A stretch of 64,000 bases of DNA. Source: Tepidiforma bonchosmolovskayae (GTDB taxonomy: Bacteria; Chloroflexota; Dehalococcoidia; Tepidiformales; Tepidiformaceae). The stretch spans positions 124,001 through 188,000 of the forward strand of contig NZ_CP042829.1 of NCBI RefSeq assembly GCF_008838325.1, written 5' to 3'. Below the pieces are notes generated by a model that had not been told where the DNA came from, did not search any database, and was given only the letters and a program-made list of their open reading frames with translations. Positions 1-64,000 of this stretch are shown one piece after another. Numbering within the stretch: position 1 is the stretch's first letter; each line of letters begins with the position of its first letter. Position numbers and translations under genes: made by a program.

Positions 1-331
1 AGTCCTCAGAAACCGGCGAGCCGGTCATCCACGCCGTAATCCGGAGCAGCGCCTCTTCGACCGGGACCTCGCCGGAGACCTGGCCGTCGCGGAGCCGCTT
101 GAGGGCTTCGAAGGCGACTTCCTTCGCCTCGGCCTGCTGGGCGGGCGTCATACCGCCCTGCTGGACGCCCGGGGCAACGCCAGGAGGCCGCAGCGATTCG
201 CGGAGGATCGAGAAGTCGCCGGTAGCCTGGGCGAGTGCAGGCAGCAGTGCAGGGAGGAAGGCGTCTTCGAGCGCTGCGCGAAGCTCGTCATCGGTTGCGA
301 CGAGCGGCTCGACGGGGCGGCTGATTGGCAT
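1..331 (-). CDS. N-terminal part of a HAPMO-like flavin (Baeyer-Villiger type) monooxygenase, cut by window edge
   Basis: Reverse-strand reading from ATG at 331, preceded by an AAGGAGA Shine-Dalgarno about 6 bases upstream, stays open to the window edge (about 110 residues). The segment ALLPALAQATGDFSILR resembles the N-terminal helical domain of 4-hydroxyacetophenone monooxygenase-type enzymes, which use FAD and NADPH to insert oxygen next to ketones. The FAD and NADPH Rossmann motifs would lie beyond the edge and cannot be seen, so the family call rests on this N-terminal pattern only. The gene lies downstream of the CAU tRNA on the same strand, with about 150 bp between that holds no gene. 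Confidence 0.55.
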   Translation of the reverse strand, partial: MPISRPVEPLVATDDELRAALEDAFLPALLPALAQATGDFSILRESLRPPGVAPGVQQGGMTPAQQAEAKEVAFEALKRLRDGQVSGEVPVEEALLRITAWMTGSPVSED

Positions 332-484
332 CGGTGCTGTCTCCTTCTCACGGCGGCCGGGGCCGCGGTGCTTCCGCGCAAAGGTTAGCGTCTCCCGAAG
401 GATTTTGCTCGTGACGCGTGCCCGTGCCGGCGCTATTCCGCGCGCCGGGCCCGATTTCGCTCCTGACCCCAGCGAAACGTTTGG

Positions 485-560
485 TGGTGGGCCCGCCAGG
501 ATTCGAACCCGGGACCGATCGGTTATGAGCCGACTGCTCTCACCGCTGAGCTACGGGCCC
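485..560 (-). tRNA. tRNA with CAU anticodon (elongator Met or Ile2)
   Basis: Complete cloverleaf on the minus strand with a 7-bp acceptor (GGGCCCG with CGGGCCC), discriminator A, encoded CCA, TTCGAAT T-loop and anticodon loop CTCATAA. The anticodon CAU leaves two identities: elongator methionine, or isoleucine-2 after lysidine modification. The acceptor does not look like an initiator tRNA. A hairpin with TTTCGCT/AGCGAAA arms lies just downstream (about 458-478), but has no T-run. Confidence 0.93.
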
Positions 561-608
561 TCCGGCGGGCATGATAGCAGCGGCCGCCCGGGGGAGCGGA
601 CCTGCTGG

Positions 609-1064
609 CTACCAGCGGCGGCCTTTTCCGCCCTTGCGGTCGTTCCAGCCGCGGCCGCCGCGGCCGCCGCCGCGCTCCATGGGCTCGAAATCGCCCCAGC
701 TACCGAGCCCGCCGCCCGAGCGGGGCTCCCGGGGAGCACTACGGCCCCCGGAGGACGTGAGGCCGCGGGGCTGGGACTGGAAGCAGTCGCTGCAGTAGAC
801 AGGGCGCCCGGTGGTCGGCTCGAACGGGACCTTCGCGATTTTGCCGCAGGAGGCGCAGACTGCGTCGTAGAGCTGGCGCGGCGGGCGGGAATCGGCAGCA
901 GCGGCGCCTCCGCCCTGCTGGGCCTTGCGGGCGCGGCGGCAGGACGGGCAGCGCCGCGGCTCCTGCGTGAACCCCTTTGATGCGTGGAACTCCTGCTCGC
1001 CAGCAGTAAAGGTGAAGGACGCTCCGCAATCGATGCAGGCGAGCGACTTGTCGGCGAACGACAC
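609..1064 (-). CDS. Zinc-ribbon protein with RGG-rich tail
   Basis: A 151-residue protein with two CxxC pairs: CIDCG near the N-terminus with CPSC about 25 residues on, then CASCG and CSDC. This fits the small probable zinc-binding domain family found beside translation and cold-shock genes in many bacteria. The C-terminal third is glycine/arginine rich (GGGRGGRGW), typical of RNA-binding tails. A longer reading starts at TTG 1079, but GTG 1064 is chosen because a GGAGG sits 8 bases before it and the product then starts MSFADKSLACIDCG, as in homologues. Function is unknown; RNA binding is an inference from the tail. Confidence 0.8.
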   Translation of the reverse strand: MSFADKSLACIDCGASFTFTAGEQEFHASKGFTQEPRRCPSCRRARKAQQGGGAAAADSRPPRQLYDAVCASCGKIAKVPFEPTTGRPVYCSDCFQSQPRGLTSSGGRSAPREPRSGGGLGSWGDFEPMERGGGRGGRGWNDRKGGKGRRW

Positions 1065-1149
1065 TCGATGACCCTCCAAGATGTGGTGGAACCTGCGGTC
1101 ATCGAGCGTTTCCGGGACTGGCGAGAATGACCTCTCCGTGAGGCCGATG

Positions 1150-1182
1150 GAACCTGGTTACCGCTTCGAGGGTAACAGGTTC
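1150..1182. repeat. Inverted repeat overlapping the zinc-ribbon promoter
   Basis: GAACCTGGTTACC (1150-1162) and GGTAACAGGTTC (1171-1182) are complementary apart from one extra G in the left arm, with an 8-base centre. The right arm contains the -10 hexamer of the leftward promoter, so the site could be an operator. It could also fold as a hairpin in the leader. No T-run follows, so it is not a standard terminator. Confidence 0.6.
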
Positions 1183-1198
1183 AGGCGGAACGTGTCAT
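1169..1198 (-). promoter_or_regulatory. Predicted promoter of the zinc-ribbon gene
   Basis: Read leftwards: -35 ATGACA (1198-1193), 18-base spacer, extended -10 TGtTACCCT (hexamer 1174-1169). It would give a leader of about 100 bases ahead of GTG 1064. Confidence 0.5.
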
Positions 1199-1520
1199 TA
1201 GCGCGAGCCGCCTGCAGCCTGCGAGTACCAGCAATTCGGCCGGAATGCGGCTCCGGGCGTATACTTGCGATTGGCCATCTCGTTCAGTGCCGCTCCGGGC
1301 CCAACGGTCTCCTCTCCGGGAGAAGTCGCGGACTCCGGCCGGATGGCCCCCCGCGGATGGAGCGCGGGAAAGGGCCCAAGTACCGCCACACGCAAGGTGG
1401 AAGGAGGCTTGGGACATGGGCACCGGTCCGCCACGCACCCCCTGATTCGCATCGCGTCCTCGTCTCCGGCTCCGGGGACCTTCCCCACCGTCCTCGCCGC
1501 GACTTTCCCAGGAGGTCACA
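1199..1520 (+). other. Gene-free leader region upstream of aconitase, with -10 box and stem-loops
   Basis: No convincing gene lies between the zinc-ribbon promoter and acnA. A TATACT hexamer at 1260-1265 is a good -10 box with only a weak -35, implying a leader of about 250 bases. In it I see a CCCGCG/CGCGGG stem (1350-1355 with 1363-1368) and CCCAAG/CTTGGG (1375-1380 with 1408-1413) enclosing CCAC/GTGG. I do not recognise a known riboswitch class. Confidence 0.4.
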
Positions 1521-4214
<2,694 letters not shown>

Positions 4215-4229
4215 CCCGGGAGCAGCACC

Positions 4230-5459
4230 ATGGAGAAGATCAAAGTCCTCAATCCGGTCGTCGAACTCGACGGCGACGAGATGACGCGCATCATCTGGCG
4301 CTTCATCAAAGAAAAGCTCATCCTGCCGTACCTCGACATCAAGCTCGAGTACTACGACCTCGGTATCGAGAACCGGGACGCGACCAACGACCAGGTCACT
4401 GTCGACGCTGCGTACGCCATCAAGAAGTATGGCGTCGGGGTGAAGTGCGCCACCATCACGCCGGATGAAGCGCGGGTCAAAGAGTTCAACCTGAAGCAGA
4501 TGTGGAAGTCCCCGAACGGGACGATCCGCAACATCCTCGGCGGGGTGGTCTTCCGCGAGCCGATCATCTGCCGGAATATCCCGCGGCTCGTACCGGGCTG
4601 GACGAAACCGATCGTGATCGGGCGCCACGCGCACGGCGACCAATACCGGGCAACCGATTTCCGCGTACCGGGCCCGGGGACGGTAACGATCAGCTGGACG
4701 CCAGCCGACGGCGGGGAGCCGATGCAGTTCGAGGTCGCCAAGTTCGACGGCCCGGGCGTGGCGATGGGCATGTACAACTTCGATGACTCGATCCGCGACT
4801 TCGCCCGCGCCTCGTTCCGCTACGGCCTGGAGCGGAACTACCCGGTCTACCTCTCGACCAAGAACACCATCCTGAAGGCGTACGACGGGCGCTTCAAGGA
4901 CATCTTCCAGGAGGTGTTCGACACCGAGTTTGCGGAGGAGTTCAAGGCACGCGGCCTGACCTACGAGCACCGGCTGATCGACGATATGGTCGCTTCAGCG
5001 CTGAAGTGGGAGGGCGGCTACGTCTGGGCCTGCAAGAACTACGACGGCGACGTCCAGTCCGACACCGTGGCCCAGGGGTTCGGATCGCTCGGACTGATGA
5101 CGTCGGTGCTGCTCACGCCGGACGGCAAGACCTGCGAGGCGGAGGCCGCCCACGGGACGGTGACCCGCCACTACCGGGCCTACCAGCGCGGTGAGAAAAC
5201 CTCGACGAACCCCATCGCCTCGATCTTTGCTTGGACCCGCGGCCTTGCCTTCCGGGCGAAGCTCGACGGCACGCCGGAGGTCGCGCGGTTCGCGGAGACA
5301 CTCGAACAGGTCTGCGTCGAGACGGTGGAGAGCGGCAAGATGACGAAGGACCTCGCGATCCTGGTCTCGCCGGACACACCGTGGCTCACAACGGAAGAGT
5401 TCCTCGACGAACTCGACCGGAACCTGCGGGCGAAAATGGCGACCTGGGCGAACGCCTAG
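4230..5459 (+). CDS. icd: NADP-dependent isocitrate dehydrogenase (eukaryotic IDH1/2-like type)
   Basis: A 409-residue enzyme converting isocitrate to 2-oxoglutarate, CO2 and NADPH. Its sequence belongs to the homodimeric class close to eukaryotic IDH1/IDH2 rather than to E. coli Icd. Substrate residues fall at the same numbers as in human IDH1: S94, N96, R100, R109 and R132 ([10 protein letters not shown]). The start ATG follows GGGAGCAGCACC. It lies just after acnA, so aconitase product passes to the next step. The E. coli-type regulatory kinase AceK was not seen here. Confidence 0.97.
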
Positions 5460-5467
5460 CCCGGTCC

Positions 5468-5842
5468 TTACGTCAGCCGGCGCACGAACCAGATTCCCCC
5501 TTCAGGCCCCTCCCCGTGGAGGGGCCTGAAGCCCATCCGCATCCAGAAGTAGACGGAGAGTCCGAACTGCGGGTGCGCGCGCGCCCGGAGACGGGTCCAG
5601 CCCGCCTGACTGGCGGCGAGGGCGAAGAGCCGGGCGGCCTCCGAGCCGGCGCCGTAGCCGCGCTCTGCTTCGTCGATACAGAGCTCCCAGGCGATGAGTT
5701 CGCCCAGTCCGCCGGGCAGCACCTCCAGCCGGCCGATGTTTCGCCCATCTTTCAGCCGGACAACTGCCAGGCTGCCGGGGCGTGCGGGCACGAGTTCGAC
5801 CCGTTCGCCGCGTACAGCAAGATTTCCGGCGAGGTCAGCCAC
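5468..5842 (-). CDS. GNAT-family N-acetyltransferase
   Basis: A 124-residue acetyl-CoA dependent acyltransferase fold. The acetyl-CoA pyrophosphate loop is the ERGYGAGSEAARL segment, preceded by the beta-4 strand WELCIDE, and the C-terminal YFWMRMGFRPL is typical of the last motif. Substrate unknown. The open frame runs further upstream, but GTG 5842 is preferred: it overlaps the stop of the helicase gene by 8 bases and follows a GAGGA, so the gene is probably translationally coupled to it. ATG starts upstream would add a low-complexity serine-rich leader antisense-like in character. Confidence 0.75.
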   Translation of the reverse strand: MADLAGNLAVRGERVELVPARPGSLAVVRLKDGRNIGRLEVLPGGLGELIAWELCIDEAERGYGAGSEAARLFALAASQAGWTRLRARAHPQFGLSVYFWMRMGFRPLHGEGPEGGIWFVRRLT

Positions 5843-8570
5843 GGCTGAGCCAGTCCTCAATGGCTGCAGCGACTTCGTCGGTCGAACCGCGGAAGCGGGT
5901 GCACGGCGGAAGCGAATCGATGAACTGGCGCCCGTACCGCTTCTCCCAGAGACGGCGGTCGAATACTGCGACAACGCCGCGGTCACGCTTGTCGCGAATC
6001 AGCCGGCCGAACCCCTGGCGGAAACGGAGGATCGCCGCAGGGACCTGGTACTGGTTGAACGGGTCGTCGTACTGCTCGGCGCGGGCGCGGCCGACAGGGT
6101 CGGTCGGCACATCGAAAGGCAGGCGGGTGATCATCACGAGTGAGAGCGCCTCGCCGCGGATGTCGACGCCCTCCCAGAAGCTCGCGCTTCCGAGGACGAG
6201 GGTTTCGGGATTTTCGCGCAGCTGTTCGGTAATCCACCTTGGGGTGCCATCAATGCCCTGGGCGAGGACGACGATGCCGGACGGCTCGAGCATCGGGCGG
6301 ACGAGCCCGGAGACGTGCCGCAGGAGCGCGTTCGAGGTGAAAAGCGCAATCGCGCGGCCGCGGGAGGCGAGGGCAAGGGTCCCGATCGCGCGGGCAAGCC
6401 TGCCGGGGAAGTCGGGATGGTTCGGCTCGGGAAGGTCGTCGACCGCAGCGAGCAGGGCGGCCCGCTCGTAGTCGAACGGGGACCCGAGTTCGAGCATGCG
6501 AGGGGAGTCAAGGCCCAGCCGGCCCGCCGCAAACGACATATCGTGATTGGCGCTCAGGGTCGCGCTGGTGGCGACCACGACGCGGCGGGGCTCGAAGAGC
6601 TGTTCGCGGAGGAGGGGCCCGACGTCAAGCGGCGCCATGTGGAGCGAGCCGATGCCCTCGGGCTCACGGGCGGCCCAGGTAATCGTCTCCGGGCCGGCCG
6701 GGTTGACGAGCACCTCCCCGAGCGCCCGGACGTCCCCGATCTTCCGCAGCGCCGCCCGGAACTCGGCGGCGAGCTCGTCCGAGAGTTCGACCGGGGCGGT
6801 TCCGAGGAGCTTTGCGGCCTCTTCGCCGGCGCGTTCGATGCGCTCGAGCTGGGCATGGAGCGCGTGCCAGCGCTCTTCGGCCTCTTCCCAGGCGGGCTCG
6901 CGCCTGACGAGGGGCGTCAGCAGGAGCCGGTCGCCGTCGCCGTCACGGGCAGGGAGGGCTCCCACCGCCCGGAAGAACGGCTGGGCTGCCTCGCGGGCCG
7001 CTGCGACGAGCCCGGTCAGCGCCCGGGCTGACGCTGCGTAGGGCTCACCATCAAAGGAGCGGAGGAGCATGAGTGCGCCCCCTTCGCGGTGGTCACGCGT
7101 GCTGGGACGGTGGATGGCGTCGAGGGACTCGGTCAGTTTCCGGAGCGTGAGCGCGCCTCCGAACTGCTGGGTCGCGACGTCCTCCAGATTGTGCGCCTCG
7201 TCAACAATCAGGTGGTCGAACTGGGGAATCGCGCTGCCTTCCGATGCGAGGTCGGCGAGGAGCAGGGCATGGTTGACGATAACCAGGTGCGCCGATTCGG
7301 CGAGTTTCCGTGCCCGCCAGAGGAAGCAGTTGCCTTCGCGGACGTGGCGATGCTGGCGGGACAGGCAGTCGGCCTCGGACGCCGAAAGGCGGGCCCAGGC
7401 CGCCGACTCTTCGGGGCCGAGGCGCAGTTCAGAACGGTCGCCCGTCTCCGTCTGTTCCAGCCAGAGGAGGATGCTGGCGCTGAGCCGGGCGACATCGGGG
7501 TCGCGCGTGCCGGCCACGTAACTGGCTGCCCAGCGGGCGTAGCACAGGTAGTTTCCGCGTCCCTTCAGGAGGGCGACCCGGAAGTCCTCAGGTGCGTCAA
7601 TGGCGCCGGCCGCAGCCAGCGCCTGGCGGAGCACGGGAATGTCCTTCTGGATGAGCTGCTCCTGGAGGGCAATGGTGTTGGTGCTGACCACGACCCGGCG
7701 GCCGTTGCGGATGGCATCGAGGGCGGCCGGCACGAGGTAGGCGAGGGATTTCCCGACGCCTGTCCCGGCCTCCACGAGGAGATGTCCGCCCTCGACGAAC
7801 GTTTCCCGGACCGCCTCAGCCATGGCGAGCTGCTCGTCGCGGTGCTCGAAGCCCTCCACCACGCGCGCAAGACCGTCGAAGGCCGCCTCCAGGTCCTGCC
7901 GCCGGATCGGTTGCGGCGGATTCCGCGGGTTAAGCACAGGGACGGAGCGGAATGGCGGCGGCACCGGCAGCACCCCACGGGTTGGCGGCGACGCCTCGGC
8001 GCCGCCAAGGGTGCGCCCGAGCGCCGGCGCATCAGTGAGCACGAGCCGGGCGAGCTGCGCGCGCCGGTCAGGGTCGAGCCGCTCGGCCAGATTGCTGAGC
8101 TCGAGGAACACCCTGGCCGCCAGGCGGGCATCCGCCAGCGCGCGGTGCTGGTCGGTCACGGGGAGGCCGAGCGCTGCAGCAACCTCGCCAAGGGAGAAGT
8201 TCTTCAGGTCGGGCAGGAGGAGGCGGGCGAACTCCGCGGTATCGATGGCATCGGCGTGCCGAAGCAGGCCCGATCTGCGGAGGAACTCAAGGTCGAACGC
8301 GATATTATGTCCAACGATCACGGCGCCATCGAGGAACCGCACGAGGTCGTCGCGCACCTGGTCGAGCGGCGGTGCGGAAGCGACGAGGGCGTTCGAGATG
8401 CCGGTCAGGCGCTCAATGAAGGGCGTGAGCCGCCGGCCGGGATTCACGAGCGTGCTGAACTCGGCTTCGACGCCGCCGGAAGTGAACCGTACAGCGCCCA
8501 CCTCGATGATGCGGTCGCGCTCGGGCTCGAGGCCCGTGGTTTCGAGGTCGAGCGCCACGTAGGTCGTCAT
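5835..8570 (-). CDS. dinG: DinG-type helicase with N-terminal DnaQ-like exonuclease domain
   Basis: A 911-residue fusion. Residues 1-170 are a DEDD 3'-5' exonuclease (D8 and E10 in LDLETTG; GHNIAFDLEF; HRALADA). The remainder is an XPD/DinG superfamily 2 helicase with Walker A AGTGVGKS near residue 265, DEAH near 455 and a C-terminal WEGVDI motif. Architecture matches Gram-positive DinG. Cysteines of the iron-sulphur region are near 341, 400 and 414, but the fourth expected position carries histidine (about 405). Start ATG 8570 gives the exonuclease its usual N-terminus; the frame stays open upstream only as antisense of the EF-G-like gene. It likely acts in DNA repair of R-loops, forks or overhangs. 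Confidence 0.93.
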   Translation of the reverse strand: MTTYVALDLETTGLEPERDRIIEVGAVRFTSGGVEAEFSTLVNPGRRLTPFIERLTGISNALVASAPPLDQVRDDLVRFLDGAVIVGHNIAFDLEFLRRSGLLRHADAIDTAEFARLLLPDLKNFSLGEVAAALGLPVTDQHRALADARLAARVFLELSNLAERLDPDRRAQLARLVLTDAPALGRTLGGAEASPPTRGVLPVPPPFRSVPVLNPRNPPQPIRRQDLEAAFDGLARVVEGFEHRDEQLAMAEAVRETFVEGGHLLVEAGTGVGKSLAYLVPAALDAIRNGRRVVVSTNTIALQEQLIQKDIPVLRQALAAAGAIDAPEDFRVALLKGRGNYLCYARWAASYVAGTRDPDVARLSASILLWLEQTETGDRSELRLGPEESAAWARLSASEADCLSRQHRHVREGNCFLWRARKLAESAHLVIVNHALLLADLASEGSAIPQFDHLIVDEAHNLEDVATQQFGGALTLRKLTESLDAIHRPSTRDHREGGALMLLRSFDGEPYAASARALTGLVAAAREAAQPFFRAVGALPARDGDGDRLLLTPLVRREPAWEEAEERWHALHAQLERIERAGEEAAKLLGTAPVELSDELAAEFRAALRKIGDVRALGEVLVNPAGPETITWAAREPEGIGSLHMAPLDVGPLLREQLFEPRRVVVATSATLSANHDMSFAAGRLGLDSPRMLELGSPFDYERAALLAAVDDLPEPNHPDFPGRLARAIGTLALASRGRAIALFTSNALLRHVSGLVRPMLEPSGIVVLAQGIDGTPRWITEQLRENPETLVLGSASFWEGVDIRGEALSLVMITRLPFDVPTDPVGRARAEQYDDPFNQYQVPAAILRFRQGFGRLIRDKRDRGVVAVFDRRLWEKRYGRQFIDSLPPCTRFRGSTDEVAAAIEDWLSRG

Positions 8571-8601
8571 GGTTCGAACATCCGTACTGATGGCATCGCC
8601 C

Positions 8602-8607
8602 AGTCTA
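8602..8607 (-). promoter_or_regulatory. Predicted -10 box of the dinG gene
   Basis: TAGACT read leftwards, 31 bases before ATG 8570. No clear -35 is present at 17 bases. The same hexamer serves the divergent gene at 8703. Confidence 0.35.
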
Positions 8608-8614
8608 CCGGGCG

Positions 8615-8689
8615 GCATTGAGAGGCGCGACGTTAACCAGCTTCTTCCCCTCGGACGACACCTGCTGCCGTGTCCCGCATTGAGAGGCG
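8615..8689 (+). repeat. Two direct copies of GCATTGAGAGGCG between dinG and the EF-G-like gene
   Basis: Identical 13-mers at 8615-8627 and 8677-8689, 62 bases apart start to start. The second contains the -35 box (TTGAGA) of the EF-G-like promoter; the first has no matching -10 box. Confidence 0.85.
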
Positions 8690-8708
8690 GATCACCGGTG
8701 CGTAGACT
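8680..8708 (+). promoter_or_regulatory. Predicted promoter of the EF-G-like gene
   Basis: -35 TTGAGA (8680-8685), 17-base spacer, -10 TAGACT (8703-8708). A GGAGGAGG Shine-Dalgarno follows at 8728-8735. Confidence 0.6.
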
Positions 8709-8744
8709 ACGGGCCACTTCGCAGGCCGGAGGAGGTTCACGTTG

Positions 8745-10808
8745 ATGAAGGTGTATCCCACCGAAGCCATCCGTAACGTGGTCCTGGTGGGCCACGGGAG
8801 CGTCGGCAAGACGAGCCTTGCCGAAGCAGCGCTCTACGAGAGCGGCGCCATCACCCGGCTCGGCTCCATCCAGGACCAGAACACCGTCACCGACTACGAC
8901 GAAGATGAGCACCGCCGGAAGTTCAGCCTGAACCTCGCGCTGGCGCCGCTCGAGTGGGAGGGCCGCAAGATCAACATCATTGATACCCCCGGGTACGCTG
9001 ATTTCGTCTCGGAGGTCATCTGCGGGGCGCACGCCGCGGACCTCGCCGTGGTCGTGGTCGATGCCGTTTCGGGCCCCGAGGTGGGGACCGACCGGGCGTG
9101 GAGCATCGCCGAGAAGCTGGGGCTGCCGAGGCTGATTGTCATCAACCGCATGGACCGTGAGAATGCGAACTTCGCAAACGTTCTCGCGGCCCTGCAGGAG
9201 CGGTGGGGGCACCGGGTCATGCCTTTGCAGCTGCCCATCGGGGCCCACGAGGCGTTCACGGGCGTCGTCGACCTCCTCCACATGAAGGCCTACGTCGGCG
9301 AGCAGGCCGACGAAGTGGACGTGCCCGATGAACTGCGCGAAGAAGCGGAGCGGCTCCGGGCACAGCTCATCGAGGGCATCGTCGAAACCGACGAAGAGCT
9401 GATGACCAAGTATTTTGCCGATGAGGAGCTTTCGGAGGACGAACTCCGCCGGGTGCTCCACGGCGGGCTCGACCACAACCTGATCTTCCCGATCGTCTGC
9501 GCCTCGGCGACGAAACTGATCGGTGTGCGGCAGCTGCTCCACACCATCGCATTCAGCGGCCCGTCGCCGGCCGACCGTGACCCGATCGACGCCGGCGGCA
9601 TCAAGGTGACGGCCGACCCCTCGGCGCCCCCGGTCGCGCTGGTATTCAAAACTGCGGCCGATCCGTTCGTGGGCCGGCTGAGCTACCTGCGCGTCTTTTC
9701 GGGGCGGGTGACAACCGACTCCCACCTGTGGAATGCGAACCGGCAGGCCGACGAGCGGCTGGGGACGCTGTACATCCAGCGCGGGAAGGAACAAATTCCC
9801 GTGACCGAACTCGTGGCGGGCGACATCGGCGTGGTGGCGAAACTTGCCCACACCGGGACGGGCGACACGCTCGGCAGCCGGGAGCGGCCGGTCACGCTTC
9901 CGCCGATGCAGTTCCCTGCCCCGGTATTCAGCATGGCCGTGCGCCCGGTTGGGAAGGGGGCCGTCGACAAGCTCGGGCCGAGCCTCCAGCGCATGGTCGA
10001 GGAGGACCCGGGGCTCCGCCTCGACCGCGACCCCGGGACGGGCGAACTGATCCTTTCCGGCCTGGGCGACGCGCACCTCGAGGTGACGGTCGAGCGGCTG
10101 AAGCGGAAGTTCAATGTCGAGGTCGAACTGGCGCTGCCGCGGGTGCCCTACCGGGAAACCATTACCCGGAAAGCTTCGGCGGAGTACACGCACAAGAAAC
10201 AGACGGGGGGCCACGGCCAGTACGGCCGCGTGCTGCTGGAGGTGGAGCCGCTGCCGCGTGGGTCAGGCATCAGGTTCGGCGAGCGGGTGGTCGGCGGCGC
10301 CGTGCCGAAGGAGTTCATCCCCGCCGTCGAGAAAGGTGTGCTGGAGACGGCGGCGGGCGGGATCATCGCCGGCTACGAGCTGACGGACTGCCAGGTCACG
10401 CTGGTTGACGGCAAGCACCACCCGGTGGATTCCAACGAGATGTCGTTCAAGCTGGCGGCTTCGCAGGCGCTCAAGGAGGCCGTCCAGGGGGCGGGGCCGA
10501 TCCTGCTTGAACCAATCATGCTTATCCGCGTGTACGTACCTGACGAGTTCGCCGGGGACATCGTGGGCGACCTGAATACCAAGCGGGCCCGCATCCATGG
10601 CATCAATCCGGACGGGGGAATGAGCGTCATCGAAGCGGAGGTCCCGCTGGCGGAGGTGCAGCGGTATGCGTCCGACCTCCGGTCGCTCACCCAGGGCCGC
10701 GGCGTGTTCGAGCTGACGTTCGACCACTACGGCGAGGTGCCGGCGAACATCGCCCAGCGCGTCATCTCTGAGCACAAGAAAGCGCTCGAGGAGGCGCACG
10801 CCCACTGA
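8745..10808 (+). CDS. Elongation factor G-like translational GTPase (EF-G2 type)
   Basis: A 687-residue five-domain GTPase: G1 GHGSVGKT (16-23), G3 DTPG, G4 NRMD (N in place with R for K), then domains II-V ending in a standard domain V (EVPLAEVQRYASDLRSL). The switch I region (GSIQDQNTVTDYDEDEHRRKF) lacks the RGITI motif of canonical EF-G, which marks the EF-G-like/FusA2 paralogue group. The role may be in recycling, stress or another ribosome-linked step rather than main translocation. GGAGGAGG precedes both TTG 8742 and ATG 8745; ATG is preferred. It stands alone with its own promoter, not in a ribosomal protein operon. Confidence 0.9.
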   Translation: MKVYPTEAIRNVVLVGHGSVGKTSLAEAALYESGAITRLGSIQDQNTVTDYDEDEHRRKFSLNLALAPLEWEGRKINIIDTPGYADFVSEVICGAHAADLAVVVVDAVSGPEVGTDRAWSIAEKLGLPRLIVINRMDRENANFANVLAALQERWGHRVMPLQLPIGAHEAFTGVVDLLHMKAYVGEQADEVDVPDELREEAERLRAQLIEGIVETDEELMTKYFADEELSEDELRRVLHGGLDHNLIFPIVCASATKLIGVRQLLHTIAFSGPSPADRDPIDAGGIKVTADPSAPPVALVFKTAADPFVGRLSYLRVFSGRVTTDSHLWNANRQADERLGTLYIQRGKEQIPVTELVAGDIGVVAKLAHTGTGDTLGSRERPVTLPPMQFPAPVFSMAVRPVGKGAVDKLGPSLQRMVEEDPGLRLDRDPGTGELILSGLGDAHLEVTVERLKRKFNVEVELALPRVPYRETITRKASAEYTHKKQTGGHGQYGRVLLEVEPLPRGSGIRFGERVVGGAVPKEFIPAVEKGVLETAAGGIIAGYELTDCQVTLVDGKHHPVDSNEMSFKLAASQALKEAVQGAGPILLEPIMLIRVYVPDEFAGDIVGDLNTKRARIHGINPDGGMSVIEAEVPLAEVQRYASDLRSLTQGRGVFELTFDHYGEVPANIAQRVISEHKKALEEAHAH

Positions 10809-10829
10809 CTGGCCGGGAGCCGTCGGGGG

Positions 10830-12650
10830 TCAGGGGCTGCCTTCGGCAGTAACGTTCGGCAGGATCCGCCTGAACGGGAACTGCGGCGGGCCGCTGGCGG
10901 AGCCGGAGCGCTGGACCGTCACGGTGATGGTGACGGGCTGCAGTGAGCCGAGCAGCGGCTCGACCATGACCGTGCCGCTCGTAGCGCCCGGCGGGAGCAC
11001 GCTCGGGTCGATGCGGATTTCGAGAACCGAATCCATGCCGGCCTGCGCAACCCGCGGACTGGCCGAAACGACAACGGGCAGGTCGTTGCCGATGGCGACC
11101 CCGCCATCGACGACCCGGCCCGGCGGGTCGTTGGGGTGGCGCACGATGAGCCAGGCGGCCGAGGTGCGGACTCGGAACGGGCCAATCCCTGTGCCGAGGT
11201 TGCGGACGGTTATCGATGCCGCTGTCGAGCTGGCCGATGTGACCTGGAGCGTGACCGCGCGTTCGCCGATGACCTGGAGCTTCGGTGCGCCGAGGAACGT
11301 GCCGGAGCGCGACGGGTCCGGGGCGGGCGTCGAGTCGGAATGGGTCACAATGCCGAGTTCCGGGATCGAGGTTGGGAAATCCATCGCGGCGCACCCGCCG
11401 GAAAAGCCGCGTTCGGAGCACTCGCTGAACGCGGCAGGTGCAAAGGCGGCAGCAACCGCCGGCGCGGAGAGGGCCGGCATCGCAACCTTTTGGGGCGGCC
11501 AGATGCGCCCGGCGGGGTTGACCGGCGCGTCGGGCTGAGCCGGCTGCACCTTCGCGAGATACTGCCCGGCCGACCAACCCGTCACCTGGCCGCTGGTGAC
11601 CTGCCACCATGTGATGCCCTCGAGCGTCTGCGGCCCGCCGACGATGGTGACCCTGGTGCCCTCGGGGAGGCAGGCCAGCGGCGGGTTCGCTGCCGGGGCC
11701 GGACGGACATTCAGGCACTGCCCATCAGCCCGGACGACGGCGGTGTCGCCGACGGCGAGCGCGGTCGATGGCGGCTGCGTCGATCCGCCCGGTGCAAGCG
11801 GCGGCGGGTAGTTCTGTCCTTTCGGCACGGGAGGGTAGCGAAGGCAGCCGTAGACCTTCTCCTGGTAGGTGTAGTCGCCCCAGGTGAACGTGCCGAAGCC
11901 AGGCGCGTTCGGGTCGTTGCAATGCCACACCTCGCCGCGCAACGGGTTGCGGTTCGGATTGAGGGGGTGGTTGATGAACGCGAAACCGTTGTAGCTCCAG
12001 ACCGCGTAGTACCAGTCCTCGAGCGCGGCAGGGTCGCCGTTTCCGGCCACGGGCCGGAATTCCGGCGCCGAGTTCCACTTGTCGGCGAAAATCCGGATGC
12101 CTTCCGCCAGGTTGAAGAGCGGGTGGGTGCCGATCATCGCCTGACGTGCCGAAGGAACCCGGATGTCGAGGGCCGGCGGCGAGGCGAGGTGGCCCATTCC
12201 CGTGGTGATCTGGCCGAGCCCGTAGCCGCAGTCGATGGCGGTGAGAACCGGACCCACTCCGCCGTACGGGACGGAGCCAGCCGCGTGCGCCCAGCCGGAC
12301 TCGACCCAGACCATCGCCTTATACAGGCTGGCCGGCACGGCGGCAGAGCGGGTGCGCGGCTGGCGGGCTGCGCGGGACCCGGTTTCGAGGCCGGGGTAAC
12401 TCACATCGACCCACTCCCCCGAGGGCAGCTGGTACGGCGGGGGGACGGCGACCCCGGCGGCGGCCAGGTCAATCATCTGGTTGTAGGCCGAGACGTAGTC
12501 CTCGTGCTCGTACGTGTCGAAGCCGAAGCCGTAGTTCGGCACATGGCAGGGGTAGTGGTCAGCACGGGCGACCTCCCGCGGTGCGGTCGCGGCGAGGGCC
12601 ATGGCGCCCAGCAGCGCGCCGACCAGGAGGGACCTCAGCGCCGGACCCAT
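10830..12650 (-). CDS. Secreted lytic-transglycosylase-like protein with SH3 domain
   Basis: A 606-residue exported protein. Residues 1-30 form a signal peptide ending AxA (VARA). The next 200 residues resemble an SLT/lysozyme-like fold: likely catalytic E117 in VWVESGW, then GYGLGQIT (about 142-149) and WSYNGFAF. A bacterial SH3-like domain follows at about 300-370 (LNVRP, GWSAGQYL), then a beta-sandwich (about 440-590) like BACON/Ig repeats (TSAAWLIV). It probably cuts or binds peptidoglycan outside the membrane. The start overlaps the previous gene's end by 16 bases, so it is translationally coupled to the two propeller genes. Confidence 0.75.
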   Translation of the reverse strand: MGPALRSLLVGALLGAMALAATAPREVARADHYPCHVPNYGFGFDTYEHEDYVSAYNQMIDLAAAGVAVPPPYQLPSGEWVDVSYPGLETGSRAARQPRTRSAAVPASLYKAMVWVESGWAHAAGSVPYGGVGPVLTAIDCGYGLGQITTGMGHLASPPALDIRVPSARQAMIGTHPLFNLAEGIRIFADKWNSAPEFRPVAGNGDPAALEDWYYAVWSYNGFAFINHPLNPNRNPLRGEVWHCNDPNAPGFGTFTWGDYTYQEKVYGCLRYPPVPKGQNYPPPLAPGGSTQPPSTALAVGDTAVVRADGQCLNVRPAPAANPPLACLPEGTRVTIVGGPQTLEGITWWQVTSGQVTGWSAGQYLAKVQPAQPDAPVNPAGRIWPPQKVAMPALSAPAVAAAFAPAAFSECSERGFSGGCAAMDFPTSIPELGIVTHSDSTPAPDPSRSGTFLGAPKLQVIGERAVTLQVTSASSTAASITVRNLGTGIGPFRVRTSAAWLIVRHPNDPPGRVVDGGVAIGNDLPVVVSASPRVAQAGMDSVLEIRIDPSVLPPGATSGTVMVEPLLGSLQPVTITVTVQRSGSASGPPQFPFRRILPNVTAEGSP

Positions 12651-13768
12651 CCGAGGAATCCCTGGAATCCGGGGATTGCGGCCCGGCCGCCCGAGCCGAC
12701 GAGCTGCAGCTCGGGCCGCCCGGGCGACGCAAAGCCCGAGCCGTCCCAGTGGGTGACCGCGAGCAGTTCGCCGTCGGGGCTGAAGCCCAGCGGCACATCG
12801 AACCCCCCGGCCCGGAGCGCCTGCGCCGAGGCGTCACCGGCGGCGGGGCCTTCGCGGGGCACAGCGCCGAAAGCGGGCGCCCCGCCGGGCTTCCAGACAG
12901 CGCCCAGTGCTTCCGCGCCGGGGTCGGAGAGGGCCTGGGCGCTGGCGGTTGCTCCGCCGTCCAGCGCTGCGACCCGGGCGGAGTAGCGGACGCCGGATTG
13001 GGTGGCCACCTCGACGAACGCGATGGCTGAGCCATCGGGGGCGAGCGCCCAGTCACGGGTGATCGATGGCGAGAGGTGGAGAAGGTCCTGCCCGTCGGAC
13101 TGGAGCGTTGAGCCTCGCGCATCGATGGCGACCGTCAGCAGCCGGCCATCCCGCCAGCCCACGGGCGCGACGGCCAGTGCGGCCTGCGACCAGCGGAGGC
13201 GGACCGCGCCGTCCAGGCGCACTTCGAGCACATCGATAGCGGGGGCGCCGTCGGCAGCTCCCGGTCGTGTGACCACGACCGCGTCGCCGGCAGGAGTCCA
13301 GAGCGGCGTCTGCATGGGCTCGATGCCCGAGACGAGACGTTCAGCGACCCCGCGCTGGAGGTCGACGACGATGAGCGACGCCTGGGGCTGCACCGGCGAG
13401 CCCGCGTCAACCGCAACCAGTGCAGCGAATCGGCCGGCGGGGTCAACGGAGCCGCTCGTCCGGAATCCCTCCAGGTGGGGGACCCGGGCGATTTCGATAA
13501 CGTTGGCAGACTGGTCAGCCCGCGCCGCGGCGATGACATCGACCGAGCCCTCGGTCCGCGTCACGAGGGCGTAGGTGCCGGGCGGAGCGGCTGCAAAGGC
13601 CGAGCCGGGCCCCTGTTTCGCATCGCCGGCGATAATGCCCCAGAGGATGGGGCCGATGGCGAGCACGGCGACGAGCCCCGTCAGAACGAGGACGAGCCGT
13701 GCCAGACGGCCCGTGCCGGGTTCACGCCGGGTTCGGTAACGGACGGGGGAGATGGGCGTCGATGCCAT
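12635..13768 (-). CDS. Membrane-anchored beta-propeller (TolB/WD40-like) protein, second copy
   Basis: A 377-residue protein with a basic N-terminus, one transmembrane helix (LVLVLTGLVAVLAIGPILWG, about 25-44) and an extracytoplasmic domain of repeated beta-propeller blades (DPAGRFAALVAV, TPAGDAVVV, APDGSAIAFVE, SPDGELLAVTH). It is a paralogue of the gene just upstream. ATG overlaps the preceding stop as TAATG, and its 3' end overlaps the transglycosylase-like gene. No catalytic residues are evident; a binding or scaffold role at the cell surface is likely. It is probably an assembly partner of the wall enzyme encoded next. Confidence 0.7.
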   Translation of the reverse strand: MASTPISPVRYRTRREPGTGRLARLVLVLTGLVAVLAIGPILWGIIAGDAKQGPGSAFAAAPPGTYALVTRTEGSVDVIAAARADQSANVIEIARVPHLEGFRTSGSVDPAGRFAALVAVDAGSPVQPQASLIVVDLQRGVAERLVSGIEPMQTPLWTPAGDAVVVTRPGAADGAPAIDVLEVRLDGAVRLRWSQAALAVAPVGWRDGRLLTVAIDARGSTLQSDGQDLLHLSPSITRDWALAPDGSAIAFVEVATQSGVRYSARVAALDGGATASAQALSDPGAEALGAVWKPGGAPAFGAVPREGPAAGDASAQALRAGGFDVPLGFSPDGELLAVTHWDGSGFASPGRPELQLVGSGGRAAIPGFQGFLGWVRR

Positions 13769-14880
13769 TACTCGCCCCTCACCCAGCCGACGAACGAGGC
13801 CGCCGGAACGTCGGTGAGCAGCTCCCGGGAGGCCGGCGAGGCAATCCAGAGCGCTGCCTCGGGGCGGGCGGACGGGTCGGTGCCCGCCCCGACGGTGGAG
13901 ACGACGACGTAATCACCCAGCGGGGCCCAGGCGTGGGGAATGACCCAGGCTGCCGATGGGTTCGGGTCTGCGAGCTGGAGTGAGCCGCCGGGTCCTCCGA
14001 ACACAGGGAGCGGATTGCCGGGCTGCCATGCTGCCCCGACCTGGTTGCGGCCGGATGGGAGGGCGGTCACGGCACCGGTTGCAATGGTCAGGGTCTTGCC
14101 CACGTAGCTGCGGGAAGATGCGCTGAGGATATCCACGAACGCGACGCGTGAGCCGTCGGGGCTCAGGGACCAGTCACGCGTGCGGCCGGGCGAGAGCTCG
14201 GCGACCCGTTCGACAGTGCCGCCACGCGCCATCCAGAGGCTCGATCCGGACTGGTCGACGACCACGATATACAGCCGGCCACCATCGAGGCTGTAGCCGA
14301 GCGGGACGACCTGGAAAGCCGCGGTGAAGCGGGCTGCTTCGGACAGGGCCAGCGCGTCGGCGTCAATCTCCAGGACCCGGAGAACACCGGGCTCTCCGCT
14401 CGCTGTGACCGCGAGCTTCGAACCGTCGCGAGACCAGGCCAGCGGCGAGAGGTACTCGAACCCGCCTTCGACGACCCGGACGGTGCCATCGAGGCTGACC
14501 AGCGAGAGTGTGGCGGCGCTGCCGCGCGTGCCGTCGACGGCGAGGACGGCCATCCGGTCGCCCGTTGGCGATGCCGCGCCGCGGGCGTGCAGCCCGGTGA
14601 ATGTGTACGGGAAGGAGGCGATGGTGCGGGCAGGCGCACCGCGGGACAGCCCGCGTACGCGGAGGTTGTCGACCCGCCGGGCGGAGTCGGGCTCGAGGTA
14701 GGCAACGGTCCGGATTTCCGAGGCAGGGATGGCCGGCGCCGCCGGCCCATCGGTAGAAACCGGGGAGGATGACGACGCCACCCATGCGGCGATGCCCGCG
14801 ACCACCGCGAGCACGGCGAGCACGATGGGAACGAACGTTCGGGAAGGACCGGGAATTCGACGCAACCCGGGAGCGAGCAC
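13768..14880 (-). CDS. Membrane-anchored beta-propeller (TolB/WD40-like) protein, first copy
   Basis: About 370 residues: short cytoplasmic N-terminus, one membrane helix (FVPIVLAVLAVVAGIAAWVA), then propeller blades (SPTGDRMAVLAV, SRDGSKLAVTA, SPDGSRVAFVD). The frame is open to 15063, but that part would translate the structured leader; GTG 14880 is chosen because an AGG-type Shine-Dalgarno lies 7 bases upstream and the promoter is at 15049-15077. First gene of a three-gene leftward operon (propeller, propeller, lytic-transglycosylase-like). It shares order of domains and the C-terminal FVGWVRG/GWVRR ending with the next gene, which points to tandem duplication. Confidence 0.68.
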   Translation of the reverse strand: MLAPGLRRIPGPSRTFVPIVLAVLAVVAGIAAWVASSSSPVSTDGPAAPAIPASEIRTVAYLEPDSARRVDNLRVRGLSRGAPARTIASFPYTFTGLHARGAASPTGDRMAVLAVDGTRGSAATLSLVSLDGTVRVVEGGFEYLSPLAWSRDGSKLAVTASGEPGVLRVLEIDADALALSEAARFTAAFQVVPLGYSLDGGRLYIVVVDQSGSSLWMARGGTVERVAELSPGRTRDWSLSPDGSRVAFVDILSASSRSYVGKTLTIATGAVTALPSGRNQVGAAWQPGNPLPVFGGPGGSLQLADPNPSAAWVIPHAWAPLGDYVVVSTVGAGTDPSARPEAALWIASPASRELLTDVPAASFVGWVRGE

Positions 14881-15042
14881 GCGGCAACCTCGCGCTTGCG
14901 GGCGGAAGCTCCGCCCTGGTCTTGCACCGGGTCTCGACTTCCCCGGCGCTCGGCCACCTGGCAAGGCGGTCGGTACCCCCGCTGTACCGCCGGGTACGCC
15001 CCAGAGCGGGGCGTGCCAGCACCCCTCGATGGGAGGGGCCGT
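14881..15042 (-). other. Structured 5' leader of the propeller/transglycosylase operon
   Basis: About 160 transcribed bases before GTG 14880. Stem-loops visible: CCCCTC/GAGGGG (15022-15038), ACGCCCC/GGGGCGT (14996-15014) and GGTAC/GTACC extended by GGCGG/CCGCC (about 14965-14990). It may control translation or mRNA life; no known riboswitch class fits. Confidence 0.45.
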
Positions 15043-15048
15043 GGGGCG

Positions 15049-15077
15049 AACGTAACAAGGCACCCGGGTCTCGTCAA
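15049..15077 (-). promoter_or_regulatory. Strong predicted promoter of the propeller/transglycosylase operon
   Basis: Read leftwards: -35 TTGACG (15077-15072), 17-base spacer, extended -10 TGtTACGTT (hexamer 15054-15049). GGTAAACCCGG (15089-15079) abuts the -35 on its upstream side and recurs upstream of the pilin gene. Confidence 0.7.
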
Positions 15078-15129
15078 TCCGGGTTTACCGCACACTTCCG
15101 CACCGGGGAGCCAGCGTAGGCCGGCGGTG

Positions 15130-15138
15130 TGCTAGCGT
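15130..15138 (+). promoter_or_regulatory. Extended -10 giving a leaderless mRNA for the M50 protease
   Basis: TGcTAGCGT, with the hexamer at 15133-15138 and only 7 bases before ATG 15146. No Shine-Dalgarno is present, so transcription probably starts at or next to the start codon. Confidence 0.55.
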
Positions 15139-15145
15139 TCGGCTG

Positions 15146-15841
15146 ATGATTTGGTATCTCAACGCGCTCCAGGACAACCCTGCCGTCTTCGCTGTCTACC
15201 TTGCAGCCTGGCTTGTGGCGATTGTCACCGGGCTGGCGTTCCACGAGTTCTGTCACGCCTGGACCGCCTATCAGCTCGGCGACGACACCGCCCGGCGGAA
15301 CGGGCGGCTGACCCTCAACCCGCTCGCGCACCTCGACCCGGTGGGCTCGACGCTGCTGCTCCTCTTCGGCTTCGGCTGGGCGAAGCCGACGCCGGTCAAC
15401 CCGTGGCGGCTGCGAACCGGACCCCGGCAGGGCTTCGCGCTCGTCGCGTTCGCCGGGCCGGCGTCGAACTTCTTTTTCGCCGCGCTCGCCGCCATTCCCA
15501 TCCGGCTCGGGGTCGTCCAAACCTCGTTCCCGACCATCGAAGCCGTCATCCGGCGGGGCTCCGGCGAGGACTACCTCTGGCTGTTCCTCTCGTTCATCAT
15601 CACGCTCAACGTGCTCCTGGGGATATTCAACCTCATCCCCATTTCGCCGCTCGACGGGTTCAAGGTCGTGACCGGGATCGCGCCCCGGGAGGTCGCCCGG
15701 GCGCTCGAGCAGCTCGCCCCGTGGGGGCCGGGCATCCTGATGACCCTCATTGCCATCGGCTTCCTGACGGGCTTCAGCCCGCTCGGCTGGCTGATCGGGC
15801 TCGTGTACGACGACGTCTTGCGGGTGATTGTCGGTACCTGA
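15146..15841 (+). CDS. Site-2-protease-type M50 metalloprotease
   Basis: A 231-residue integral membrane zinc protease of the short M50/Rip2-like group lacking a PDZ domain. HEFCH (H33, E34, H37) is the HExxH zinc motif inside a membrane helix, and NLIPISPLDGFKV supplies the aspartate of the NPDG-type motif. About five or six membrane helices. Such enzymes cut substrates within the membrane, often releasing regulators; no substrate is suggested by neighbours. The gene appears to lack a Shine-Dalgarno and to be leaderless. Confidence 0.9.
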   Translation: MIWYLNALQDNPAVFAVYLAAWLVAIVTGLAFHEFCHAWTAYQLGDDTARRNGRLTLNPLAHLDPVGSTLLLLFGFGWAKPTPVNPWRLRTGPRQGFALVAFAGPASNFFFAALAAIPIRLGVVQTSFPTIEAVIRRGSGEDYLWLFLSFIITLNVLLGIFNLIPISPLDGFKVVTGIAPREVARALEQLAPWGPGILMTLIAIGFLTGFSPLGWLIGLVYDDVLRVIVGT

Positions 15842-15877
15842 CCAGGTTGCCCGGGGCGCCGTCGGGAAGTGCCGTTG

Positions 15878-15886
15878 TGGTAGCCT
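15878..15886 (+). promoter_or_regulatory. Extended -10 upstream of tyrA-aroA-gmk
   Basis: TGgTAGCCT between the M50 gene and tyrA, about 48 bases before ATG 15934, with no recognisable -35. Confidence 0.4.
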
Positions 15887-15933
15887 ACAGGGAGCGGCAG
15901 GAGGCACGGCCTGCGCGTTCGCGGGTGGGTCCC

Positions 15934-16971
15934 ATGGCAGAGAATCGCATCGCCATCATCGGCACCGGTCTCATCGGCGCCTCGATCGGGCTGGGCCTTG
16001 CCGCCCGCCCGAACCGCAACTACGAAATTGTCGGCGTCGACCGCGACCGCACGCATGCCCGCGCGGCGAAGAAGCTCGGCGCCCTGGACCGCGAGGTCGG
16101 GTCGCTGGAGGAGGCGGTGGAGCGGGCCGGGATGGTCATCATCGCGACGCCGGTCGTGGCGGCGCGGCGCATCCTGGAGGACGTGGGGCGCTATCTTGTG
16201 CCCGGCGCCGTGGTGACCGACGTGTGCAGCACCAAGGCCGAAGTGATGCGCTGGGCAGCCGAATACCTCCCGGAGAACGTCCACTTCGTCGGCGGCCACC
16301 CTATGGCCGGCCGCGAGAAGAGCGGTCCGGAAGCCGCGTCGGCCTCACTGTTCGAAGGCGCGACGTGGGCCGTCACGCCGTCCCCGCGGGCCGATGAACG
16401 CGCGGTCCAGGCTGTCCTGGGGCTGATTGAAGCGCTGGGGGCAATCCCGCTCTACATCGACCCGGCAGAGCACGACCAGTACGCCGCCGCGGTGAGCCAT
16501 GTTCCGCTTTTGGCTTCGGTCGCGCTCTTCCGCATGGTGCGCGACAGCCAGGGCTGGGAGGATGCCGCGCTCCTTGCAGGCCCCGGCTTCCGGGATGTCA
16601 CCCGGCTCGCGAGCGGCGACCCGACCATGGCGCGCGACATCATGCTCACGAACCGCGAGGCCGTGATTCACTGGATCGGCCGGCTGCAGCAGGAGCTTTC
16701 GACCATTAGGGCGGCACTCGAGGCCGGCCCTGAGCCGATCTACGACCTGTTCAAGTCGACGCAGCTGGACCGAGACACGTTTATCCAGAATCCGCCGCAG
16801 CGGCGCCGGCCCGAGGGGATCGAACCGCCTTCGGCCCGCGATGCCATCGGCCGGATGTTCGTGGGAGGGCTCTACGACAGGATCAAGGAGACCACCGAGC
16901 GGCTGCCCACGGCACCGCGCGACGATGCTGACCTGAAACGCAAGCTCGGCATTGAGGATGACCGGCTGTGA
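15934..16971 (+). CDS. tyrA: Prephenate dehydrogenase
   Basis: A 345-residue NAD(P)-dependent enzyme of tyrosine synthesis (prephenate or arogenate oxidative decarboxylation). N-terminal Rossmann GTGLIGASIG, then GGHPMAGREKSG and the helical dimer domain with SHVPLLAS. No ACT domain is evident in the remaining C-terminus. ATG 15934 gives the standard MAENRIAIIGTG start. Its stop overlaps the aroA start in GTGA, so tyrA, aroA and gmk form a tightly coupled set. Confidence 0.93.
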   Translation: MAENRIAIIGTGLIGASIGLGLAARPNRNYEIVGVDRDRTHARAAKKLGALDREVGSLEEAVERAGMVIIATPVVAARRILEDVGRYLVPGAVVTDVCSTKAEVMRWAAEYLPENVHFVGGHPMAGREKSGPEAASASLFEGATWAVTPSPRADERAVQAVLGLIEALGAIPLYIDPAEHDQYAAAVSHVPLLASVALFRMVRDSQGWEDAALLAGPGFRDVTRLASGDPTMARDIMLTNREAVIHWIGRLQQELSTIRAALEAGPEPIYDLFKSTQLDRDTFIQNPPQRRRPEGIEPPSARDAIGRMFVGGLYDRIKETTERLPTAPRDDADLKRKLGIEDDRL

Positions 16972-18266
16972 AGGTGAGCCGGCCGGCCCGCATCAGGGCC
17001 ACCATTCACGTCCCGCCGGATAAATCGATCTCGCACCGGGCGCTAATCTTCAATGCGGTTGCGACCGGGCGGGCGACGGTTGAGCACATCCTCGACTCGG
17101 ATGATGTGCGCTCAACGGCGCGCTGCCTTGCGGCCCTCGGCGTGCCGATTGACTGGCCGGAGGGCTCCGCGGTAGCACATGTGACCGGGCAGGGGCTGCA
17201 CGGGCTCTTCGAAGCCGAGGACGTACTGGACTGCGGCAACAGCGGCACGACGATGCGCCTGCTGCTCGGCCTGCTCGCCGGGCACCCGATCCTTTCGGTC
17301 CTCACGGGGGACAGGTCGCTCCGGTCCCGGCCGATGGCGCGGGTCATCCAGCCGCTGCGAACGATGGGTGCGCACCTTGCAGCCCGGCGCGGGGACACGC
17401 TCGCCCCGGTAGTCATCAAAGGCGGCAGTCTCCGCGGCATTGCATACCAGTCCCCGGTCGCCAGCGCGCAGGTGAAATCCGCCATTCTGCTCGCCGGCCT
17501 CTACGCGGAAGGGGAAACCGCAGTCGCCGAGCCCAGCCGCTCGCGCGACCACACCGAACGGCTGCTCACCGCGATGGGTGCGCCCCTGACGAGCGACGGG
17601 CTGACGGTCCGGGTGCGGCCGGCAGACCGGCTCAGCGCCGTCTCGGTCCGGGTGCCCGGGGACATCTCCAGCGCTGCGCCATGGATGGTGCTGGGCGTGT
17701 GCCACCCGGATGCCGAAATCGTGCTGGAAGGCGTCAACGTCAACCCGACGCGGACCGGCATCCTCGACATCCTGCGGGCGATGGGCGCCGATCTCGAACT
17801 GGTCGAGGAGCGGACCTCCGGCGGCGAGCCGGTCGCCGACATCGTCGTGCGCTCGAGCCAGCTCCGCGCGACCTCCGTCGGCGGCGAGCTGGTCCCGCGG
17901 GCAATCGACGAGCTTCCGCTCGTGGCGCTGGCGGCCTGCTTCGCCGAAGGCACGACCGTCGTGCGGGATGCGACAGAACTCCGGGTCAAGGAATCCGATC
18001 GCGTCAGGACCGTGGTCGAAGCGCTCGGGCGCCTCGGCGCGGCAATCCGGGAGCGCGAGGACGGCTTCGAAGTCGATGGCCCGGTCCGGCTCCGCGGAGC
18101 CCGCGTCCACGCGCACGGCGACCACCGCATCGGCATGCTGGGCGCCATTGCCGGCTGCCTCGCCGAGGGCGAGACGGAGGTGCTCGACGATGCGGTGGGC
18201 GTCTCGTACCGGGCGTTCTGGGACGACCTGCGGGCGGCCACCTCCGGCGAGGCGATGGCGCGGTGA
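16968..18266 (+). CDS. aroA: 3-phosphoshikimate 1-carboxyvinyltransferase (EPSP synthase)
   Basis: A 432-residue shikimate-pathway enzyme transferring enolpyruvate from PEP to shikimate-3-phosphate. PPDKSISHRA (catalytic lysine and substrate loop), NSGTTMRLLLG, RPMARVIQPL and RVKESDR are all present. GTG 16968 overlaps the tyrA stop by four bases. The active-site loop reads NSGTTMRLLLG, where glycine after the GN-type motif decides glyphosate class; class was not resolved by eye. Confidence 0.96.
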   Translation: MKVSRPARIRATIHVPPDKSISHRALIFNAVATGRATVEHILDSDDVRSTARCLAALGVPIDWPEGSAVAHVTGQGLHGLFEAEDVLDCGNSGTTMRLLLGLLAGHPILSVLTGDRSLRSRPMARVIQPLRTMGAHLAARRGDTLAPVVIKGGSLRGIAYQSPVASAQVKSAILLAGLYAEGETAVAEPSRSRDHTERLLTAMGAPLTSDGLTVRVRPADRLSAVSVRVPGDISSAAPWMVLGVCHPDAEIVLEGVNVNPTRTGILDILRAMGADLELVEERTSGGEPVADIVVRSSQLRATSVGGELVPRAIDELPLVALAACFAEGTTVVRDATELRVKESDRVRTVVEALGRLGAAIREREDGFEVDGPVRLRGARVHAHGDHRIGMLGAIAGCLAEGETEVLDDAVGVSYRAFWDDLRAATSGEAMAR

Positions 18267-18862
18267 GCGAAAAGCCGCTCGTTGTCGTCCTTCACGGCCC
18301 TTCCGGCGTCGGCAAGGACTCGGTGATTGCCGAGCTGAAGAAGCGCCTCGGCATCCACCGGGCCACAAGTTCGACCAACCGCGCCCCGCGGGGCGACGAG
18401 CGCCACGGCGTGGACTACTACTTCATCAGCGACGCCGAGTTCCGCCAGAAGATTGCGAACGGCGAGTTCGCAGAGTGGGCAGAAGTGTACGGGGACCTGA
18501 AGGGGCTGGAGCGGTCAGAAATCGAAGGGCCGCTCGCCGAGGGCCGGGATGTCATTATCCGCACCGACGTCCAGGGCGCGCGGACGTGGCGGAAGAAGCT
18601 CGAAGGCGCCGTGTTCATTTTCCTGATGGCGGAGGACCGGGAGGCGCTGCGCGCGCAGCTGGTCGGGCGAGGGAGCGAGGACGCGGAGAGCCTCGCGCGG
18701 CGCATCGCAGCGCTTGAGGACGAGCTCGACGACATCGAGAACAACGACTACGTCGTCATCAACCGGCACGGCCGCCTCGAGGAGGCCGTCAACGAGATCG
18801 CGGAGATCATCAGGCGGGAGAAGGCGAATCCGAACCGGCCGCCCGCGCGGCTCATCGGCTGA
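18263..18862 (+). CDS. gmk: Guanylate kinase
   Basis: A 199-residue enzyme phosphorylating GMP to GDP with ATP. P-loop GPSGVGKDS (12-20), then the GMP-binding TSSTNRAPRGDERHGVDYYF and EWAEVYGDLKG, then VQGARTWR. GTG 18263 overlaps the aroA stop TGA (18264-18266), so it is coupled to aroA. Length and motifs are typical; the serine-rich lid follows GDLKG. The frame extends upstream only as an out-of-frame shadow of aroA. Confidence 0.95.
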   Translation: MSEKPLVVVLHGPSGVGKDSVIAELKKRLGIHRATSSTNRAPRGDERHGVDYYFISDAEFRQKIANGEFAEWAEVYGDLKGLERSEIEGPLAEGRDVIIRTDVQGARTWRKKLEGAVFIFLMAEDREALRAQLVGRGSEDAESLARRIAALEDELDDIENNDYVVINRHGRLEEAVNEIAEIIRREKANPNRPPARLIG

Positions 18863-18919
18863 CCCTGCCAGCGGGCCGCCCGTAAGATCCGCGCAACGCC
18901 TGCACCCGGAGACGCATCG

Positions 18920-19771
18920 ATGGACCCTTCGCTTGCCCAGCTCTTCAGCCTTGACGGCAAAGTTGCCCTCGTGACGGGGGCGTCCAGCGGGCTCGGGGTG
19001 GCCTTCGCACGGGGGCTCGCCCGGGCCGGGGCGAACGTGGTCGTCACGGCGCGGCGACAGGAGCTCATCGAACAGACCGCTGCGATGCTGCGGCAATACG
19101 GCGTCGAGGCCGAGGCGTGCCCGGCGGACATCACCGACGAGGAGCAGTTCGAGCGGCTGTTCGAACGGACTGTCGAGCGGTTCGGGCGGCTCGACATCAT
19201 GGTCAACAATGCCGGCTACACCGACCGCTCCGGCCTGCGGCACGACCTCGGCAGCTTCAAGCGGATGCGGTCGGTGGTCGAACTGGACCTGCTGGCGACG
19301 ATCAACGGCTGCCGGCTTGCGGCCCGGCAGATGCTGGCCCAGGGGACTGGCGGGGTCATCATCAACATCAGCTCAATCCTCGGGCGCGTCGGGAGCGAGT
19401 TCCGCGCAGCGTCGTACCACGCAGCGAAAGGCGGGGTCGATGCGCTGACCCGCGTGCTGGCGCTCGAATACGCCCGCGAGGGCATCCGGGTGAACGCCAT
19501 CGCACCGTCGTACTTCGACGGGACGGAGCTGATGGGCAAGGTCTTCGAATCCACCCCGGGCACGCGAGACCAGGCCATATCGCGGACGCCGATGGGGCGG
19601 CTCGGCCAGCCGGAGGACCTCGAGGGCGCGATTATCTACCTTGCTTCAGATGCGTCGAAGTTCGTGACCGGGCACATCCTGTACGTGGACGGCGGCTGGA
19701 CTGCGGGCGGCGGCTATCACCAGATCGCCCCGCCGTGGGAGACGGAGCCGGGCCACCAGCGGTTGGGGTAG
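18920..19771 (+). CDS. Short-chain dehydrogenase/reductase
   Basis: A 283-residue classical SDR: cofactor motif TGASSGLG, NNAG, and catalytic S-Y-K as ISS...SYHAAK, with the C-terminal VTGHILYVDGG seen in 3-oxoacyl-ACP reductase-like SDRs. The arginine after the first strand (TARRQ) favours NADP(H). A GGAG lies 10 bases before ATG, and a -10-like TAAGAT is at 18883-18888. Substrate is unknown; it has a C-terminal extension of about 20 residues (HQIAPPWETEPG). Confidence 0.9.
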   Translation: MDPSLAQLFSLDGKVALVTGASSGLGVAFARGLARAGANVVVTARRQELIEQTAAMLRQYGVEAEACPADITDEEQFERLFERTVERFGRLDIMVNNAGYTDRSGLRHDLGSFKRMRSVVELDLLATINGCRLAARQMLAQGTGGVIINISSILGRVGSEFRAASYHAAKGGVDALTRVLALEYAREGIRVNAIAPSYFDGTELMGKVFESTPGTRDQAISRTPMGRLGQPEDLEGAIIYLASDASKFVTGHILYVDGGWTAGGGYHQIAPPWETEPGHQRLG

Positions 19772-19814
19772 AACTGACACCAGGACCACACGGCAGCGGT
19801 GCTGTTGGACACGA

Positions 19815-19840
19815 AGAAGCCCGGGTATTCCCGGGCTTCT
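19815..19840. terminator. Bidirectional hairpin terminator between SDR and tRNA-Asp
   Basis: A perfect 11-bp stem AGAAGCCCGGG/CCCGGGCTTCT with a TATT loop. On the minus strand it is followed by TTCGT. It sits between two convergent genes and can serve both. Confidence 0.75.
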
Positions 19841-19852
19841 CTGCGGCTGACC

Positions 19853-19929
19853 TGGCGACCCCGAGCGGATTCGAACCGCCGATCTCCACCTTGACAGGGT
19901 GGCATGTTAGACCACTACACCACGGGGCC
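19853..19929 (-). tRNA. tRNA-Asp (GUC)
   Basis: Anticodon stem CCACC/GGTGG with loop CTGTCAA gives GUC. Acceptor GGCCCCG pairs with CGGGGTC (one G-T), discriminator G as expected for aspartate, CCA encoded. Confidence 0.95.
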
Positions 19930-19937
19930 AGACTCGC

Positions 19938-20546
19938 TCATGGTACGGTCGTGCCGGCTCCCGGGCAAGCCGAGGCTGCCCCGGGGGCGCGGGCTTCGAG
20001 GAAGCCCCGGGCCGCGTCGAAGATGCGCCGGGCGACCGGTGCGCCGGGGCAGTGAGCCTCGACCGGGCGCCCCTCGAACTCGCCGTAGTAGCGCGTGAAG
20101 AGACTGTCGCGACCGGGAGCAAGCCGCGCAGACGCTTCCGCAAGGGCCGCCCGCTCGGCCGGACCCGGCGCCCAGCCGGGGCTGCCGTCATCGGTCCAGC
20201 AGCAGGAGGCGAGGAGCGCCTCGACGGAGTCGATGCCGACGCGAATGGCGGCGAGCCCGGCATCGGTAATCTCTCCGGCCTGGAGCGCATCCTCGAGCGC
20301 GCGGTCAGCAGCCGCGCGCCATGCCCGCACGCCGCCGATGCCCGGCGGAGCCAGGAGGTGGAGCGCTGCGGGAAGCGCGAGCGCGGGGATGCGGTCGACC
20401 GCATCCAGCACGGACCCGGGCAGCCCGGGTGGAACTTTCGAGAGGACGATACGGTCGCCATTGACCGCCGCAGGGCGCCGGCCGTGGCCCGGCCCGAGGA
20501 GACCCTCGAGCCAGGCTTCGAAGCCAGGAAGTTCAGCGGTGCTCAT
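19938..20546 (-). CDS. Hypothetical protein
   Basis: A 202-residue soluble, alanine-rich protein (MSTAELPGFEAWLEGLLGPG at the start) that I do not recognise. It contains a CCW pair in the middle (LLASCCWTDDG) and a tyrosine pair (RYYGEFEG). No signal peptide or membrane helix. ATG 20546 is chosen because translation upstream becomes low in coding character; no clear Shine-Dalgarno. It is on the same strand as, and about 190 bases after, the PanE-like gene. Codon usage matches neighbours, so it is probably real. Confidence 0.5.
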   Translation of the reverse strand: MSTAELPGFEAWLEGLLGPGHGRRPAAVNGDRIVLSKVPPGLPGSVLDAVDRIPALALPAALHLLAPPGIGGVRAWRAAADRALEDALQAGEITDAGLAAIRVGIDSVEALLASCCWTDDGSPGWAPGPAERAALAEASARLAPGRDSLFTRYYGEFEGRPVEAHCPGAPVARRIFDAARGFLEARAPGAASACPGAGTTVP

Positions 20547-20737
20547 CCCGGTACGCACCCGCAGCGCGCGGTGTTTCGCCTCGACGCCAGCGATGCAGAA
20601 CGGGACGGAGCCTGGGCTCCGGGTCTTTCGATCACATTCATTCGTGAGGGCCTCGCGACGGATGCCGCCGGCATCGTACACGCTCTTCGGCGACGCTGTG
20701 CAAATGTTTGGGCACGGGTGCAGCGTGGGAGTGCCGG

Positions 20738-21727
20738 CTAGCCCCCGGCGAGCATCCGCCGAAGGTCGCCGATGGTGGCGTGCGGGCCGTCGCCTCCAGC
20801 GGCAGCAATCCGGGTCGCGAGTTCCCGGACAAGGCGGTTCGCCGGGGTCGGGACGCCATGGAGCGCACCGAGCAGGACGATCTCGCCGTTAAGGTAGTCA
20901 ACTTCGGTGACGGTGTGTCCCCGTAGCACGCTCTGGAGCGTCGAACTCCCGGCCCGGCCTTCGCCCGCGACCGGTACCGAGCGGTAATGACGGGTGACAC
21001 GCTCGGCGTATTCGGCGGGGGAAACCGCGCGGATCCCGGCGGCCTGGTAGCAGGCCTCGCCTTCGGCGCGCAGCAGGGCAAGGAAATCGCCGACCTCGCC
21101 CCCTGCGCCCCAGGAGCTGGTCCCGAGGATGACATCGAGCCCGTTGCCCAGGTTCAGCAGCAGTTTGCGGTACTTGAGGGCCAGGGCATCGTCGACGGCC
21201 TCGCTGCGGAAGCCGGCGCCGTCGAGCGCGCCGCAAACAGCGCGAATCAGCGGGTCGGTGCCGCGCGGGTATCGCCCGGCATGGAGGCATCCGCTGAGCG
21301 GTGCCCCCGAGGCGAGGATGACCCCCGGCTCGAGGTGGGTGGCCGGGAGCGCGACGAGCATTGCGTAGACATCGGTAAACCGGCGTGCTGCGAGGCGCTC
21401 GTTCTCGACGCCGTTCTGCGCACAGACCACCGGAACCCTGCAGCCGGCCGCTCGTTCGAGTTCGGCGAGCGCGGCTGCGGTGTCCTGGGTCTTCATGCAG
21501 AGGAGGACGACGTCGTCAGCACGCCACACCACCTCTGCCGGGCTTCCCGCGGCCGGGATACGCAGCCGCCGTTCGCCCTCGGGCGTGCGGAACAGCAGGC
21601 CCTCTGAGCGGACCGCCTCGAGGTGCCTGCCCCGGCAGATGAGAACCACCTCGTGTCCGGCTTCGAACAGGCGGGCGCCGATGGTCCCTCCGACGGCGCC
21701 GGCACCGTAGACGACGAAGCGGGTCAC
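20738..21727 (-). CDS. panE: Ketopantoate reductase-like (PanE/ApbA) oxidoreductase
   Basis: A 329-residue NADP-dependent reductase family that turns 2-dehydropantoate into pantoate for coenzyme A. Rossmann GAGAVGGTIG at the N-terminus, R for NADP (ICRGRH), then MKTQD, AQNGVEN and the catalytic lysine region ALKYRKLLLN. ATG 21727 overlaps the DUF5317 stop (ATGA). The family includes enzymes for other 2-oxo acids, so pantoate synthesis is likely but not proven; no other pan gene is near. Confidence 0.8.
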   Translation of the reverse strand: MTRFVVYGAGAVGGTIGARLFEAGHEVVLICRGRHLEAVRSEGLLFRTPEGERRLRIPAAGSPAEVVWRADDVVLLCMKTQDTAAALAELERAAGCRVPVVCAQNGVENERLAARRFTDVYAMLVALPATHLEPGVILASGAPLSGCLHAGRYPRGTDPLIRAVCGALDGAGFRSEAVDDALALKYRKLLLNLGNGLDVILGTSSWGAGGEVGDFLALLRAEGEACYQAAGIRAVSPAEYAERVTRHYRSVPVAGEGRAGSSTLQSVLRGHTVTEVDYLNGEIVLLGALHGVPTPANRLVRELATRIAAAGGDGPHATIGDLRRMLAGG

Positions 21728-22287
21728 CGCTCGCTTCCCCCGGCGTGGTCAGCGGGAAGGTCGGCCGCCGGCCGGGGCACCGGGGCCGGCCGGAGCGCCT
21801 CGAAGGCGGCCTGCAGCACGATGAGGCCGAGCCCGGCGAAGAGAACGAAGTCGCCGAGGGAGTAGATGTTGGTCCCGTAGATCGGCAGGTCAACGATGTA
21901 GCGGTCGGAGAGCCAGAAGAAACGGATATCGTCGCGCCTGAGGACGACGTCTTTCCCGTGATTGGTCTGCCGGCCGATATCGGCTTCGGTGACCTCGGGG
22001 AAGGCTCCAGACCGCTCGAGGATTGCGTAGTCGATCGGCATCGCGCCGCCATGGGCGGTCATCGGGACGACGTTCAGCAGAATGCCGGCTGCGACGAGCC
22101 ATGCGCCCAGGAACCGGCGGAAATGAAGCGCAAGACCAGCAAGGGCGATCGTGGTGACGAGGAAGAGCAACCGCCGGGCGGCTCCGGCGGCGCCGTCGAG
22201 CGGCATGTACGAGATGGCGAGTTGCTGCGCGAGGAAGATGGCTGCAGCGACCCCCAGGACAGCAACATCGCCCGCATGGCGTTTCAC
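21724..22287 (-). CDS. DUF5317-family membrane protein
   Basis: A 187-residue protein with about four membrane helices (GVAAAIFLAQQLAI, LLFLVTTIALAGLAL, GAWLVAAGILLNVVP, GDFVLFAGLGLIVLQAAF). The GGAMPIDY and NIYSLGDF signatures match DUF5317, whose function is unknown. A soluble loop of about 60 residues separates helices 3 and 4. It begins 55 bases after the 29-residue peptide gene on the same strand and overlaps the PanE-like gene, so the three are probably co-transcribed. Confidence 0.7.
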   Translation of the reverse strand: MKRHAGDVAVLGVAAAIFLAQQLAISYMPLDGAAGAARRLLFLVTTIALAGLALHFRRFLGAWLVAAGILLNVVPMTAHGGAMPIDYAILERSGAFPEVTEADIGRQTNHGKDVVLRRDDIRFFWLSDRYIVDLPIYGTNIYSLGDFVLFAGLGLIVLQAAFEALRPAPVPRPAADLPADHAGGSER

Positions 22288-22319
22288 GCGGGCGATTGTC
22301 GCGAATTTCCTGACCGGCT

Positions 22320-22339
22320 GCAGGGGCTGTTCCCCCTGC
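22320..22339 (-). terminator. Stem-loop between the small peptide gene and DUF5317
   Basis: GCAGGGG/CCCCTGC with a 6-base loop, 3 bases after the peptide stop codon. No T-run on the minus strand, so it could be a weak terminator, an mRNA stabiliser or an attenuator. Confidence 0.45.
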
Positions 22340-22342
22340 GGA

Positions 22343-22432
22343 CTACCAGGACTGATAGGGGGCCGCGCCAGCGAGGGCGATGATGGCGAGCGCCGAAACG
22401 GAGATGGCGAGCGAAACGAGGCGGCGAGTCAC
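22343..22432 (-). CDS. 29-residue secreted-type micro-peptide
   Basis: A reading frame with a good GGAGGA Shine-Dalgarno 8-9 bases before GTG 22432. The product starts MTRR (positive), has a hydrophobic run of about 18 residues, then an AGA motif and the tail APYQSW. This is the plan of a signal-peptide precursor releasing a six-residue C-terminal peptide, as in Gram-positive peptide pheromones; it could alternatively be a single-helix membrane peptide or a leader peptide. It follows the 1057-residue TPR/BTAD regulator by 90 bases on the same strand. A palindrome (22486-22502) lies 54 bases before the start. Confidence 0.55.
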   Translation of the reverse strand: MTRRLVSLAISVSALAIIALAGAAPYQSW

Positions 22433-22485
22433 GAGCGGGTTCCTCCAGGACCGTGTTGTCGGGCCCGAAGGTAAGCACCCGGTTA

Positions 22486-22502
22486 TCGCGAAATTCTCGC
22501 GA
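22486..22502. promoter_or_regulatory. Palindrome TCGCGA-AATTC-TCGCGA upstream of the micro-peptide gene
   Basis: Six-base inverted arms with a 5-base centre. Leftwards, an extended -10-like TGcTTACCT follows (hexamer about 22475-22470), putting the palindrome around the -35, the usual position for an activator. A related AATTCGCGA half-site lies near 22300, upstream of DUF5317. Confidence 0.5.
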
Positions 22503-22522
22503 GCTACGCGACCGGCCCCGGA

Positions 22523-25500
22523 TTACACCGCTACGCCGGCTGCGATGGCCGCGCGCAGTTCGAAGAAGCGCTCGGGCAGGGGCTCGCCCAGCTCCTGCTC
22601 GTACAGCTCGGCGTACTGGTCGATGAAGTGCAGCGCCTGAACCGCCTGCCCCGCGCGGCTCCGGTAGCGGGCGAGTTCGTAGGCGGCCTCCTCGTTGAAG
22701 CGATCGTTGCGGAGGATGCGTTCGAGGCAGAGAACGGCGGACTCGAAATCGTTCCGCGCGGCGAAGTACCCGGCGAGGGCGGCAAGGGAAGCGTGCGCGG
22801 CCTCGTGCAGGCGCGTGCGGACGCCGGCCGCCCATTCTGACTCGAACACCTCCGCAAACGGACCCTCGTAGAGCTCGAGCGCCTCCTGGAAGGCGAGGGC
22901 CCGCTCCTTGCTGCCGGGCTGCGCCCGGTGGGCCCGCTCGACGGCAGCCTCGAACTTCTCGACGTCCCATTCGAACTGGCCCTCCGGGTTCAGGAGATAC
23001 GCACCGTCCTGCTTGACGACGCAATCCTGGTAGAGGGCCCGGCGGACCCGGTAGAGGTTGGAGTGGAAGGCGGAGTTGCACTTCTCCCGAGGCAGCTCGG
23101 GATAGAGCATCTCAACCGCCTGCTCCTTGCGAATGCCATCGCGGTGCGCCAGGAGGAGGAAGAAGAGCTCCTTCGCGCGGACGCTGGCCCACTGCTCGTC
23201 GCTCACCTGCCGCCCGCCGACCGTGACCGCCACGCGCCCGAGGCTCCGCGCCACCACGCGGGGGAACCGGCCAGTGCCGGGCTCGGCATTGGGTTCGGCG
23301 GCATCGCCGCTGACGAGGAAGCTCTGGCGCTCGAGGATGTCGCGGAACCAGCGCCCCGCAGCGGGGCGGGAGGCAGCCCACTGGGCGAACATCGGGTTCT
23401 CGCGGACGAGGGGGATGAGGGACTGCGTCATCCAGGGCTGGCGGATCGCTTCAGCGCACTTCGCGAGCGACTCCTGGGCCTCGGCGCGCCGGTTCGCGCG
23501 GAACTGGGCCATGGCAACCCGGTACCAGCCAGCAGCCGCCATCGGTGCGACATCCATCTGCTCGAACGCCTCGGCGGCTTCACGGGCGAGCGAGACCGCT
23601 GAGGCGGCATTCCCGGCGGCAAGGTCGACGGCGGCCTGGCGAAGCCGGCAGTACGCGATTTCGTAGGGGTTGCCCGAAGCAAGCGCCACGAGCATTGCCC
23701 GGCGTGCGAAGAAGTCGGCCTGCTGGAGGTCGCCCTGGCCGAGGTACGCCGCGGAGAGGCCGCCGATCGCGAGGGCCGCGAGGGTCTCATCGAGGGCCTC
23801 GTTCGCGCAGATGCGAATGGCTTCCTCGAAATGCTCCTGAGCCTTCCGGAAGTGCCCGAGGGCGAGTTCGGCATCGCCGAGGGAGCCGGTGGCGTAGGCG
23901 ACGTTCCGGCGGTTGCCGCAGGCGATGCCTTCGGCCACGGCCTCTTCGAGGACGGCGACGGCGCTGCGGAAGTCGCCGGCGTCGAGATGTGCCATCCCGA
24001 GGTTGTTCAAGGTCCAGCCAAGGTTGGACGAGCGCCCGAGAGCACGCCAGCCCTGCGCTGCCCGGGTGAGCATCGTTACGGCAGCTGGCGCGTCGCCGTG
24101 CATGGCGAGGGCCTGGCCGAGCGTCGAACGGGCGAGCAGGTCGAGCGGCGAGACCTGGTGCCGCTCCGCCTCGTCGATGGCCAGGCGGAGGAGCTCTTCA
24201 GCGCGCTGGAAGTTCCGGGTGACGCTCAGCTCGATTTCGGCGCGCTGGAAGACCACTTCGGCGCGGAGGGCCGCATCGCCGGACCAGTCGATGGCACGGA
24301 GGTGTTCGGCCTCGGCAAGCAGCTCCTCGTGTCGGCCGAGGAGGCGGAGAGCACGCAGGCGGGCAAGGTGCGCATGAATGCGGACCGCCCCGCGGGCATC
24401 GGGGGCACCCAGGACCAGGGCCGCAAGGCGGAGGGCCTCCTCAGGGTCACCGACGTGCGCCTCGACCCGGGCCTTGAGGGCCTGAAGAAGCGGGTCCCGC
24501 TCGAGCGTGGCATGTCCCAGGGCCGCGAACGCCTCCTTCAGGAGGGAGAAGGAGCCGCGAATGATCAGGTGGTGCCCGTGGCGGGCCAGCAGCCCGGCGA
24601 GCTGCAGCTCCGTGCCCTGGCTCCGGGCCAGCTCCACTGCCTCGGCGTACCGCCCCATCCTGGTGAGGGAGGCAAGCACCTCTTCCATGGCGGCCTGGAA
24701 GCCGTCAGGGTCGGCCGCAGCAAAATCTTCGGCGATGAACTGGCGCAGAAGAGGATTCAGGCGGAACTCACGGGGCGAGAGGTGTTCGCAAAGAAAATCG
24801 CGCCGGCTCAGCCATGCGACGAGGTCCCGCCAGGCGCGGAGGCCGAACTCGATTTCGACGAAGGAGCGCTCAATCGAGGGCTGAAGCGCCAGGCGGTGGA
24901 GCACCTGGCGGAGGTCGGCGGGGACGCGGGCCCAGACTTCGCTGGCGAGGTACCGATGGAAATCGGCGGCGGAAACCCCCGAGACGGCATCGCCGGCAAG
25001 CGTGGCCATGACGCCGACCGGCCAGCCCCCGGTCTGCTCGAGGACCTGCCCCGGGTCCAACCGGGCGCCGGTCACCTCGATGGCGGCACGAACCTCGTCG
25101 GCCGAGAAGGCGAGTACGGAGGCATCGATGACCGTCACCTCGCCAGTCGCGACCCGCTCGTTGATGGCCGGGAGGAACGGGAGTTCGCGGCCGACCAGCA
25201 CGACCTCGTGTCCGTCGCTCATCGCTTCGATCAGCCAGCCGAGGAGCTGGAGGGACTCGTGCGAGTCGGCGAGTTCGTGCACGTTGTCGATGACGAGAAG
25301 AAGCGGGCGCGGCGTCGAGGCGGAGACGTCGTGGACAGCGGCTCCGATGTATGCCTGCAGGTCGCTCAGCCGGAGGGCGGTCGGCGGAGGGGGAGCAAGC
25401 CGGTTGCGGTAGAGCGCGCAGCCGAGCTGGTGGGCGAGCGCCTCGGGCGCGTGGGCCGTGCTGTCGAGCGACACCCACCGCGGTTCGTAGTCGACTTCTT

Positions 25501-25696
25501 CGAGCGCGAGGGCCACGGCAGTCGACTTGCCGAAGCCGGCGGGAGCGATAACCGCGATCACGCCGTTCCCGATCGCTTCGTGGATGCGGGCCACGACCGC
25601 GGGCCGGGCAACCAGGCGCCGGGGGAGACGCGGCACGGCGATCCGCCCACCAGGGTTTGCCCGTGGCCGCGTGGAGGTCGTGAGTGTTGCCGTCAT
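22523..25696 (-). CDS. Large STAND ATPase/TPR transcriptional regulator with C-terminal winged helix and BTAD domain
   Basis: A 1057-residue signal-transduction regulator. MalT-like NTPase at the N-terminus (Walker A APAGFGKST, about 51-59; Walker B LLLVIDNVHEL, about 135), helical region, then about 450 residues of TPR repeats (for example LGWTLNNLGMAHLDAGDFRSAVAVLEEA), then an OmpR-type winged helix (VRAKELFFLLLAHRDG, about 880) and a BTAD domain at the end. STAND proteins switch on when the TPR region binds a ligand. ATG 25696 has AGGA close upstream; TTG 25708 is an alternative. The micro-peptide gene next to it is a possible ligand source. Confidence 0.85.
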   Translation of the reverse strand: MTATLTTSTRPRANPGGRIAVPRLPRRLVARPAVVARIHEAIGNGVIAVIAPAGFGKSTAVALALEEVDYEPRWVSLDSTAHAPEALAHQLGCALYRNRLAPPPPTALRLSDLQAYIGAAVHDVSASTPRPLLLVIDNVHELADSHESLQLLGWLIEAMSDGHEVVLVGRELPFLPAINERVATGEVTVIDASVLAFSADEVRAAIEVTGARLDPGQVLEQTGGWPVGVMATLAGDAVSGVSAADFHRYLASEVWARVPADLRQVLHRLALQPSIERSFVEIEFGLRAWRDLVAWLSRRDFLCEHLSPREFRLNPLLRQFIAEDFAAADPDGFQAAMEEVLASLTRMGRYAEAVELARSQGTELQLAGLLARHGHHLIIRGSFSLLKEAFAALGHATLERDPLLQALKARVEAHVGDPEEALRLAALVLGAPDARGAVRIHAHLARLRALRLLGRHEELLAEAEHLRAIDWSGDAALRAEVVFQRAEIELSVTRNFQRAEELLRLAIDEAERHQVSPLDLLARSTLGQALAMHGDAPAAVTMLTRAAQGWRALGRSSNLGWTLNNLGMAHLDAGDFRSAVAVLEEAVAEGIACGNRRNVAYATGSLGDAELALGHFRKAQEHFEEAIRICANEALDETLAALAIGGLSAAYLGQGDLQQADFFARRAMLVALASGNPYEIAYCRLRQAAVDLAAGNAASAVSLAREAAEAFEQMDVAPMAAAGWYRVAMAQFRANRRAEAQESLAKCAEAIRQPWMTQSLIPLVRENPMFAQWAASRPAAGRWFRDILERQSFLVSGDAAEPNAEPGTGRFPRVVARSLGRVAVTVGGRQVSDEQWASVRAKELFFLLLAHRDGIRKEQAVEMLYPELPREKCNSAFHSNLYRVRRALYQDCVVKQDGAYLLNPEGQFEWDVEKFEAAVERAHRAQPGSKERALAFQEALELYEGPFAEVFESEWAAGVRTRLHEAAHASLAALAGYFAARNDFESAVLCLERILRNDRFNEEAAYELARYRSRAGQAVQALHFIDQYAELYEQELGEPLPERFFELRAAIAAGVAV

Positions 25697-25745
25697 GTTC
25701 CTGCGCAATGGTACGCCGGCAAACGGCTGGTCGCCAGACAGTTCC

Positions 25746-25778
25746 GGTTGACGTTCATCGTCGACCGGGTGTTATGGT
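25746..25778 (+). promoter_or_regulatory. Predicted promoter of the CAP-like gene, overlapped by an inverted repeat
   Basis: -35 TTGACG (25748-25753) and extended -10 TGtTATGGT (hexamer 25773-25778) with a 19-base spacer. The inverted repeat GGTTGACG-ttcat-CGTCGACC (25746-25766) covers the -35, so a repressor could block it. It lies in the space shared with the divergent regulator. Confidence 0.45.
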
Positions 25779-25806
25779 GAGGGCGCCAGCGCCCCCGCTG
25801 TTGGTG

Positions 25807-26745
25807 ATGCACATGCGATGGTTGTTCCTGCCTGCGCTCGTTGCCGGGGCGGCCCTGCTCGCTGCCGCTGCCGCCCTCGAGGCGCCGGCCAGGGCGGCGG
25901 GACCTTGCGGCACCAGTCACGACGCCCTCGACACCGAGGAAATGCAGTTCATCCAGCTCGTTCAGGCGTGGCGGGACCAGCACGTCTCGCCGTCGACGCC
26001 GCTCCAGGTTTCGGGCGCCCTGAACGCCGCCGCGGCATGGTTCGCGCAGTGGCAGGTCGACAACGGCGCGCCGGGCGGCCACACCGATGGTCTCGGACGG
26101 TCCTGGCCGCAGCGGGCCCTCGACTGCGGCTATTCGGGCACGACCTCGTCGGGTACGCCCTACGCGTACGGGAGCGGCGAGGGCATCCGTGCGTACGCGG
26201 CGAGCCAGCCGCTGGTCATCAGCGCGGCCCAGGCGGCAGCGGACATCACCTACCCGGGGAGCGGCGTCTGGGCGTCGACGCCTTCGTCGTCGCTCCCGTT
26301 CAAGTGCGTTGGGGCGGCCCGGGCATCCAGCACCGATGGCAAGCGAGTCGCCTGGGTCATCGTGATCGCGCAGTACCCCGCGAACCAGCCGTGCCCGGGA
26401 GCAGCGACCCTGCCACCGGCCTCGCCGAGCGTCACCTCGACGCCGACCCCGACCCCGACGCCGACGGCCACGCCGTCACCGACGCCCACGCCGGGCCCGC
26501 GGGGCGACGGCGCGTCGGTCACGATCTGGCAGGGGTGGAACCTGGTGATGCTCCCAGCCGGGCCGGTCGAGCAGGTGCTCGCCAGGGCTTCGGGATGCTA
26601 CGCGGCGGTGTACCGGTTCGACGGCGTGCAGTGGCGGAGGTACATCCCGGGGGCACCGGGGTATGTCAATTCGCTGCATGTGCTCGACGGCGGGCCGGTC
26701 TGGGTCGCCGGCACCGCGGCCAACTGCGGACTGGTCCTGCTCTGA
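25807..26745 (+). CDS. Secreted CAP-like (SCP/PR1) protein with Pro/Thr linker
   Basis: About 312 residues. Signal peptide (LFLPALVAGAALLAAAAAL) ending APARA, then a CAP-like domain (FIQLVQAWRDQH, then GGHTDGLGRSWPQRALDCGY and SGEGIRAY) with paired cysteines, a linker of TPTPT repeats, and a C-terminal domain of about 80 residues (IWQGWNLVMLPAG to TAANCGLVLL) seen in other secreted Chloroflexota proteins. Function unknown; export is clear. Start is uncertain between ATG 25774, 25807 and 25813, none with a Shine-Dalgarno; 25807 is used because 25774 lies in the -10 box. Confidence 0.65.
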   Translation: MHMRWLFLPALVAGAALLAAAAALEAPARAAGPCGTSHDALDTEEMQFIQLVQAWRDQHVSPSTPLQVSGALNAAAAWFAQWQVDNGAPGGHTDGLGRSWPQRALDCGYSGTTSSGTPYAYGSGEGIRAYAASQPLVISAAQAAADITYPGSGVWASTPSSSLPFKCVGAARASSTDGKRVAWVIVIAQYPANQPCPGAATLPPASPSVTSTPTPTPTPTATPSPTPTPGPRGDGASVTIWQGWNLVMLPAGPVEQVLARASGCYAAVYRFDGVQWRRYIPGAPGYVNSLHVLDGGPVWVAGTAANCGLVLL

Positions 26746-26757
26746 CGCGGGGATGGG

Positions 26758-26943
26758 CTAGAGGGAGCCGGGGAGCACCGTAAACCCGGGGGAGTTCGCG
26801 ATGGCCTGGCCGAGCGTCGCCAGGGCAGCGACGCACACGAGGGCGATGAGGGCGAGGATGAGGGCGTACTCGGCCAGTCCCTGCCCTTCTTCGCGGGCGT
26901 GCGAAGCGGCGCAGGCAGCGAGCCACGTAGCGAGTCGTTTCAT
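26758..26943 (-). CDS. Flp/Fap-type pilin
   Basis: A 61-residue prepilin. EEGQGLAEYALILALIALVC is the Flp signature: a glycine cleavage site before LAEY, a conserved glutamate at +4 and tyrosine, and a hydrophobic stem. Flp pilins are cut by a TadV-type peptidase and assembled by Tad machinery for adhesion. No tad genes are in this window, so the pilin is separated from its machine. Its tail ends NSPGFTVLPGSL. ATG is preceded by a G-run rather than a strong Shine-Dalgarno. Confidence 0.88.
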   Translation of the reverse strand: MKRLATWLAACAASHAREEGQGLAEYALILALIALVCVAALATLGQAIANSPGFTVLPGSL

Positions 26944-27046
26944 GCAGGCAAACCCCCGGGTAGTCTCTCCCTGCAGAGAAGTTCGGCCCTTCGCGACGGT
27001 TGGAGCCGGGCGGGGCCGGGAGAGATTGCGTAACGCAGCCGTGAAC

Positions 27047-27066
27047 CCGGTTTACCCGGGGTTTAC
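27047..27066 (-). repeat. Tandem GTAAACC-type sites upstream of the pilin gene
   Basis: Leftwards GTAAACCCCGG (27066-27056) and GTAAACCGG (27055-27047) lie end to end about 105 bases before the pilin ATG. The same core, GGTAAACCCGG, adjoins the -35 of the propeller operon (15089-15079). They may be sites for one regulator. Confidence 0.4.
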
Positions 27067-27978
27067 ATCAACCGGGGCGGAGTAAGCCCGGAGCGCTGCC
27101 GCCACCGCAAGCGGGACATCGGTGATAACCGTGGCCGCGCCGGCGGCCCACAGCCGCTCGAGCGTCGCCTGCACCGGGTCGCGCTCCTTCAGCGTCCATG
27201 CAGCGAGTTCGATGCCGTACCGGGCCAGCTCGTCACCGAGCGCAATGCCGAGGTCGGCGATTCGGAACACCGTGCCGATGTCGACCATCCACTCGATGGC
27301 CGCCGGCACGAGGCCACGCAGCTCCTCGAAACGGGCTTCGAGGTACTGCTGCGGGGTGGTGTAGGGATTCCGGGCAAGCGGTGAATCGTCCCAGAAGCCG
27401 TGGATGCCGCGCTGCCGCGGATACGGCGCCTGGCGCCGGCCGGGCGTGTAGTTCAGGAAGAGGGTCGGGTCAAAGGCAACCGGGACGCGCGACAACTTGC
27501 GCAGGTTCCACGGCGACTGGGAGCCGACGACCACCTGCGACGCGACGGGAGCGAGGGCCTGTTCGAGCCGCTCCACGCGGGAGGGCGAAATCGGGCGATT
27601 CAGCTTCAAATCGACCTGCAGCACAGTCGACGAGCCCCGGATCGCATCGATGACCTCTTCGAGCAGCGCAAGGCTTTCGCCGGTGGAGCGGTAGGTGACC
27701 GCCCGGAGTGCGAACGTGGTGTGGTCGGACACGCGGCCGGCCCCGGTGGTTTGCGCATCGAGCGAGGCGTCGTGGAAACAGACCAGGCCGTCATCGGCGG
27801 CGAAGCGGACGTCGACCTCGAGGCGGGGAACGCCGGCTGCGACGCATTCGCGGACGGCTTCGAGCGAGTTGGGCGCATGGGCGCCTGAGAGGGCCGCCGA
27901 GTGGCAGCAGACGGTCCGCCGCCGGCCCGCGACCTCGGGCAGCAATGCGAGCCGCAACCCTTCGTCGTCGACGTCCAC
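27052..27978 (-). CDS. Glycerophosphodiester phosphodiesterase-like protein with altered active site
   Basis: A 308-residue TIM-barrel-like protein of the GDPD family. The usual first motif HRG is CHSAA, and PENT is APNSLEA, so the arginine and the glutamate of the metal site seem lost, while EVDV and FHD are kept (RLEVDVRF, LVCFHDASLD). VLQVDLKLN and the C-terminal AAWTLKERDPVQATLE and VITDVP fit the family. It may have another substrate or be a binding protein. GTG 27978 lies 6 bases after a -10 hexamer, suggesting a leaderless mRNA. Confidence 0.72.
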   Translation of the reverse strand: MDVDDEGLRLALLPEVAGRRRTVCCHSAALSGAHAPNSLEAVRECVAAGVPRLEVDVRFAADDGLVCFHDASLDAQTTGAGRVSDHTTFALRAVTYRSTGESLALLEEVIDAIRGSSTVLQVDLKLNRPISPSRVERLEQALAPVASQVVVGSQSPWNLRKLSRVPVAFDPTLFLNYTPGRRQAPYPRQRGIHGFWDDSPLARNPYTTPQQYLEARFEELRGLVPAAIEWMVDIGTVFRIADLGIALGDELARYGIELAAWTLKERDPVQATLERLWAAGAATVITDVPLAVAAALRAYSAPVDVNPG

Positions 27979-27984
27979 GGATTC

Positions 27985-27990
27985 AGCGTA
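27985..27990 (-). promoter_or_regulatory. -10 box giving a leaderless mRNA for the GDPD-like gene
   Basis: TACGCT read leftwards, then GAATCC and the start GTG 27978. The same arrangement (TACGCT-GAATGGC-ATG) precedes the AarF gene at 61565. Confidence 0.5.
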
Positions 27991-28102
27991 CGGCGGCGGG
28001 CGTTAAGGAACGAGAGGAATGCCGCGCGCGCCCGGGCGTGATACTGGACCCGGATGCGGGGGCGAGGTAACGTAAATGCAGCGGTATCGGTACGTCGCGG
28101 AG

Positions 28103-28133
28103 TTGCCGCGACGCGAAAGGCCCGTGATATACT
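28103..28133 (+). promoter_or_regulatory. Promoter of the tRNA-Lys/tRNA-Leu pair
   Basis: -35 TTGCCG (28103-28108), 19-base spacer, -10 TATACT (28128-28133). The transcript would start about 10 bases before tRNA-Lys. Confidence 0.55.
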
Positions 28134-28149
28134 CCCGCGCGTCCTGAGG

Positions 28150-28225
28150 GGGCCGCTAGCTCAACTGGCAGAGCAGCTGACTCTTAATCAGCCGGTTGGA
28201 GGTTCGAGTCCTCCGCGGCTCACCA
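28150..28225 (+). tRNA. tRNA-Lys (CUU)
   Basis: Acceptor GGGCCGC with GCGGCTC (one G-T), anticodon loop CTCTTAA, TTCGAGT T-loop, discriminator A and encoded CCA. Confidence 0.95.
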
Positions 28226-28274
28226 GCTCCCTGTTCGACCGCCGGGCAGCCACGCGGCCGCCCGGGCACTTCGT

Positions 28275-28359
28275 GGGGAAGTGTCGGAATCGGCAGACGA
28301 GCATGACTTAGGATCATGTGCCGCAAGGCGTAGGAGTTCGAGTCTCCTCTTCCCCACCA
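28275..28359 (+). tRNA. tRNA-Leu (UAG)
   Basis: Acceptor GGGGAAG/CTTCCCC, anticodon stem CATGA/TCATG around CTTAGGA, a variable arm (GTGCCGCAAGGCGT) as in class II tRNAs, and encoded CCA. It lies 49 bases after tRNA-Lys and ahead of the ABC genes. Confidence 0.95.
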
Positions 28360-28424
28360 CTCGAGCTCAGCCGGGCGGCCAGCACCGGTCACTGCCGGCA
28401 ATGCCGGGCGCGAAAGGAGAAGGG

Positions 28425-29426
28425 ATGCCGCTACTCGAGGTCAAAGACCTGCGCACGTACTTCTACACGCAGGAGGGCGTCGTCAAGGCGGTCGACGGCA
28501 CCTCGTACGTGGTCGAAGAGGGGGAGACCCTCGGGCTCGTCGGGGAATCCGGGTGCGGGAAGAGCGTTTCGGCGCTCTCGATTCTCCGGCTCATTCCGCA
28601 GCCGCCCGGCAAAATCGTCTCCGGCGAGATCATCTTCAAAGGGCGCGACCTGCTGAAGCTGGACGAGGACGAAATCCGGAAGGTCCGCGGCAACGAGATC
28701 GGGATGGTCTTCCAGGAGCCGATGACCTCGCTCAACCCCGTCCTCACCATCGGTCGCCAGCTGACGGAGACGCTCGAGCTTCACATGAACCTCCACGGCC
28801 AGGCGGCTCGCGACCGCGCCGCGGAACTGCTGGAAATGGTCGGCATCCCCGAGGCGAAACGCCGCCTGGACGATTACCCGCACCAGTTCTCCGGCGGGAT
28901 GCGCCAGCGCGTCATGATCGCCATGGCGATGAGCTGCAACCCCAAGCTGCTCCTCGCCGATGAGCCGACGACAGCGCTGGACGTGACGATCCAGGCGCAG
29001 ATCCTCGAAGTCATGAACCGGCTGAGCCGGGAGTTCGGGACGGCGGTCATCATCATCACCCACAACCTCGGCGTGGTGGCACGCTACGCCGACCGGGTGA
29101 ATGTGATGTACGCGGGCCGGGTCATCGAGACCGCCTCCGCGGTGGAGCTGTACCGGAATCCGAAGCACCCGTACACGGTCGGGCTGCTCAACTCCGTGCC
29201 GCGCCTCGATGAGCGGCGCAAGGAGAAGCTCATTCCGATCGAGGGCCTTCCGCCGGACCTCGCCCATCTCCCGCCGGGCTGCCCGTTCTACCCGCGCTGC
29301 GCGTGGCGGGTGGACCGCTGCCGCGAGGAGTATCCGCCCTTCAACCTCGTAGGCGAGAAGCACTACGCCGCCTGCTGGGAATCAGAACGTGTCCGCCGGG
29401 AGGTGCCCGTTGGCGCAGCAAACTAG
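28425..29426 (+). CDS. Peptide ABC transporter ATP-binding protein (DppD/OppD type)
   Basis: A 333-residue ATPase for oligopeptide, dipeptide or nickel uptake. Walker [10 protein letters not shown]-loop [11 protein letters not shown], signature FSGGMRQR, Walker [13 protein letters not shown]-loop THNLG and the C-terminal [10 protein letters not shown] cysteine motif. AAGGAGA 6 bases before ATG 28425 fixes the start inside a longer frame. Permease and binding-protein genes are not adjacent, so the two ATPases here serve membrane parts encoded elsewhere. Confidence 0.95.
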
Positions 29427-30438
29427 CTCCACCGCACGGCAGGGTCGCGCCGCCATCGGCGATACCCTCGTCAAGGTCGAAGGCCTCAAGGTCTACTTCC
29501 CGGTCACCTCGGGCATCATCTTCCAGCGCAAAGTCGCCGACGTCCGCGCGGTCGACGGCATTTCGTTTGAAATCCGGCGCGGCGAGACGCTCGGCCTCGT
29601 GGGTGAGTCGGGGTGCGGCAAGAGCACGACCGGCAAGGCGATCCTGCAGCTGACCCGGCCGACGGAAGGGTCGGTCATTTTCGACGGCACCGACCTGACC
29701 AAGGTGAAGGGCGGGGAGCTACGCCGCTTCCGCCGGCGGATGCAGATGATCTTCCAGGACCCCTACGCGAGCCTGAATCCGCGCATGTCCGTGGGGAGCA
29801 TCATCAGCGAGCCGCTGACCATCCATAAGCTCGCGAGCGGCAAAGAGAAGAAGGAGCGGGTCCAGCAGCTGCTCCAGACGGTTGGCCTGAACCCGTATTT
29901 CGCGAACCGGTTCCCGCACGAGTTCTCGGGCGGGCAGCGGCAGCGCATCGGCATCGCCCGCGCGCTTGCGGTGCAGCCGGACTTCATCGTGTGCGACGAG
30001 CCGGTCTCGGCGCTCGATGTCTCGATCCAGGCCCAGATCATCAACCTGCTCCAGGATCTGCAGGACCAGTTCGGGCTGACCTATCTGTTCATCGCCCACG
30101 ACCTTTCGGTGGTCCGGCACATCTCGGACCGGGTCGGGGTAATGTACCTCGGCCACATGATGGAGCTGACGGACCGGGACTCGATTTTTGAGAACCCGCT
30201 CCACCCCTACACTAAGGCGCTCCTTTCGGCGGTCCCGATTCCCGACCCTGACGTCGAGCGAAAGCGCGAGCGGATCATCCTCCTCGGCGACGTGCCGAGC
30301 CCGCTGCGGCCGCCTCCCGGCTGCGTCTTCCACACGCGCTGCCCGATCGCCATTGACGAGTGCCGCGCCCGGCGCCCCGACTGGCGGAACGTGGGCACGG
30401 CCGACCGCGAGCACTGGGTCTGGTGCCACCGGGTCTAG
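29410..30438 (+). CDS. Peptide ABC transporter ATP-binding protein (DppF/OppF type)
   Basis: The partner ATPase, about 342 residues: [43 protein letters not shown] and the cysteine motif [13 protein letters not shown] 29389 is an alternative start; TTG 29410 is preferred because GGGAGG lies 6 bases before it. It overlaps the DppD-type gene by 17 bases, so translation is coupled and the pair probably forms a heterodimer. A terminator hairpin follows at 30473-30500. Confidence 0.93.
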
Positions 30439-30472
30439 CGTCGACAGTTCGCGCGAGGCTGACAGCACAGGA

Positions 30473-30500
30473 AGGGGGCTCCGTGGCAGAGCCCTCTTTT
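30473..30500 (+). terminator. Rho-independent terminator after the ABC ATPase pair
   Basis: Stem GGGCTC/GAGCCC (30476-30481 with 30489-30494), 7-base loop, then TCTTTT. Confidence 0.85.
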
Positions 30501-30531
30501 CCGTATGGCAACGGGGCAGGACCCGACTCTA

Positions 30532-31629
30532 TCAGGCGGGCGCGGGCTGCAGGGCCCGGTTCACGCGCGGCATGACCTCGCGGGCGAGGAGCTCCATTGA
30601 CTGGCGCCAGGGCCCGGGCTGGTTGGCATAATCGAATCCCAGGACGAGCAGCGTCCCAAAGCCGCCCACCTGGCGGTCCATCTCCAGGAGCTTTTCCGCC
30701 ACCGTCTCCACCGAGCCGACCAGCCAGCCGTGGTCGACAAAATACTCGGGCGTCAGGTCGGCGGGGGCGACGTTCGGGTCGGACGTCATCCATTGCGCGA
30801 AATCGAAGGCCCGGAAGAGGGGCAGCAGGTATTCACGCTCCTGCCGGCCCATGTTCCCTTCGAGGCACCAGCGCCGGGCTTCGGCATCCGTCTCGGCGAC
30901 GAACACCTCGCGAACGATGCGCCAGATGGCACGATTGGGGTCGCGCCCGGCCCTGCGCGCGGCTTCTTCGTAGACCTCCCAATGGGTGGCGATGTAGTGC
31001 GGGCTGAGGTTGAGGCTCATGGGGATGAAGCCGCGCTCGCCGGCCAGCCTGAGGGTATCTGAGCGGGGGCTCAGCCCTGCGATGCCGATGGGCGGGTGGG
31101 GTTTCTGGAACGGCTTCAAGTGGTGGTACAGCAGGCCATCGACCATGGGCGGAGGCACGTGGACGGTCCAGTACTGGCCCTCGTAGCGCATCTCGCCCTC
31201 CGCCGCCCAGATGCGCAGGATGATGTCGAGGGCTTCGGCGGTCATCCGGCGGTTTTCGCCGGCCGCACCGTCCACGTTGAAGAGGTGCCAGTCGGAGGGC
31301 AGGCCGCTGGACCCGACCCCGAACATGAACCGTCCCTGGGCGAGGTGGTCAAGGTAGGCCACGCGGGCGGCGAGCTCCGCCGGGTGGTGGTAGGGGAGAA
31401 GGTGCGCTCCCGGCGCCAGCTTGATGCGGCTGGTCTGGAGGAGGGCCTGCGCGATGAGCAGGTCCGGCGCAGGAACGGGCTCCCAGATGGCGGTGAAGTG
31501 CTCGCCGATCCAGGCCTCGTCGTAGCCCAGCTCGTCGGCCCACCGGATCATCTGCAGGTCCCACTGGGCGCCGTCGTAGGGGGAGCGCTCCGGCGGATGG
31601 GTTGGCATCATGAAGAGTCCGAGTTGCAT
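30532..31629 (-). CDS. LLM-class flavin/F420-dependent oxidoreductase
   Basis: A 365-residue luciferase-like monooxygenase-fold protein: MQLGLFMMPTHPP start, YDEAWIGEHF, KLAPGAHLLPYHHP, LAARVAYLDHLAQGRFMFGVGSS. The GVGSSGLP-DWHLF region resembles the alkanal/limonene monooxygenase subgroup. It uses FMN or F420; the substrate cannot be told. GGAGGTG lies just before ATG 31629, which also gives the family's normal N-terminus. It stands as a single gene between convergent ABC genes and the kinase. Confidence 0.9.
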   Translation of the reverse strand: MQLGLFMMPTHPPERSPYDGAQWDLQMIRWADELGYDEAWIGEHFTAIWEPVPAPDLLIAQALLQTSRIKLAPGAHLLPYHHPAELAARVAYLDHLAQGRFMFGVGSSGLPSDWHLFNVDGAAGENRRMTAEALDIILRIWAAEGEMRYEGQYWTVHVPPPMVDGLLYHHLKPFQKPHPPIGIAGLSPRSDTLRLAGERGFIPMSLNLSPHYIATHWEVYEEAARRAGRDPNRAIWRIVREVFVAETDAEARRWCLEGNMGRQEREYLLPLFRAFDFAQWMTSDPNVAPADLTPEYFVDHGWLVGSVETVAEKLLEMDRQVGGFGTLLVLGFDYANQPGPWRQSMELLAREVMPRVNRALQPAPA

Positions 31630-31646
31630 GGTCACCTCCGCCGGCG

Positions 31647-31655
31647 AGCCTAGCA
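31647..31655 (-). promoter_or_regulatory. Extended -10 of the LLM oxidoreductase gene
   Basis: TGcTAGGCT read leftwards, 17 bases before ATG 31629 and just upstream of the Shine-Dalgarno. No good -35. Confidence 0.5.
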
Positions 31656-31702
31656 CACGATAGACGCGTTTAATAGCAGAGATGTGATTTTCTCGACGAA
31701 CG

Positions 31703-32992
31703 TCAAGGCGTCGGCGAGGGGGTCGCCGGAGGCGTCGCGGTCCCGGCGGGAGCGGTCGGGCTGACGGTCGACGCCGGGGTTCCTGTCGCCGGCGTCCGTG
31801 TTGGGCTCGGCGAACGGGTCGGCGAGGGCGAGGGGCTCGGCGAGGGCTGCTGCGTCGGCGTTGCCGTCGGCTCCGTTCGCGGCGTCGGGGTCGCCGTCGG
31901 TTCGGGGACGCTGGTCGGTACGGGCGTCGGCACCGGAGTCGGCGCCTGCGAGTTTCCCCCGCCGGTGAGCAGCGCCGCCCCGAGCACCCCAAGGCCAATC
32001 GCAAAGAGCACGACGCCGAGCACCGCGAGGAGGGTGTACCAGGCGGGCCCGCTGCGCTTGCGGGGCGGCGGGCCCGTTGGCCTCCGGATGCGGGCCGTGG
32101 TATGCCGGCGCAGCTCGGGCGGGCGGCCGGGAGGCGCTGCGACCGGCGCAGCGGCCGCAGGCGGGGCAACGCCCGCCAGCGCTGCGCCGAACGCCTCGAG
32201 CCCCGGATAGCGAGCAGCGGGGTCGAGCGCGAGCGCGCGGGCCAGCACGGCTTCGAGGGCCGCGGATGCGCCGGGTGCGAATCGGCGGAGGGGCGGAGCA
32301 GGAGCCGCGAGCCGCTGCCCGGCGACGGCGGCGGGGGTTGCGCCGGCCCAGGGCAGGCGGCAGGCGGCTGCCTCATAGAGCGTCAGCGCAAGGGCGTACT
32401 GGTCTGACGCCGGGGAGGGAGATTCGCCCTGGATCACCTCCGGGGCGAGGTAGGCGATGGTGCCGAGGATGTCGTTCGCCATCGCCGGCGAAAGGGTGCG
32501 ACCGAGCGTTTCGGCCACGCCGAAGTCGGCGAGCTTTGCCACGCCGTGCTCGTTGACGAGGATGTTTTCGGGCTTGACATCGCCGTGGATGATGCCCTGT
32601 TCGTGGGCGTAGGCAAGCGCAGATGCCACCTGGCGGCCAAGCCGCACGACCTCGCGCTCGGTCAGCCGGCCCTGGGTGGCGATGAGCTGCCGCAGCGTGT
32701 ACCCGTGCACGTATTCGGTCACGATGTAGCGACGCCCGGCGAACTCGCCCGCGTCGTAGACTGCGACGATGTTCGGATGCTGGAGCCGCGCGACCACGCG
32801 GGCCTCGCGTTCGAATGCGGCCACGGCCTCCGGGTCGATCGCCTCGGTCAGCGCGGCGTGGAGCGCCTTGACCGCCACCCAGCGGCCGAGGCGGAGGTCT
32901 TCCGCAAGCCAGACTTCGGCCATGCCGCCGGTTCCGAGCAACCGCTCGAGGCGGTATCGTCCATCGATGATGTCCGCTGCGGAGAGCGTCAG
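31703..32992 (-). CDS. Ser/Thr protein kinase (PknB-like) with membrane helix and Pro/Thr tail
   Basis: About 429 residues. Gly-loop LGTGGMAEVW (19-28), VAVK lysine K42, HGDVKPEN (136-143), DFG (156-158), APE and DQYAL; one membrane helix (LLAVLGVVLFAIGLGVLGA) and an outside tail of P/T/S repeats. The HRD motif reads HGD, a non-RD kinase. No ATG, GTG or TTG occurs between the upstream stop (33085-33083) and TTG 32941, which is too late to include the first strand DGRYRLERLL. CTG 32992, with GGAGG just upstream, is the likely start. It adjoins ftsW head to head. Confidence 0.8.
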   Translation of the reverse strand: MTLSAADIIDGRYRLERLLGTGGMAEVWLAEDLRLGRWVAVKALHAALTEAIDPEAVAAFEREARVVARLQHPNIVAVYDAGEFAGRRYIVTEYVHGYTLRQLIATQGRLTEREVVRLGRQVASALAYAHEQGIIHGDVKPENILVNEHGVAKLADFGVAETLGRTLSPAMANDILGTIAYLAPEVIQGESPSPASDQYALALTLYEAAACRLPWAGATPAAVAGQRLAAPAPPLRRFAPGASAALEAVLARALALDPAARYPGLEAFGAALAGVAPPAAAAPVAAPPGRPPELRRHTTARIRRPTGPPPRKRSGPAWYTLLAVLGVVLFAIGLGVLGAALLTGGGNSQAPTPVPTPVPTSVPEPTATPTPRTEPTATPTQQPSPSPSPSPTRSPSPTRTPATGTPASTVSPTAPAGTATPPATPSPTP

Positions 32993-34288
32993 GTGATCCT
33001 CCAGCAGGCGTTCTCCCGGGAACGGGCGGTCGAGCTCGCGCTCCTCACCGGGCCGCTGCTGCTGCTCGGGATCGGGTGGCGGTCACTTGCGGCCGCCGGG
33101 TTCGAGCTGCCCGGGAGCATGGTTCGCATCGTAACGCAGGCAGCGCTTTGCGTGATCGCGATGCACGCCGCCGTCCGCTTCGGCGCACCCCGTGCGCGGC
33201 CTGAACTGCTGCCGCTCGTGGCGGTGCTTGCGCTCCTCGGCATCGTGATGGTGGCCCGGCTGGCGCCGGGCTCGGCGGGCCAGCAGGCGAACTGGCTGGC
33301 GGTGGGATTCGCAGCGTTCGCAGGAGGCATTGCGGCCGGACGGATGCCGCAGCGCCTCCGCTCGCTCACGTACACAAGCGGCCTGCTCGCGGTGCTGGTG
33401 CTGGTTGCGACCGGCATCTTCGGCGAGACCATCAACGGGGCACGCCTCTGGCTGCGGGTCGCAGGTCAGTCGGTCCAGACGACGGAATTCATCAAGGCGT
33501 TCCTTGTGCTGTTCCTTGCGGGATACCTGGCCGACGCCGGCGGCGCGCTCAGCAGGCCCCTGCCGCGGGTCCGCGCGGCAACGGTCCCCGGAGCCGTCTA
33601 CGTGCTGCCGCTGGCGCTGGTGCTTGCGGGCGCCGTGCTCGCACTGGCGCTGCTGCGGGACCTCGGTTCGATTGCGCTGCTCCTCCTGCTGGCGATTGCG
33701 CTCGTCTACGTTGCAACCGGGCGGGCCGTATTTGCGTTCATCGGCGCGGGGCTCGTCATTGCAACGGGCATGGTGGGCTATGCGGCCTTCGGACACGTGC
33801 AGGCGCGGGTCGATGCCTGGCTCGACCCCGGCGCCGATCCTGCCGGGGCCGGCTACCAGTCACTGCAGGCGACCTACGCCGTCAACGCCGGGGGCATCCT
33901 CGGCGAGGGACTCGGCCGGGGGGTGCCTGACGTGGTCCCGGCAGCATCGACCGATTATGTCTACGTCGCGGTGGCCGAAGAGCTGGGCATGGCCGGGGCG
34001 GCCGGCGTCGCCCTCGTGTACCTTGCCCTCCTGCACGCGGGCCTCCGCGTGGCTGCCGAGGCACGCGACAGCTACACCCGGCTGCTGGCTGCGGCAGTCG
34101 CGCTGCTGATCGGCATCCAGGCGGCGGTCATCATCGCCGGCAACCTCCGGCTGATCCCAACGACGGGCATCACGCTGCCGTTCGTCAGCTACGGCGGGTC
34201 GAGCCTCGTGGTCAACCTCGGCCTGGTCGGGCTGCTGCTGGGGCTTTCCCACACGTCGAGGGCGGGGGCGGCCCCGCAGCCAGGTTAG
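32993..34288 (+). CDS. FtsW/RodA/SpoVE-family peptidoglycan polymerase (lipid II polymerase)
   Basis: A 431-residue protein with about ten membrane helices. The family signature is complete: GEGLGRG, DYVYVAVAEELG and the C-terminal TTGITLPFVSYGGSS. SEDS proteins polymerise lipid II with a partner transpeptidase for septal (FtsW) or side-wall (RodA) growth; which is not decided here. GTG 32993 follows GGAG and directly abuts the kinase start on the other strand. The four last bases overlap the serA end. PknB-type kinases often control such wall genes, and here the two share a regulatory region inside their own coding sequences. Confidence 0.92.
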   Translation: MILQQAFSRERAVELALLTGPLLLLGIGWRSLAAAGFELPGSMVRIVTQAALCVIAMHAAVRFGAPRARPELLPLVAVLALLGIVMVARLAPGSAGQQANWLAVGFAAFAGGIAAGRMPQRLRSLTYTSGLLAVLVLVATGIFGETINGARLWLRVAGQSVQTTEFIKAFLVLFLAGYLADAGGALSRPLPRVRAATVPGAVYVLPLALVLAGAVLALALLRDLGSIALLLLLAIALVYVATGRAVFAFIGAGLVIATGMVGYAAFGHVQARVDAWLDPGADPAGAGYQSLQATYAVNAGGILGEGLGRGVPDVVPAASTDYVYVAVAEELGMAGAAGVALVYLALLHAGLRVAAEARDSYTRLLAAAVALLIGIQAAVIIAGNLRLIPTTGITLPFVSYGGSSLVVNLGLVGLLLGLSHTSRAGAAPQPG

Positions 34289-36057
34289 AGCCGCACGAGG
34301 CGGACGTTGTAGATGCCGTCGATGGCTTCAACCTGGGCGAGCTGGTCCGGGGTCGGCTCTTCGTCGACGGCGATGAGCATGAGCGCGCGCCCGCGGGGAG
34401 CCCGGCGGCCGACCTGCATCGACTGGATATTGATGTCGAACTGGCCGAGGAGAGTCCCGACGCGGCCGATCATCCCGGGCCGGTCTTCGTTGTCGCAGAC
34501 GATGATGCACATGCCGCGCTCCGGTGCGATGTCGACGTCGAGGCCGTTGATGAGGACGATGCGGGGCTGGGCACGTTCCACGGTGCCGGAGACCGCGACC
34601 TCTGCCTCGCTGGTGCGCACCTTCACGCTCACGAGGTTGAGAAACACCTCGTGGGACGCCCGGGTCGTCTCGCGGATATCCCATCCGCGGCCGGCGGCGA
34701 CGAGATGGGCGTTGACGATGTTGACGTTCTCTTCGCTGATTGGGCGAAGGAGGCCACGGATAACGGCGGCCCGAAGCGGCGTCGTGTCGTGCTCCGTGAT
34801 TTCGCCGTAGTACTCAATCTCAATCGCTTCGAGCTTCCCGGTGACGAGCTGGGTAGCGACCATGCCCAGCTGCTCGGCGACGCCCATATACGGCCCGATC
34901 ACCTGCAGCGTCTCCGGGGCAAGGAGCGGGGCGTTGACCGCGTAGCGGGCCGGGCGGCCCTCGAGCACGTCGATAATCTGCTCAGCCACATCGATGGCGA
35001 CGCGCTCCTGCGCTTCCGCGGTTGACGCGCCGAGATGCGGGGTCGTAATGATGCGCGGGTCGCCGAGCAGCGGATGGTCGGGTGGGGGCGGTTCAGCGGT
35101 AAACACGTCGACTGCGGCGCCGGCGACTTTGCCGCTGCGCACCGCCTCGGCGAGGGCCGCCTCGTCGATGATGCCGCCGCGGGCGACGTTGATGATTCGC
35201 ACGCCGTCCTTCATCCTGGCAATCTCGGCGGCGCCAATCATGCCCTGCGTGGCGGCCGTGAGCGGCGGGTGGACCGAGATGAAATCGGAGAGCATCAGGA
35301 GCTGCTCGAAATCGACCGATTCGACGCCGAGCGAGCGTGCCCGCTCAACCGGAACGAAGGGGTCGACCGCGAGCACGCGCATCTCCATGGCGACGGCACG
35401 CCGGGCGACCTCGGAGCCGATTTTCCCGAGGCCGACGATCCCGAGCGTCTTGCCGCGCACTTCGGTGCCGAGGTAGCTCTTCCGGTCCCACTTGCCGGCC
35501 CGCATGGATGCATCGGCCTGCGGGATATGGCGGGCGAGCGCCAGGAGCAGGGCGATGGTGTGCTCCGCTGCGGCGATGGTGTTGCCCTGGGGCGCGTTGA
35601 CGACGATGACGCCCCGCTCGGTCGCCGCGTCGAGGTCGATGTTGTCGACGCCGACACCCGCGCGGCCGACGACCTGGAGCTTCGCTGCGGCCTCGATGAC
35701 CGGCCGGGTGACCTTCGTCTCGCTGCGCACGACCAGGGCCTCGTAGGCGGGGATGGCGGCGACCAGGGCATCCTGCTGGAGGCCGGTGCGGACGTCGACG
35801 TCGGCTACCCGGCGCAAGAGTTCGATGCCTTCCGGGGCGACGGGGTCAGCGACGAGGACGCGGGGACGGCGGGGTGCGGTCATTGGATGCAGCTTCTCCT
35901 TCAGGGTGGCGAGGGCGAGTTCGATGGCGGGCGGAATGCGGGTCTTGCCGGCTTCCCAGCGGCTGATGGTGCCCTGGTCGACGCCGAGGGCTTCCGCGAG
36001 TGCGCTCTGGGAGAGGCCGAGCGCAGTGCGCTCGGCGATGAACTGTTCGGGGGTCAT
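34285..36057 (-). CDS. serA: D-3-phosphoglycerate dehydrogenase with N-terminal Xre-type HTH domain
   Basis: A 590-residue fusion. Residues 1-58 are a helix-turn-helix (TALGLSQSALAEALGVDQGTISRWEAG) followed in frame, with no stop, by a full SerA from M59: NAD site GLGKIG, RGGIIDEAAL, TTPHLGAST, the intervening ASB-type domain and a C-terminal ACT domain (GMCIIVCDNEDRPGMIG). SerA makes 3-phosphohydroxypyruvate, the first step to serine, with feedback through ACT. Both halves appear intact. A second translation start at ATG 35883 (AAGGAG 12 bases before) could also give SerA alone. Two matching palindromes lie 4 and 32 bases upstream of ATG 36057. Confidence 0.88.
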   Translation of the reverse strand: MTPEQFIAERTALGLSQSALAEALGVDQGTISRWEAGKTRIPPAIELALATLKEKLHPMTAPRRPRVLVADPVAPEGIELLRRVADVDVRTGLQQDALVAAIPAYEALVVRSETKVTRPVIEAAAKLQVVGRAGVGVDNIDLDAATERGVIVVNAPQGNTIAAAEHTIALLLALARHIPQADASMRAGKWDRKSYLGTEVRGKTLGIVGLGKIGSEVARRAVAMEMRVLAVDPFVPVERARSLGVESVDFEQLLMLSDFISVHPPLTAATQGMIGAAEIARMKDGVRIINVARGGIIDEAALAEAVRSGKVAGAAVDVFTAEPPPPDHPLLGDPRIITTPHLGASTAEAQERVAIDVAEQIIDVLEGRPARYAVNAPLLAPETLQVIGPYMGVAEQLGMVATQLVTGKLEAIEIEYYGEITEHDTTPLRAAVIRGLLRPISEENVNIVNAHLVAAGRGWDIRETTRASHEVFLNLVSVKVRTSEAEVAVSGTVERAQPRIVLINGLDVDIAPERGMCIIVCDNEDRPGMIGRVGTLLGQFDINIQSMQVGRRAPRGRALMLIAVDEEPTPDQLAQVEAIDGIYNVRLVRL

Positions 36058-36060
36058 GGC

Positions 36061-36079
36061 GCTATGCAGTATGCATGAC
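36061..36079. promoter_or_regulatory. Operator-like palindrome O2 at the HTH-SerA start
   Basis: GCTATGCA-gta-TGCATGAC, an 8-3-8 inverted repeat whose right arm is identical to that of O1. It ends 4 bases before the HTH-serA ATG and covers the expected -10/start region (CATACT read leftwards). Confidence 0.65.
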
Positions 36080-36082
36080 GAA

Positions 36083-36113
36083 GGCCCGGTCATGCAAACT
36101 GCATGACCGGGCC
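36083..36113. promoter_or_regulatory. Operator-like palindrome O1 upstream of HTH-SerA
   Basis: Perfect core GTCATGCA-aac-TGCATGAC (36089-36107), centre 28 bases from that of O2. The symmetry extends to 14-bp arms (GGCCCGGTCATGCA with its complement), so the DNA can also form a stem-loop after the upstream aminotransferase gene. Confidence 0.75.
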
Positions 36114-36145
36114 CGGGGCAGGAACGTGCGGGTGTCCGGGTGCAG

Positions 36146-37234
36146 CTAGACCCGGGCGCGAGCTTCAGCGAGAAGCTTTTCGACGACGTCGAGCGCCTCG
36201 GCGACATCGGCCTGCTGCACCCAGCCGAGATGGCCGACGCGGAAGATTTTGCCCTCGAGCTTGCCCTGGCCGCCGCCAAGGACAACCCCGAACTCCTCGC
36301 GGGCGCGACGGCTGATTGCCTTGCCGTCGACGCCTTCCGGCCACCAGACAGCGGTCACGGTGTTGGACGCATACCGCTCATCGACGGGGACGAGCTTGAG
36401 GCCCATCGCCTTGACACGTTCGCGGGTGTAGCTCGCAATCGCTTCGTGGCGGGTGAAGATCCCTTCGAGACCCTCTGCGCGCATCAGCTCGAACGCCTTG
36501 TCGAGCGCGTAGTAGACGGACATTGCCGGCGTCCACGGATTCTGGAGCTTCGCAAGCGAGTCACGCGTTTTCGCTGCGTCGAAGTAGAAGCGGGGCATCT
36601 TCGCCTCGGCGTTGGCGGCCCAGGCGCGCTCGCTCATGTACACGAAGGCGAGGCCCGGCGGGACCATCCAGCCCTTCTGCGACCCGGAGACGACGACGTC
36701 AAGTTCCCACCGCTCCACCGGGCACGGGATCGAGCTCATGCTACTGACGGCATCAACGAGGATGAGCCGGTCCCGGGCGCGGACCTCGCGGGCGATGGCT
36801 TCGAGCGGGTTCGTCACACCGGTCGAGGTTTCGTTGTGGGTCACCAGGACGGCCTTGATCGACGGGTCGTCGTCGAGCATCCGCGCGATGACGGCGGGGT
36901 CGGCCGCTTCGCCCCATTCGGTCGCGTAGCTGACGACGTCGGCGCCGTACGCCTTCGCAATCGACTTGAAACGGTCGCCGAAGGAGCCGATGGAGACCGA
37001 GAGCACGCGGTCGCCCGGGCTGAGGGTGTTGACGATGGCGGCTTCGAGGCCGCCGGTGCCGGAGGTCGTGAACGAGAGGACGTCGGTCGAGCTTCCGAAG
37101 ACCCAGTTCAGGCCGTCGGTGACGCGGCGGAGGATCTGGGCAAACTCAGGGCCGCGGTGGTTCATCATCTGCTGCGCACCCGCTGCGAGGACTTCCTCTG
37201 GGCAGGGCGTCGGGCCGGGGATCCGCAGGTTCAC
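36146..37234 (-). CDS. Class V aminotransferase (alanine-glyoxylate/serine-pyruvate type), likely serine biosynthesis
   Basis: About 362 residues, PLP-dependent. N-terminal NLRIPGPTP, the phosphate-loop SGTGGLEA, HNETSTG, LVDAVSS and the Schiff-base lysine in SGSQKGW. In several lineages without SerC, enzymes of this group encoded next to serA act as phosphoserine aminotransferases; that role is inferred from the neighbour gene. GTG 37234 has GGAG at 6 bases and gives the family N-terminus; ATG 37276 would add 14 residues. It is followed 88 bases later by HTH-serA on the same strand. Confidence 0.85.
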   Translation of the reverse strand: MNLRIPGPTPCPEEVLAAGAQQMMNHRGPEFAQILRRVTDGLNWVFGSSTDVLSFTTSGTGGLEAAIVNTLSPGDRVLSVSIGSFGDRFKSIAKAYGADVVSYATEWGEAADPAVIARMLDDDPSIKAVLVTHNETSTGVTNPLEAIAREVRARDRLILVDAVSSMSSIPCPVERWELDVVVSGSQKGWMVPPGLAFVYMSERAWAANAEAKMPRFYFDAAKTRDSLAKLQNPWTPAMSVYYALDKAFELMRAEGLEGIFTRHEAIASYTRERVKAMGLKLVPVDERYASNTVTAVWWPEGVDGKAISRRAREEFGVVLGGGQGKLEGKIFRVGHLGWVQQADVAEALDVVEKLLAEARARV

Positions 37235-37382
37235 AGTCAACTCCGGGAAAGTGGTGTGTCCATCGTCAGCGGTCATCGGCGATGGGTCAATCGAAGATGG
37301 CCGCGCATGCCATCGGGATATTCGAACGGCAGTTGGTTATTACTCGTACGGCTCTCTTCGACGACCCAATCGGATGCTGCAG

Positions 37383-37412
37383 TTGACCCGCAGATGGGCT
37401 CGGGCATATAGT
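37383..37412 (+). promoter_or_regulatory. Predicted promoter of rex
   Basis: -35 TTGACC (37383-37388), 18-base spacer, -10 TATAGT (37407-37412), giving a leader of about 27 bases. TTTCACAA follows downstream and resembles half of a Rex site. Confidence 0.7.
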
Positions 37413-37445
37413 CCGCCGAAAGTTACGGATTTCACAACCCCCGCC

Positions 37446-38087
37446 ATGACGCTCGAAATCCCCGAAGTCGTCATCAACCGCCTGCCGGTGTATGCCCGCG
37501 CACTCGCCGACCTCGCGGCGCGCGGCGAGACGGTCGTGAGTTCTCAGGCGCTCGGTGAGATGCTCGACGTGACGCCGGCGCAGATTCGGAAGGACCTGAG
37601 CTATTTCGGGCGGTTCGGCAAGCAGGGGCGCGGCTACAACGTGCAGGGGCTCCTGGCCAAGCTGCGGGAGATTCTCGGCATCGACCGGCAGTGGCGGGTG
37701 TGCCTCGTGGGGGTCGGCCGGCTTGGCCAGGCGATTGCCGAGTACGGCGGGTTCGGGCCGCAGGGGTTCCAGATCGTTGCAGCCTTCGATGCGAATCCGG
37801 ACGTCGTAGGCAAGCAGGTCGGCGGCGTGACGGTGCGCCACATCGACGACCTCGACGAGTACCTGCGGGCAAACCGGGTCGACATCGGCATTGTGGCGGT
37901 CCCGGCGACGGAGGCGCAGTCGGTGGTGGATCGGCTCGTCAATGCCGGCATCAAGGCGATCCTGAACTACGCGCCGATTACGGCGCACGTGCCGCGGGAT
38001 GTCACCATCCGGCATATCGACCCGGTGCTTGCGATGCAGAGTATGACCTTCTACATCAAGCGGAGCGAGAGCAGCGGGGCGAAATAG
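37446..38087 (+). CDS. rex: Redox-sensing repressor Rex
   Basis: A 213-residue repressor that leaves its operators when NADH rises. N-terminal winged helix (ALGEMLDVTPAQIRKDLSYFGRFGKQGRGYNV), then a Rossmann domain with GVGRLGQAIAEY and the C-terminal swapped helix ending ITFYIKR-like SMTFYIKR. Length is normal. It has a good promoter but no Shine-Dalgarno. A direct target cannot be identified here; only a TTTCACAA half-site lies in its own leader. Confidence 0.95.
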   Translation: MTLEIPEVVINRLPVYARALADLAARGETVVSSQALGEMLDVTPAQIRKDLSYFGRFGKQGRGYNVQGLLAKLREILGIDRQWRVCLVGVGRLGQAIAEYGGFGPQGFQIVAAFDANPDVVGKQVGGVTVRHIDDLDEYLRANRVDIGIVAVPATEAQSVVDRLVNAGIKAILNYAPITAHVPRDVTIRHIDPVLAMQSMTFYIKRSESSGAK

Positions 38088-38088
38088 G

Positions 38089-38223
38089 CGGCACCGGCGT
38101 GCCGGTCGACGGCGAGCGGCAGGGGAGCCGGGCGTCTCGCCGCATACCGTCCGCACGCATCTCCAGCGGGTCTACTCCGCGCCGGGCCTTCGGTCCAAGG
38201 TCGAAACTCGCAAACCGGTTTGA
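38089..38223 (+). pseudogene. Remnant of a LuxR-type HTH gene
   Basis: Just after rex, one frame reads PGVSPHTVRTHLQRVYSAPG and then LRSKVE before TGA 38221. This matches the second half of a LuxR recognition helix region (typical GVSPHTVRTHLxxVYxKLG). The first half of the HTH and any start codon are absent, so it is a decayed fragment at best. Confidence 0.4.
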
Positions 38224-38490
38224 GCGGCAGGATGCCCGGGAGCGATCGCTCCGGATGCTTTTCGGAGCGCCCTCTTGTTGGCCGTGAGCGGCGGCAGGGC
38301 AGCGCCGGCTGGCGCCGCGATGGCCCGCGGGCTGGACTCGTGCCAAGCGGCGATGGCGGAGGGTGCACGGGGCGCAAGCGCGGTGTAGCAACCGGCGTCG
38401 AGCTGGTGGGCGGTTAGAATGCACCGATACGGCGGCGCGCCTGGCGATTGAACCGACCGGAATTAGCTGGAGCGGCGGGGCCGGCCCCGG
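38224..38490. other. Gene-free stretch between the LuxR remnant and mreB
   Basis: I see no supported gene. It holds the palindrome GGAGCGATCGCTCC (about 38238-38251), followed by GCTCCG/CGGAGC arms that can form a hairpin, and a TTAGAAT near 38414 that looks like a -10 box on the plus strand but precedes nothing recognised. Confidence 0.4.
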
Positions 38491-39555
38491 TCAGCGCTGG
38501 TCGGCCTGGGGGAACATCCCGACGAGGTTCTCCTCCTCGGTCGGCAGGCTGCGCTTAATGACGTCGAGGTGGTCAAGGGCGATGCCTGCGCCGATGGCGA
38601 CGCACTCGAGCGGGTTATCGGCCACGTAGCACGGGACGCCGGTCTCCTGGGTCAGCAGTTCATCGAGGTGACGCAGGAGGGCGCCGCCGCCGGTGAGCAC
38701 GATCCCGCGGTCGATGACGTCGGCGGCGAGCTCGGGCGGGGTCTTTTCGAGGACCGCCCGGACTGTCTGGACGATCGTCCCGAGGCAGTCCTGGATGGCC
38801 TGGGCGATCTCGGTCGAGGTGAGCGAGATCGTTTTCGGAAGGCCGCTGAGCTGGTCGCGGCCGCGGACCTGCGTGGCGAGCCCTTCATCGAGCGGGAGGG
38901 CGCTGCCGATGGCGATTTTGATTTCCTCGGCCGTCTTCTCGCCGATGATGAGGTTATGTCGCCTGCGAACGTAGGCCATGATGGCCTCGTCGATGCGGTC
39001 GCCGGCCATGCGGACCGACTCCGAGACGACGATGCCGTAGAGCGAAATGACCGCCGCCTCGGTCCGGCCGCCGCCGATGTTGACGACCATGTTGCCGCGG
39101 GCCGTGCCGATGGGAATCCGTGCGCCGATCGCTGCGGCGAGCGGCTCGGGGACGAGGTGGGCCGGCTTGCGGGCGCCTGCCTGCTCGGCGGCATCGCGGA
39201 CCGCGCGCTGCTCGACGCTGGTGACGCCGGCGGGCACGGTCACCATGACCTCGGGGCGGATGAGATTGAATCTGCCGGTGATGAGGCCGATGAAGTAGCG
39301 GAGCATCGCCTCGGTCGTGAGGTAGTCGGCGATGACGCCGTCGCGCATCGGCCGGATGACGCTGATGGAGCCGGGGGTGCGCCCCTGCATCGCACGCGCT
39401 TCGTTGCCCACGGCGACGATGGCGTTGTCGCGGTTATGGCGCGCGACGACGCTCGGTTCGTTGACGACGATGCCCTGGCCCTTGACGTAGACCAGGATGT
39501 TCGCGGTGCCGAGGTCGATGCCGACTTTCTTTGGGGCGAGGAATTCGAAGGCCAT
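38491..39555 (-). CDS. mreB: Rod-shape protein MreB
   Basis: A 354-residue bacterial actin that directs side-wall growth. Phosphate 1 [12 protein letters not shown], connect [24 protein letters not shown], and the adenosine loop [15 protein letters not shown] are in place; N-terminal amphipathic [10 protein letters not shown] fits membrane binding. ATG overlaps the murA stop, so it follows murA in one transcript. mreC and mreD are not adjacent, which is unusual. It suggests a rod-shaped, wall-bearing cell. Confidence 0.96.
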
Positions 39556-40826
39556 CAGGCTCGCTCCACCTCGACCCCCATGGTACGCAACTTCTCGTCG
39601 AGCCGCTCATATCCCCGGTCGAGGTGGTAGATGTCGTCGATGATGGTGGTGCCCTGGGCGACAAGGGCAGCAAGCAGCACGGCGGCACCGGCCCGGACAT
39701 CGAGCGCGCGCACGCGGGTGCCGTGGAGCGGGGTGGGACCGGAGACGATGGCCGACGAGCCGGTGGACACGATTTCGGCGCCCATTTTGCGCAGTTCGCT
39801 GACGTAGAGCATGCGGTTGTCGAACACGCGCTCGTGGATGATCGAGACGCCGTTTGCCTGTGTGAGGAGCGCGCCGAAGGGAGCGTGGAGGTCGGTGGCC
39901 AGGCCGGGATACGGCAGCGCCTGGAAGCTGACCGCGCGGATGGGCTGCCCGCCGCGGACGCGCATGCCGCGGGGCTCCGTCTCGATCAGCGCCCCAGCGG
40001 CCCGGAGCTTGTGCAGGAGGGCATCCATGACCGGCCATGGCGCCTCCTCGAGGAACACCTCACCGCCGGTCATCACCGCAGCGATGGCCCAGGTGCCGGC
40101 TTCGATCCGGTCGGGCATGATGCGGGCGCGCACGCCGTGGAGCCGCTCGACCCCATCGATTTCGAGCATCTGGCTGCCGACGCCGGTGATCCGGGCGCCC
40201 ATCGCATTGAGGAGATGGCAGAGCTCCTGCACCTCCGGTTCGGTGGCCGCGTTGACGATGGTGGTGTGGCCGCGCGCGAGGACTGCCGCCATCATCACGT
40301 TCTGGGTGCCCGAGACGGATGGATAGTCCATAAACACGCGGGTGCCGACCAGTCCCGCGGGCGCGCGGGCGACGAACCGCTCGCCTTCGCGGGTCACCGT
40401 GGCGCCCATGGCTTCGAACCCGGACAGGTGGACATCGATGGGGCGCTGGCCGATGACGTCGCCGCCGGGCGGCGCTGAAGCCGCGAAGCCGTGGCGTCCG
40501 AGCAGGGGCCCCATGACCTGAAACGAGGCGCGGTTTTCGCTGATCAGCTCCGTCGGCGCTTCGAAGGTGGCGACCCGTGCCGCGTTCAGGAGGAGCGACC
40601 CGCCGGGCAGCCGCTCGACCACAGCGCCAAGCGCACGGAGCAGGTCCGCGAGCGAGTCGACATCGGAGATGTAGGGGACGTTGTCGAGGATGACGTCCTC
40701 GTCGGTGAGGAGCGCAGCACACATCGCCGCGAGGGCGTGGTTCTTGGCGCCGGAGATGCGGATGCGGCCGTGCAGGACTGCCTCACCCTGCACGATGTAC
40801 CGTCCGCCGCGGACTCGGGTGGTCAT
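39555..40826 (-). CDS. murA: UDP-N-acetylglucosamine 1-carboxyvinyltransferase MurA with Asp at the usual Cys
   Basis: A 423-residue enzyme for the first committed step of peptidoglycan synthesis. SGAKNHALA (substrate lysine), [21 protein letters not shown] and the C-terminal [12 protein letters not shown] are standard. The active-site loop reads [11 protein letters not shown], placing D123 where most MurA enzymes have the fosfomycin-reactive cysteine. Enzymes with Asp here (for example mycobacterial) remain active and resist fosfomycin. It overlaps mreB by TGATG and follows atpC by 96 bases. Confidence 0.95.
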
Positions 40827-40922
40827 CTCGAAGGCCAGTCTAGGGCGTTCGCCGGCATCAGGCGAACGGCAAGCTGCAACGGCACGCCTGCCTGCGCAGG
40901 CCCCCGTGCCCGGGGCGCCGAA

Positions 40923-41366
40923 CTAGACCTGCGGCCGGCCGGTGGTCCGGCGGCGGCGCTGCTCGGCGACGCGCAGGCGGAGGAGGGCGCGCTGGAGGGC
41001 CGCCTGGGCGCGCGCGAGGTCGACATCGCGGTCAGCCTGTTCGCGGTAGCGGCGGATCCGTTCCTCGGCGCGGCGGCGAGCCTCTTCCGCGCGGGCGATA
41101 TCGATCTCCTCGGCGGCTTCCGAGGCGTCGGCGAGGATGGTGACGTGGTCGTTCCGGACTTCGAGGAACCCGCCGGTCACGACAAACGCTTCCTCCTGCC
41201 CGGCGCGGCGGATGATCATTTCGCCGGGTTCGAGCGTCGTCATGAGGGCAGCGTGCTTCGGATAGATGGCGAGCTGCCCCTCGGCGCCGGGGACGATGAG
41301 GACGTCGACGCCCTGTTCGACGCGGACCACGCGCTCGGCCGTAATAAGTTCGACCGTTAGCGGCAT
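40923..41366 (-). CDS. atpC: ATP synthase epsilon subunit
   Basis: A 147-residue central-stalk subunit. The N-terminal beta-sandwich (LTVELITAERVV, GAEGQLAIYPKHAALMT, VTGGFLEV) is complete, and the C-terminal helical hairpin is long and arginine rich (RRRAEERIRRYREQ, LRLRVAEQRRRR), which could strengthen autoinhibition. It lies 3 bases after atpD and ends the atp set. Confidence 0.95.
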   Translation of the reverse strand: MPLTVELITAERVVRVEQGVDVLIVPGAEGQLAIYPKHAALMTTLEPGEMIIRRAGQEEAFVVTGGFLEVRNDHVTILADASEAAEEIDIARAEEARRRAEERIRRYREQADRDVDLARAQAALQRALLRLRVAEQRRRRTTGRPQV

Positions 41367-41369
41367 CGA

Positions 41370-43481
<2,112 letters not shown>

Positions 43482-43485
<4 letters not shown>

Positions 43486-44363
43486 CCCTCCAGCGCGGCG
43501 GCGCCGCCCACGATATCGAGCAGCTCCTTGGTGATCTGCTCCTGGCGGGCCTTGTTGTAGGTGAGCGTCAGGTCGCGCGTGATCTCGTTGGCGTTGTCTG
43601 TCGCGTTCTTCATCGCGACCATCTGGGCGCTCTGGAAGCTGGCGGCGTTCTGGAGCACCGCCTCGTAAACCTGCATTTCGACGTAGCGCGGCAGGAGCTG
43701 TGCGAGCACCCGGTCCGGCGACGGCTCGAAGATGTAATCCTGGGCGAACGTCGAAGCGCCCGCCTCGTCCTCCCCTATGCGCGGCGGCTCGATTGGCAGC
43801 AGCTGACGGATGACCGGCCGCTGCGTGGCCGTCGAGACGAACTCGGGGTAGCTCACGTAGACGCGGTCGAACAGGCCGGCGAGGTAGTCGTCGATCACGA
43901 GCCGTGCGATGGGCGCGACCTGCGCCTGGCCGGGATAGTCTCCGAGATCGGTGAACTCGGCGATGACATTGACGCGGGCACGGATGAAGAAGTCGCGGCC
44001 CTTCTTGCCGACGGCGATGACTTCGACGGGTTCGCGCTGTGTCGCGACGAAGGTGCCGGCGCTCCGGTTGAGGTTGGAATTCAGGCCGCCGCAGAGGCCG
44101 CGGTCGGGCGTGATGTGGAGGAGCGCGATGTTCTTCACCTCGCGGGTGACGAGGAGCGGGTGCGCCGGTTTCTCCGGGTCCACGGTCGCGGCCGCGAGGC
44201 CGGCGATGACGGTCCGCAGCTTTTCGGCGTACGGCTTCGCCTGGAGCGCGCGGTCCTGGGCGCGGCGCATCTTGGAGGCTGCGACGAGCTGCAGCGCGTT
44301 CGTAATCTTCGCCGTGTTCTTGACGCTCTGGATGCGTCGCCGGAGCTGCCGGATGGTGGCCAT
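43482..44363 (-). CDS. atpG: ATP synthase gamma subunit
   Basis: A 293-residue rotor shaft. Starts MATIRQLRRRIQSVKNTAKITNAL-like with the standard coiled coil; ITPDRGLCGGLNSNL and the C-terminal NATDNANEITRDLTLTYNKARQEQIT are canonical. It follows atpA by 50 bases and overlaps the HAD gene. Confidence 0.97.
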
Positions 44364-44413
44364 AGTTGCTTACGTTCCCTTCGCGGTGACCGTCTGCCGG
44401 GCGTGAGATTCGC

Positions 44414-45916
44414 CTAGTACGGCACCGTCTCCTTGAAGGTCTTGATGACGTTCGTGATGCGCTCCTGGAGCTCGGGCGTCATCACCGGGTTGGCCTGGAT
44501 CTCGTCAACGAGCGCCTTCTCATTGCTGGCCAGGTACTTGCGCAGCTCGTTTTCAAACGAACGGATCTTCCCCACCGGCACGTCATCGAGCATGCCGCTC
44601 GTGAGCGCGTAGATGACGAACACCTCTTCGGCGAGGCTGAGCGGCTGGAACTGGTCCTGCTTGAGGATCTCGGTGGCGCGCTGGCCACGTTCGAGCTGCC
44701 GGCGGGTGGCGGCGTCGAGGTCGCTGGTGCCGAACTGGGCGAAGGCTGCAAGCTCCCGGTACTGCGACATCTCGGCCTTGAGACCGGCCGACACGGCCTT
44801 CATCGCCTTCGTCTGGGCGGCCGACCCTACGCGGCTGACTGACAGGCCGGTGTTGATTGCTGGCCGGATGCCAGCGTTGAAGAGGTCGGTCTCGAGGTAG
44901 ATCTGGCCGTCCGTAATGGAGATGACGTTGGTGGGAATGTACGCGGAGACGTCGTTTGCCTGCGTCTCGATAATCGGCAGGGCGCTGAGCGAGCCCCCCT
45001 TCTCGAGGCGGGCCGCCCGTTCGAGCAGGCGGCTGTGCAGGTAGAACACGTCGCCGGGGTAGGCCTCGCGGCCCGGCGGCCGCCGCAGAAGGAGCGACAT
45101 CTGGCGGTACGCCCAGGCGTGCTTGCTCAGGTCGTCATAGACGATGAGCGCGTCGCGGCCCGATTCCATGAACTCTTCGCCCATGGCGCACCCGGCGTAC
45201 GGGGCGAGGTACTGGAGTGCGGCCGACTCGGAGGCGTTGGCAGCGACGACGATGGTGTGCTCCATCGCGCCGTACTCCTCGAGCAGACCCACCACCTGCG
45301 CAACCTTCGCGGCCTTCTGGCCGATGGCGACGTAGATGCAGATCAGGTCGCCGCCCTTCTGGTTAATGATGGTATCGAGGGCGATTGCGGTCTTGCCGGT
45401 CGAGCGGTCGCCGATAATGAGCTCGCGCTGGCCGCGGCCGATCGGGAACATGGCGTCGATCGCCTTGATGCCCGTCTGGACCGGGACCGAGACGCTCTTG
45501 CGCAGCGTCACGCCGGGGGCAATTCGTTCAACCGGCCGGGTTTTCGTGGTGTTGATGGGGCCTTTGCCGTCGATGGGGTTGCCGAGCGGGTCGACCACAC
45601 GGCCGATAAGCGCATCGCCGACCGGCACTTCGATAACGCGGCCGGTGGAGCGGACCTCGTCGCCCTCCTTGATGCCGGCGTAGTCGCCGAGGATGACGGC
45701 GCTGACCGACTCTTCCTCCAGGTTCAGCGCAATGCCCATGGTCCCGTTGGCGAACTCCAGCAGCTCGGAGTACATCGCCCCGGAAAGCCCGTGGATGCGC
45801 ACGACACCGTCGCCGGCCTCGATCACCGTGCCGACATCGGTGGCGGTGACCTTCGACCCGAAGTGTTCGATTTGCTCGCGAAGGATCGACGCGATTTCTT
45901 CAGCGCGAACTGCCAT
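44414..45916 (-). CDS. atpA: ATP synthase alpha subunit
   Basis: A 500-residue non-catalytic subunit: Walker [51 protein letters not shown]-type region with the arginine finger in the [11 protein letters not shown]/VSRVGSAAQ segment. Serine replaces the usual glutamine in GDRQTGKT. Length is typical and it lies 32 bases after atpH. Confidence 0.97.
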
Positions 45917-45948
45917 ACGGCATTACCCCTTCCTGACTGCCGTGCCCG

Positions 45949-46482
45949 TCACCGGGCACCCTCCAGTTCACGACGCAGCAGCTTGAGCCGCGTCCGGATG
46001 CTTCCATCGATAAGGCGGTCGCCGACGCGGATGATGGCGCCCCCGATGATGGACGGGTCCACCTTCGTCGCGGCGATGACCTTTTTCCCGAACCGTTCGC
46101 TGAGCTGGCGCTCGATTGCGGCGACCCGCTCAGGCGGCAGCTCGACAGCCGTGGTCACCTCAGCGTGGGCAATCCCTTCGTAGTCGTCGGCGAGCCGGTT
46201 AAAGGCGTCGGCCACGGCGCGGGCGTCGAGTGACCGCCCTTTCTGCACCAGGAGTTTCGCCAGGTTCATGACCAGCGGCGAGACGACGAGAACACGCTCA
46301 AGGGCCGCGAACTTCTGCTCCAGCGGGATTTTCGGGTCTGCGAGCATTGGTGCGAGCTGCGATTCGCTCAGCACCGTCGCGACATCGTTGACTTCGGACC
46401 GCCAGGCCGAGACCTCACCGCGGTCGCGGGCGAGCTCGAACGCAGCCTGCGCGTAACGCCGTGCCGCAGCGATGTTCGCCAT
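45949..46482 (-). CDS. atpH: ATP synthase delta subunit
   Basis: A 177-residue peripheral stalk subunit: MANIAAARRYAQAAFELA start, the short conserved LLVQKGRSLDA segment and the C-terminal VDPSIIGGAIIRVGDRLIDGSIRTRLKLLRREL. Starts 2 bases after the atpF stop. Confidence 0.94.
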   Translation of the reverse strand: MANIAAARRYAQAAFELARDRGEVSAWRSEVNDVATVLSESQLAPMLADPKIPLEQKFAALERVLVVSPLVMNLAKLLVQKGRSLDARAVADAFNRLADDYEGIAHAEVTTAVELPPERVAAIERQLSERFGKKVIAATKVDPSIIGGAIIRVGDRLIDGSIRTRLKLLRRELEGAR

Positions 46483-46484
46483 CG

Positions 46485-46994
46485 TCAGTTCCCGCTAAAC
46501 CGGGACTCGGCCAGCGTCTCTTCGATGACACGCTGGTGTGCCTGGGAGTCGAGCGACTGGTTGATGACCTTTTCCGCCGCGGCGACAGTGATGGCGGCGA
46601 ATTCGCGGCGGAGCTCGGCGATAGCCCGGTCCCGTTCGAGCTGAATTTCGTTGCGGGCCTTCTCGAGGGCGGCCTCGCGCTCGCGCGCGGCCTGTTCCTT
46701 CGCCTCGGTCTCGATGCGCGTTGCGATAGCCTGGGCGTTCGCAACGATCTCCTGGCCCTCCTTCCGGGCGGCCTCGAGCTGCGCCTGGATGTTGGCCTGC
46801 GCGGATGCGGCCTCGCGCCTCGCAATCTCAGCGGCGTTGAGCCCTTCGGCAATCCGCTGCTTCCGCTCGTCGAGCATCCGCAGCACAGGCCGATAGAGGG
46901 TAAACCGCAGGATGACCAGCAGGATGGAGAAGTTCACCAGCTGGGCTACGAGCAGCGGCACGCTGATACCGAGGGCGGAAAATGCCTCGCCCAT
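46485..46994 (-). CDS. atpF: ATP synthase b subunit
   Basis: A 169-residue peripheral stalk: one N-terminal membrane helix (ISVPLLVAQLVNFSILLVIL) followed by a long charged coiled coil (KRIAEGLNAAEIARREA and onwards). Only one b-type gene is seen, so the stalk is a homodimer. It lies between atpE and atpH. Confidence 0.94.
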   Translation of the reverse strand: MGEAFSALGISVPLLVAQLVNFSILLVILRFTLYRPVLRMLDERKQRIAEGLNAAEIARREAASAQANIQAQLEAARKEGQEIVANAQAIATRIETEAKEQAAREREAALEKARNEIQLERDRAIAELRREFAAITVAAAEKVINQSLDSQAHQRVIEETLAESRFSGN

Positions 46995-47043
46995 GGCGAA
47001 ACCCCTTTCGTTCGCCCGGCCGTTGACGCGGCCGGACGCCGGA

Positions 47044-47310
47044 CTAGATGACGAACGCGATGATGAGCGCGGAGAGCAGCGCGTAGATGCCGATGGCTTC
47101 CGCGAAGGCGACGCCGAGAATCATGTTCGTCTGGATGGCGGCGCGGGCTTCCGGATTCCGGCCGAGGGCTTCCATCGCCTTGCCGACGAGCATGCCGATG
47201 GCGAGGGCGGGCGCGATGCCGCCGACGGCCATCGCGATGGCAGCGCCGATTGCCTTGGCGCCGTCGGTCTCGAGAATGACGAGGAACGGCAGATAGCTGA
47301 GAAGGTTCAT
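47044..47310 (-). CDS. atpE: ATP synthase c subunit
   Basis: An 88-residue two-helix rotor ring subunit: GGIAPALAIGMLVGKAMEAL, the RNPEA loop, and the ion-binding glutamate in ILGVAFAEAIGIYALL. Isoleucine and alanine replace the glutamine and serine that bind Na+ in Na+-type rings, so proton coupling is indicated. GGAGG 10 bases before ATG 47310 rejects a longer start at 47340. Confidence 0.96.
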   Translation of the reverse strand: MNLLSYLPFLVILETDGAKAIGAAIAMAVGGIAPALAIGMLVGKAMEALGRNPEARAAIQTNMILGVAFAEAIGIYALLSALIIAFVI

Positions 47311-47373
47311 GACTGATGTGCCTCCGTTGCACCCTTCCACGGTGCGCTGTTCTGGAATGCCTGCGAACAGGCG

Positions 47374-48705
47374 CTAGTGCGCCTGGACTGCCCCCGGTTC
47401 GAGATGATGGACGTCGGCATGGCCGCCGCCCGGGTGATGCCCGTCGTCGTGGCTGTCGTGATGCTCCTCATCGCCATGGTGCTCAACGGCACCGACCGCG
47501 AAGACAAGGAGCAGGAGGGAGAACACGATGGCCTGGATCAGACCAACGAACATCTCAAGGCCGTAGATACCAAGCGGCGCGATGAACGGAACAAGGAATG
47601 TCAAAATCAGCAGCAGGACGCCGCCGGCGAAGATGTTGCCGAAGAGCCGGAAGGCGAAGCTGATGATGCGGATGAACTCGGAGAGGAGCTCGAGGATACC
47701 GACGAACGTGAGGATCGGATTTTTCAGCGGATTGATGAAGAACTTGCCGAGGTAACCGAACCCGAGGGACTGGAATCCCCAGAATTCAATGACAAGGAAG
47801 GCGAAGATGGCAAGCGCCAGCGTGTTATTCAGCTCGCTGAAGGCTGCGCGGAAGAACGGATAGACCAGCGCAATCTTGTCGCCCGGGAAGTCAAGCGCCG
47901 TGAAGGTCGCACCGAGCGCGTGGCTGCTCACGCCGTGATGACCATCGGCCTCGCCGCCGTGACCGTGGTCGTCAGCGGCGATGAACTTGGGCGCCTTCGG
48001 GTCGGCCTGGAGCGCGGCGAACGCTGCCTCGACATCCGCCTTCTCGGGCTCGCCCTCGCCGTGCGCGGCATCGGCGGACGGCTTGAAGTCGGTGTAGAAC
48101 TCGGCGAGCGCGATGATGTACCGGTCGAGGGCTACGGACGGCTCTTCGCCGCTATGGATTTTGAACTTGAATGTGCCGGCGCCGGTCTGGGCGAGACCGA
48201 CCCCGCCGGCATCTTTCATTTGCCAGGCAAGGAAGTGCTTGTCCTTATCGAACGGCTTGCCTTCCTCGGCTTTGAGCTGGATCTCGTGGAAGATTTCGTG
48301 GCCGTAATCCTTGGTCCAGCCGATTGATTTAAAGATCGGTGTGAGGGCGATCCAGTTGGCAACGAGGATGAAGAGGAAGAAGGTGCCGACGACGGGGAAG
48401 AAGCGCCGCGCGTTCTTTTCACCGGCAATCTCTTCAACCTGGCCGTACAGGAACTCGATGACCGATTCGATGAAGTTCTGGGCGCCGGAGGGAATGAGCT
48501 TCATGCCCCGGGTCATGGCGAAGGTCCCGAGGATGAGGACAGCCATCGCGAGCCAAGAGGCCATGAGCGTTGAGGTGATCGGCATGAAGCCGACCTTCCA
48601 CACCACCTCGCCGGGGATGACGATGTGGGGTTCGGGCCCGGCAGCGACGATGAAGCCGGTCGCCAGGACCGCCAGGACGACGACTGCGATCAGGATGATT
48701 TTCAA
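47374..48705 (-). CDS. atpB: ATP synthase a subunit with large insertion and His-rich tail
   Basis: A 443-residue proton-channel subunit; 230-300 is usual. Essential arginine R353 lies in SFAFRLFGNIFAG, and FRAAFSELNNTLALAIFAF matches the canonical DLN-TLALAL helix. Between LTPIFKSIGW (to 130) and there, about 150 residues are inserted, mostly charged, with DDHGHGGEADGHH. The C-terminus adds a His/Asp-rich tail (409-434, ten histidines). Starts ATG 48705, 8 bases after the AtpZ-like gene. Likely functional; the insertion should be on the periplasmic side or in a loop. Confidence 0.93.
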   Translation of the reverse strand: MKIILIAVVVLAVLATGFIVAAGPEPHIVIPGEVVWKVGFMPITSTLMASWLAMAVLILGTFAMTRGMKLIPSGAQNFIESVIEFLYGQVEEIAGEKNARRFFPVVGTFFLFILVANWIALTPIFKSIGWTKDYGHEIFHEIQLKAEEGKPFDKDKHFLAWQMKDAGGVGLAQTGAGTFKFKIHSGEEPSVALDRYIIALAEFYTDFKPSADAAHGEGEPEKADVEAAFAALQADPKAPKFIAADDHGHGGEADGHHGVSSHALGATFTALDFPGDKIALVYPFFRAAFSELNNTLALAIFAFLVIEFWGFQSLGFGYLGKFFINPLKNPILTFVGILELLSEFIRIISFAFRLFGNIFAGGVLLLILTFLVPFIAPLGIYGLEMFVGLIQAIVFSLLLLVFAVGAVEHHGDEEHHDSHDDGHHPGGGHADVHHLEPGAVQAH

Positions 48706-48712
48706 GCCGACC

Positions 48713-48940
48713 TCACTCCGGTGGCTCGTCGCCGAGCCGGCTCATCAGGGGCTGCAGCATACGGTAGCCGCCGATGAGCGCAACGGCTAAGCCGACGACA
48801 ATCCCGACGAGCGTGAATGTGGGCTCGAGCCCGGTCCGGTCATCGGCCCAACGACCAACGACCACCCCGAGGATGACGGCGGTTGCGAAGAACCACCCGG
48901 CGCCGAGGAGGCTGGCTGCGGGTACGAGCCAGCTTTTCAC
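48713..48940 (-). CDS. AtpZ/AtpI-like small membrane protein
   Basis: A 75-residue protein with two membrane helices (GAGWFFATAVILGVVVGRWADD and TLVGIVVGLAVALIGGYRML). It resembles AtpZ/AtpI, which assist c-ring assembly or Mg2+ supply. First gene of the atp set; GRWADD is the family's loop. The upstream 110 bases separate it from the BFN gene. Confidence 0.8.
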   Translation of the reverse strand: MKSWLVPAASLLGAGWFFATAVILGVVVGRWADDRTGLEPTFTLVGIVVGLAVALIGGYRMLQPLMSRLGDEPPE

Positions 48941-49054
48941 GCGCCACCCCGGGGGCGCCCGGCCTCCAGACCCCGCGCATCATAGGGCGATTGTGAAGCA
49001 ATGCGCAAGCGGACCCGGGAAATCGTTGGCCCGCCACCTGGGCGGGCCACGACG

Positions 49055-49597
49055 CTAGCGCTTGTCGAAATCATCGAGGTCGAGACCCTCGATGAACTCC
49101 TTGAACACGCCCAGTTTTTCGAGTTCCTCCGGGTCGGCCGGCTTCGTCTCCTCGAGCGGACGGGCGGGCGCCGAGCGCTCTTCGCTTTCGTCGTTCTCAT
49201 CGAGGATGACGCCTGCGCGGTCGAGCACGGATTCTTCGGCGAAGATGGGCGCATCGACCCGGACGGCGAGCGCGATCGCGTCCGAGGGGCGGCTGTCGAC
49301 TTCGAGCGTGCGCCCATTCACATCGAGCACGATGCGGGCGTAGAAGGTGTCGTTCTCGAGGTCGTTGACCACGATGTAGGCAACGCGGGCGCCGAGCTGC
49401 TCGATCATGTTCCGGAGGAGGTCATGGGTGAGCGGACGGGCGACCGAAACATCCTGGAGGCGAACGGCGATGGCATCAGCCTCTGCGGGGCCGATCCAGA
49501 TAGGGAGGTAGCGGTCGGAATCCTTTTCGCGCAGGATGACTACGCGCTGGTAGTTCATGAGGCTCAGCCGGATGCTCTCGATGCTCAGCTCTCTCAT
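49055..49597 (-). CDS. Bifunctional nuclease-family (BFN, DUF151) protein
   Basis: A 180-residue protein. The DUF151 core is clear: VVILREKDSDRYLPIWIGPAEADAIA, RPLTHDLLRNMIEQLGA, DTFYARI and SRPSDAIALAVR. An acidic C-terminal tail follows, as in other bacteria (EFIEGLDLDDFDKR). The family is often near DNA repair or protease genes; activity in this organism is unproven. GGGAGGGC precedes ATG 49597. Confidence 0.9.
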   Translation of the reverse strand: MRELSIESIRLSLMNYQRVVILREKDSDRYLPIWIGPAEADAIAVRLQDVSVARPLTHDLLRNMIEQLGARVAYIVVNDLENDTFYARIVLDVNGRTLEVDSRPSDAIALAVRVDAPIFAEESVLDRAGVILDENDESEERSAPARPLEETKPADPEELEKLGVFKEFIEGLDLDDFDKR

Positions 49598-49667
49598 GTG
49601 AGCCCTCCCGGGAGGCTGCGGGTGCGGCCCTCCCTGGGTCGATGATAGGTTCGGCCGGATCAGGGAG

Positions 49668-50993
49668 TCAACGATGCGCGAATTCCACAGCCCGCGGGCC
49701 CCGGTCGGCGCCGCGCCCGCTGCGGAGGTTCGCCACGGCGACAGCGCCGGTCGCGAGCGCGACGAGGGCGAAGACGGGCGCGACGCCGATCACGTCGCTC
49801 AATGCACCGGCCGCGACGACTGGTATCGAAGATGCGACGGCGGCCATCGCCGCCTGGGTGGCCCCGACCCTGCCCCTGAGGCTAAGCGGCACACGGTCGT
49901 CGATCACCGTCTGACCGGCGACCGACACCACGGCGTAGGCAAAGCCGAGCGGGAGCATGACGGCCATCGCGATGACGCCGCCGCCATCGAACCGGCCGAT
50001 GGAGACGCTATTGAGCCAGGAGAACATTCCGAAGCCGCCGAGGAATACCGCGAGCTGGTTGACGATGGCCAGCAGTCCCAGGCAGCTCACAAAGATCACG
50101 AACCCGGCGCTGCTCAGCAGTGAATGCGGAACGCGCCGGGCAAGAAAGCCGGCCACCCGCAGGCCCGCGGCAACGCCGACGACGGCAGGAAGCAGGACAA
50201 TCGCGCCGAAGTCGATCCGTACGCCCAACACGTCGGTGATGTACGTCGGGATGAGACCGCTGAGGATGATGACCGTCGCGGAGATGAGCGTCAGCTCAAC
50301 GGCGGCGTGCAGTACGGCGCGGTCGCTGCGCATCGCGCGCCAGCCGGCGGTCCACCAGCGGCCCCCGGGCTCGCCGCCGACCTCGCGGCGGTCCGGCGCG
50401 GCCGTGCTGCCGATCAGCAGGGCCTGGACTGCTGCGAGGGCGAAGAGCCCTGCGCAGATGGCGAACAGGACATCACGGGACTCGATGAGGCGCAGGACGA
50501 CTGGCGTGACGACACCGAGGCCGATGGCCTGGGCAGCGCCGCCGACGGCCTGGCTGATGGCGTTGGCGCGGGCCAGCTCGTCCCGCCGGACGATTGCCGG
50601 AAGGATGGCGCTCTCGGCAGTACCGGCGAACTGGGATGTCGAGGCGAGGAGGACCGCGAAGGCGTAGTAGCTCACCGTGCTCCCGCCTTCGCGGAGGAAG
50701 GCGACGCAGAGGAGCACGCGCGTGACATCGGCAAGGACGACGATGAGACGTTTGGGGAGGATATCGGCGGCCGTCCCGGCGACAATCCCGGCGACGGTCG
50801 AAGGCACGACGAGGGCGAGGACGAGGAGGGACGTATAGACGGCCCTGCCGGTCTCCTCGGTGATGAGCAGGACAAGCCCGAAGTTCAGGGCGTTTTGGGC
50901 GACCCGGGATGAAAACCGGGTGTAGCTGAGCATCCGAAACGGACGCTGCTGCCACAGCGGGACTGCCGGGTGTCCGACGGCCTCAGTCCTCAC
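49668..50993 (-). CDS. MFS transporter
   Basis: A 441-residue membrane protein with about 12 helices. N-terminal MLSYTRFSSRVAQNALNFGLVLLI resembles MFS_1/MFS_3-type exporters; DRREVGGEPGG marks the central loop after helix 6. Substrate is unknown; efflux of drugs or a metabolite is a guess. GTG/ATG start overlaps DUF951 by 11 bases at the end of the murI-pyrF-DUF951 chain. Confidence 0.87.
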   Translation of the reverse strand: MRTEAVGHPAVPLWQQRPFRMLSYTRFSSRVAQNALNFGLVLLITEETGRAVYTSLLVLALVVPSTVAGIVAGTAADILPKRLIVVLADVTRVLLCVAFLREGGSTVSYYAFAVLLASTSQFAGTAESAILPAIVRRDELARANAISQAVGGAAQAIGLGVVTPVVLRLIESRDVLFAICAGLFALAAVQALLIGSTAAPDRREVGGEPGGRWWTAGWRAMRSDRAVLHAAVELTLISATVIILSGLIPTYITDVLGVRIDFGAIVLLPAVVGVAAGLRVAGFLARRVPHSLLSSAGFVIFVSCLGLLAIVNQLAVFLGGFGMFSWLNSVSIGRFDGGGVIAMAVMLPLGFAYAVVSVAGQTVIDDRVPLSLRGRVGATQAAMAAVASSIPVVAAGALSDVIGVAPVFALVALATGAVAVANLRSGRGADRGPRAVEFAHR

Positions 50994-51174
50994 GGCGGGT
51001 GCGCCCCCTGACCCTGCTCTCGAACTTTCGCCGCTCGAGGAGGACGCGACGTCCGCAGGTCAGGCACTCGATGCCCATATCCGCGCCGACACGGTAGATG
51101 CGCCACTCCCAGCCGCCGCAGGGGTGCTGGCGCTTCATCCGGACGACGTCGCCCTCGGCAAAGTCAGGAACCAT
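50983..51174 (-). CDS. DUF951-family small protein
   Basis: A 63-residue protein: FAEGDVVRMKRQHPCGGWEWRIYRVGADMGIECLTCGRRV is the DUF951 pattern, with cysteines CGG and CxxC probably binding zinc. Short beta-rich fold, often near translation or DNA genes. ATG 51174 is preferred over GTG 51186; either overlaps the pyrF stop. Confidence 0.85.
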   Translation of the reverse strand: MVPDFAEGDVVRMKRQHPCGGWEWRIYRVGADMGIECLTCGRRVLLERRKFESRVRGRTRRED

Positions 51175-51946
51175 TGCGAGCGGCACGGAGCGCGTCGCGG
51201 AGCGCCCGCGCGGCGTTCGCAGCCGCTTCGGGTCCCGCGCCGGCGTACACGATGCTCCGCGAGGCGTTGACGAGGACGTATCCGTGGCGATAGCCGGCCG
51301 CGCCGATGACTTCCCCAGGCGTACCGCCCTGCGAGCCGACGCCCGGGATAAGCAGCGGGAGCCCGGGTACGAGTTCCCGCACGCGCGCCAGCTCAGCGGG
51401 GGCGGTGGCGCCGACTACCAGCCCGGCGTTGGCGCCCCACCCGGCCACGGTTGCGGCGACATGCTCGTACAGCCGCGTGCCGTCCGAGAGCTCGAGCGAC
51501 TGAAAGTCCCCGGCGCCAGGGTTCGATGTACGGCAAAGCAGGTAGACACCCCGGTCGCGATAGGCAAGAAACGGCTCGACCGAGTCGCGGCCGAGGTAGG
51601 GATTGACGGTGACGGCGTCGAAGCCCCAGGCCTCGAAGAGCGCGCGCGCGTACGCCTCAGCCGTCGAGCCGATGTCCCCGCGCTTTGCATCGCCGATGAC
51701 GGGAACCTCGCCAGGGATGGCCTCGAGGACCGCTTCCAGCGCGCGAAGGCCGGGAATGCCCCACTGCTCAAAGAAGGCGACGTTGGGCTTGTAGCAGGCG
51801 GCATACGGCATCGTCGCGGCGATGACATCACGGAGAAAGGGGGCGACCTCCTCGACGCGGTGACGTCGGAAATCGGGGTCGAGGCCGACGCAGACGAGTG
51901 AGTCGAGTGCGCGCGACCGCGCTGCGAGCCGTTCGATGAAGGTCAC
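51164..51946 (-). CDS. pyrF: Orotidine 5'-phosphate decarboxylase
   Basis: A 260-residue TIM-barrel enzyme for the last step of UMP synthesis. KPNVAFFE, DAKRGDIGSTAEAYA (catalytic K-D-K array) and PGVGSQGG are present; it is the longer PyrF type (subfamily 2) common in GC-rich bacteria. ATG overlaps murI by ATGA, and the 3' end overlaps DUF951. Confidence 0.95.
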   Translation of the reverse strand: MTFIERLAARSRALDSLVCVGLDPDFRRHRVEEVAPFLRDVIAATMPYAACYKPNVAFFEQWGIPGLRALEAVLEAIPGEVPVIGDAKRGDIGSTAEAYARALFEAWGFDAVTVNPYLGRDSVEPFLAYRDRGVYLLCRTSNPGAGDFQSLELSDGTRLYEHVAATVAGWGANAGLVVGATAPAELARVRELVPGLPLLIPGVGSQGGTPGEVIGAAGYRHGYVLVNASRSIVYAGAGPEAAANAARALRDALRAARNGS

Positions 51947-52725
51947 GTGGCGGCCTCCTCCCGCGCCGCGGAAAAGCCGAGCTGCCCCATGCGCCGCCGA
52001 AACTCTTCCGGGTCCTGGCTGACGATGAGGTCGATACCGCCCGGCCCGGGGCTGAGCGCATCCATCTCCCGCAGCAGGTCGACGGCCCGCCGCGCCACCG
52101 GGACCGAGGTGTCGACCGTTGCGATGCCCGGGAACTCCGCCGCGATGACCGGACCGAGGAAGGCGTAGTGCGTGCAGCCGAGGACCACCGTATCGGCACC
52201 GCGCGCGACTTCGGGCCCGAGAAGCTCGCGGAGGCGGGCACGGACCGCCGGGGAGCTCACCTCGCCTGCTTCGACGGCCTCGGCGAGGCCATGCCCGGCG
52301 ACACGGACGACCTGCGTCCCTCGCCCGAATTCCTCAACCACACGCTGCAGCAGGTCACCGTCGAGCGTGCCGGGGGTCGCAAGGACGACCACCCGGCGGC
52401 TGCGGGATTGCTGGGCGGCGGGCTTCACGCCGGGGACCATGCCGACGAACGGCACCCCGGGGAATGCCTCGCGGAGGTCTGCCAGGGCAGCAGCGGAGGC
52501 GGTGTTGCAGGCGACCACCACCAGTTTGACGTCGCTCTCAAGCAGCCGATGGGTGATTGCGAATGCCCGCTTTCGGACCTCCGCGGCGGGCCGGGGGCCG
52601 TAGGGAAACCAGGCTGTATCAGCGAAGTAGAGGACGCGCTCGGCAGGGGCAAGCTCGCGGAAGGCGCGCAGAACGGCGAGCCCTCCAACGCCAGAGTCGA
52701 ACATCCCCACGGGCCTTGCGTCCAT
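51943..52725 (-). CDS. murI: Glutamate racemase
   Basis: A 260-residue cofactor-free enzyme making D-glutamate for peptidoglycan. FDSGVGGLAVLR, ACNTASA (first catalytic cysteine) and GCTHY (second) are clear. A longer frame upstream is antisense to comB. ATG 52725 lacks a Shine-Dalgarno and is 8 bases from an extended -10, so the mRNA is probably leaderless. First gene of the murI-pyrF-DUF951-MFS overlap chain. Confidence 0.95.
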   Translation of the reverse strand: MDARPVGMFDSGVGGLAVLRAFRELAPAERVLYFADTAWFPYGPRPAAEVRKRAFAITHRLLESDVKLVVVACNTASAAALADLREAFPGVPFVGMVPGVKPAAQQSRSRRVVVLATPGTLDGDLLQRVVEEFGRGTQVVRVAGHGLAEAVEAGEVSSPAVRARLRELLGPEVARGADTVVLGCTHYAFLGPVIAAEFPGIATVDTSVPVARRAVDLLREMDALSPGPGGIDLIVSQDPEEFRRRMGQLGFSAAREEAAT

Positions 52726-52733
52726 CGGTGCCA

Positions 52734-52742
52734 AGGGTACCA
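52734..52742 (-). promoter_or_regulatory. Extended -10 of a leaderless murI mRNA
   Basis: TGgTACCCT read leftwards, hexamer 8 bases before ATG 52725. It faces the rightward -10 of comB 40 bases away. Confidence 0.5.
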
Positions 52743-52780
52743 CGGGGATGTTGCTGGTCCTGTCCGGGGGCCGGGGGCGA

Positions 52781-52786
52781 TAGTGT
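52781..52786 (+). promoter_or_regulatory. -10 of a leaderless comB mRNA
   Basis: TAGTGT, then GCAGG and ATG 52792. Not extended by TG; no -35 recognised. Confidence 0.4.
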
Positions 52787-52791
52787 GCAGG

Positions 52792-53511
52792 ATGACCCCA
52801 GAGCTGGACGTCCTGCTGGTGCCGCCGGGGGACCGCTGGCCGGATACGGATGCCTGCGCCGTCGTCGACGCGCTCCGGGCCACGACGATGGCCGCTACGC
52901 TCCTCCACAGCGGGGCGACCGCGGTCATCGCCGCAGAGACAGAGTCGGCAGCGCGAGCCCTTGCCAGGGAGCTCGGCGCGTTGCTCGCGGGGGAGGTCGG
53001 CGGGCTCCCCCCGGCAGGGTTCGACCTCGGCAATAGCCCGTCCAGCGTGAAGGCGGCCACCGTTGCCGGCAGGGAGGTGGTGCTCTTCACGACGAACGGC
53101 ACGCGCGCCCTCTGCGCCGCTGCGGCGAGGGGCCCGGCGGCAGCGGCGTGCGCGCTCAATGCGGCGGCCGCTGCACGATGGCTGGCGGAGTGGCATCGGG
53201 TCGCCATCGTCTGCGCGGGGGAAGCGCGCGGAACGGTGTTTGCGCTCGAGGACCTGGCGGCCGCCGCCTGCATCGTCCGGGCGCTGGTCGCTGCGCGGCC
53301 CGGCCTCGAACTCGGGGACGGGGCACGGCTGGCGCTCATGCTCCCGGACCCCGTGACAGCAATCGGCGCCAGCGCGCACGCGGACGCACTCCGGGCACTG
53401 GGCCTCGGGGAAGACATCGCTGCGGCGCAGGCGGTCGACACCGTACCGTTCGTGCCGGTCGTCACGGCACGGGGCGCCGGGTGGGTCCGCCTGGAGCCGG
53501 TCCGCGCCTGA
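52792..53511 (+). CDS. comB: ComB-family 2-phosphosulfolactate phosphatase-like protein
   Basis: A 239-residue member of the ComB family, Mg2+-dependent phosphatases first known from coenzyme M synthesis. VVDALRATTM, GNSP (DLGNSPSSV), TTNGTRAL and CAGE are the family signatures. In bacteria the substrate is often uncertain, so a coenzyme M role is not assumed. Its 3' end overlaps the convergent DUF4129 gene by 50 bases. Confidence 0.88.
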   Translation: MTPELDVLLVPPGDRWPDTDACAVVDALRATTMAATLLHSGATAVIAAETESAARALARELGALLAGEVGGLPPAGFDLGNSPSSVKAATVAGREVVLFTTNGTRALCAAAARGPAAAACALNAAAAARWLAEWHRVAIVCAGEARGTVFALEDLAAAACIVRALVAARPGLELGDGARLALMLPDPVTAIGASAHADALRALGLGEDIAAAQAVDTVPFVPVVTARGAGWVRLEPVRA

Positions 53512-54838
53512 CATCCCGCCAGCGCCGCTCGAGCTCAGCCAGCTCGGCGGGTCCGGGCTCGCGGCCGCCGTAGCGCGCCAGTTCGAAGGCCCGGGTGATG
53601 TCGTCGGTTACCGCAGTCATGAAGGTCTGGTGGAGGACCGGGGCGAACTCGTGCGGTGTTTGCGACGGCTGGCGAGGACGTCCCCGGTGTTCGGCATCGT
53701 CGAGCACCTCCAGGTAGAGGCGCGCAGCGGCTGAATCGCCGGGCGATGGCCGCCCTCCCGCGCGGCCGCGGAACAACGCACCAAGCATCGAACGGATGTC
53801 GTCCCGAAGGCTCCCGGCAGCGCCGGCTGAGGCAGACGCTTCGCGGAGCCGGGCGTAGCGGCGCCGCGCACGTGTCCAGGCGAGGACGATGCCGGCGAGC
53901 AGGCCGACAAAAGCCAGGAGCGCCAGCGTGCGGAGGCCGAACAGCCCCACCTGCTCAGCGACCGAGGTGTCGCCGGCGGGCTCGCCCCGGGACTGCTGGC
54001 CCGCCTGTTCGATGGCGCGGTTCAGTCCCTCGAAAGGGTCGATTCCGCTGAACAGGCGCTCGAAGATGGCTGTGAGGACCCAGGCGACGGGCGTGAGGAC
54101 GACGATCAGCACCGCCTCCACGGCAGCGCCCACGGCCGGCAGGACGGTCGGGCCCAGGAGCCGGGCCGCGACACCGAACAGCAGAAAGCCCACAACCGCG
54201 ATCGCGCCCACGCCGCCGAGCAAGGCGCCGGCGACTCCACCTGCCCGTACCGTGCCGAGGGTCGCACCTCCGAGCGCCAGCTGCGCACATGCCAGGGAGA
54301 GGACGGCAACCGCGAAGAACGCGGCCGTGAGCGTTGCGAGGTCACCGGCGCGAGAGGAGCCGGCGCCCAGGACCGCGGCGGCGATGACGATGGCAAAGGG
54401 AACCAAGAGCGTCCGGGGGTGCCCTTCGAGGTCGAAGTCCTGGTCGCTCCGGATGGCGCCGCGGGCCCAGGCCGCCGCCAGGACAAGCGCAGCGGCGACG
54501 GCGGGTGCGCCCGCGCGCATCGTCGCCTCCGGCTCGCGGTAAAAGTCGGGGAGCCAGCGAAACGTCCAGGCCGAGAGGTCCCCCGTGGCCTCGAGGCCCG
54601 CGGCCGTGTAGACGATAGCGAGGGCCAGCCCGAGCAGCGAAGCCGTCGTGCGGCGCTCGTCGAGGGCGGCACCGACCACCCGGGGCAGGACGAACCCGGC
54701 CCCCAGCACGGTGAGCACAGCGGCGAGCCCGGCAGCCGGTGCGCCGGCGTCGAACATGAGGCTGACGAGCACCCCGAGCGTCGCGAGCGCCAGGGCATCG
54801 GCGAGGAGCGCCAGTGCGATCGCCGCAGCGCCGATCAT
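53462..54838 (-). CDS. DUF4129-containing membrane protein
   Basis: A 458-residue protein with about ten alanine-rich membrane helices, then a C-terminal DUF4129-like domain (LYLEVLDDAEHRGRPRQPSQTPHEF to DDITRAFELARYGGREP). Such proteins usually sit with MoxR and DUF58 genes and sometimes transglutaminases, in wall or surface assembly systems. Function is unknown. It starts by ATGA overlap with the DUF58 gene. Confidence 0.78.
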   Translation of the reverse strand: MIGAAAIALALLADALALATLGVLVSLMFDAGAPAAGLAAVLTVLGAGFVLPRVVGAALDERRTTASLLGLALAIVYTAAGLEATGDLSAWTFRWLPDFYREPEATMRAGAPAVAAALVLAAAWARGAIRSDQDFDLEGHPRTLLVPFAIVIAAAVLGAGSSRAGDLATLTAAFFAVAVLSLACAQLALGGATLGTVRAGGVAGALLGGVGAIAVVGFLLFGVAARLLGPTVLPAVGAAVEAVLIVVLTPVAWVLTAIFERLFSGIDPFEGLNRAIEQAGQQSRGEPAGDTSVAEQVGLFGLRTLALLAFVGLLAGIVLAWTRARRRYARLREASASAGAAGSLRDDIRSMLGALFRGRAGGRPSPGDSAAARLYLEVLDDAEHRGRPRQPSQTPHEFAPVLHQTFMTAVTDDITRAFELARYGGREPGPAELAELERRWRDVRRGPAPGGPTRRPVP

Positions 54839-56046
54839 GCGAGGGCCTCGGCGGGCTGAAAGTCAGCAGCAACCCGCTCCACCGTCACGCCGGGGATGGT
54901 TGCGCGAGCGGCGCGGTCGGTTGTCGCCAGCAGGTGGACGCGATGCCCCTCGGCTGCGAGCCGCGACAGCGCCTCTGCGAGCGGCGCCGGGACGAGGGCG
55001 GCCACGGCGATGAGCGTCGAGCCAGCTTCGATGCGGCCCATCTCGCGGCGGATGGCGCCGGCGAGGTCGCCCATGGTGAGCGGCTGCACGACGGCGAGCG
55101 CTTCGAGGAGACGGACGAGCTGGTCGCGCGACCGCGACGGGGGGAGGCGGATGGGGCGGTCGGCGTCGGGGTAGGCGCCGTTGGCGAGCAGGCCCACCGC
55201 GTAGCGCGCGCCGGCGGCCCAGGCGATGACGGAGGCAGCGACGGAGACGAGCCGTTCGAGCTCATCGGAAAGGTAGCCCTCCCAGGCGTGCTCGAGGGTA
55301 TCGATGTTGAGGAGGACGTAGAGAAGCCGGGTGGCCGAGGGTTCGTACACGCGTGACCGCAGGTCGCCCGCCCGGGCCGTGGCCTTCCAATCGATACGCC
55401 GGAGGGGGTCGCCGGGGCGGTATTCGCGAAGACCGGCGATGCGCAGCGGGTCTTCGAAAATCCGCTCGCCGCCGCGCGCATCGCCGAACGGCCGCTCCGC
55501 GGGCAGGCCCAGGTCGGGCAGGCGGTACACCCGCGGATAGACCACCAGATGGTCAAGTTCGGCGTCTTCAGTCCGGGCGGGCCAGGCCCCGAGGATGTCG
55601 GAAGAGCGGATGGATGCCGGCCCGACCTGGTGGTAGCCGCGGCGGGCCGCGGTGAGCGTGACGGTCCACCGTTCGGCGGCGTACCAGCCGATGGCGCCGC
55701 GCTGGACGAGGTAGTGCAGTCCGGGCACCGCCGACGCAGCGAGCCGCTCGCCGGCAGCGCGGAGGTGCTCACTCAGGCCGAGGCGCCACTCGAACCAGGG
55801 CAGCGGCAGGGGCTTGCGGTTCACAAGCCTGACCTCGAGCTCCACCGGCTCGTTGATGAACACGCGCCGCTCCGCGAGCGAGCGCCGGAGTTCGAGACGG
55901 TCGAAGAGGTGGTTCGACCACCAGCGGGAGGTGACCCCGAGCGCCATGGTGCCGAGTCCGACCATGGCGACGAGCGGCAGCCCCGCGCCGAAGCCGACGA
56001 TGAAGAGCAGCCCGCCGAGCACCGGCCAGGATTCGCGGAAGGGCAT
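54835..56046 (-). CDS. DUF58-family protein
   Basis: A 403-residue protein: two N-terminal membrane helices (VLGGLLFIVGFGAGLPLVAMVGLG), then VEDPLRIAGLREYRPGDPLRRIDWKATAR, the DUF58 motif, and a vWA-like fold with VLLNID. Partners of MoxR ATPases, thought to help fold or switch metal-dependent or wall proteins. It overlaps the DUF4129 gene and lies 2 bases after the MoxR gene. Confidence 0.9.
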   Translation of the reverse strand: MPFRESWPVLGGLLFIVGFGAGLPLVAMVGLGTMALGVTSRWWSNHLFDRLELRRSLAERRVFINEPVELEVRLVNRKPLPLPWFEWRLGLSEHLRAAGERLAASAVPGLHYLVQRGAIGWYAAERWTVTLTAARRGYHQVGPASIRSSDILGAWPARTEDAELDHLVVYPRVYRLPDLGLPAERPFGDARGGERIFEDPLRIAGLREYRPGDPLRRIDWKATARAGDLRSRVYEPSATRLLYVLLNIDTLEHAWEGYLSDELERLVSVAASVIAWAAGARYAVGLLANGAYPDADRPIRLPPSRSRDQLVRLLEALAVVQPLTMGDLAGAIRREMGRIEAGSTLIAVAALVPAPLAEALSRLAAEGHRVHLLATTDRAARATIPGVTVERVAADFQPAEALA

Positions 56047-56048
56047 GG

Positions 56049-57032
<984 letters not shown>

Positions 57033-57094
57033 CGATGGCGGGATGGTACCCGGTTCGGCGGAGGGCCGCGAATGCCCGTCGCCGGGCGGCCTCG

Positions 57095-57100
57095 TAGACT
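57095..57100 (+). promoter_or_regulatory. -10 of a leaderless mRNA for the metallo-hydrolase
   Basis: TAGACT, then six bases GCTGCC and GTG 57107. No Shine-Dalgarno. Confidence 0.5.
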
Positions 57101-57106
57101 GCTGCC

Positions 57107-58108
57107 GTGCGAGACGTTACGGCCGTTTCCCTCGGCGACAATACGATCTACCTGGTCACGCTCGATGGCGCGCGTGTGCTCATCGACACGGGGCCGGACT
57201 TCCGCGGCGCGGACGCGCTCCTGGAGGAGGCGCTGCGAGGCCGGCTGCCGGACCTCGTGATTGCGACGCATGGCCACCTCGACCACGCGGGCCTCGGGGC
57301 CTGGTGGCAGGCGCGCGGCGTGCCGGTGGCGATGCACCGGCTCGACTGGCCGCTCGCCACGGGCAAGGAACCGTCGGGCGAGGAGTTCGCCGCCCTCGAA
57401 CGGTTCGTACAGGACTGCGGAGCGCCTGCCGACGTTGCGCTGGAGGCGCGGGCCGGCGTCGAGGCGCGGCGGCGGTGGTCGGCTGAGGCACGGGGCGGCG
57501 ACTACCGGCCGGCGGGCCGGGACCGGCGCTGGCCGACCGGGCTGCGGTACGTTCCGTTTACGCCCGCGAAGGGTCTTGAGGATGCCATGGTGCCGGGGCT
57601 CGAGCTGCTTCACCTGCCCGGGCACACGCCCGGCAACGCCGTGGCCTGGGTGCCATCAGAAGGGTGGCTGTTCTCGGGCGACCAGCTCCTGCCGGGGCTG
57701 ACGCCCACGCCGGCGCTCCAGGGGCACCACGGAGCTGGCGGGCCAGACTGGCGGCTGCGGAGCCTGCCGCTCTTCATCGATGGCCTTCAGCGCATCCGGG
57801 GGCTGGCGCCGGCACGGTGCTTTCCGGGCCACGGCGAGCCGTTCGGCGACGTGACGGCGGCGGTGGACGCGAACCTCGCACAGGCCGAGCAGCGCGCAGA
57901 ACGGGCGCTCGACATCCTGCGGGCGGCAGGACCCCGCACGGTCTACGAGCTCGCGGAGGCGCTCTACCCCCGGGCGGTCCGGCGGCGGTTCTGGCAGATC
58001 GTGGCGACGGTCCAGGGGGTGCTCGACCTGCTCGAAGCCCGGGGACAGGCGGTCAGCGACGGCGTTCGCTGGGAAGTGGCTCAGGCAGCGAGCGCCGCCC
58101 GCTCCTGA
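57107..58108 (+). CDS. Metallo-beta-lactamase-fold hydrolase
   Basis: A 333-residue two-metal hydrolase: THGHLDHAG (HxHxDH), HLPGHTPGNAV, FSGDQLLPG and FPGHGEP. The long C-terminal helical domain (TVYELAEALYPRAVRRRFWQIVATVQGVL) resembles LACTB2-type proteins, suggesting phosphodiester, thioester or nucleic acid substrates. GTG start with no Shine-Dalgarno, six bases after a -10 box. The end overlaps CheW on the other strand by 28 bases. Confidence 0.88.
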   Translation: MRDVTAVSLGDNTIYLVTLDGARVLIDTGPDFRGADALLEEALRGRLPDLVIATHGHLDHAGLGAWWQARGVPVAMHRLDWPLATGKEPSGEEFAALERFVQDCGAPADVALEARAGVEARRRWSAEARGGDYRPAGRDRRWPTGLRYVPFTPAKGLEDAMVPGLELLHLPGHTPGNAVAWVPSEGWLFSGDQLLPGLTPTPALQGHHGAGGPDWRLRSLPLFIDGLQRIRGLAPARCFPGHGEPFGDVTAAVDANLAQAEQRAERALDILRAAGPRTVYELAEALYPRAVRRRFWQIVATVQGVLDLLEARGQAVSDGVRWEVAQAASAARS

Positions 58109-58536
58109 CCCGGTTCGACGAGTTCGGCGCTCACAAGCCAACCGACCAGCTCATCCCGGTGCTTGAGCACGACCCGCCGCGTAGCGCCGGGGATGCGCAC
58201 CAGTTCGAACTCCTCGGGCCGGGCCGTCGTGACCTCTTCGACCCCATCGACGAGGAGCGCGGCCGCGCCCTCGCCGGCTGAGACGACGATGAGCCGCCGG
58301 TCGGGCGAGGTCTCCGCGTGGCCGAGACCGAGACGCGCGGCGAGGTCGATGACCGGGATCGCCTGGCCGCGCACCTGCGTGAGGCCGAGGACGTGCGGGG
58401 GCGCCCCGGGCGACGGCGTCAGGGACCCCGGCACGAGAATTTCGCGGACATCGTCGATGGACAGCGCCTGGAGCGTGCGCCCAACGCGAAAGATGACGCA
58501 CTGGACCGGCGACGACGGAAGAGCTGCTGATGCCAT
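58081..58536 (-). CDS. CheW-like domain protein
   Basis: A 151-residue CheW fold: LQALSIDDVREIL, VLGLTQVRGQAIPVIDLAARLGL, LIVVSAGEGAAALLVDGVEEVT. CheW links chemoreceptors to CheA, but no cheA or receptor gene is here, so its partner is elsewhere. GGGAGG precedes ATG 58536. Confidence 0.88.
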   Translation of the reverse strand: MASAALPSSPVQCVIFRVGRTLQALSIDDVREILVPGSLTPSPGAPPHVLGLTQVRGQAIPVIDLAARLGLGHAETSPDRRLIVVSAGEGAAALLVDGVEEVTTARPEEFELVRIPGATRRVVLKHRDELVGWLVSAELVEPGQERAALAA

Positions 58537-58603
58537 GACAACCGACCTCCCGCTGCGGTTATCGGAAGGCTACAGGCGCGGATGGAGGCACCGGATGGCC
58601 GTT

Positions 58604-58612
58604 TGTTAGGAT
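58604..58612 (+). promoter_or_regulatory. Extended -10 of a leaderless Fur-family mRNA
   Basis: TGtTAGGAT with the hexamer at 58607-58612, then TGTCAC and GTG 58619. Confidence 0.55.
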
Positions 58613-58618
58613 TGTCAC

Positions 58619-59038
58619 GTGGGGTTTACCGAACTCGCGAACGCGCGGCTTGAGACGATTGGCTTCCGGTCGACGGCCCCGAGGAGGGCCGTGCTGCGGG
58701 CGATCGAAGCGGCGGGCGCCCCGTTTACCGTCGAGGACCTGCTGGCCAGCCTCCCGGACGTCGGGCGGGCGACGGTGTTCCGCACGATCAAACTCCTGCA
58801 CGAGCTGGAGCTCCTCTGCCGCGTGCCGCTCGAAGACGGGAGCGTCCGGTACCAGCTCAGCCAGGGGGAACACCACCACCACCTCGTCTGCCGCGGCTGC
58901 GGGCGGTTCACCGAATTCACGGACCTTGAGCTGGACGCCCGGATCCAGGAACAGGCGCGGGCGCATGACTTTACCCTCGAAGGGCACGCCGTCGAGCTGT
59001 ACGGCCTGTGCCGCGAGTGCCGCGGGCAGGGCGCATAG
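58619..59038 (+). CDS. Fur-family metalloregulator
   Basis: A 139-residue repressor: winged helix (FRSTAPRRAVLRAI, SLPDVGRATVFRTIKLLHELEL), then the HHHHLVCRGCG metal site and a second CRECRG pair. The two CxxC pairs give the structural zinc. Fe, Zn or Mn specificity is not clear. GTG 58619 has no Shine-Dalgarno and lies six bases after the -10, so it is probably leaderless. The stop codon is directly followed by the tRNA-Leu. Confidence 0.9.
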   Translation: MGFTELANARLETIGFRSTAPRRAVLRAIEAAGAPFTVEDLLASLPDVGRATVFRTIKLLHELELLCRVPLEDGSVRYQLSQGEHHHHLVCRGCGRFTEFTDLELDARIQEQARAHDFTLEGHAVELYGLCRECRGQGA

Positions 59039-59119
59039 GCCGGGGTGGCGGAATGGCAGACGCAGCCGGCTTAAACCCGGCGGCCGCGAGGCATGTGGGT
59101 TCGAATCCCTCCCCCGGCA
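59039..59119 (+). tRNA. tRNA-Leu (UAA)
   Basis: Acceptor GCCGGGG/CCCCGGC, discriminator A, anticodon loop CTTAAAC, variable arm GGCCGCGAGGCATG, T-loop TTCGAAT. CCA is not encoded (GAA follows), unlike the other tRNAs here. It begins at the base after the Fur stop, so both are probably cut from one transcript. Confidence 0.93.
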
Positions 59120-59361
59120 GAACCCCTCCCCGGATTGATGCGAAACCTGAATGGTGAGGGCCGGCACCGGCCGCAGGGCAGGCACGGGCGGGCGCGCGCT
59201 GCACGGCGGAACCAGCGGGCTGGCGGGTCGAGCACCGGTCCGGGCCCGGCGCCGGCCCTTCGGGCGCAGACGTTACGCCGGCCGGCGGGCCTGCGCGGTA
59301 CTTATGACGTTTTGGCGAGCGAAATTATTGAACGGGTTCGATTTATGGCATGCAGGGGCCG

Positions 59362-59607
59362 TCAGCCGGCGCCGGCATGCGGAGCGACGTCGCTTTCGTA
59401 GGGCGTTGCCGAGTGCGCGACCTGGCGGAACGGCTCAAACATCGTGTCGAAGCGGCGCACTTCGACGGGGCGGCGAATGCCCTGGTGTTCGCAGGCTGAG
59501 CCGACCGAGCAGCTGGCGCAGCAGTACTTCCGACCGGCCATGATGTGCGGCGGCGACGTGTAGACTGCATGGCAGCGGATGCAGCGCTGAGGCTCGGCGT
59601 TCGTCAT
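59362..59607 (-). CDS. Small cysteine-rich, probably zinc-binding protein
   Basis: An 81-residue protein with CIRC, a 14-residue spacer, then CCASC and SVGSAC, a likely zinc ribbon or two-metal site. GGAG lies 5 bases before ATG 59607. A larger frame starting upstream is antisense to pduO and rejected. Family not recognised. It faces the tRNA-Leu across about 240 gene-free bases (59120-59361), in which I see only GC-rich repeats. Confidence 0.6.
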   Translation of the reverse strand: MTNAEPQRCIRCHAVYTSPPHIMAGRKYCCASCSVGSACEHQGIRRPVEVRRFDTMFEPFRQVAHSATPYESDVAPHAGAG

Positions 59608-59688
59608 CGGGCTCCCCGGGATGTCGATTCGCTCACATTCTGCGCAGGCGCGCCGCTCCGCGAAAGCTGAACGATTGCGCAGGTAGCC

Positions 59689-60255
59689 ATGGTTCGCATC
59701 AATCGCGTCTACACCCGCGCCGGGGATACCGGCACCACCGCCCTCGGAGGCGGCCAGCGCGTTCCCAAGGAGAGCCTCCGTATCGAGGCGTACGGGACGG
59801 TGGACGAGCTGAACAGCGTCCTCGGCGTGGCGATCGCCGCCGGCCTCGACCCATCGATGCGGGAGCGGTTCCACATCATCCAGCAGGTGCTGTTCAACCT
59901 CGGCTCGGACCTGTGCATCCTCGAGGAGGACAAGGAACGGCTGCCGGTGCCGCGGGTCGAGCCCCGCCACGTCGAGCAGCTCGAGCAGTGGATCGACGAG
60001 TGGAACGAGGCGCTCGAGCCGCTCACGAGTTTCATCCTGCCAGGGGGCGACCTGGCTGCGGCCCAGCTCCACGTCGCGCGGACGGTCTGCCGCCGGGCCG
60101 AACGGGCGGTGGTGGCGCTCTCTCGGGAGGAGCCGATCGGCGCGGAGGTGGTCCCGTACCTCAACCGGCTCTCGGACTTCCTGTTCGTGGCTGCCAGGTA
60201 CCAGGCAAAGCTGGCCGGCGTGGGCGACATCCTCTGGGACAGCCGGAAGTACTGA
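59689..60255 (+). CDS. ATP:cob(I)alamin adenosyltransferase (PduO/MMAB type)
   Basis: A 188-residue enzyme making adenosylcobalamin. N-terminal VYTRAGDTGTTAL is the ATP loop, with TVDELNSVLG, the catalytic RRAER in CRRAERAVV and LNRLSDFLFVAARY. ATG 59689 has GCAGG close before it. No cobalamin-dependent mutase gene is in the window. Confidence 0.95.
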   Translation: MVRINRVYTRAGDTGTTALGGGQRVPKESLRIEAYGTVDELNSVLGVAIAAGLDPSMRERFHIIQQVLFNLGSDLCILEEDKERLPVPRVEPRHVEQLEQWIDEWNEALEPLTSFILPGGDLAAAQLHVARTVCRRAERAVVALSREEPIGAEVVPYLNRLSDFLFVAARYQAKLAGVGDILWDSRKY

Positions 60256-60268
60256 GGAGGCGGCAGTG

Positions 60269-61087
60269 ATGGGGCGTTTCGAGGGAAAAGTCGGCGTTGT
60301 GACCGGGGGCGGCACCGGCATCGGCCTGGCATGCGCGCGGGCGATCGTCGAAGGCGGCGGGAGGGTGTTCCTTGCGGGCCGGCGCGAGGCGGTCCTCCGG
60401 GCGGCGGCCGAGCAGCTCGGCCCGGCTGCCGACTACGTCGTGTGCGACGTGGCCGACGACGCCTCGGTCGCCTCGGCCTTCGCAAACGTGGAGAAGACCG
60501 CCGGGGCGCTGCACCTGGCCGTCAACGCCGCAGGCACGGGGACCGTCGGGAGCGTCCTCAACGGGCCGGTCAGCGAGTTCACGCGCGTGCTGGAGACGAA
60601 CCTGACGGGCGCGTACCGGGCGATGCAGCACGAGGCGCGCCTCATGGCGCGGTCCGGCGGGGGGAGCATCGTCAACATCAGCTCCATTGCCGGGACGCAT
60701 ACGCACCGGTGGATGACAGCGTACTGCGTGGCCAAGGCGGGGCTGAACATGCTGACGCGCTGCGCGGCGGACGACCTCGGTGAGCTGGGCATCCGGGTCA
60801 ATGCGGTGGCGCCCGGGCTGGTGCCCACCGACCTCGCGGCGGGGCTCGTCGCGAACGAGGAGACGGTCGCCGAGTACCTGCGGTGCATGCCGCTGGCGCG
60901 GCTTGGCACGACGGAAGACATTGCGCATGCCGTGGCCTTCCTGCTGAGCGACGAAGCGAGCTGGATTACGGGGATGGTCGTGGCGGCCGACGGGGGCCAC
61001 CATCTTCGGCAGGGGCCCGACCTGCTGCACCAGTTCCGCCCCATGTTCGGGGGCGCGGCCGGCAGCCCGGCTCCGAGCCGGGCTTGA
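60269..61087 (+). CDS. Short-chain dehydrogenase/reductase
   Basis: A 272-residue SDR: TGGGTGIG, NAAG, ISS and YCVAK catalytic lysine, AGRR for NADP. GAGGAGG suits ATG 60269 (GTG 60266 also possible). 13 bases after pduO, so likely co-transcribed; substrate unknown. C-terminus has an extra 25-residue tail (RQGPDLLHQFRPMF). Confidence 0.9.
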   Translation: MGRFEGKVGVVTGGGTGIGLACARAIVEGGGRVFLAGRREAVLRAAAEQLGPAADYVVCDVADDASVASAFANVEKTAGALHLAVNAAGTGTVGSVLNGPVSEFTRVLETNLTGAYRAMQHEARLMARSGGGSIVNISSIAGTHTHRWMTAYCVAKAGLNMLTRCAADDLGELGIRVNAVAPGLVPTDLAAGLVANEETVAEYLRCMPLARLGTTEDIAHAVAFLLSDEASWITGMVVAADGGHHLRQGPDLLHQFRPMFGGAAGSPAPSRA

Positions 61088-61166
61088 CACCCCCGCAACC
61101 GGCCCTACGCTAAGCCTGCCCGGCAGCCCCCACACTTACCGGCCGGGAAACAAGGAGTGCACAGGA

Positions 61167-61478
61167 ATGGCGGATCTCAAAGAAGCGGCAGAGCAGTTTG
61201 CGAAGGACCTCGTGAACCAGAACATCGCGGGCCTCATGATGGCCTTCACCCCGAACGGTATGGGGCAGGCGATGGCCCTGCAGGCGCAGATGCAGGCTGC
61301 GGGCGGCCCCCAGCCCACCGGCACCCCGACCGTGACCGTGGAGCTGCAGGGGCAGGAGGGCGACGACCACCTGGTCGACATCGTGATGTCGTCGGATGCC
61401 GGCACCCGCACCATCGCGACCCGCTGGAAGGATGTGGCAGGTGCGTGGAAGGTTGACGGCATCGCGCTGAAGGCCTGA
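61167..61478 (+). CDS. Hypothetical SnoaL/NTF2-like small protein
   Basis: A 103-residue protein whose order (helix FAKDLVNQNIAGLMMAF, then strands TVTVELQGQ, HLVDIVMS, TIATRWKDVAGAWKVDGIAL) is NTF2-like. No catalytic residues are obvious. AAGGAG precedes ATG; a terminator follows. Function not known. Confidence 0.6.
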   Translation: MADLKEAAEQFAKDLVNQNIAGLMMAFTPNGMGQAMALQAQMQAAGGPQPTGTPTVTVELQGQEGDDHLVDIVMSSDAGTRTIATRWKDVAGAWKVDGIALKA

Positions 61479-61504
61479 CCGGCCCGCTGCGACCGCAGAA
61501 CCGA

Positions 61505-61534
61505 GGCCGCCCACGTGGGCGGCCTTTCGCTTTT
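61505..61534 (+). terminator. Rho-independent terminator after the small hypothetical gene
   Basis: Stem GGCCGCCC/GGGCGGCC (61505-61512 with 61517-61524), ACGT loop, then TTTCGCTTTT. Confidence 0.85.
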
Positions 61535-61548
61535 CGGCGGGCCGAGCC

Positions 61549-61557
61549 TGCTACGCT
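61549..61557 (+). promoter_or_regulatory. Extended -10 of a leaderless AarF mRNA
   Basis: TGcTACGCT (hexamer 61552-61557), then seven bases GAATGGC and ATG 61565, directly after the terminator. Confidence 0.55.
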
Positions 61558-61564
61558 GAATGGC

Positions 61565-62920
61565 ATGGCGGAGACACTGACTGGAGCGCGGCCGCTCCCC
61601 TGGCCGCAGCGGATTCGGAGGTTCATCGACGTCGGGTGGACCTTCGTCGTTATCTACCTCACCTACAAGCGGCTGCAGAAATTCCCGGCCCGGGACCCCG
61701 AGGAGCGCGCCTGGCGGCTTTCGAATGCACACCTGGCAAATGCCCGCCGAATTTACGCGCTCGCAACGCGGATGGAAGGGCTGCTCATCAAAACGTGCCA
61801 GTTCATCTCGAGCCGGGCCGATGTCGCGCCCCCGGAGTACATCAGCGTCTTGAGCCGGCTCCAGGACCGGGTGCCGGCGCGCCCGTTCCGGGAGGTGGCT
61901 GAGCAGGTGCGGCGCGAGCTTGGCGCCCATCCTGACGCCATCTTCGCGGAGTTTTCGCGGACGCCAATCGCGTCGGCGTCGCTGGCCCAGGTGCACCGCG
62001 CGCGGACGAAGGACGGCCACGACGTCGCCATCAAGGTCCAGTACCCGGGCATCGACCGCGTGCTGGAGACCGACCTCCGGAACATCTCCATCCTGGTTCG
62101 CATCCTGGCCCGGATCGAGCCGAACTTCGATTTCCGGGTCATCATGGACGAGCTGAACCGGCAGGTGCCGCGGGAGCTCGACTTTATCCTCGAAGGGCAG
62201 AGCGCCGAGCGGGTCGCGCGCGACCTTTCGCACCGGCGGGACATCCGCATCCCGAAAGTGTACTGGGAGTACACCGCGCGGCGGGTCCTGACGACCGAGT
62301 TCATCGAGGCGACCAAGATTTCGGACATCCCGGCGCTGCTGGCGCAGGGCATCGACCCGAATGATGTGGCGCTTATCATGACCGAGGCGTACTGCGAGCA
62401 GATTCTCGTGCACGGCTACTTCCACGCGGACCCGCACCCGGGCAATCTGCTGGTGCTTCCGGGGCCAGTGGTCGTGTTCATCGACTTCGGGCTCTCGAAG
62501 GAGCTCCCGGAGGACTTCCGCCTGAACTATGCGCGGCTGGTCGTGGCGATGATGCGGCAGGACGAAAAGGAGATGGTGGAGGCCTTCCGGGCGATTGGCT
62601 TCCGAACGAAATCGGACGACCCGGAGACGCTCATCGCCCTTGGGCGGTCGTTCTTTGAGGCAGCGGGGCCTGAGCAGAAGCCCTACATCGACGCGGATGT
62701 GATGCCCGAGGTCAACGAGCGGCTGGCGCGCATCCTGAACGCTAACCCGGTCACAGAGATCCCGGGGGAGATTCTGCTCATCTTCCGGGTGCTCGGGCTG
62801 ATGAGCGGCCTGCAGAAGCGGCTGGACAGCCGGGTGAATATGTTCGAGACGATTACCCCCTACGCCGAGGAGCAGGCGAAGCTGCTCGAAATGCGCGGGG
62901 CGGGAGAAGCGGCAGGCTGA
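61565..62920 (+). CDS. ABC1/AarF (UbiB-like) atypical kinase
   Basis: A 451-residue member of the UbiB/COQ8 family. ASASLAQVHRA, VAIKVQYPG, DFILEGQSAERV, HADPHPGN and IDFGLSKEL are the kinase motifs. The N-terminal KxGQ helix reads KTCQ (76-79), cysteine for the usual glycine. Family members act in quinone or lipid metabolism. No C-terminal membrane helices are obvious. Appears leaderless. Confidence 0.92.
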   Translation: MAETLTGARPLPWPQRIRRFIDVGWTFVVIYLTYKRLQKFPARDPEERAWRLSNAHLANARRIYALATRMEGLLIKTCQFISSRADVAPPEYISVLSRLQDRVPARPFREVAEQVRRELGAHPDAIFAEFSRTPIASASLAQVHRARTKDGHDVAIKVQYPGIDRVLETDLRNISILVRILARIEPNFDFRVIMDELNRQVPRELDFILEGQSAERVARDLSHRRDIRIPKVYWEYTARRVLTTEFIEATKISDIPALLAQGIDPNDVALIMTEAYCEQILVHGYFHADPHPGNLLVLPGPVVVFIDFGLSKELPEDFRLNYARLVVAMMRQDEKEMVEAFRAIGFRTKSDDPETLIALGRSFFEAAGPEQKPYIDADVMPEVNERLARILNANPVTEIPGEILLIFRVLGLMSGLQKRLDSRVNMFETITPYAEEQAKLLEMRGAGEAAG

Positions 62921-62924
62921 CCGG

Positions 62925-63326
62925 TCAGATGAGCCAGTCTGCGATGGCCCGGAAGAGCGCGGTCGCGCTATCCCAGCCGAGGTAGAGCAGCGCGGCGGCC
63001 TGGACGGCCACCACGAGCCCGAGCGCCGCGACGAGGATGTTGCCGGCCAGGTTGCGGCGCCGCTGAGCGGCCCGGGCCTCCCGCTCGAGCCGCTCGAGTT
63101 CTGCGCGGAAGAACGCGCGGTCGTACTCGCGGCGGAGTTCAGGCTTCGAAAGCACCGCGTAGGCCTCGTTGAGGCGCTGCATCGCCTCCCGGGCGGAGTC
63201 GTCATACTGGGCCTGGCGCATCAGGTCGTCCGAGAGGCGCGCATAGGCGGCCTCGATGCCCGCAAGGTCAGCCTTTGGGGGCAGGTTGAGGATGGAGTAG
63301 TAATCGACCAGCCGGGGCTCGGCCAT
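62925..63326 (-). CDS. J-domain-like membrane protein without HPD
   Basis: A 133-residue protein. DYYSILNLPPKADLAGIEAAY starts like DnaJ, and NEAYAVLSKPELRREYDRAF ends like it, but where HPD should be the sequence runs LSDDLMRQAQYD. A membrane helix (NILVAALGLVVAVQAAALLYLG) is C-terminal. It probably cannot stimulate Hsp70 ATPase. GGGAGG precedes ATG 63326. Confidence 0.82.
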   Translation of the reverse strand: MAEPRLVDYYSILNLPPKADLAGIEAAYARLSDDLMRQAQYDDSAREAMQRLNEAYAVLSKPELRREYDRAFFRAELERLEREARAAQRRRNLAGNILVAALGLVVAVQAAALLYLGWDSATALFRAIADWLI

Positions 63327-63403
63327 TGCGTGCCCTCCCTACGGGAATAAGACGGCAGGGCGCAGGCAAAGATGAAGCCCTCGAGCGGCCGGCGGCGAAG
63401 AAT

Positions 63404-64000
63404 TCAGGGGGTGCAGGCGAGCCCGGCGATGTAGTAGCGCACCTGGCGGAGCGGCGTCTCCCGGTCGATGGGCGCGCCCCCGAAGACGTGCGCGAGGATG
63501 AACATGTTGAGGATGCCGGTGATTGCGGTGGCGCAGACGGGGACGTCATCGGTGCGCAGTTCGCCGGCCGCCATGCCCCGCGCGAGGATTTCGTCGAGCG
63601 GCAGACGCACGCGCTCCCCGAGTGCCTGAGAGAATTCGGCCATGGGCACGCCGCCAAGGCCGAATACTTCGCGCAGCACCAGCGCGATGATCTCCTCCTG
63701 CTGAAGGAAGCAGTCGAGGTACCGCTCGCAGTAGGCGAGCACCTGTTCGGCAACAGGCGCTTCGGCCGGGAGCTGGCTGCGGATGGTCTCAGCCAGCTCT
63801 TCGAGAATCTGGCGGACGATGCCGGCGTAGAGCCCCTCTTTTGAGCCGAAGTAGTAGTAGATCATCGGCTTCGTCGTGCCGGCGTCTTCCGAAACTTCGC
63901 GGAGTGAGGTGGCGGCGAAGCCCTTTTGCGAAAAGAGCCGCAGGGCGCTCGCGAAGATGCGGTCGCGAACGTCGGGTTCTCTCGCCTGGTCCTGGCCAGG
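63404..64000 (-). CDS. TetR/AcrR-family regulator, N-terminus beyond window
   Basis: The frame runs leftwards from the edge without a start. It includes most of the DNA-binding domain (RDRIFASALRLFSQKGFAATS, then EVSEDAGTTKPMIYYYFGSKEGLY) and the ligand domain (EELAETIRSQLPAE to YYIAGLACTP). The HTH is typical; ligand unknown. The true start lies past 64000. An ATG at 63865 is internal. Confidence 0.88.
   Translation of the reverse strand, partial: PGQDQAREPDVRDRIFASALRLFSQKGFAATSLREVSEDAGTTKPMIYYYFGSKEGLYAGIVRQILEELAETIRSQLPAEAPVAEQVLAYCERYLDCFLQQEEIIALVLREVFGLGGVPMAEFSQALGERVRLPLDEILARGMAAGELRTDDVPVCATAITGILNMFILAHVFGGAPIDRETPLRQVRYYIAGLACTP

Follow-up and report, generated by a model that had tools for sequence, protein, structure and literature searches.

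In the AfsR-afsS system of Streptomyces, a SARP winged helix and a BTAD domain are united with a nucleotide-binding ATPase and TPRs in one regulator, whose known target is a small-protein gene with 11-bp direct repeats immediately ahead of its -10 element (PMC10936776). More generally, the direct repeats of SARP targets are spaced by 11 or 22 bp, and about 8 bp separate the 3' repeat from the -10 (PMC10936776). The RRNPP transcription regulators, surveyed in Firmicutes, carry an N-terminal HTH (PMC9765709); in the Rgg/SHP systems a TPR-fold regulator adjoins a very short hydrophobic peptide gene, the C-terminal end of the peptide is active (PMC9765709, PMC5597970), and the regulator can act on a single cluster starting with the peptide gene (PMC5597970). 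The MalT/STAND/LAL activators have an N-terminal STAND ATPase followed by a TPR sensor region. Receptors of the RRNPP group bind a mature peptide that Opp has brought back into the cell. We compared these systems with a locus of Tepidiforma bonchosmolovskayae, found in the 64,000-nucleotide stretch of DNA that was analyzed (the window), where a large regulator of the following organization lies next to a 29-codon gene:

22523..25696, minus strand: STAND-TPR-SARP regulator, 1057 aa, starting at ATG 25696 (Pfam AAA_22, TPR, BTAD)
24707..25609, minus strand: AAA/STAND ATPase of the regulator, about residues 30-330 (Pfam, AlphaFold model)
23327..24709, minus strand: TPR solenoid of the regulator, about residues 330-790, candidate ligand-binding part (Pfam, AlphaFold model)
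22544..23260, minus strand: SARP-type winged helix (about residues 813-905) and BTAD (911-1051) of the regulator (Pfam, AlphaFold model)

The regulator compared with described systems

The regulator ends 90 nt from the peptide gene, with its stop ending at 22523, and an alternative in-frame start (TTG 25708) lies upstream of the ATG. Its AlphaFold model (pLDDT 88) comprises an ATPase, a long TPR-like solenoid, a winged helix and a BTAD, and the top Foldseek matches of the model are the STAND-TPR protein 6mfv and MalT (8bob). Both the model and Pfam agree with the sequence-only reading of a STAND ATPase with TPRs and a C-terminal winged helix. The BTAD is PF03704, over the cut-off, and is preceded in the model by winged-helix secondary structure, the order typical of SARPs; this is the only clear BTAD protein in the source genome, a second match being marginal. 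A comparison with the described systems showed that: 1) AfsR-type SARPs place the SARP part N-terminally with the sensor parts after it, whereas the Tepidiforma regulator has the reversed order ATPase-TPR-SARP with a MalT-like ATPase at the N-terminus; its module also adds a DUF5317 protein and belongs to another phylum. AfsS itself is unlike the hydrophobic, exported-type peptide of the Tepidiforma module. 2) The MalT/STAND/LAL activators share its N-terminal half, but its C-terminus is SARP/BTAD rather than of the LuxR type and its predicted target is a peptide gene rather than sugar genes. 3) With the RRNPP group it shares a predicted TPR-type domain (Pfam TPR families, model solenoid) and the proximity of a very short hydrophobic peptide gene. 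The peptide, of exported type with a conserved AP site and variable tail, may be a counterpart of an RRNPP propeptide. However, the N-terminus of the regulator is an AAA/STAND ATPase in Pfam and in the model, with no N-terminal HTH, and the protein combines this STAND ATPase with a C-terminal SARP domain in Chloroflexota. We therefore reject membership in the RRNPP group, with which the peptide-regulator pair had earlier been aligned, on the missing HTH, the different architecture and the other phylum.

The peptide gene and its operator

The peptide gene and the elements preceding it are:

22343..22432, minus strand: peptide gene, 29 codons, GTG start, translation VTRRLVSLAISVSALAIIALAGAAPYQSW* / MTRRLVSLAISVSALAIIALAGAAPYQSW (comparative data)
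22442..22446, minus strand: Shine-Dalgarno GGAGG, 9 nt before the GTG, kept within the genus
22468..22473, minus strand: -10-like TACCTT, exactly 9 nt past the downstream repeat
22483..22491, minus strand: operator, downstream direct repeat TCGCGATAA, period 11 bp
22494..22502, minus strand: operator, upstream direct repeat TCGCGAGAA (sequence, family loci, whole-genome pattern scans)

The frame is present in 6/6 congeneric Tepidiforma genomes with mostly synonymous changes (pN/pS = 0.09), which places it beyond chance and confirms, by sequence comparison, a real and conserved gene. Both the frame and its good Shine-Dalgarno thus stand as first read, and neither breakage of the frame in orthologs nor drift free of codon constraint, named beforehand as grounds for refutation, was found. 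The C-terminus LAGAAPYQSW is invariant across Tepidiforma, while its codons differ synonymously. A comparison of 51 peptides across Chloroflexota showed a common plan: a basic start and a hydrophobic run are followed in all by L[AG].[GA]AP and then by a variable tail, which is strongly constrained inside genera but differs between families in sequence and in length (3-19 residues) after the near-invariant AP. The comparison reveals a conserved, processing-like site with a variable tail after it. Pfam and NCBIfam gave no match for the peptide, and a search of the source genome recovered one copy and no paralog; most genomes likewise have one.

Upstream of the peptide gene, two repeats of period 11 bp, then 9 nt (counted from the 9-mer repeat) and then TAnnnT occur in 22/22 readable family loci; this spacing is fixed, while the distance to the start codon varies from 45 to 73 nt. 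As judged from the aligned loci, the arrangement is the one published for SARP/AfsR activator sites. A TCGCGA once taken for a palindrome is indeed there, but as one half of a direct repeat with a period of 11 bp. In whole-genome scans, which are pattern searches of genomes, the operator was found once in the 2.75-Mb source genome. The fitted pattern recovered one site in each module-bearing family genome (two in one of them) and none in the 15 module-less family genomes, and a reversed-pattern control returned zero sites. The operator also accompanies the peptide in genomes whose regulator has moved or is not linked (G353, G278). Hence, the proposed tie between the peptide and the neighboring TPR/BTAD regulator gains a dedicated operator, through which the regulator very probably controls the peptide. 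As this operator has a single target in the source genome, no regulated downstream behavior is visible there.

DUF5317 and the distribution of the module

Downstream of the peptide lie:

21724..22287, minus strand: DUF5317 (PF17248) membrane protein, 187 aa (Pfam; model pLDDT 92)
22267..22296, minus strand: inverted repeat ATCGCCCGCGTG..CATGCGGGCGAT, spanning the start codon of DUF5317, seen in close relatives

Close relatives keep this inverted repeat with both arms changed in sequence. The DUF5317 protein is predicted to consist of four TM helices plus a beta part on the extracytoplasmic side, with two aspartates (D128 and D146), 18 residues apart at the start of the last TM helix, invariant over 54 diverse sequences; in these features it weakly resembles the lipoprotein signal peptidase LspA (PF01252). 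Profile comparison gave a weak match (hhalign P 0.0014, probability 17%) pairing D128/D146 with the LspA dyad region; it scored 26.9, and 60 shuffles reached 18.8 at most. The best Foldseek match was 6ryp (E 2.9), and superposition on 5dir covered 94 residues (rmsd 3.3, Z 5.5), values that a common helical arrangement could give. Pfam matched the protein only to PF17248 at E<=0.1, with no PF01252 match, and LspA was not among the matches at E<=10 when solved structures were searched with the DUF5317 profile, so the link to LspA rests on the fold, the dyad spacing and the weak profile match. Further, the overall similarity is close to the limit of detection, an alanine takes the place of the lipobox cysteine in the candidate substrate, and the source genome encodes a separate true LspA. 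The resemblance and the two invariant aspartates nonetheless suggest that DUF5317 may mature the peptide, a possibility that we regard as rather doubtful. Many genomes encode DUF5317 but lack the peptide, and fusions of DUF5317 to an MFS transporter are found as well, so its general role is wider. The literature searched yielded no mention of DUF5317.

The regulator, the peptide and DUF5317 occur together in 23/38 family genomes, whereas the remaining 15 lack all three; as judged from this distribution they form a three-gene chromosomal module. Tepidiforma flava, for which a complete strain genome exists, carries it too. Thus, from the earlier target set of peptide, DUF5317 and PanE, DUF5317 is retained, and PanE is rejected as a target since it adjoins the cluster in some genera only and is not a constant part of it. 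Elsewhere in the window, at 28.3-30.4 kb, oligopeptide ATPases are encoded. Among 393 genomes of the class, the peptide search scored strongly in the own family alone. DUF5317 loci, 80 of which were sampled outside the own family, gave access to the wider distribution. In 21/80, from nine other families, the regulator lies directly upstream of DUF5317, and a peptide of the same plan is present in 21/21 of these, as against 7/59 loci lacking an adjacent regulator (two more relaxed caller matches, G554 and G484, were judged spurious and lie outside the 7/59) and 0/80 in the reverse-strand control. The operator geometry occurs in 17/27 in the phylum-wide comparison versus 1.1% in shuffles, with a repeat period of 12 in one family (f104). 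One locus contains three operator-peptide units in tandem with no extra DUF5317 copies; in one family the stop codon of the peptide gene is contiguous or overlapping with the start of DUF5317 (GTGA or TAGTG); and in some genomes of another family extra operator sites precede giant RHS-repeat proteins. The intergenic layout varies between families, but the peptide plan does not. Hence, the set recurs across Chloroflexota and may be an undescribed peptide signaling circuit.

A possible autoinducing circuit and its rivals

We propose that the STAND-TPR-SARP activator would bind the two direct repeats, which overlap the -35 region, and recruit RNA polymerase to the peptide promoter, with DUF5317 downstream. 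The peptide, with its basic start and hydrophobic run, would enter or cross the membrane N-terminus first and most likely be cleaved close to the conserved L[AG].[GA]AP, possibly by DUF5317 as a candidate LspA-like aspartyl peptidase. A proline right after the alanine is unfavorable for signal peptidase I, were the cut at A|P. Cutting would free a short lineage-specific tail, about APYQSW in the source genome, which most likely would return as a signal and switch on its own regulator via the TPR solenoid. Activation rather than repression, export, cleavage, the enzymatic role of DUF5317 and sensing are steps that we infer. Release of the peptide from the membrane, or its export, is probable; that the peptide is the regulator's signal is plausible, at somewhat under even chances, and we put the whole explanation, a SARP-activated, processed peptide in an autoinducing circuit, at an even chance. 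Single-cluster pheromone systems such as Rgg0939/SHP do exist (PMC5597970).

A substantial minority possibility is that the peptide acts inside the producer as a small membrane protein with a single span, most likely partnering or regulating DUF5317, with the STAND-TPR-SARP regulator sensing a metabolite or stress in an AfsR-afsS-like manner and no signal passing between cells. AfsR-afsS is indeed the closest regulatory precedent (PMC10936776), the peptide and DUF5317 adjoin, the stop/start overlap in one family suggests translational coupling, and the near-invariance of the tail within genera, which counts against signaling, is also expected of a structural membrane peptide. Yet the association of the peptide with the regulator is tighter than that with DUF5317 (21/21 vs 7/59 loci), the variable tail after a near-invariant AP looks more like a processed signal, and the tandem operator-peptide units come with no added DUF5317 copies.

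The strong hairpin located between the peptide gene and that of DUF5317, which in close relatives spans the start codon of the latter, and the translational coupling in another family would also fit a leader peptide with a functionless product, whose translation controls DUF5317 expression; this is quite improbable given that constraint acts on the amino acids, that the hydrophobic plan is kept over families despite a varying intergenic layout, and that there is no run of regulatory codons. Improbable, too, is a role of the peptide as a secreted antimicrobial or a weapon of competition, with DUF5317 as immunity or export protein: a short exported-type peptide does adjoin a membrane protein, and the RHS-repeat proteins behind another family's extra operators are often competition proteins, but the predicted mature tails of about 3-19 residues have no bacteriocin signature, and the peptide is single-copy in most genomes and has no Pfam or NCBIfam match. 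Short ORFs are common, but a chance frame in GC-rich DNA has a vanishingly small probability, being refuted by conservation of the gene family-wide and of the plan at the phylum level.

Extending the autoinducing circuit to a phylum-wide communication system of Chloroflexota, with lineage-specific tails, DUF5317 as the LspA-like releasing peptidase, the STAND-TPR-SARP protein as a receptor-activator that senses and amplifies, and additional targets such as the giant RHS proteins in some members, is speculative and on balance unlikely. The literature searched contained no paper on peptide signaling in Chloroflexota. The peptide gene itself exemplifies a class, conserved genes of fewer than 30 codons, that would readily escape automatic annotation. 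If the circuit is true, it would offer a testable communication system for hard-to-culture Chloroflexota and a first role for DUF5317, and would mean that circuits of a peptide and a TPR regulator also arose on a quite different (SARP/STAND) chassis.

The peptide gene and its product

The T. bonchosmolovskayae genome is a single contig of 2.75 Mb, in which the sequence-only reading had proposed a peptide-pheromone circuit made of a 29-residue exported-type peptide and an adjacent TPR/BTAD regulator. The 29-codon frame fits its description in the sequence, starting after a 90-nt gap from the regulator stop codon, and the module is laid out as follows:

22523-25696, minus strand: STAND-TPR-SARP regulator
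22494-22502 and 22483-22491, minus strand: two direct repeats (the operator), then a -10-like TACCTT
9 nt upstream of the GTG, minus strand: Shine-Dalgarno sequence GGAGG of the peptide gene
22432-22343, minus strand: 29-codon peptide gene
21724-22287, minus strand: DUF5317 gene

We compared the locus with genomes of Tepidiforma species, among them Tepidiforma flava YIM 72310, and of other Dehalococcoidia. Regulator, peptide and DUF5317 occur in identical order in all six Tepidiforma genomes compared, and the peptide, MTRRLVSLAISVSALAIIALAGAAPYQSW with few replacements, keeps its last ten residues unchanged across the genus while their codons vary (GCT/GCG/GCC, CCC/CCG/CCT, TAT/TAC). The start codon is GTG in the window genome and in G005, and ATG in the remaining four. 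Retention of the frame under codon constraint, the check attached to the original proposal, was thus observed in 6/6 genus genomes, with a pooled pN/pS of 0.09 (0.16 in a second genus). Judged by this conservation, the 29-codon frame is a real gene.

An alignment of 51 peptides revealed a common plan of a basic start, a hydrophobic run, a motif and a high-entropy tail of 3-19 residues. The motif shows L at -3 (36/51), A or G at -2, A at +1 (50/51) and P at +2 (48/51), counts that are partly by construction because the alignment was anchored on it; the preceding hydrophobic run and the free tail are independent of this anchoring. The sequence-only reading had suggested looking for a conserved signal-type core with a variable or conserved C-terminus; across these 51 peptides the tail is variable.

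Distribution of the module and its operator

In a peptide profile search of 393 genomes of the class, strong matches were confined to the Tepidiformaceae. The regulator orthologue (E<1e-60), DUF5317 and the peptide are present in the same 23 of 38 family genomes, the peptide count comprising 22 by profile search and one read in the gap after the G295 regulator; in the other 15, regulator and DUF5317 were not found at the thresholds used, nor was any credible peptide (Fisher p = 6e-11, with related and hence non-independent genomes). A few loci are touched by MAG contig ends. The tails differ by lineage: APYQSW, APFQSW, APIQSW, APVQWW, APVQPW, APFQNW, APFQHW, APFESW, APFQSI, APIAPW, APIMHY and APWMHY.

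Each family peptide gene is preceded by two 9-mers near TCGCGAGAA, 11 bp apart, the downstream one followed after exactly 9 nt by TAnnnT (22/22 loci with the region readable), at 45 to 73 nt from the start codon. SARP activators recognize direct repeats with an 11- or 22-bp spacing, the 3' copy lying 8 bp from the -10 (PMC10936776), and the family operator agrees within one base, depending on the repeat end chosen. The regulator bears the SARP signature of BTAD plus winged helix (Pfam; predicted structure) and is the sole clear BTAD protein of the window genome. A degenerate operator pattern found one site per module-bearing genome (two in G196) and none in the 15 module-less family genomes, and its reversed control found none; as it was fitted to the family loci themselves, its information lies in the lack of further sites and of any site in those 15. 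The G300 operator is degenerate, at a locus cut by a contig end. Even with up to three mismatches the window genome yields one site, and the operator remains beside the peptide both where the regulator is unlinked (G353) and where it lies on the other side (G278).

DUF5317 was found in 118/400 sampled Chloroflexota, and 80 loci outside the family were read; beyond Dehalococcoidia the peptide survey covered DUF5317-bearing genomes. In 21/80 loci, from nine families, the DUF5317 gene is immediately preceded by a co-oriented regulator that matches the family profile. Each of the 21 gaps holds a short frame built on the common peptide plan, versus 7/59 loci lacking the adjacent regulator, plus two spurious matches (p about 1e-13, the genomes being related and hence non-independent). 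In some of those seven the regulator lies a few kilobases off. No such frame was seen on the reverse strand of the surveyed loci. Operators outside the family have other half-sites, with the same 9-nt distance to TAnnnT in 17/27 of these loci versus 1.1% in mononucleotide shuffles; one family has a period of 12 instead of 11. Examples are TTGTAAGTG, TTGAAGCCT and TTGTTCAGA. One genome carries three tandem operator-peptide units ahead of DUF5317. At two loci of family f118 (L219, L221), peptides ending LAAPFRWN and LGAPFRW precede DUF5317, with no SARP regulator nearby and no recognisable operator.

In another family, extra operators with correct -10 spacing lie, by position only, ahead of a histidine kinase, a LuxR-type HTH gene and, in different genomes, two secreted RHS-repeat proteins of giant size; the second G196 site, with 8-nt spacing, similarly precedes a response regulator. 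At L292 (G611:C50) and L293 (G653:C14) the operator of family f104, with TAnnnT 9 nt downstream, stands ahead of secreted RHS-repeat/SpvB-like proteins of >3300 aa. A third copy (L295, G653:C6) precedes a small protein and a gene cluster resembling a defence island, whose members were identified by eye as helicase, DNA methylase-like and DUF262-like.

DUF5317 and neighbouring genes

In the DUF5317 model (pLDDT 92) a beta part separates the third of four TM helices from the fourth. The best structural matches of this model, all weak, include the LspA chains 6ryp, 6ryo and 5dir. In 54 sequences of ~20% identity, seven positions do not vary, among them D128 and D146. Their spacing resembles that of the LspA dyad, formed by D124 and D143 in P. 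aeruginosa (PMC8048626) and lying 18 positions apart in the S. aureus chain. When the DUF5317 and LspA profiles were compared, the dyad region was aligned (P 0.0014), with a score exceeding those of 60 shuffles; the DUF5317 sequence profile did not return LspA from the PDB, and Pfam holds no link between the two. We regard a peptidase role of DUF5317 as a lead.

In other Chloroflexota families DUF5317 forms the N-terminus of MFS-type transporters (L245, L246, L226), the L245 fusion, to MFS_3, being covered by Pfam. An inverted repeat, CGCCCGCGTG...CATGCGGGCG, spans the DUF5317 start codon (22267-22296) and is retained in close relatives with both arms changed, which suggests RNA-level control of DUF5317. 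Elsewhere in the window are a secreted CAP/SCP-like protein (by eye) with a PT-rich linker, divergent from the regulator (25814-26745), a short minus-strand Flp/Tad-type pilin-like frame (26758-26943; MKRLATWLAACAASHAREEGQGLAEYALILALIALV...) and a pair of oligopeptide-type ABC ATPase genes (again by eye; 28281-30438), possibly parts of a peptide uptake system.

A working account of the proposed circuit

A processed signal would be expected to combine a fixed site with a variable tail, as these peptides do; the product may instead be a membrane peptide exposing a short tail on the outside. Chief among the rivals is a pair resembling AfsR-afsS, where the peptide would work as a small membrane protein. 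We consider a signalling circuit the most likely working account: the activator would bind the operator, peptide and DUF5317 would be transcribed, the peptide would enter or cross the membrane and be cut near L[AG].[GA]AP, and its tail would act back on the TPR solenoid of the regulator. Binding of the activator to the operator is the sole step with direct comparative support. A single target would be no bar to such a circuit, as pneumococcal Rgg0939/SHP drives one cluster that starts with its own peptide (PMC5597970).
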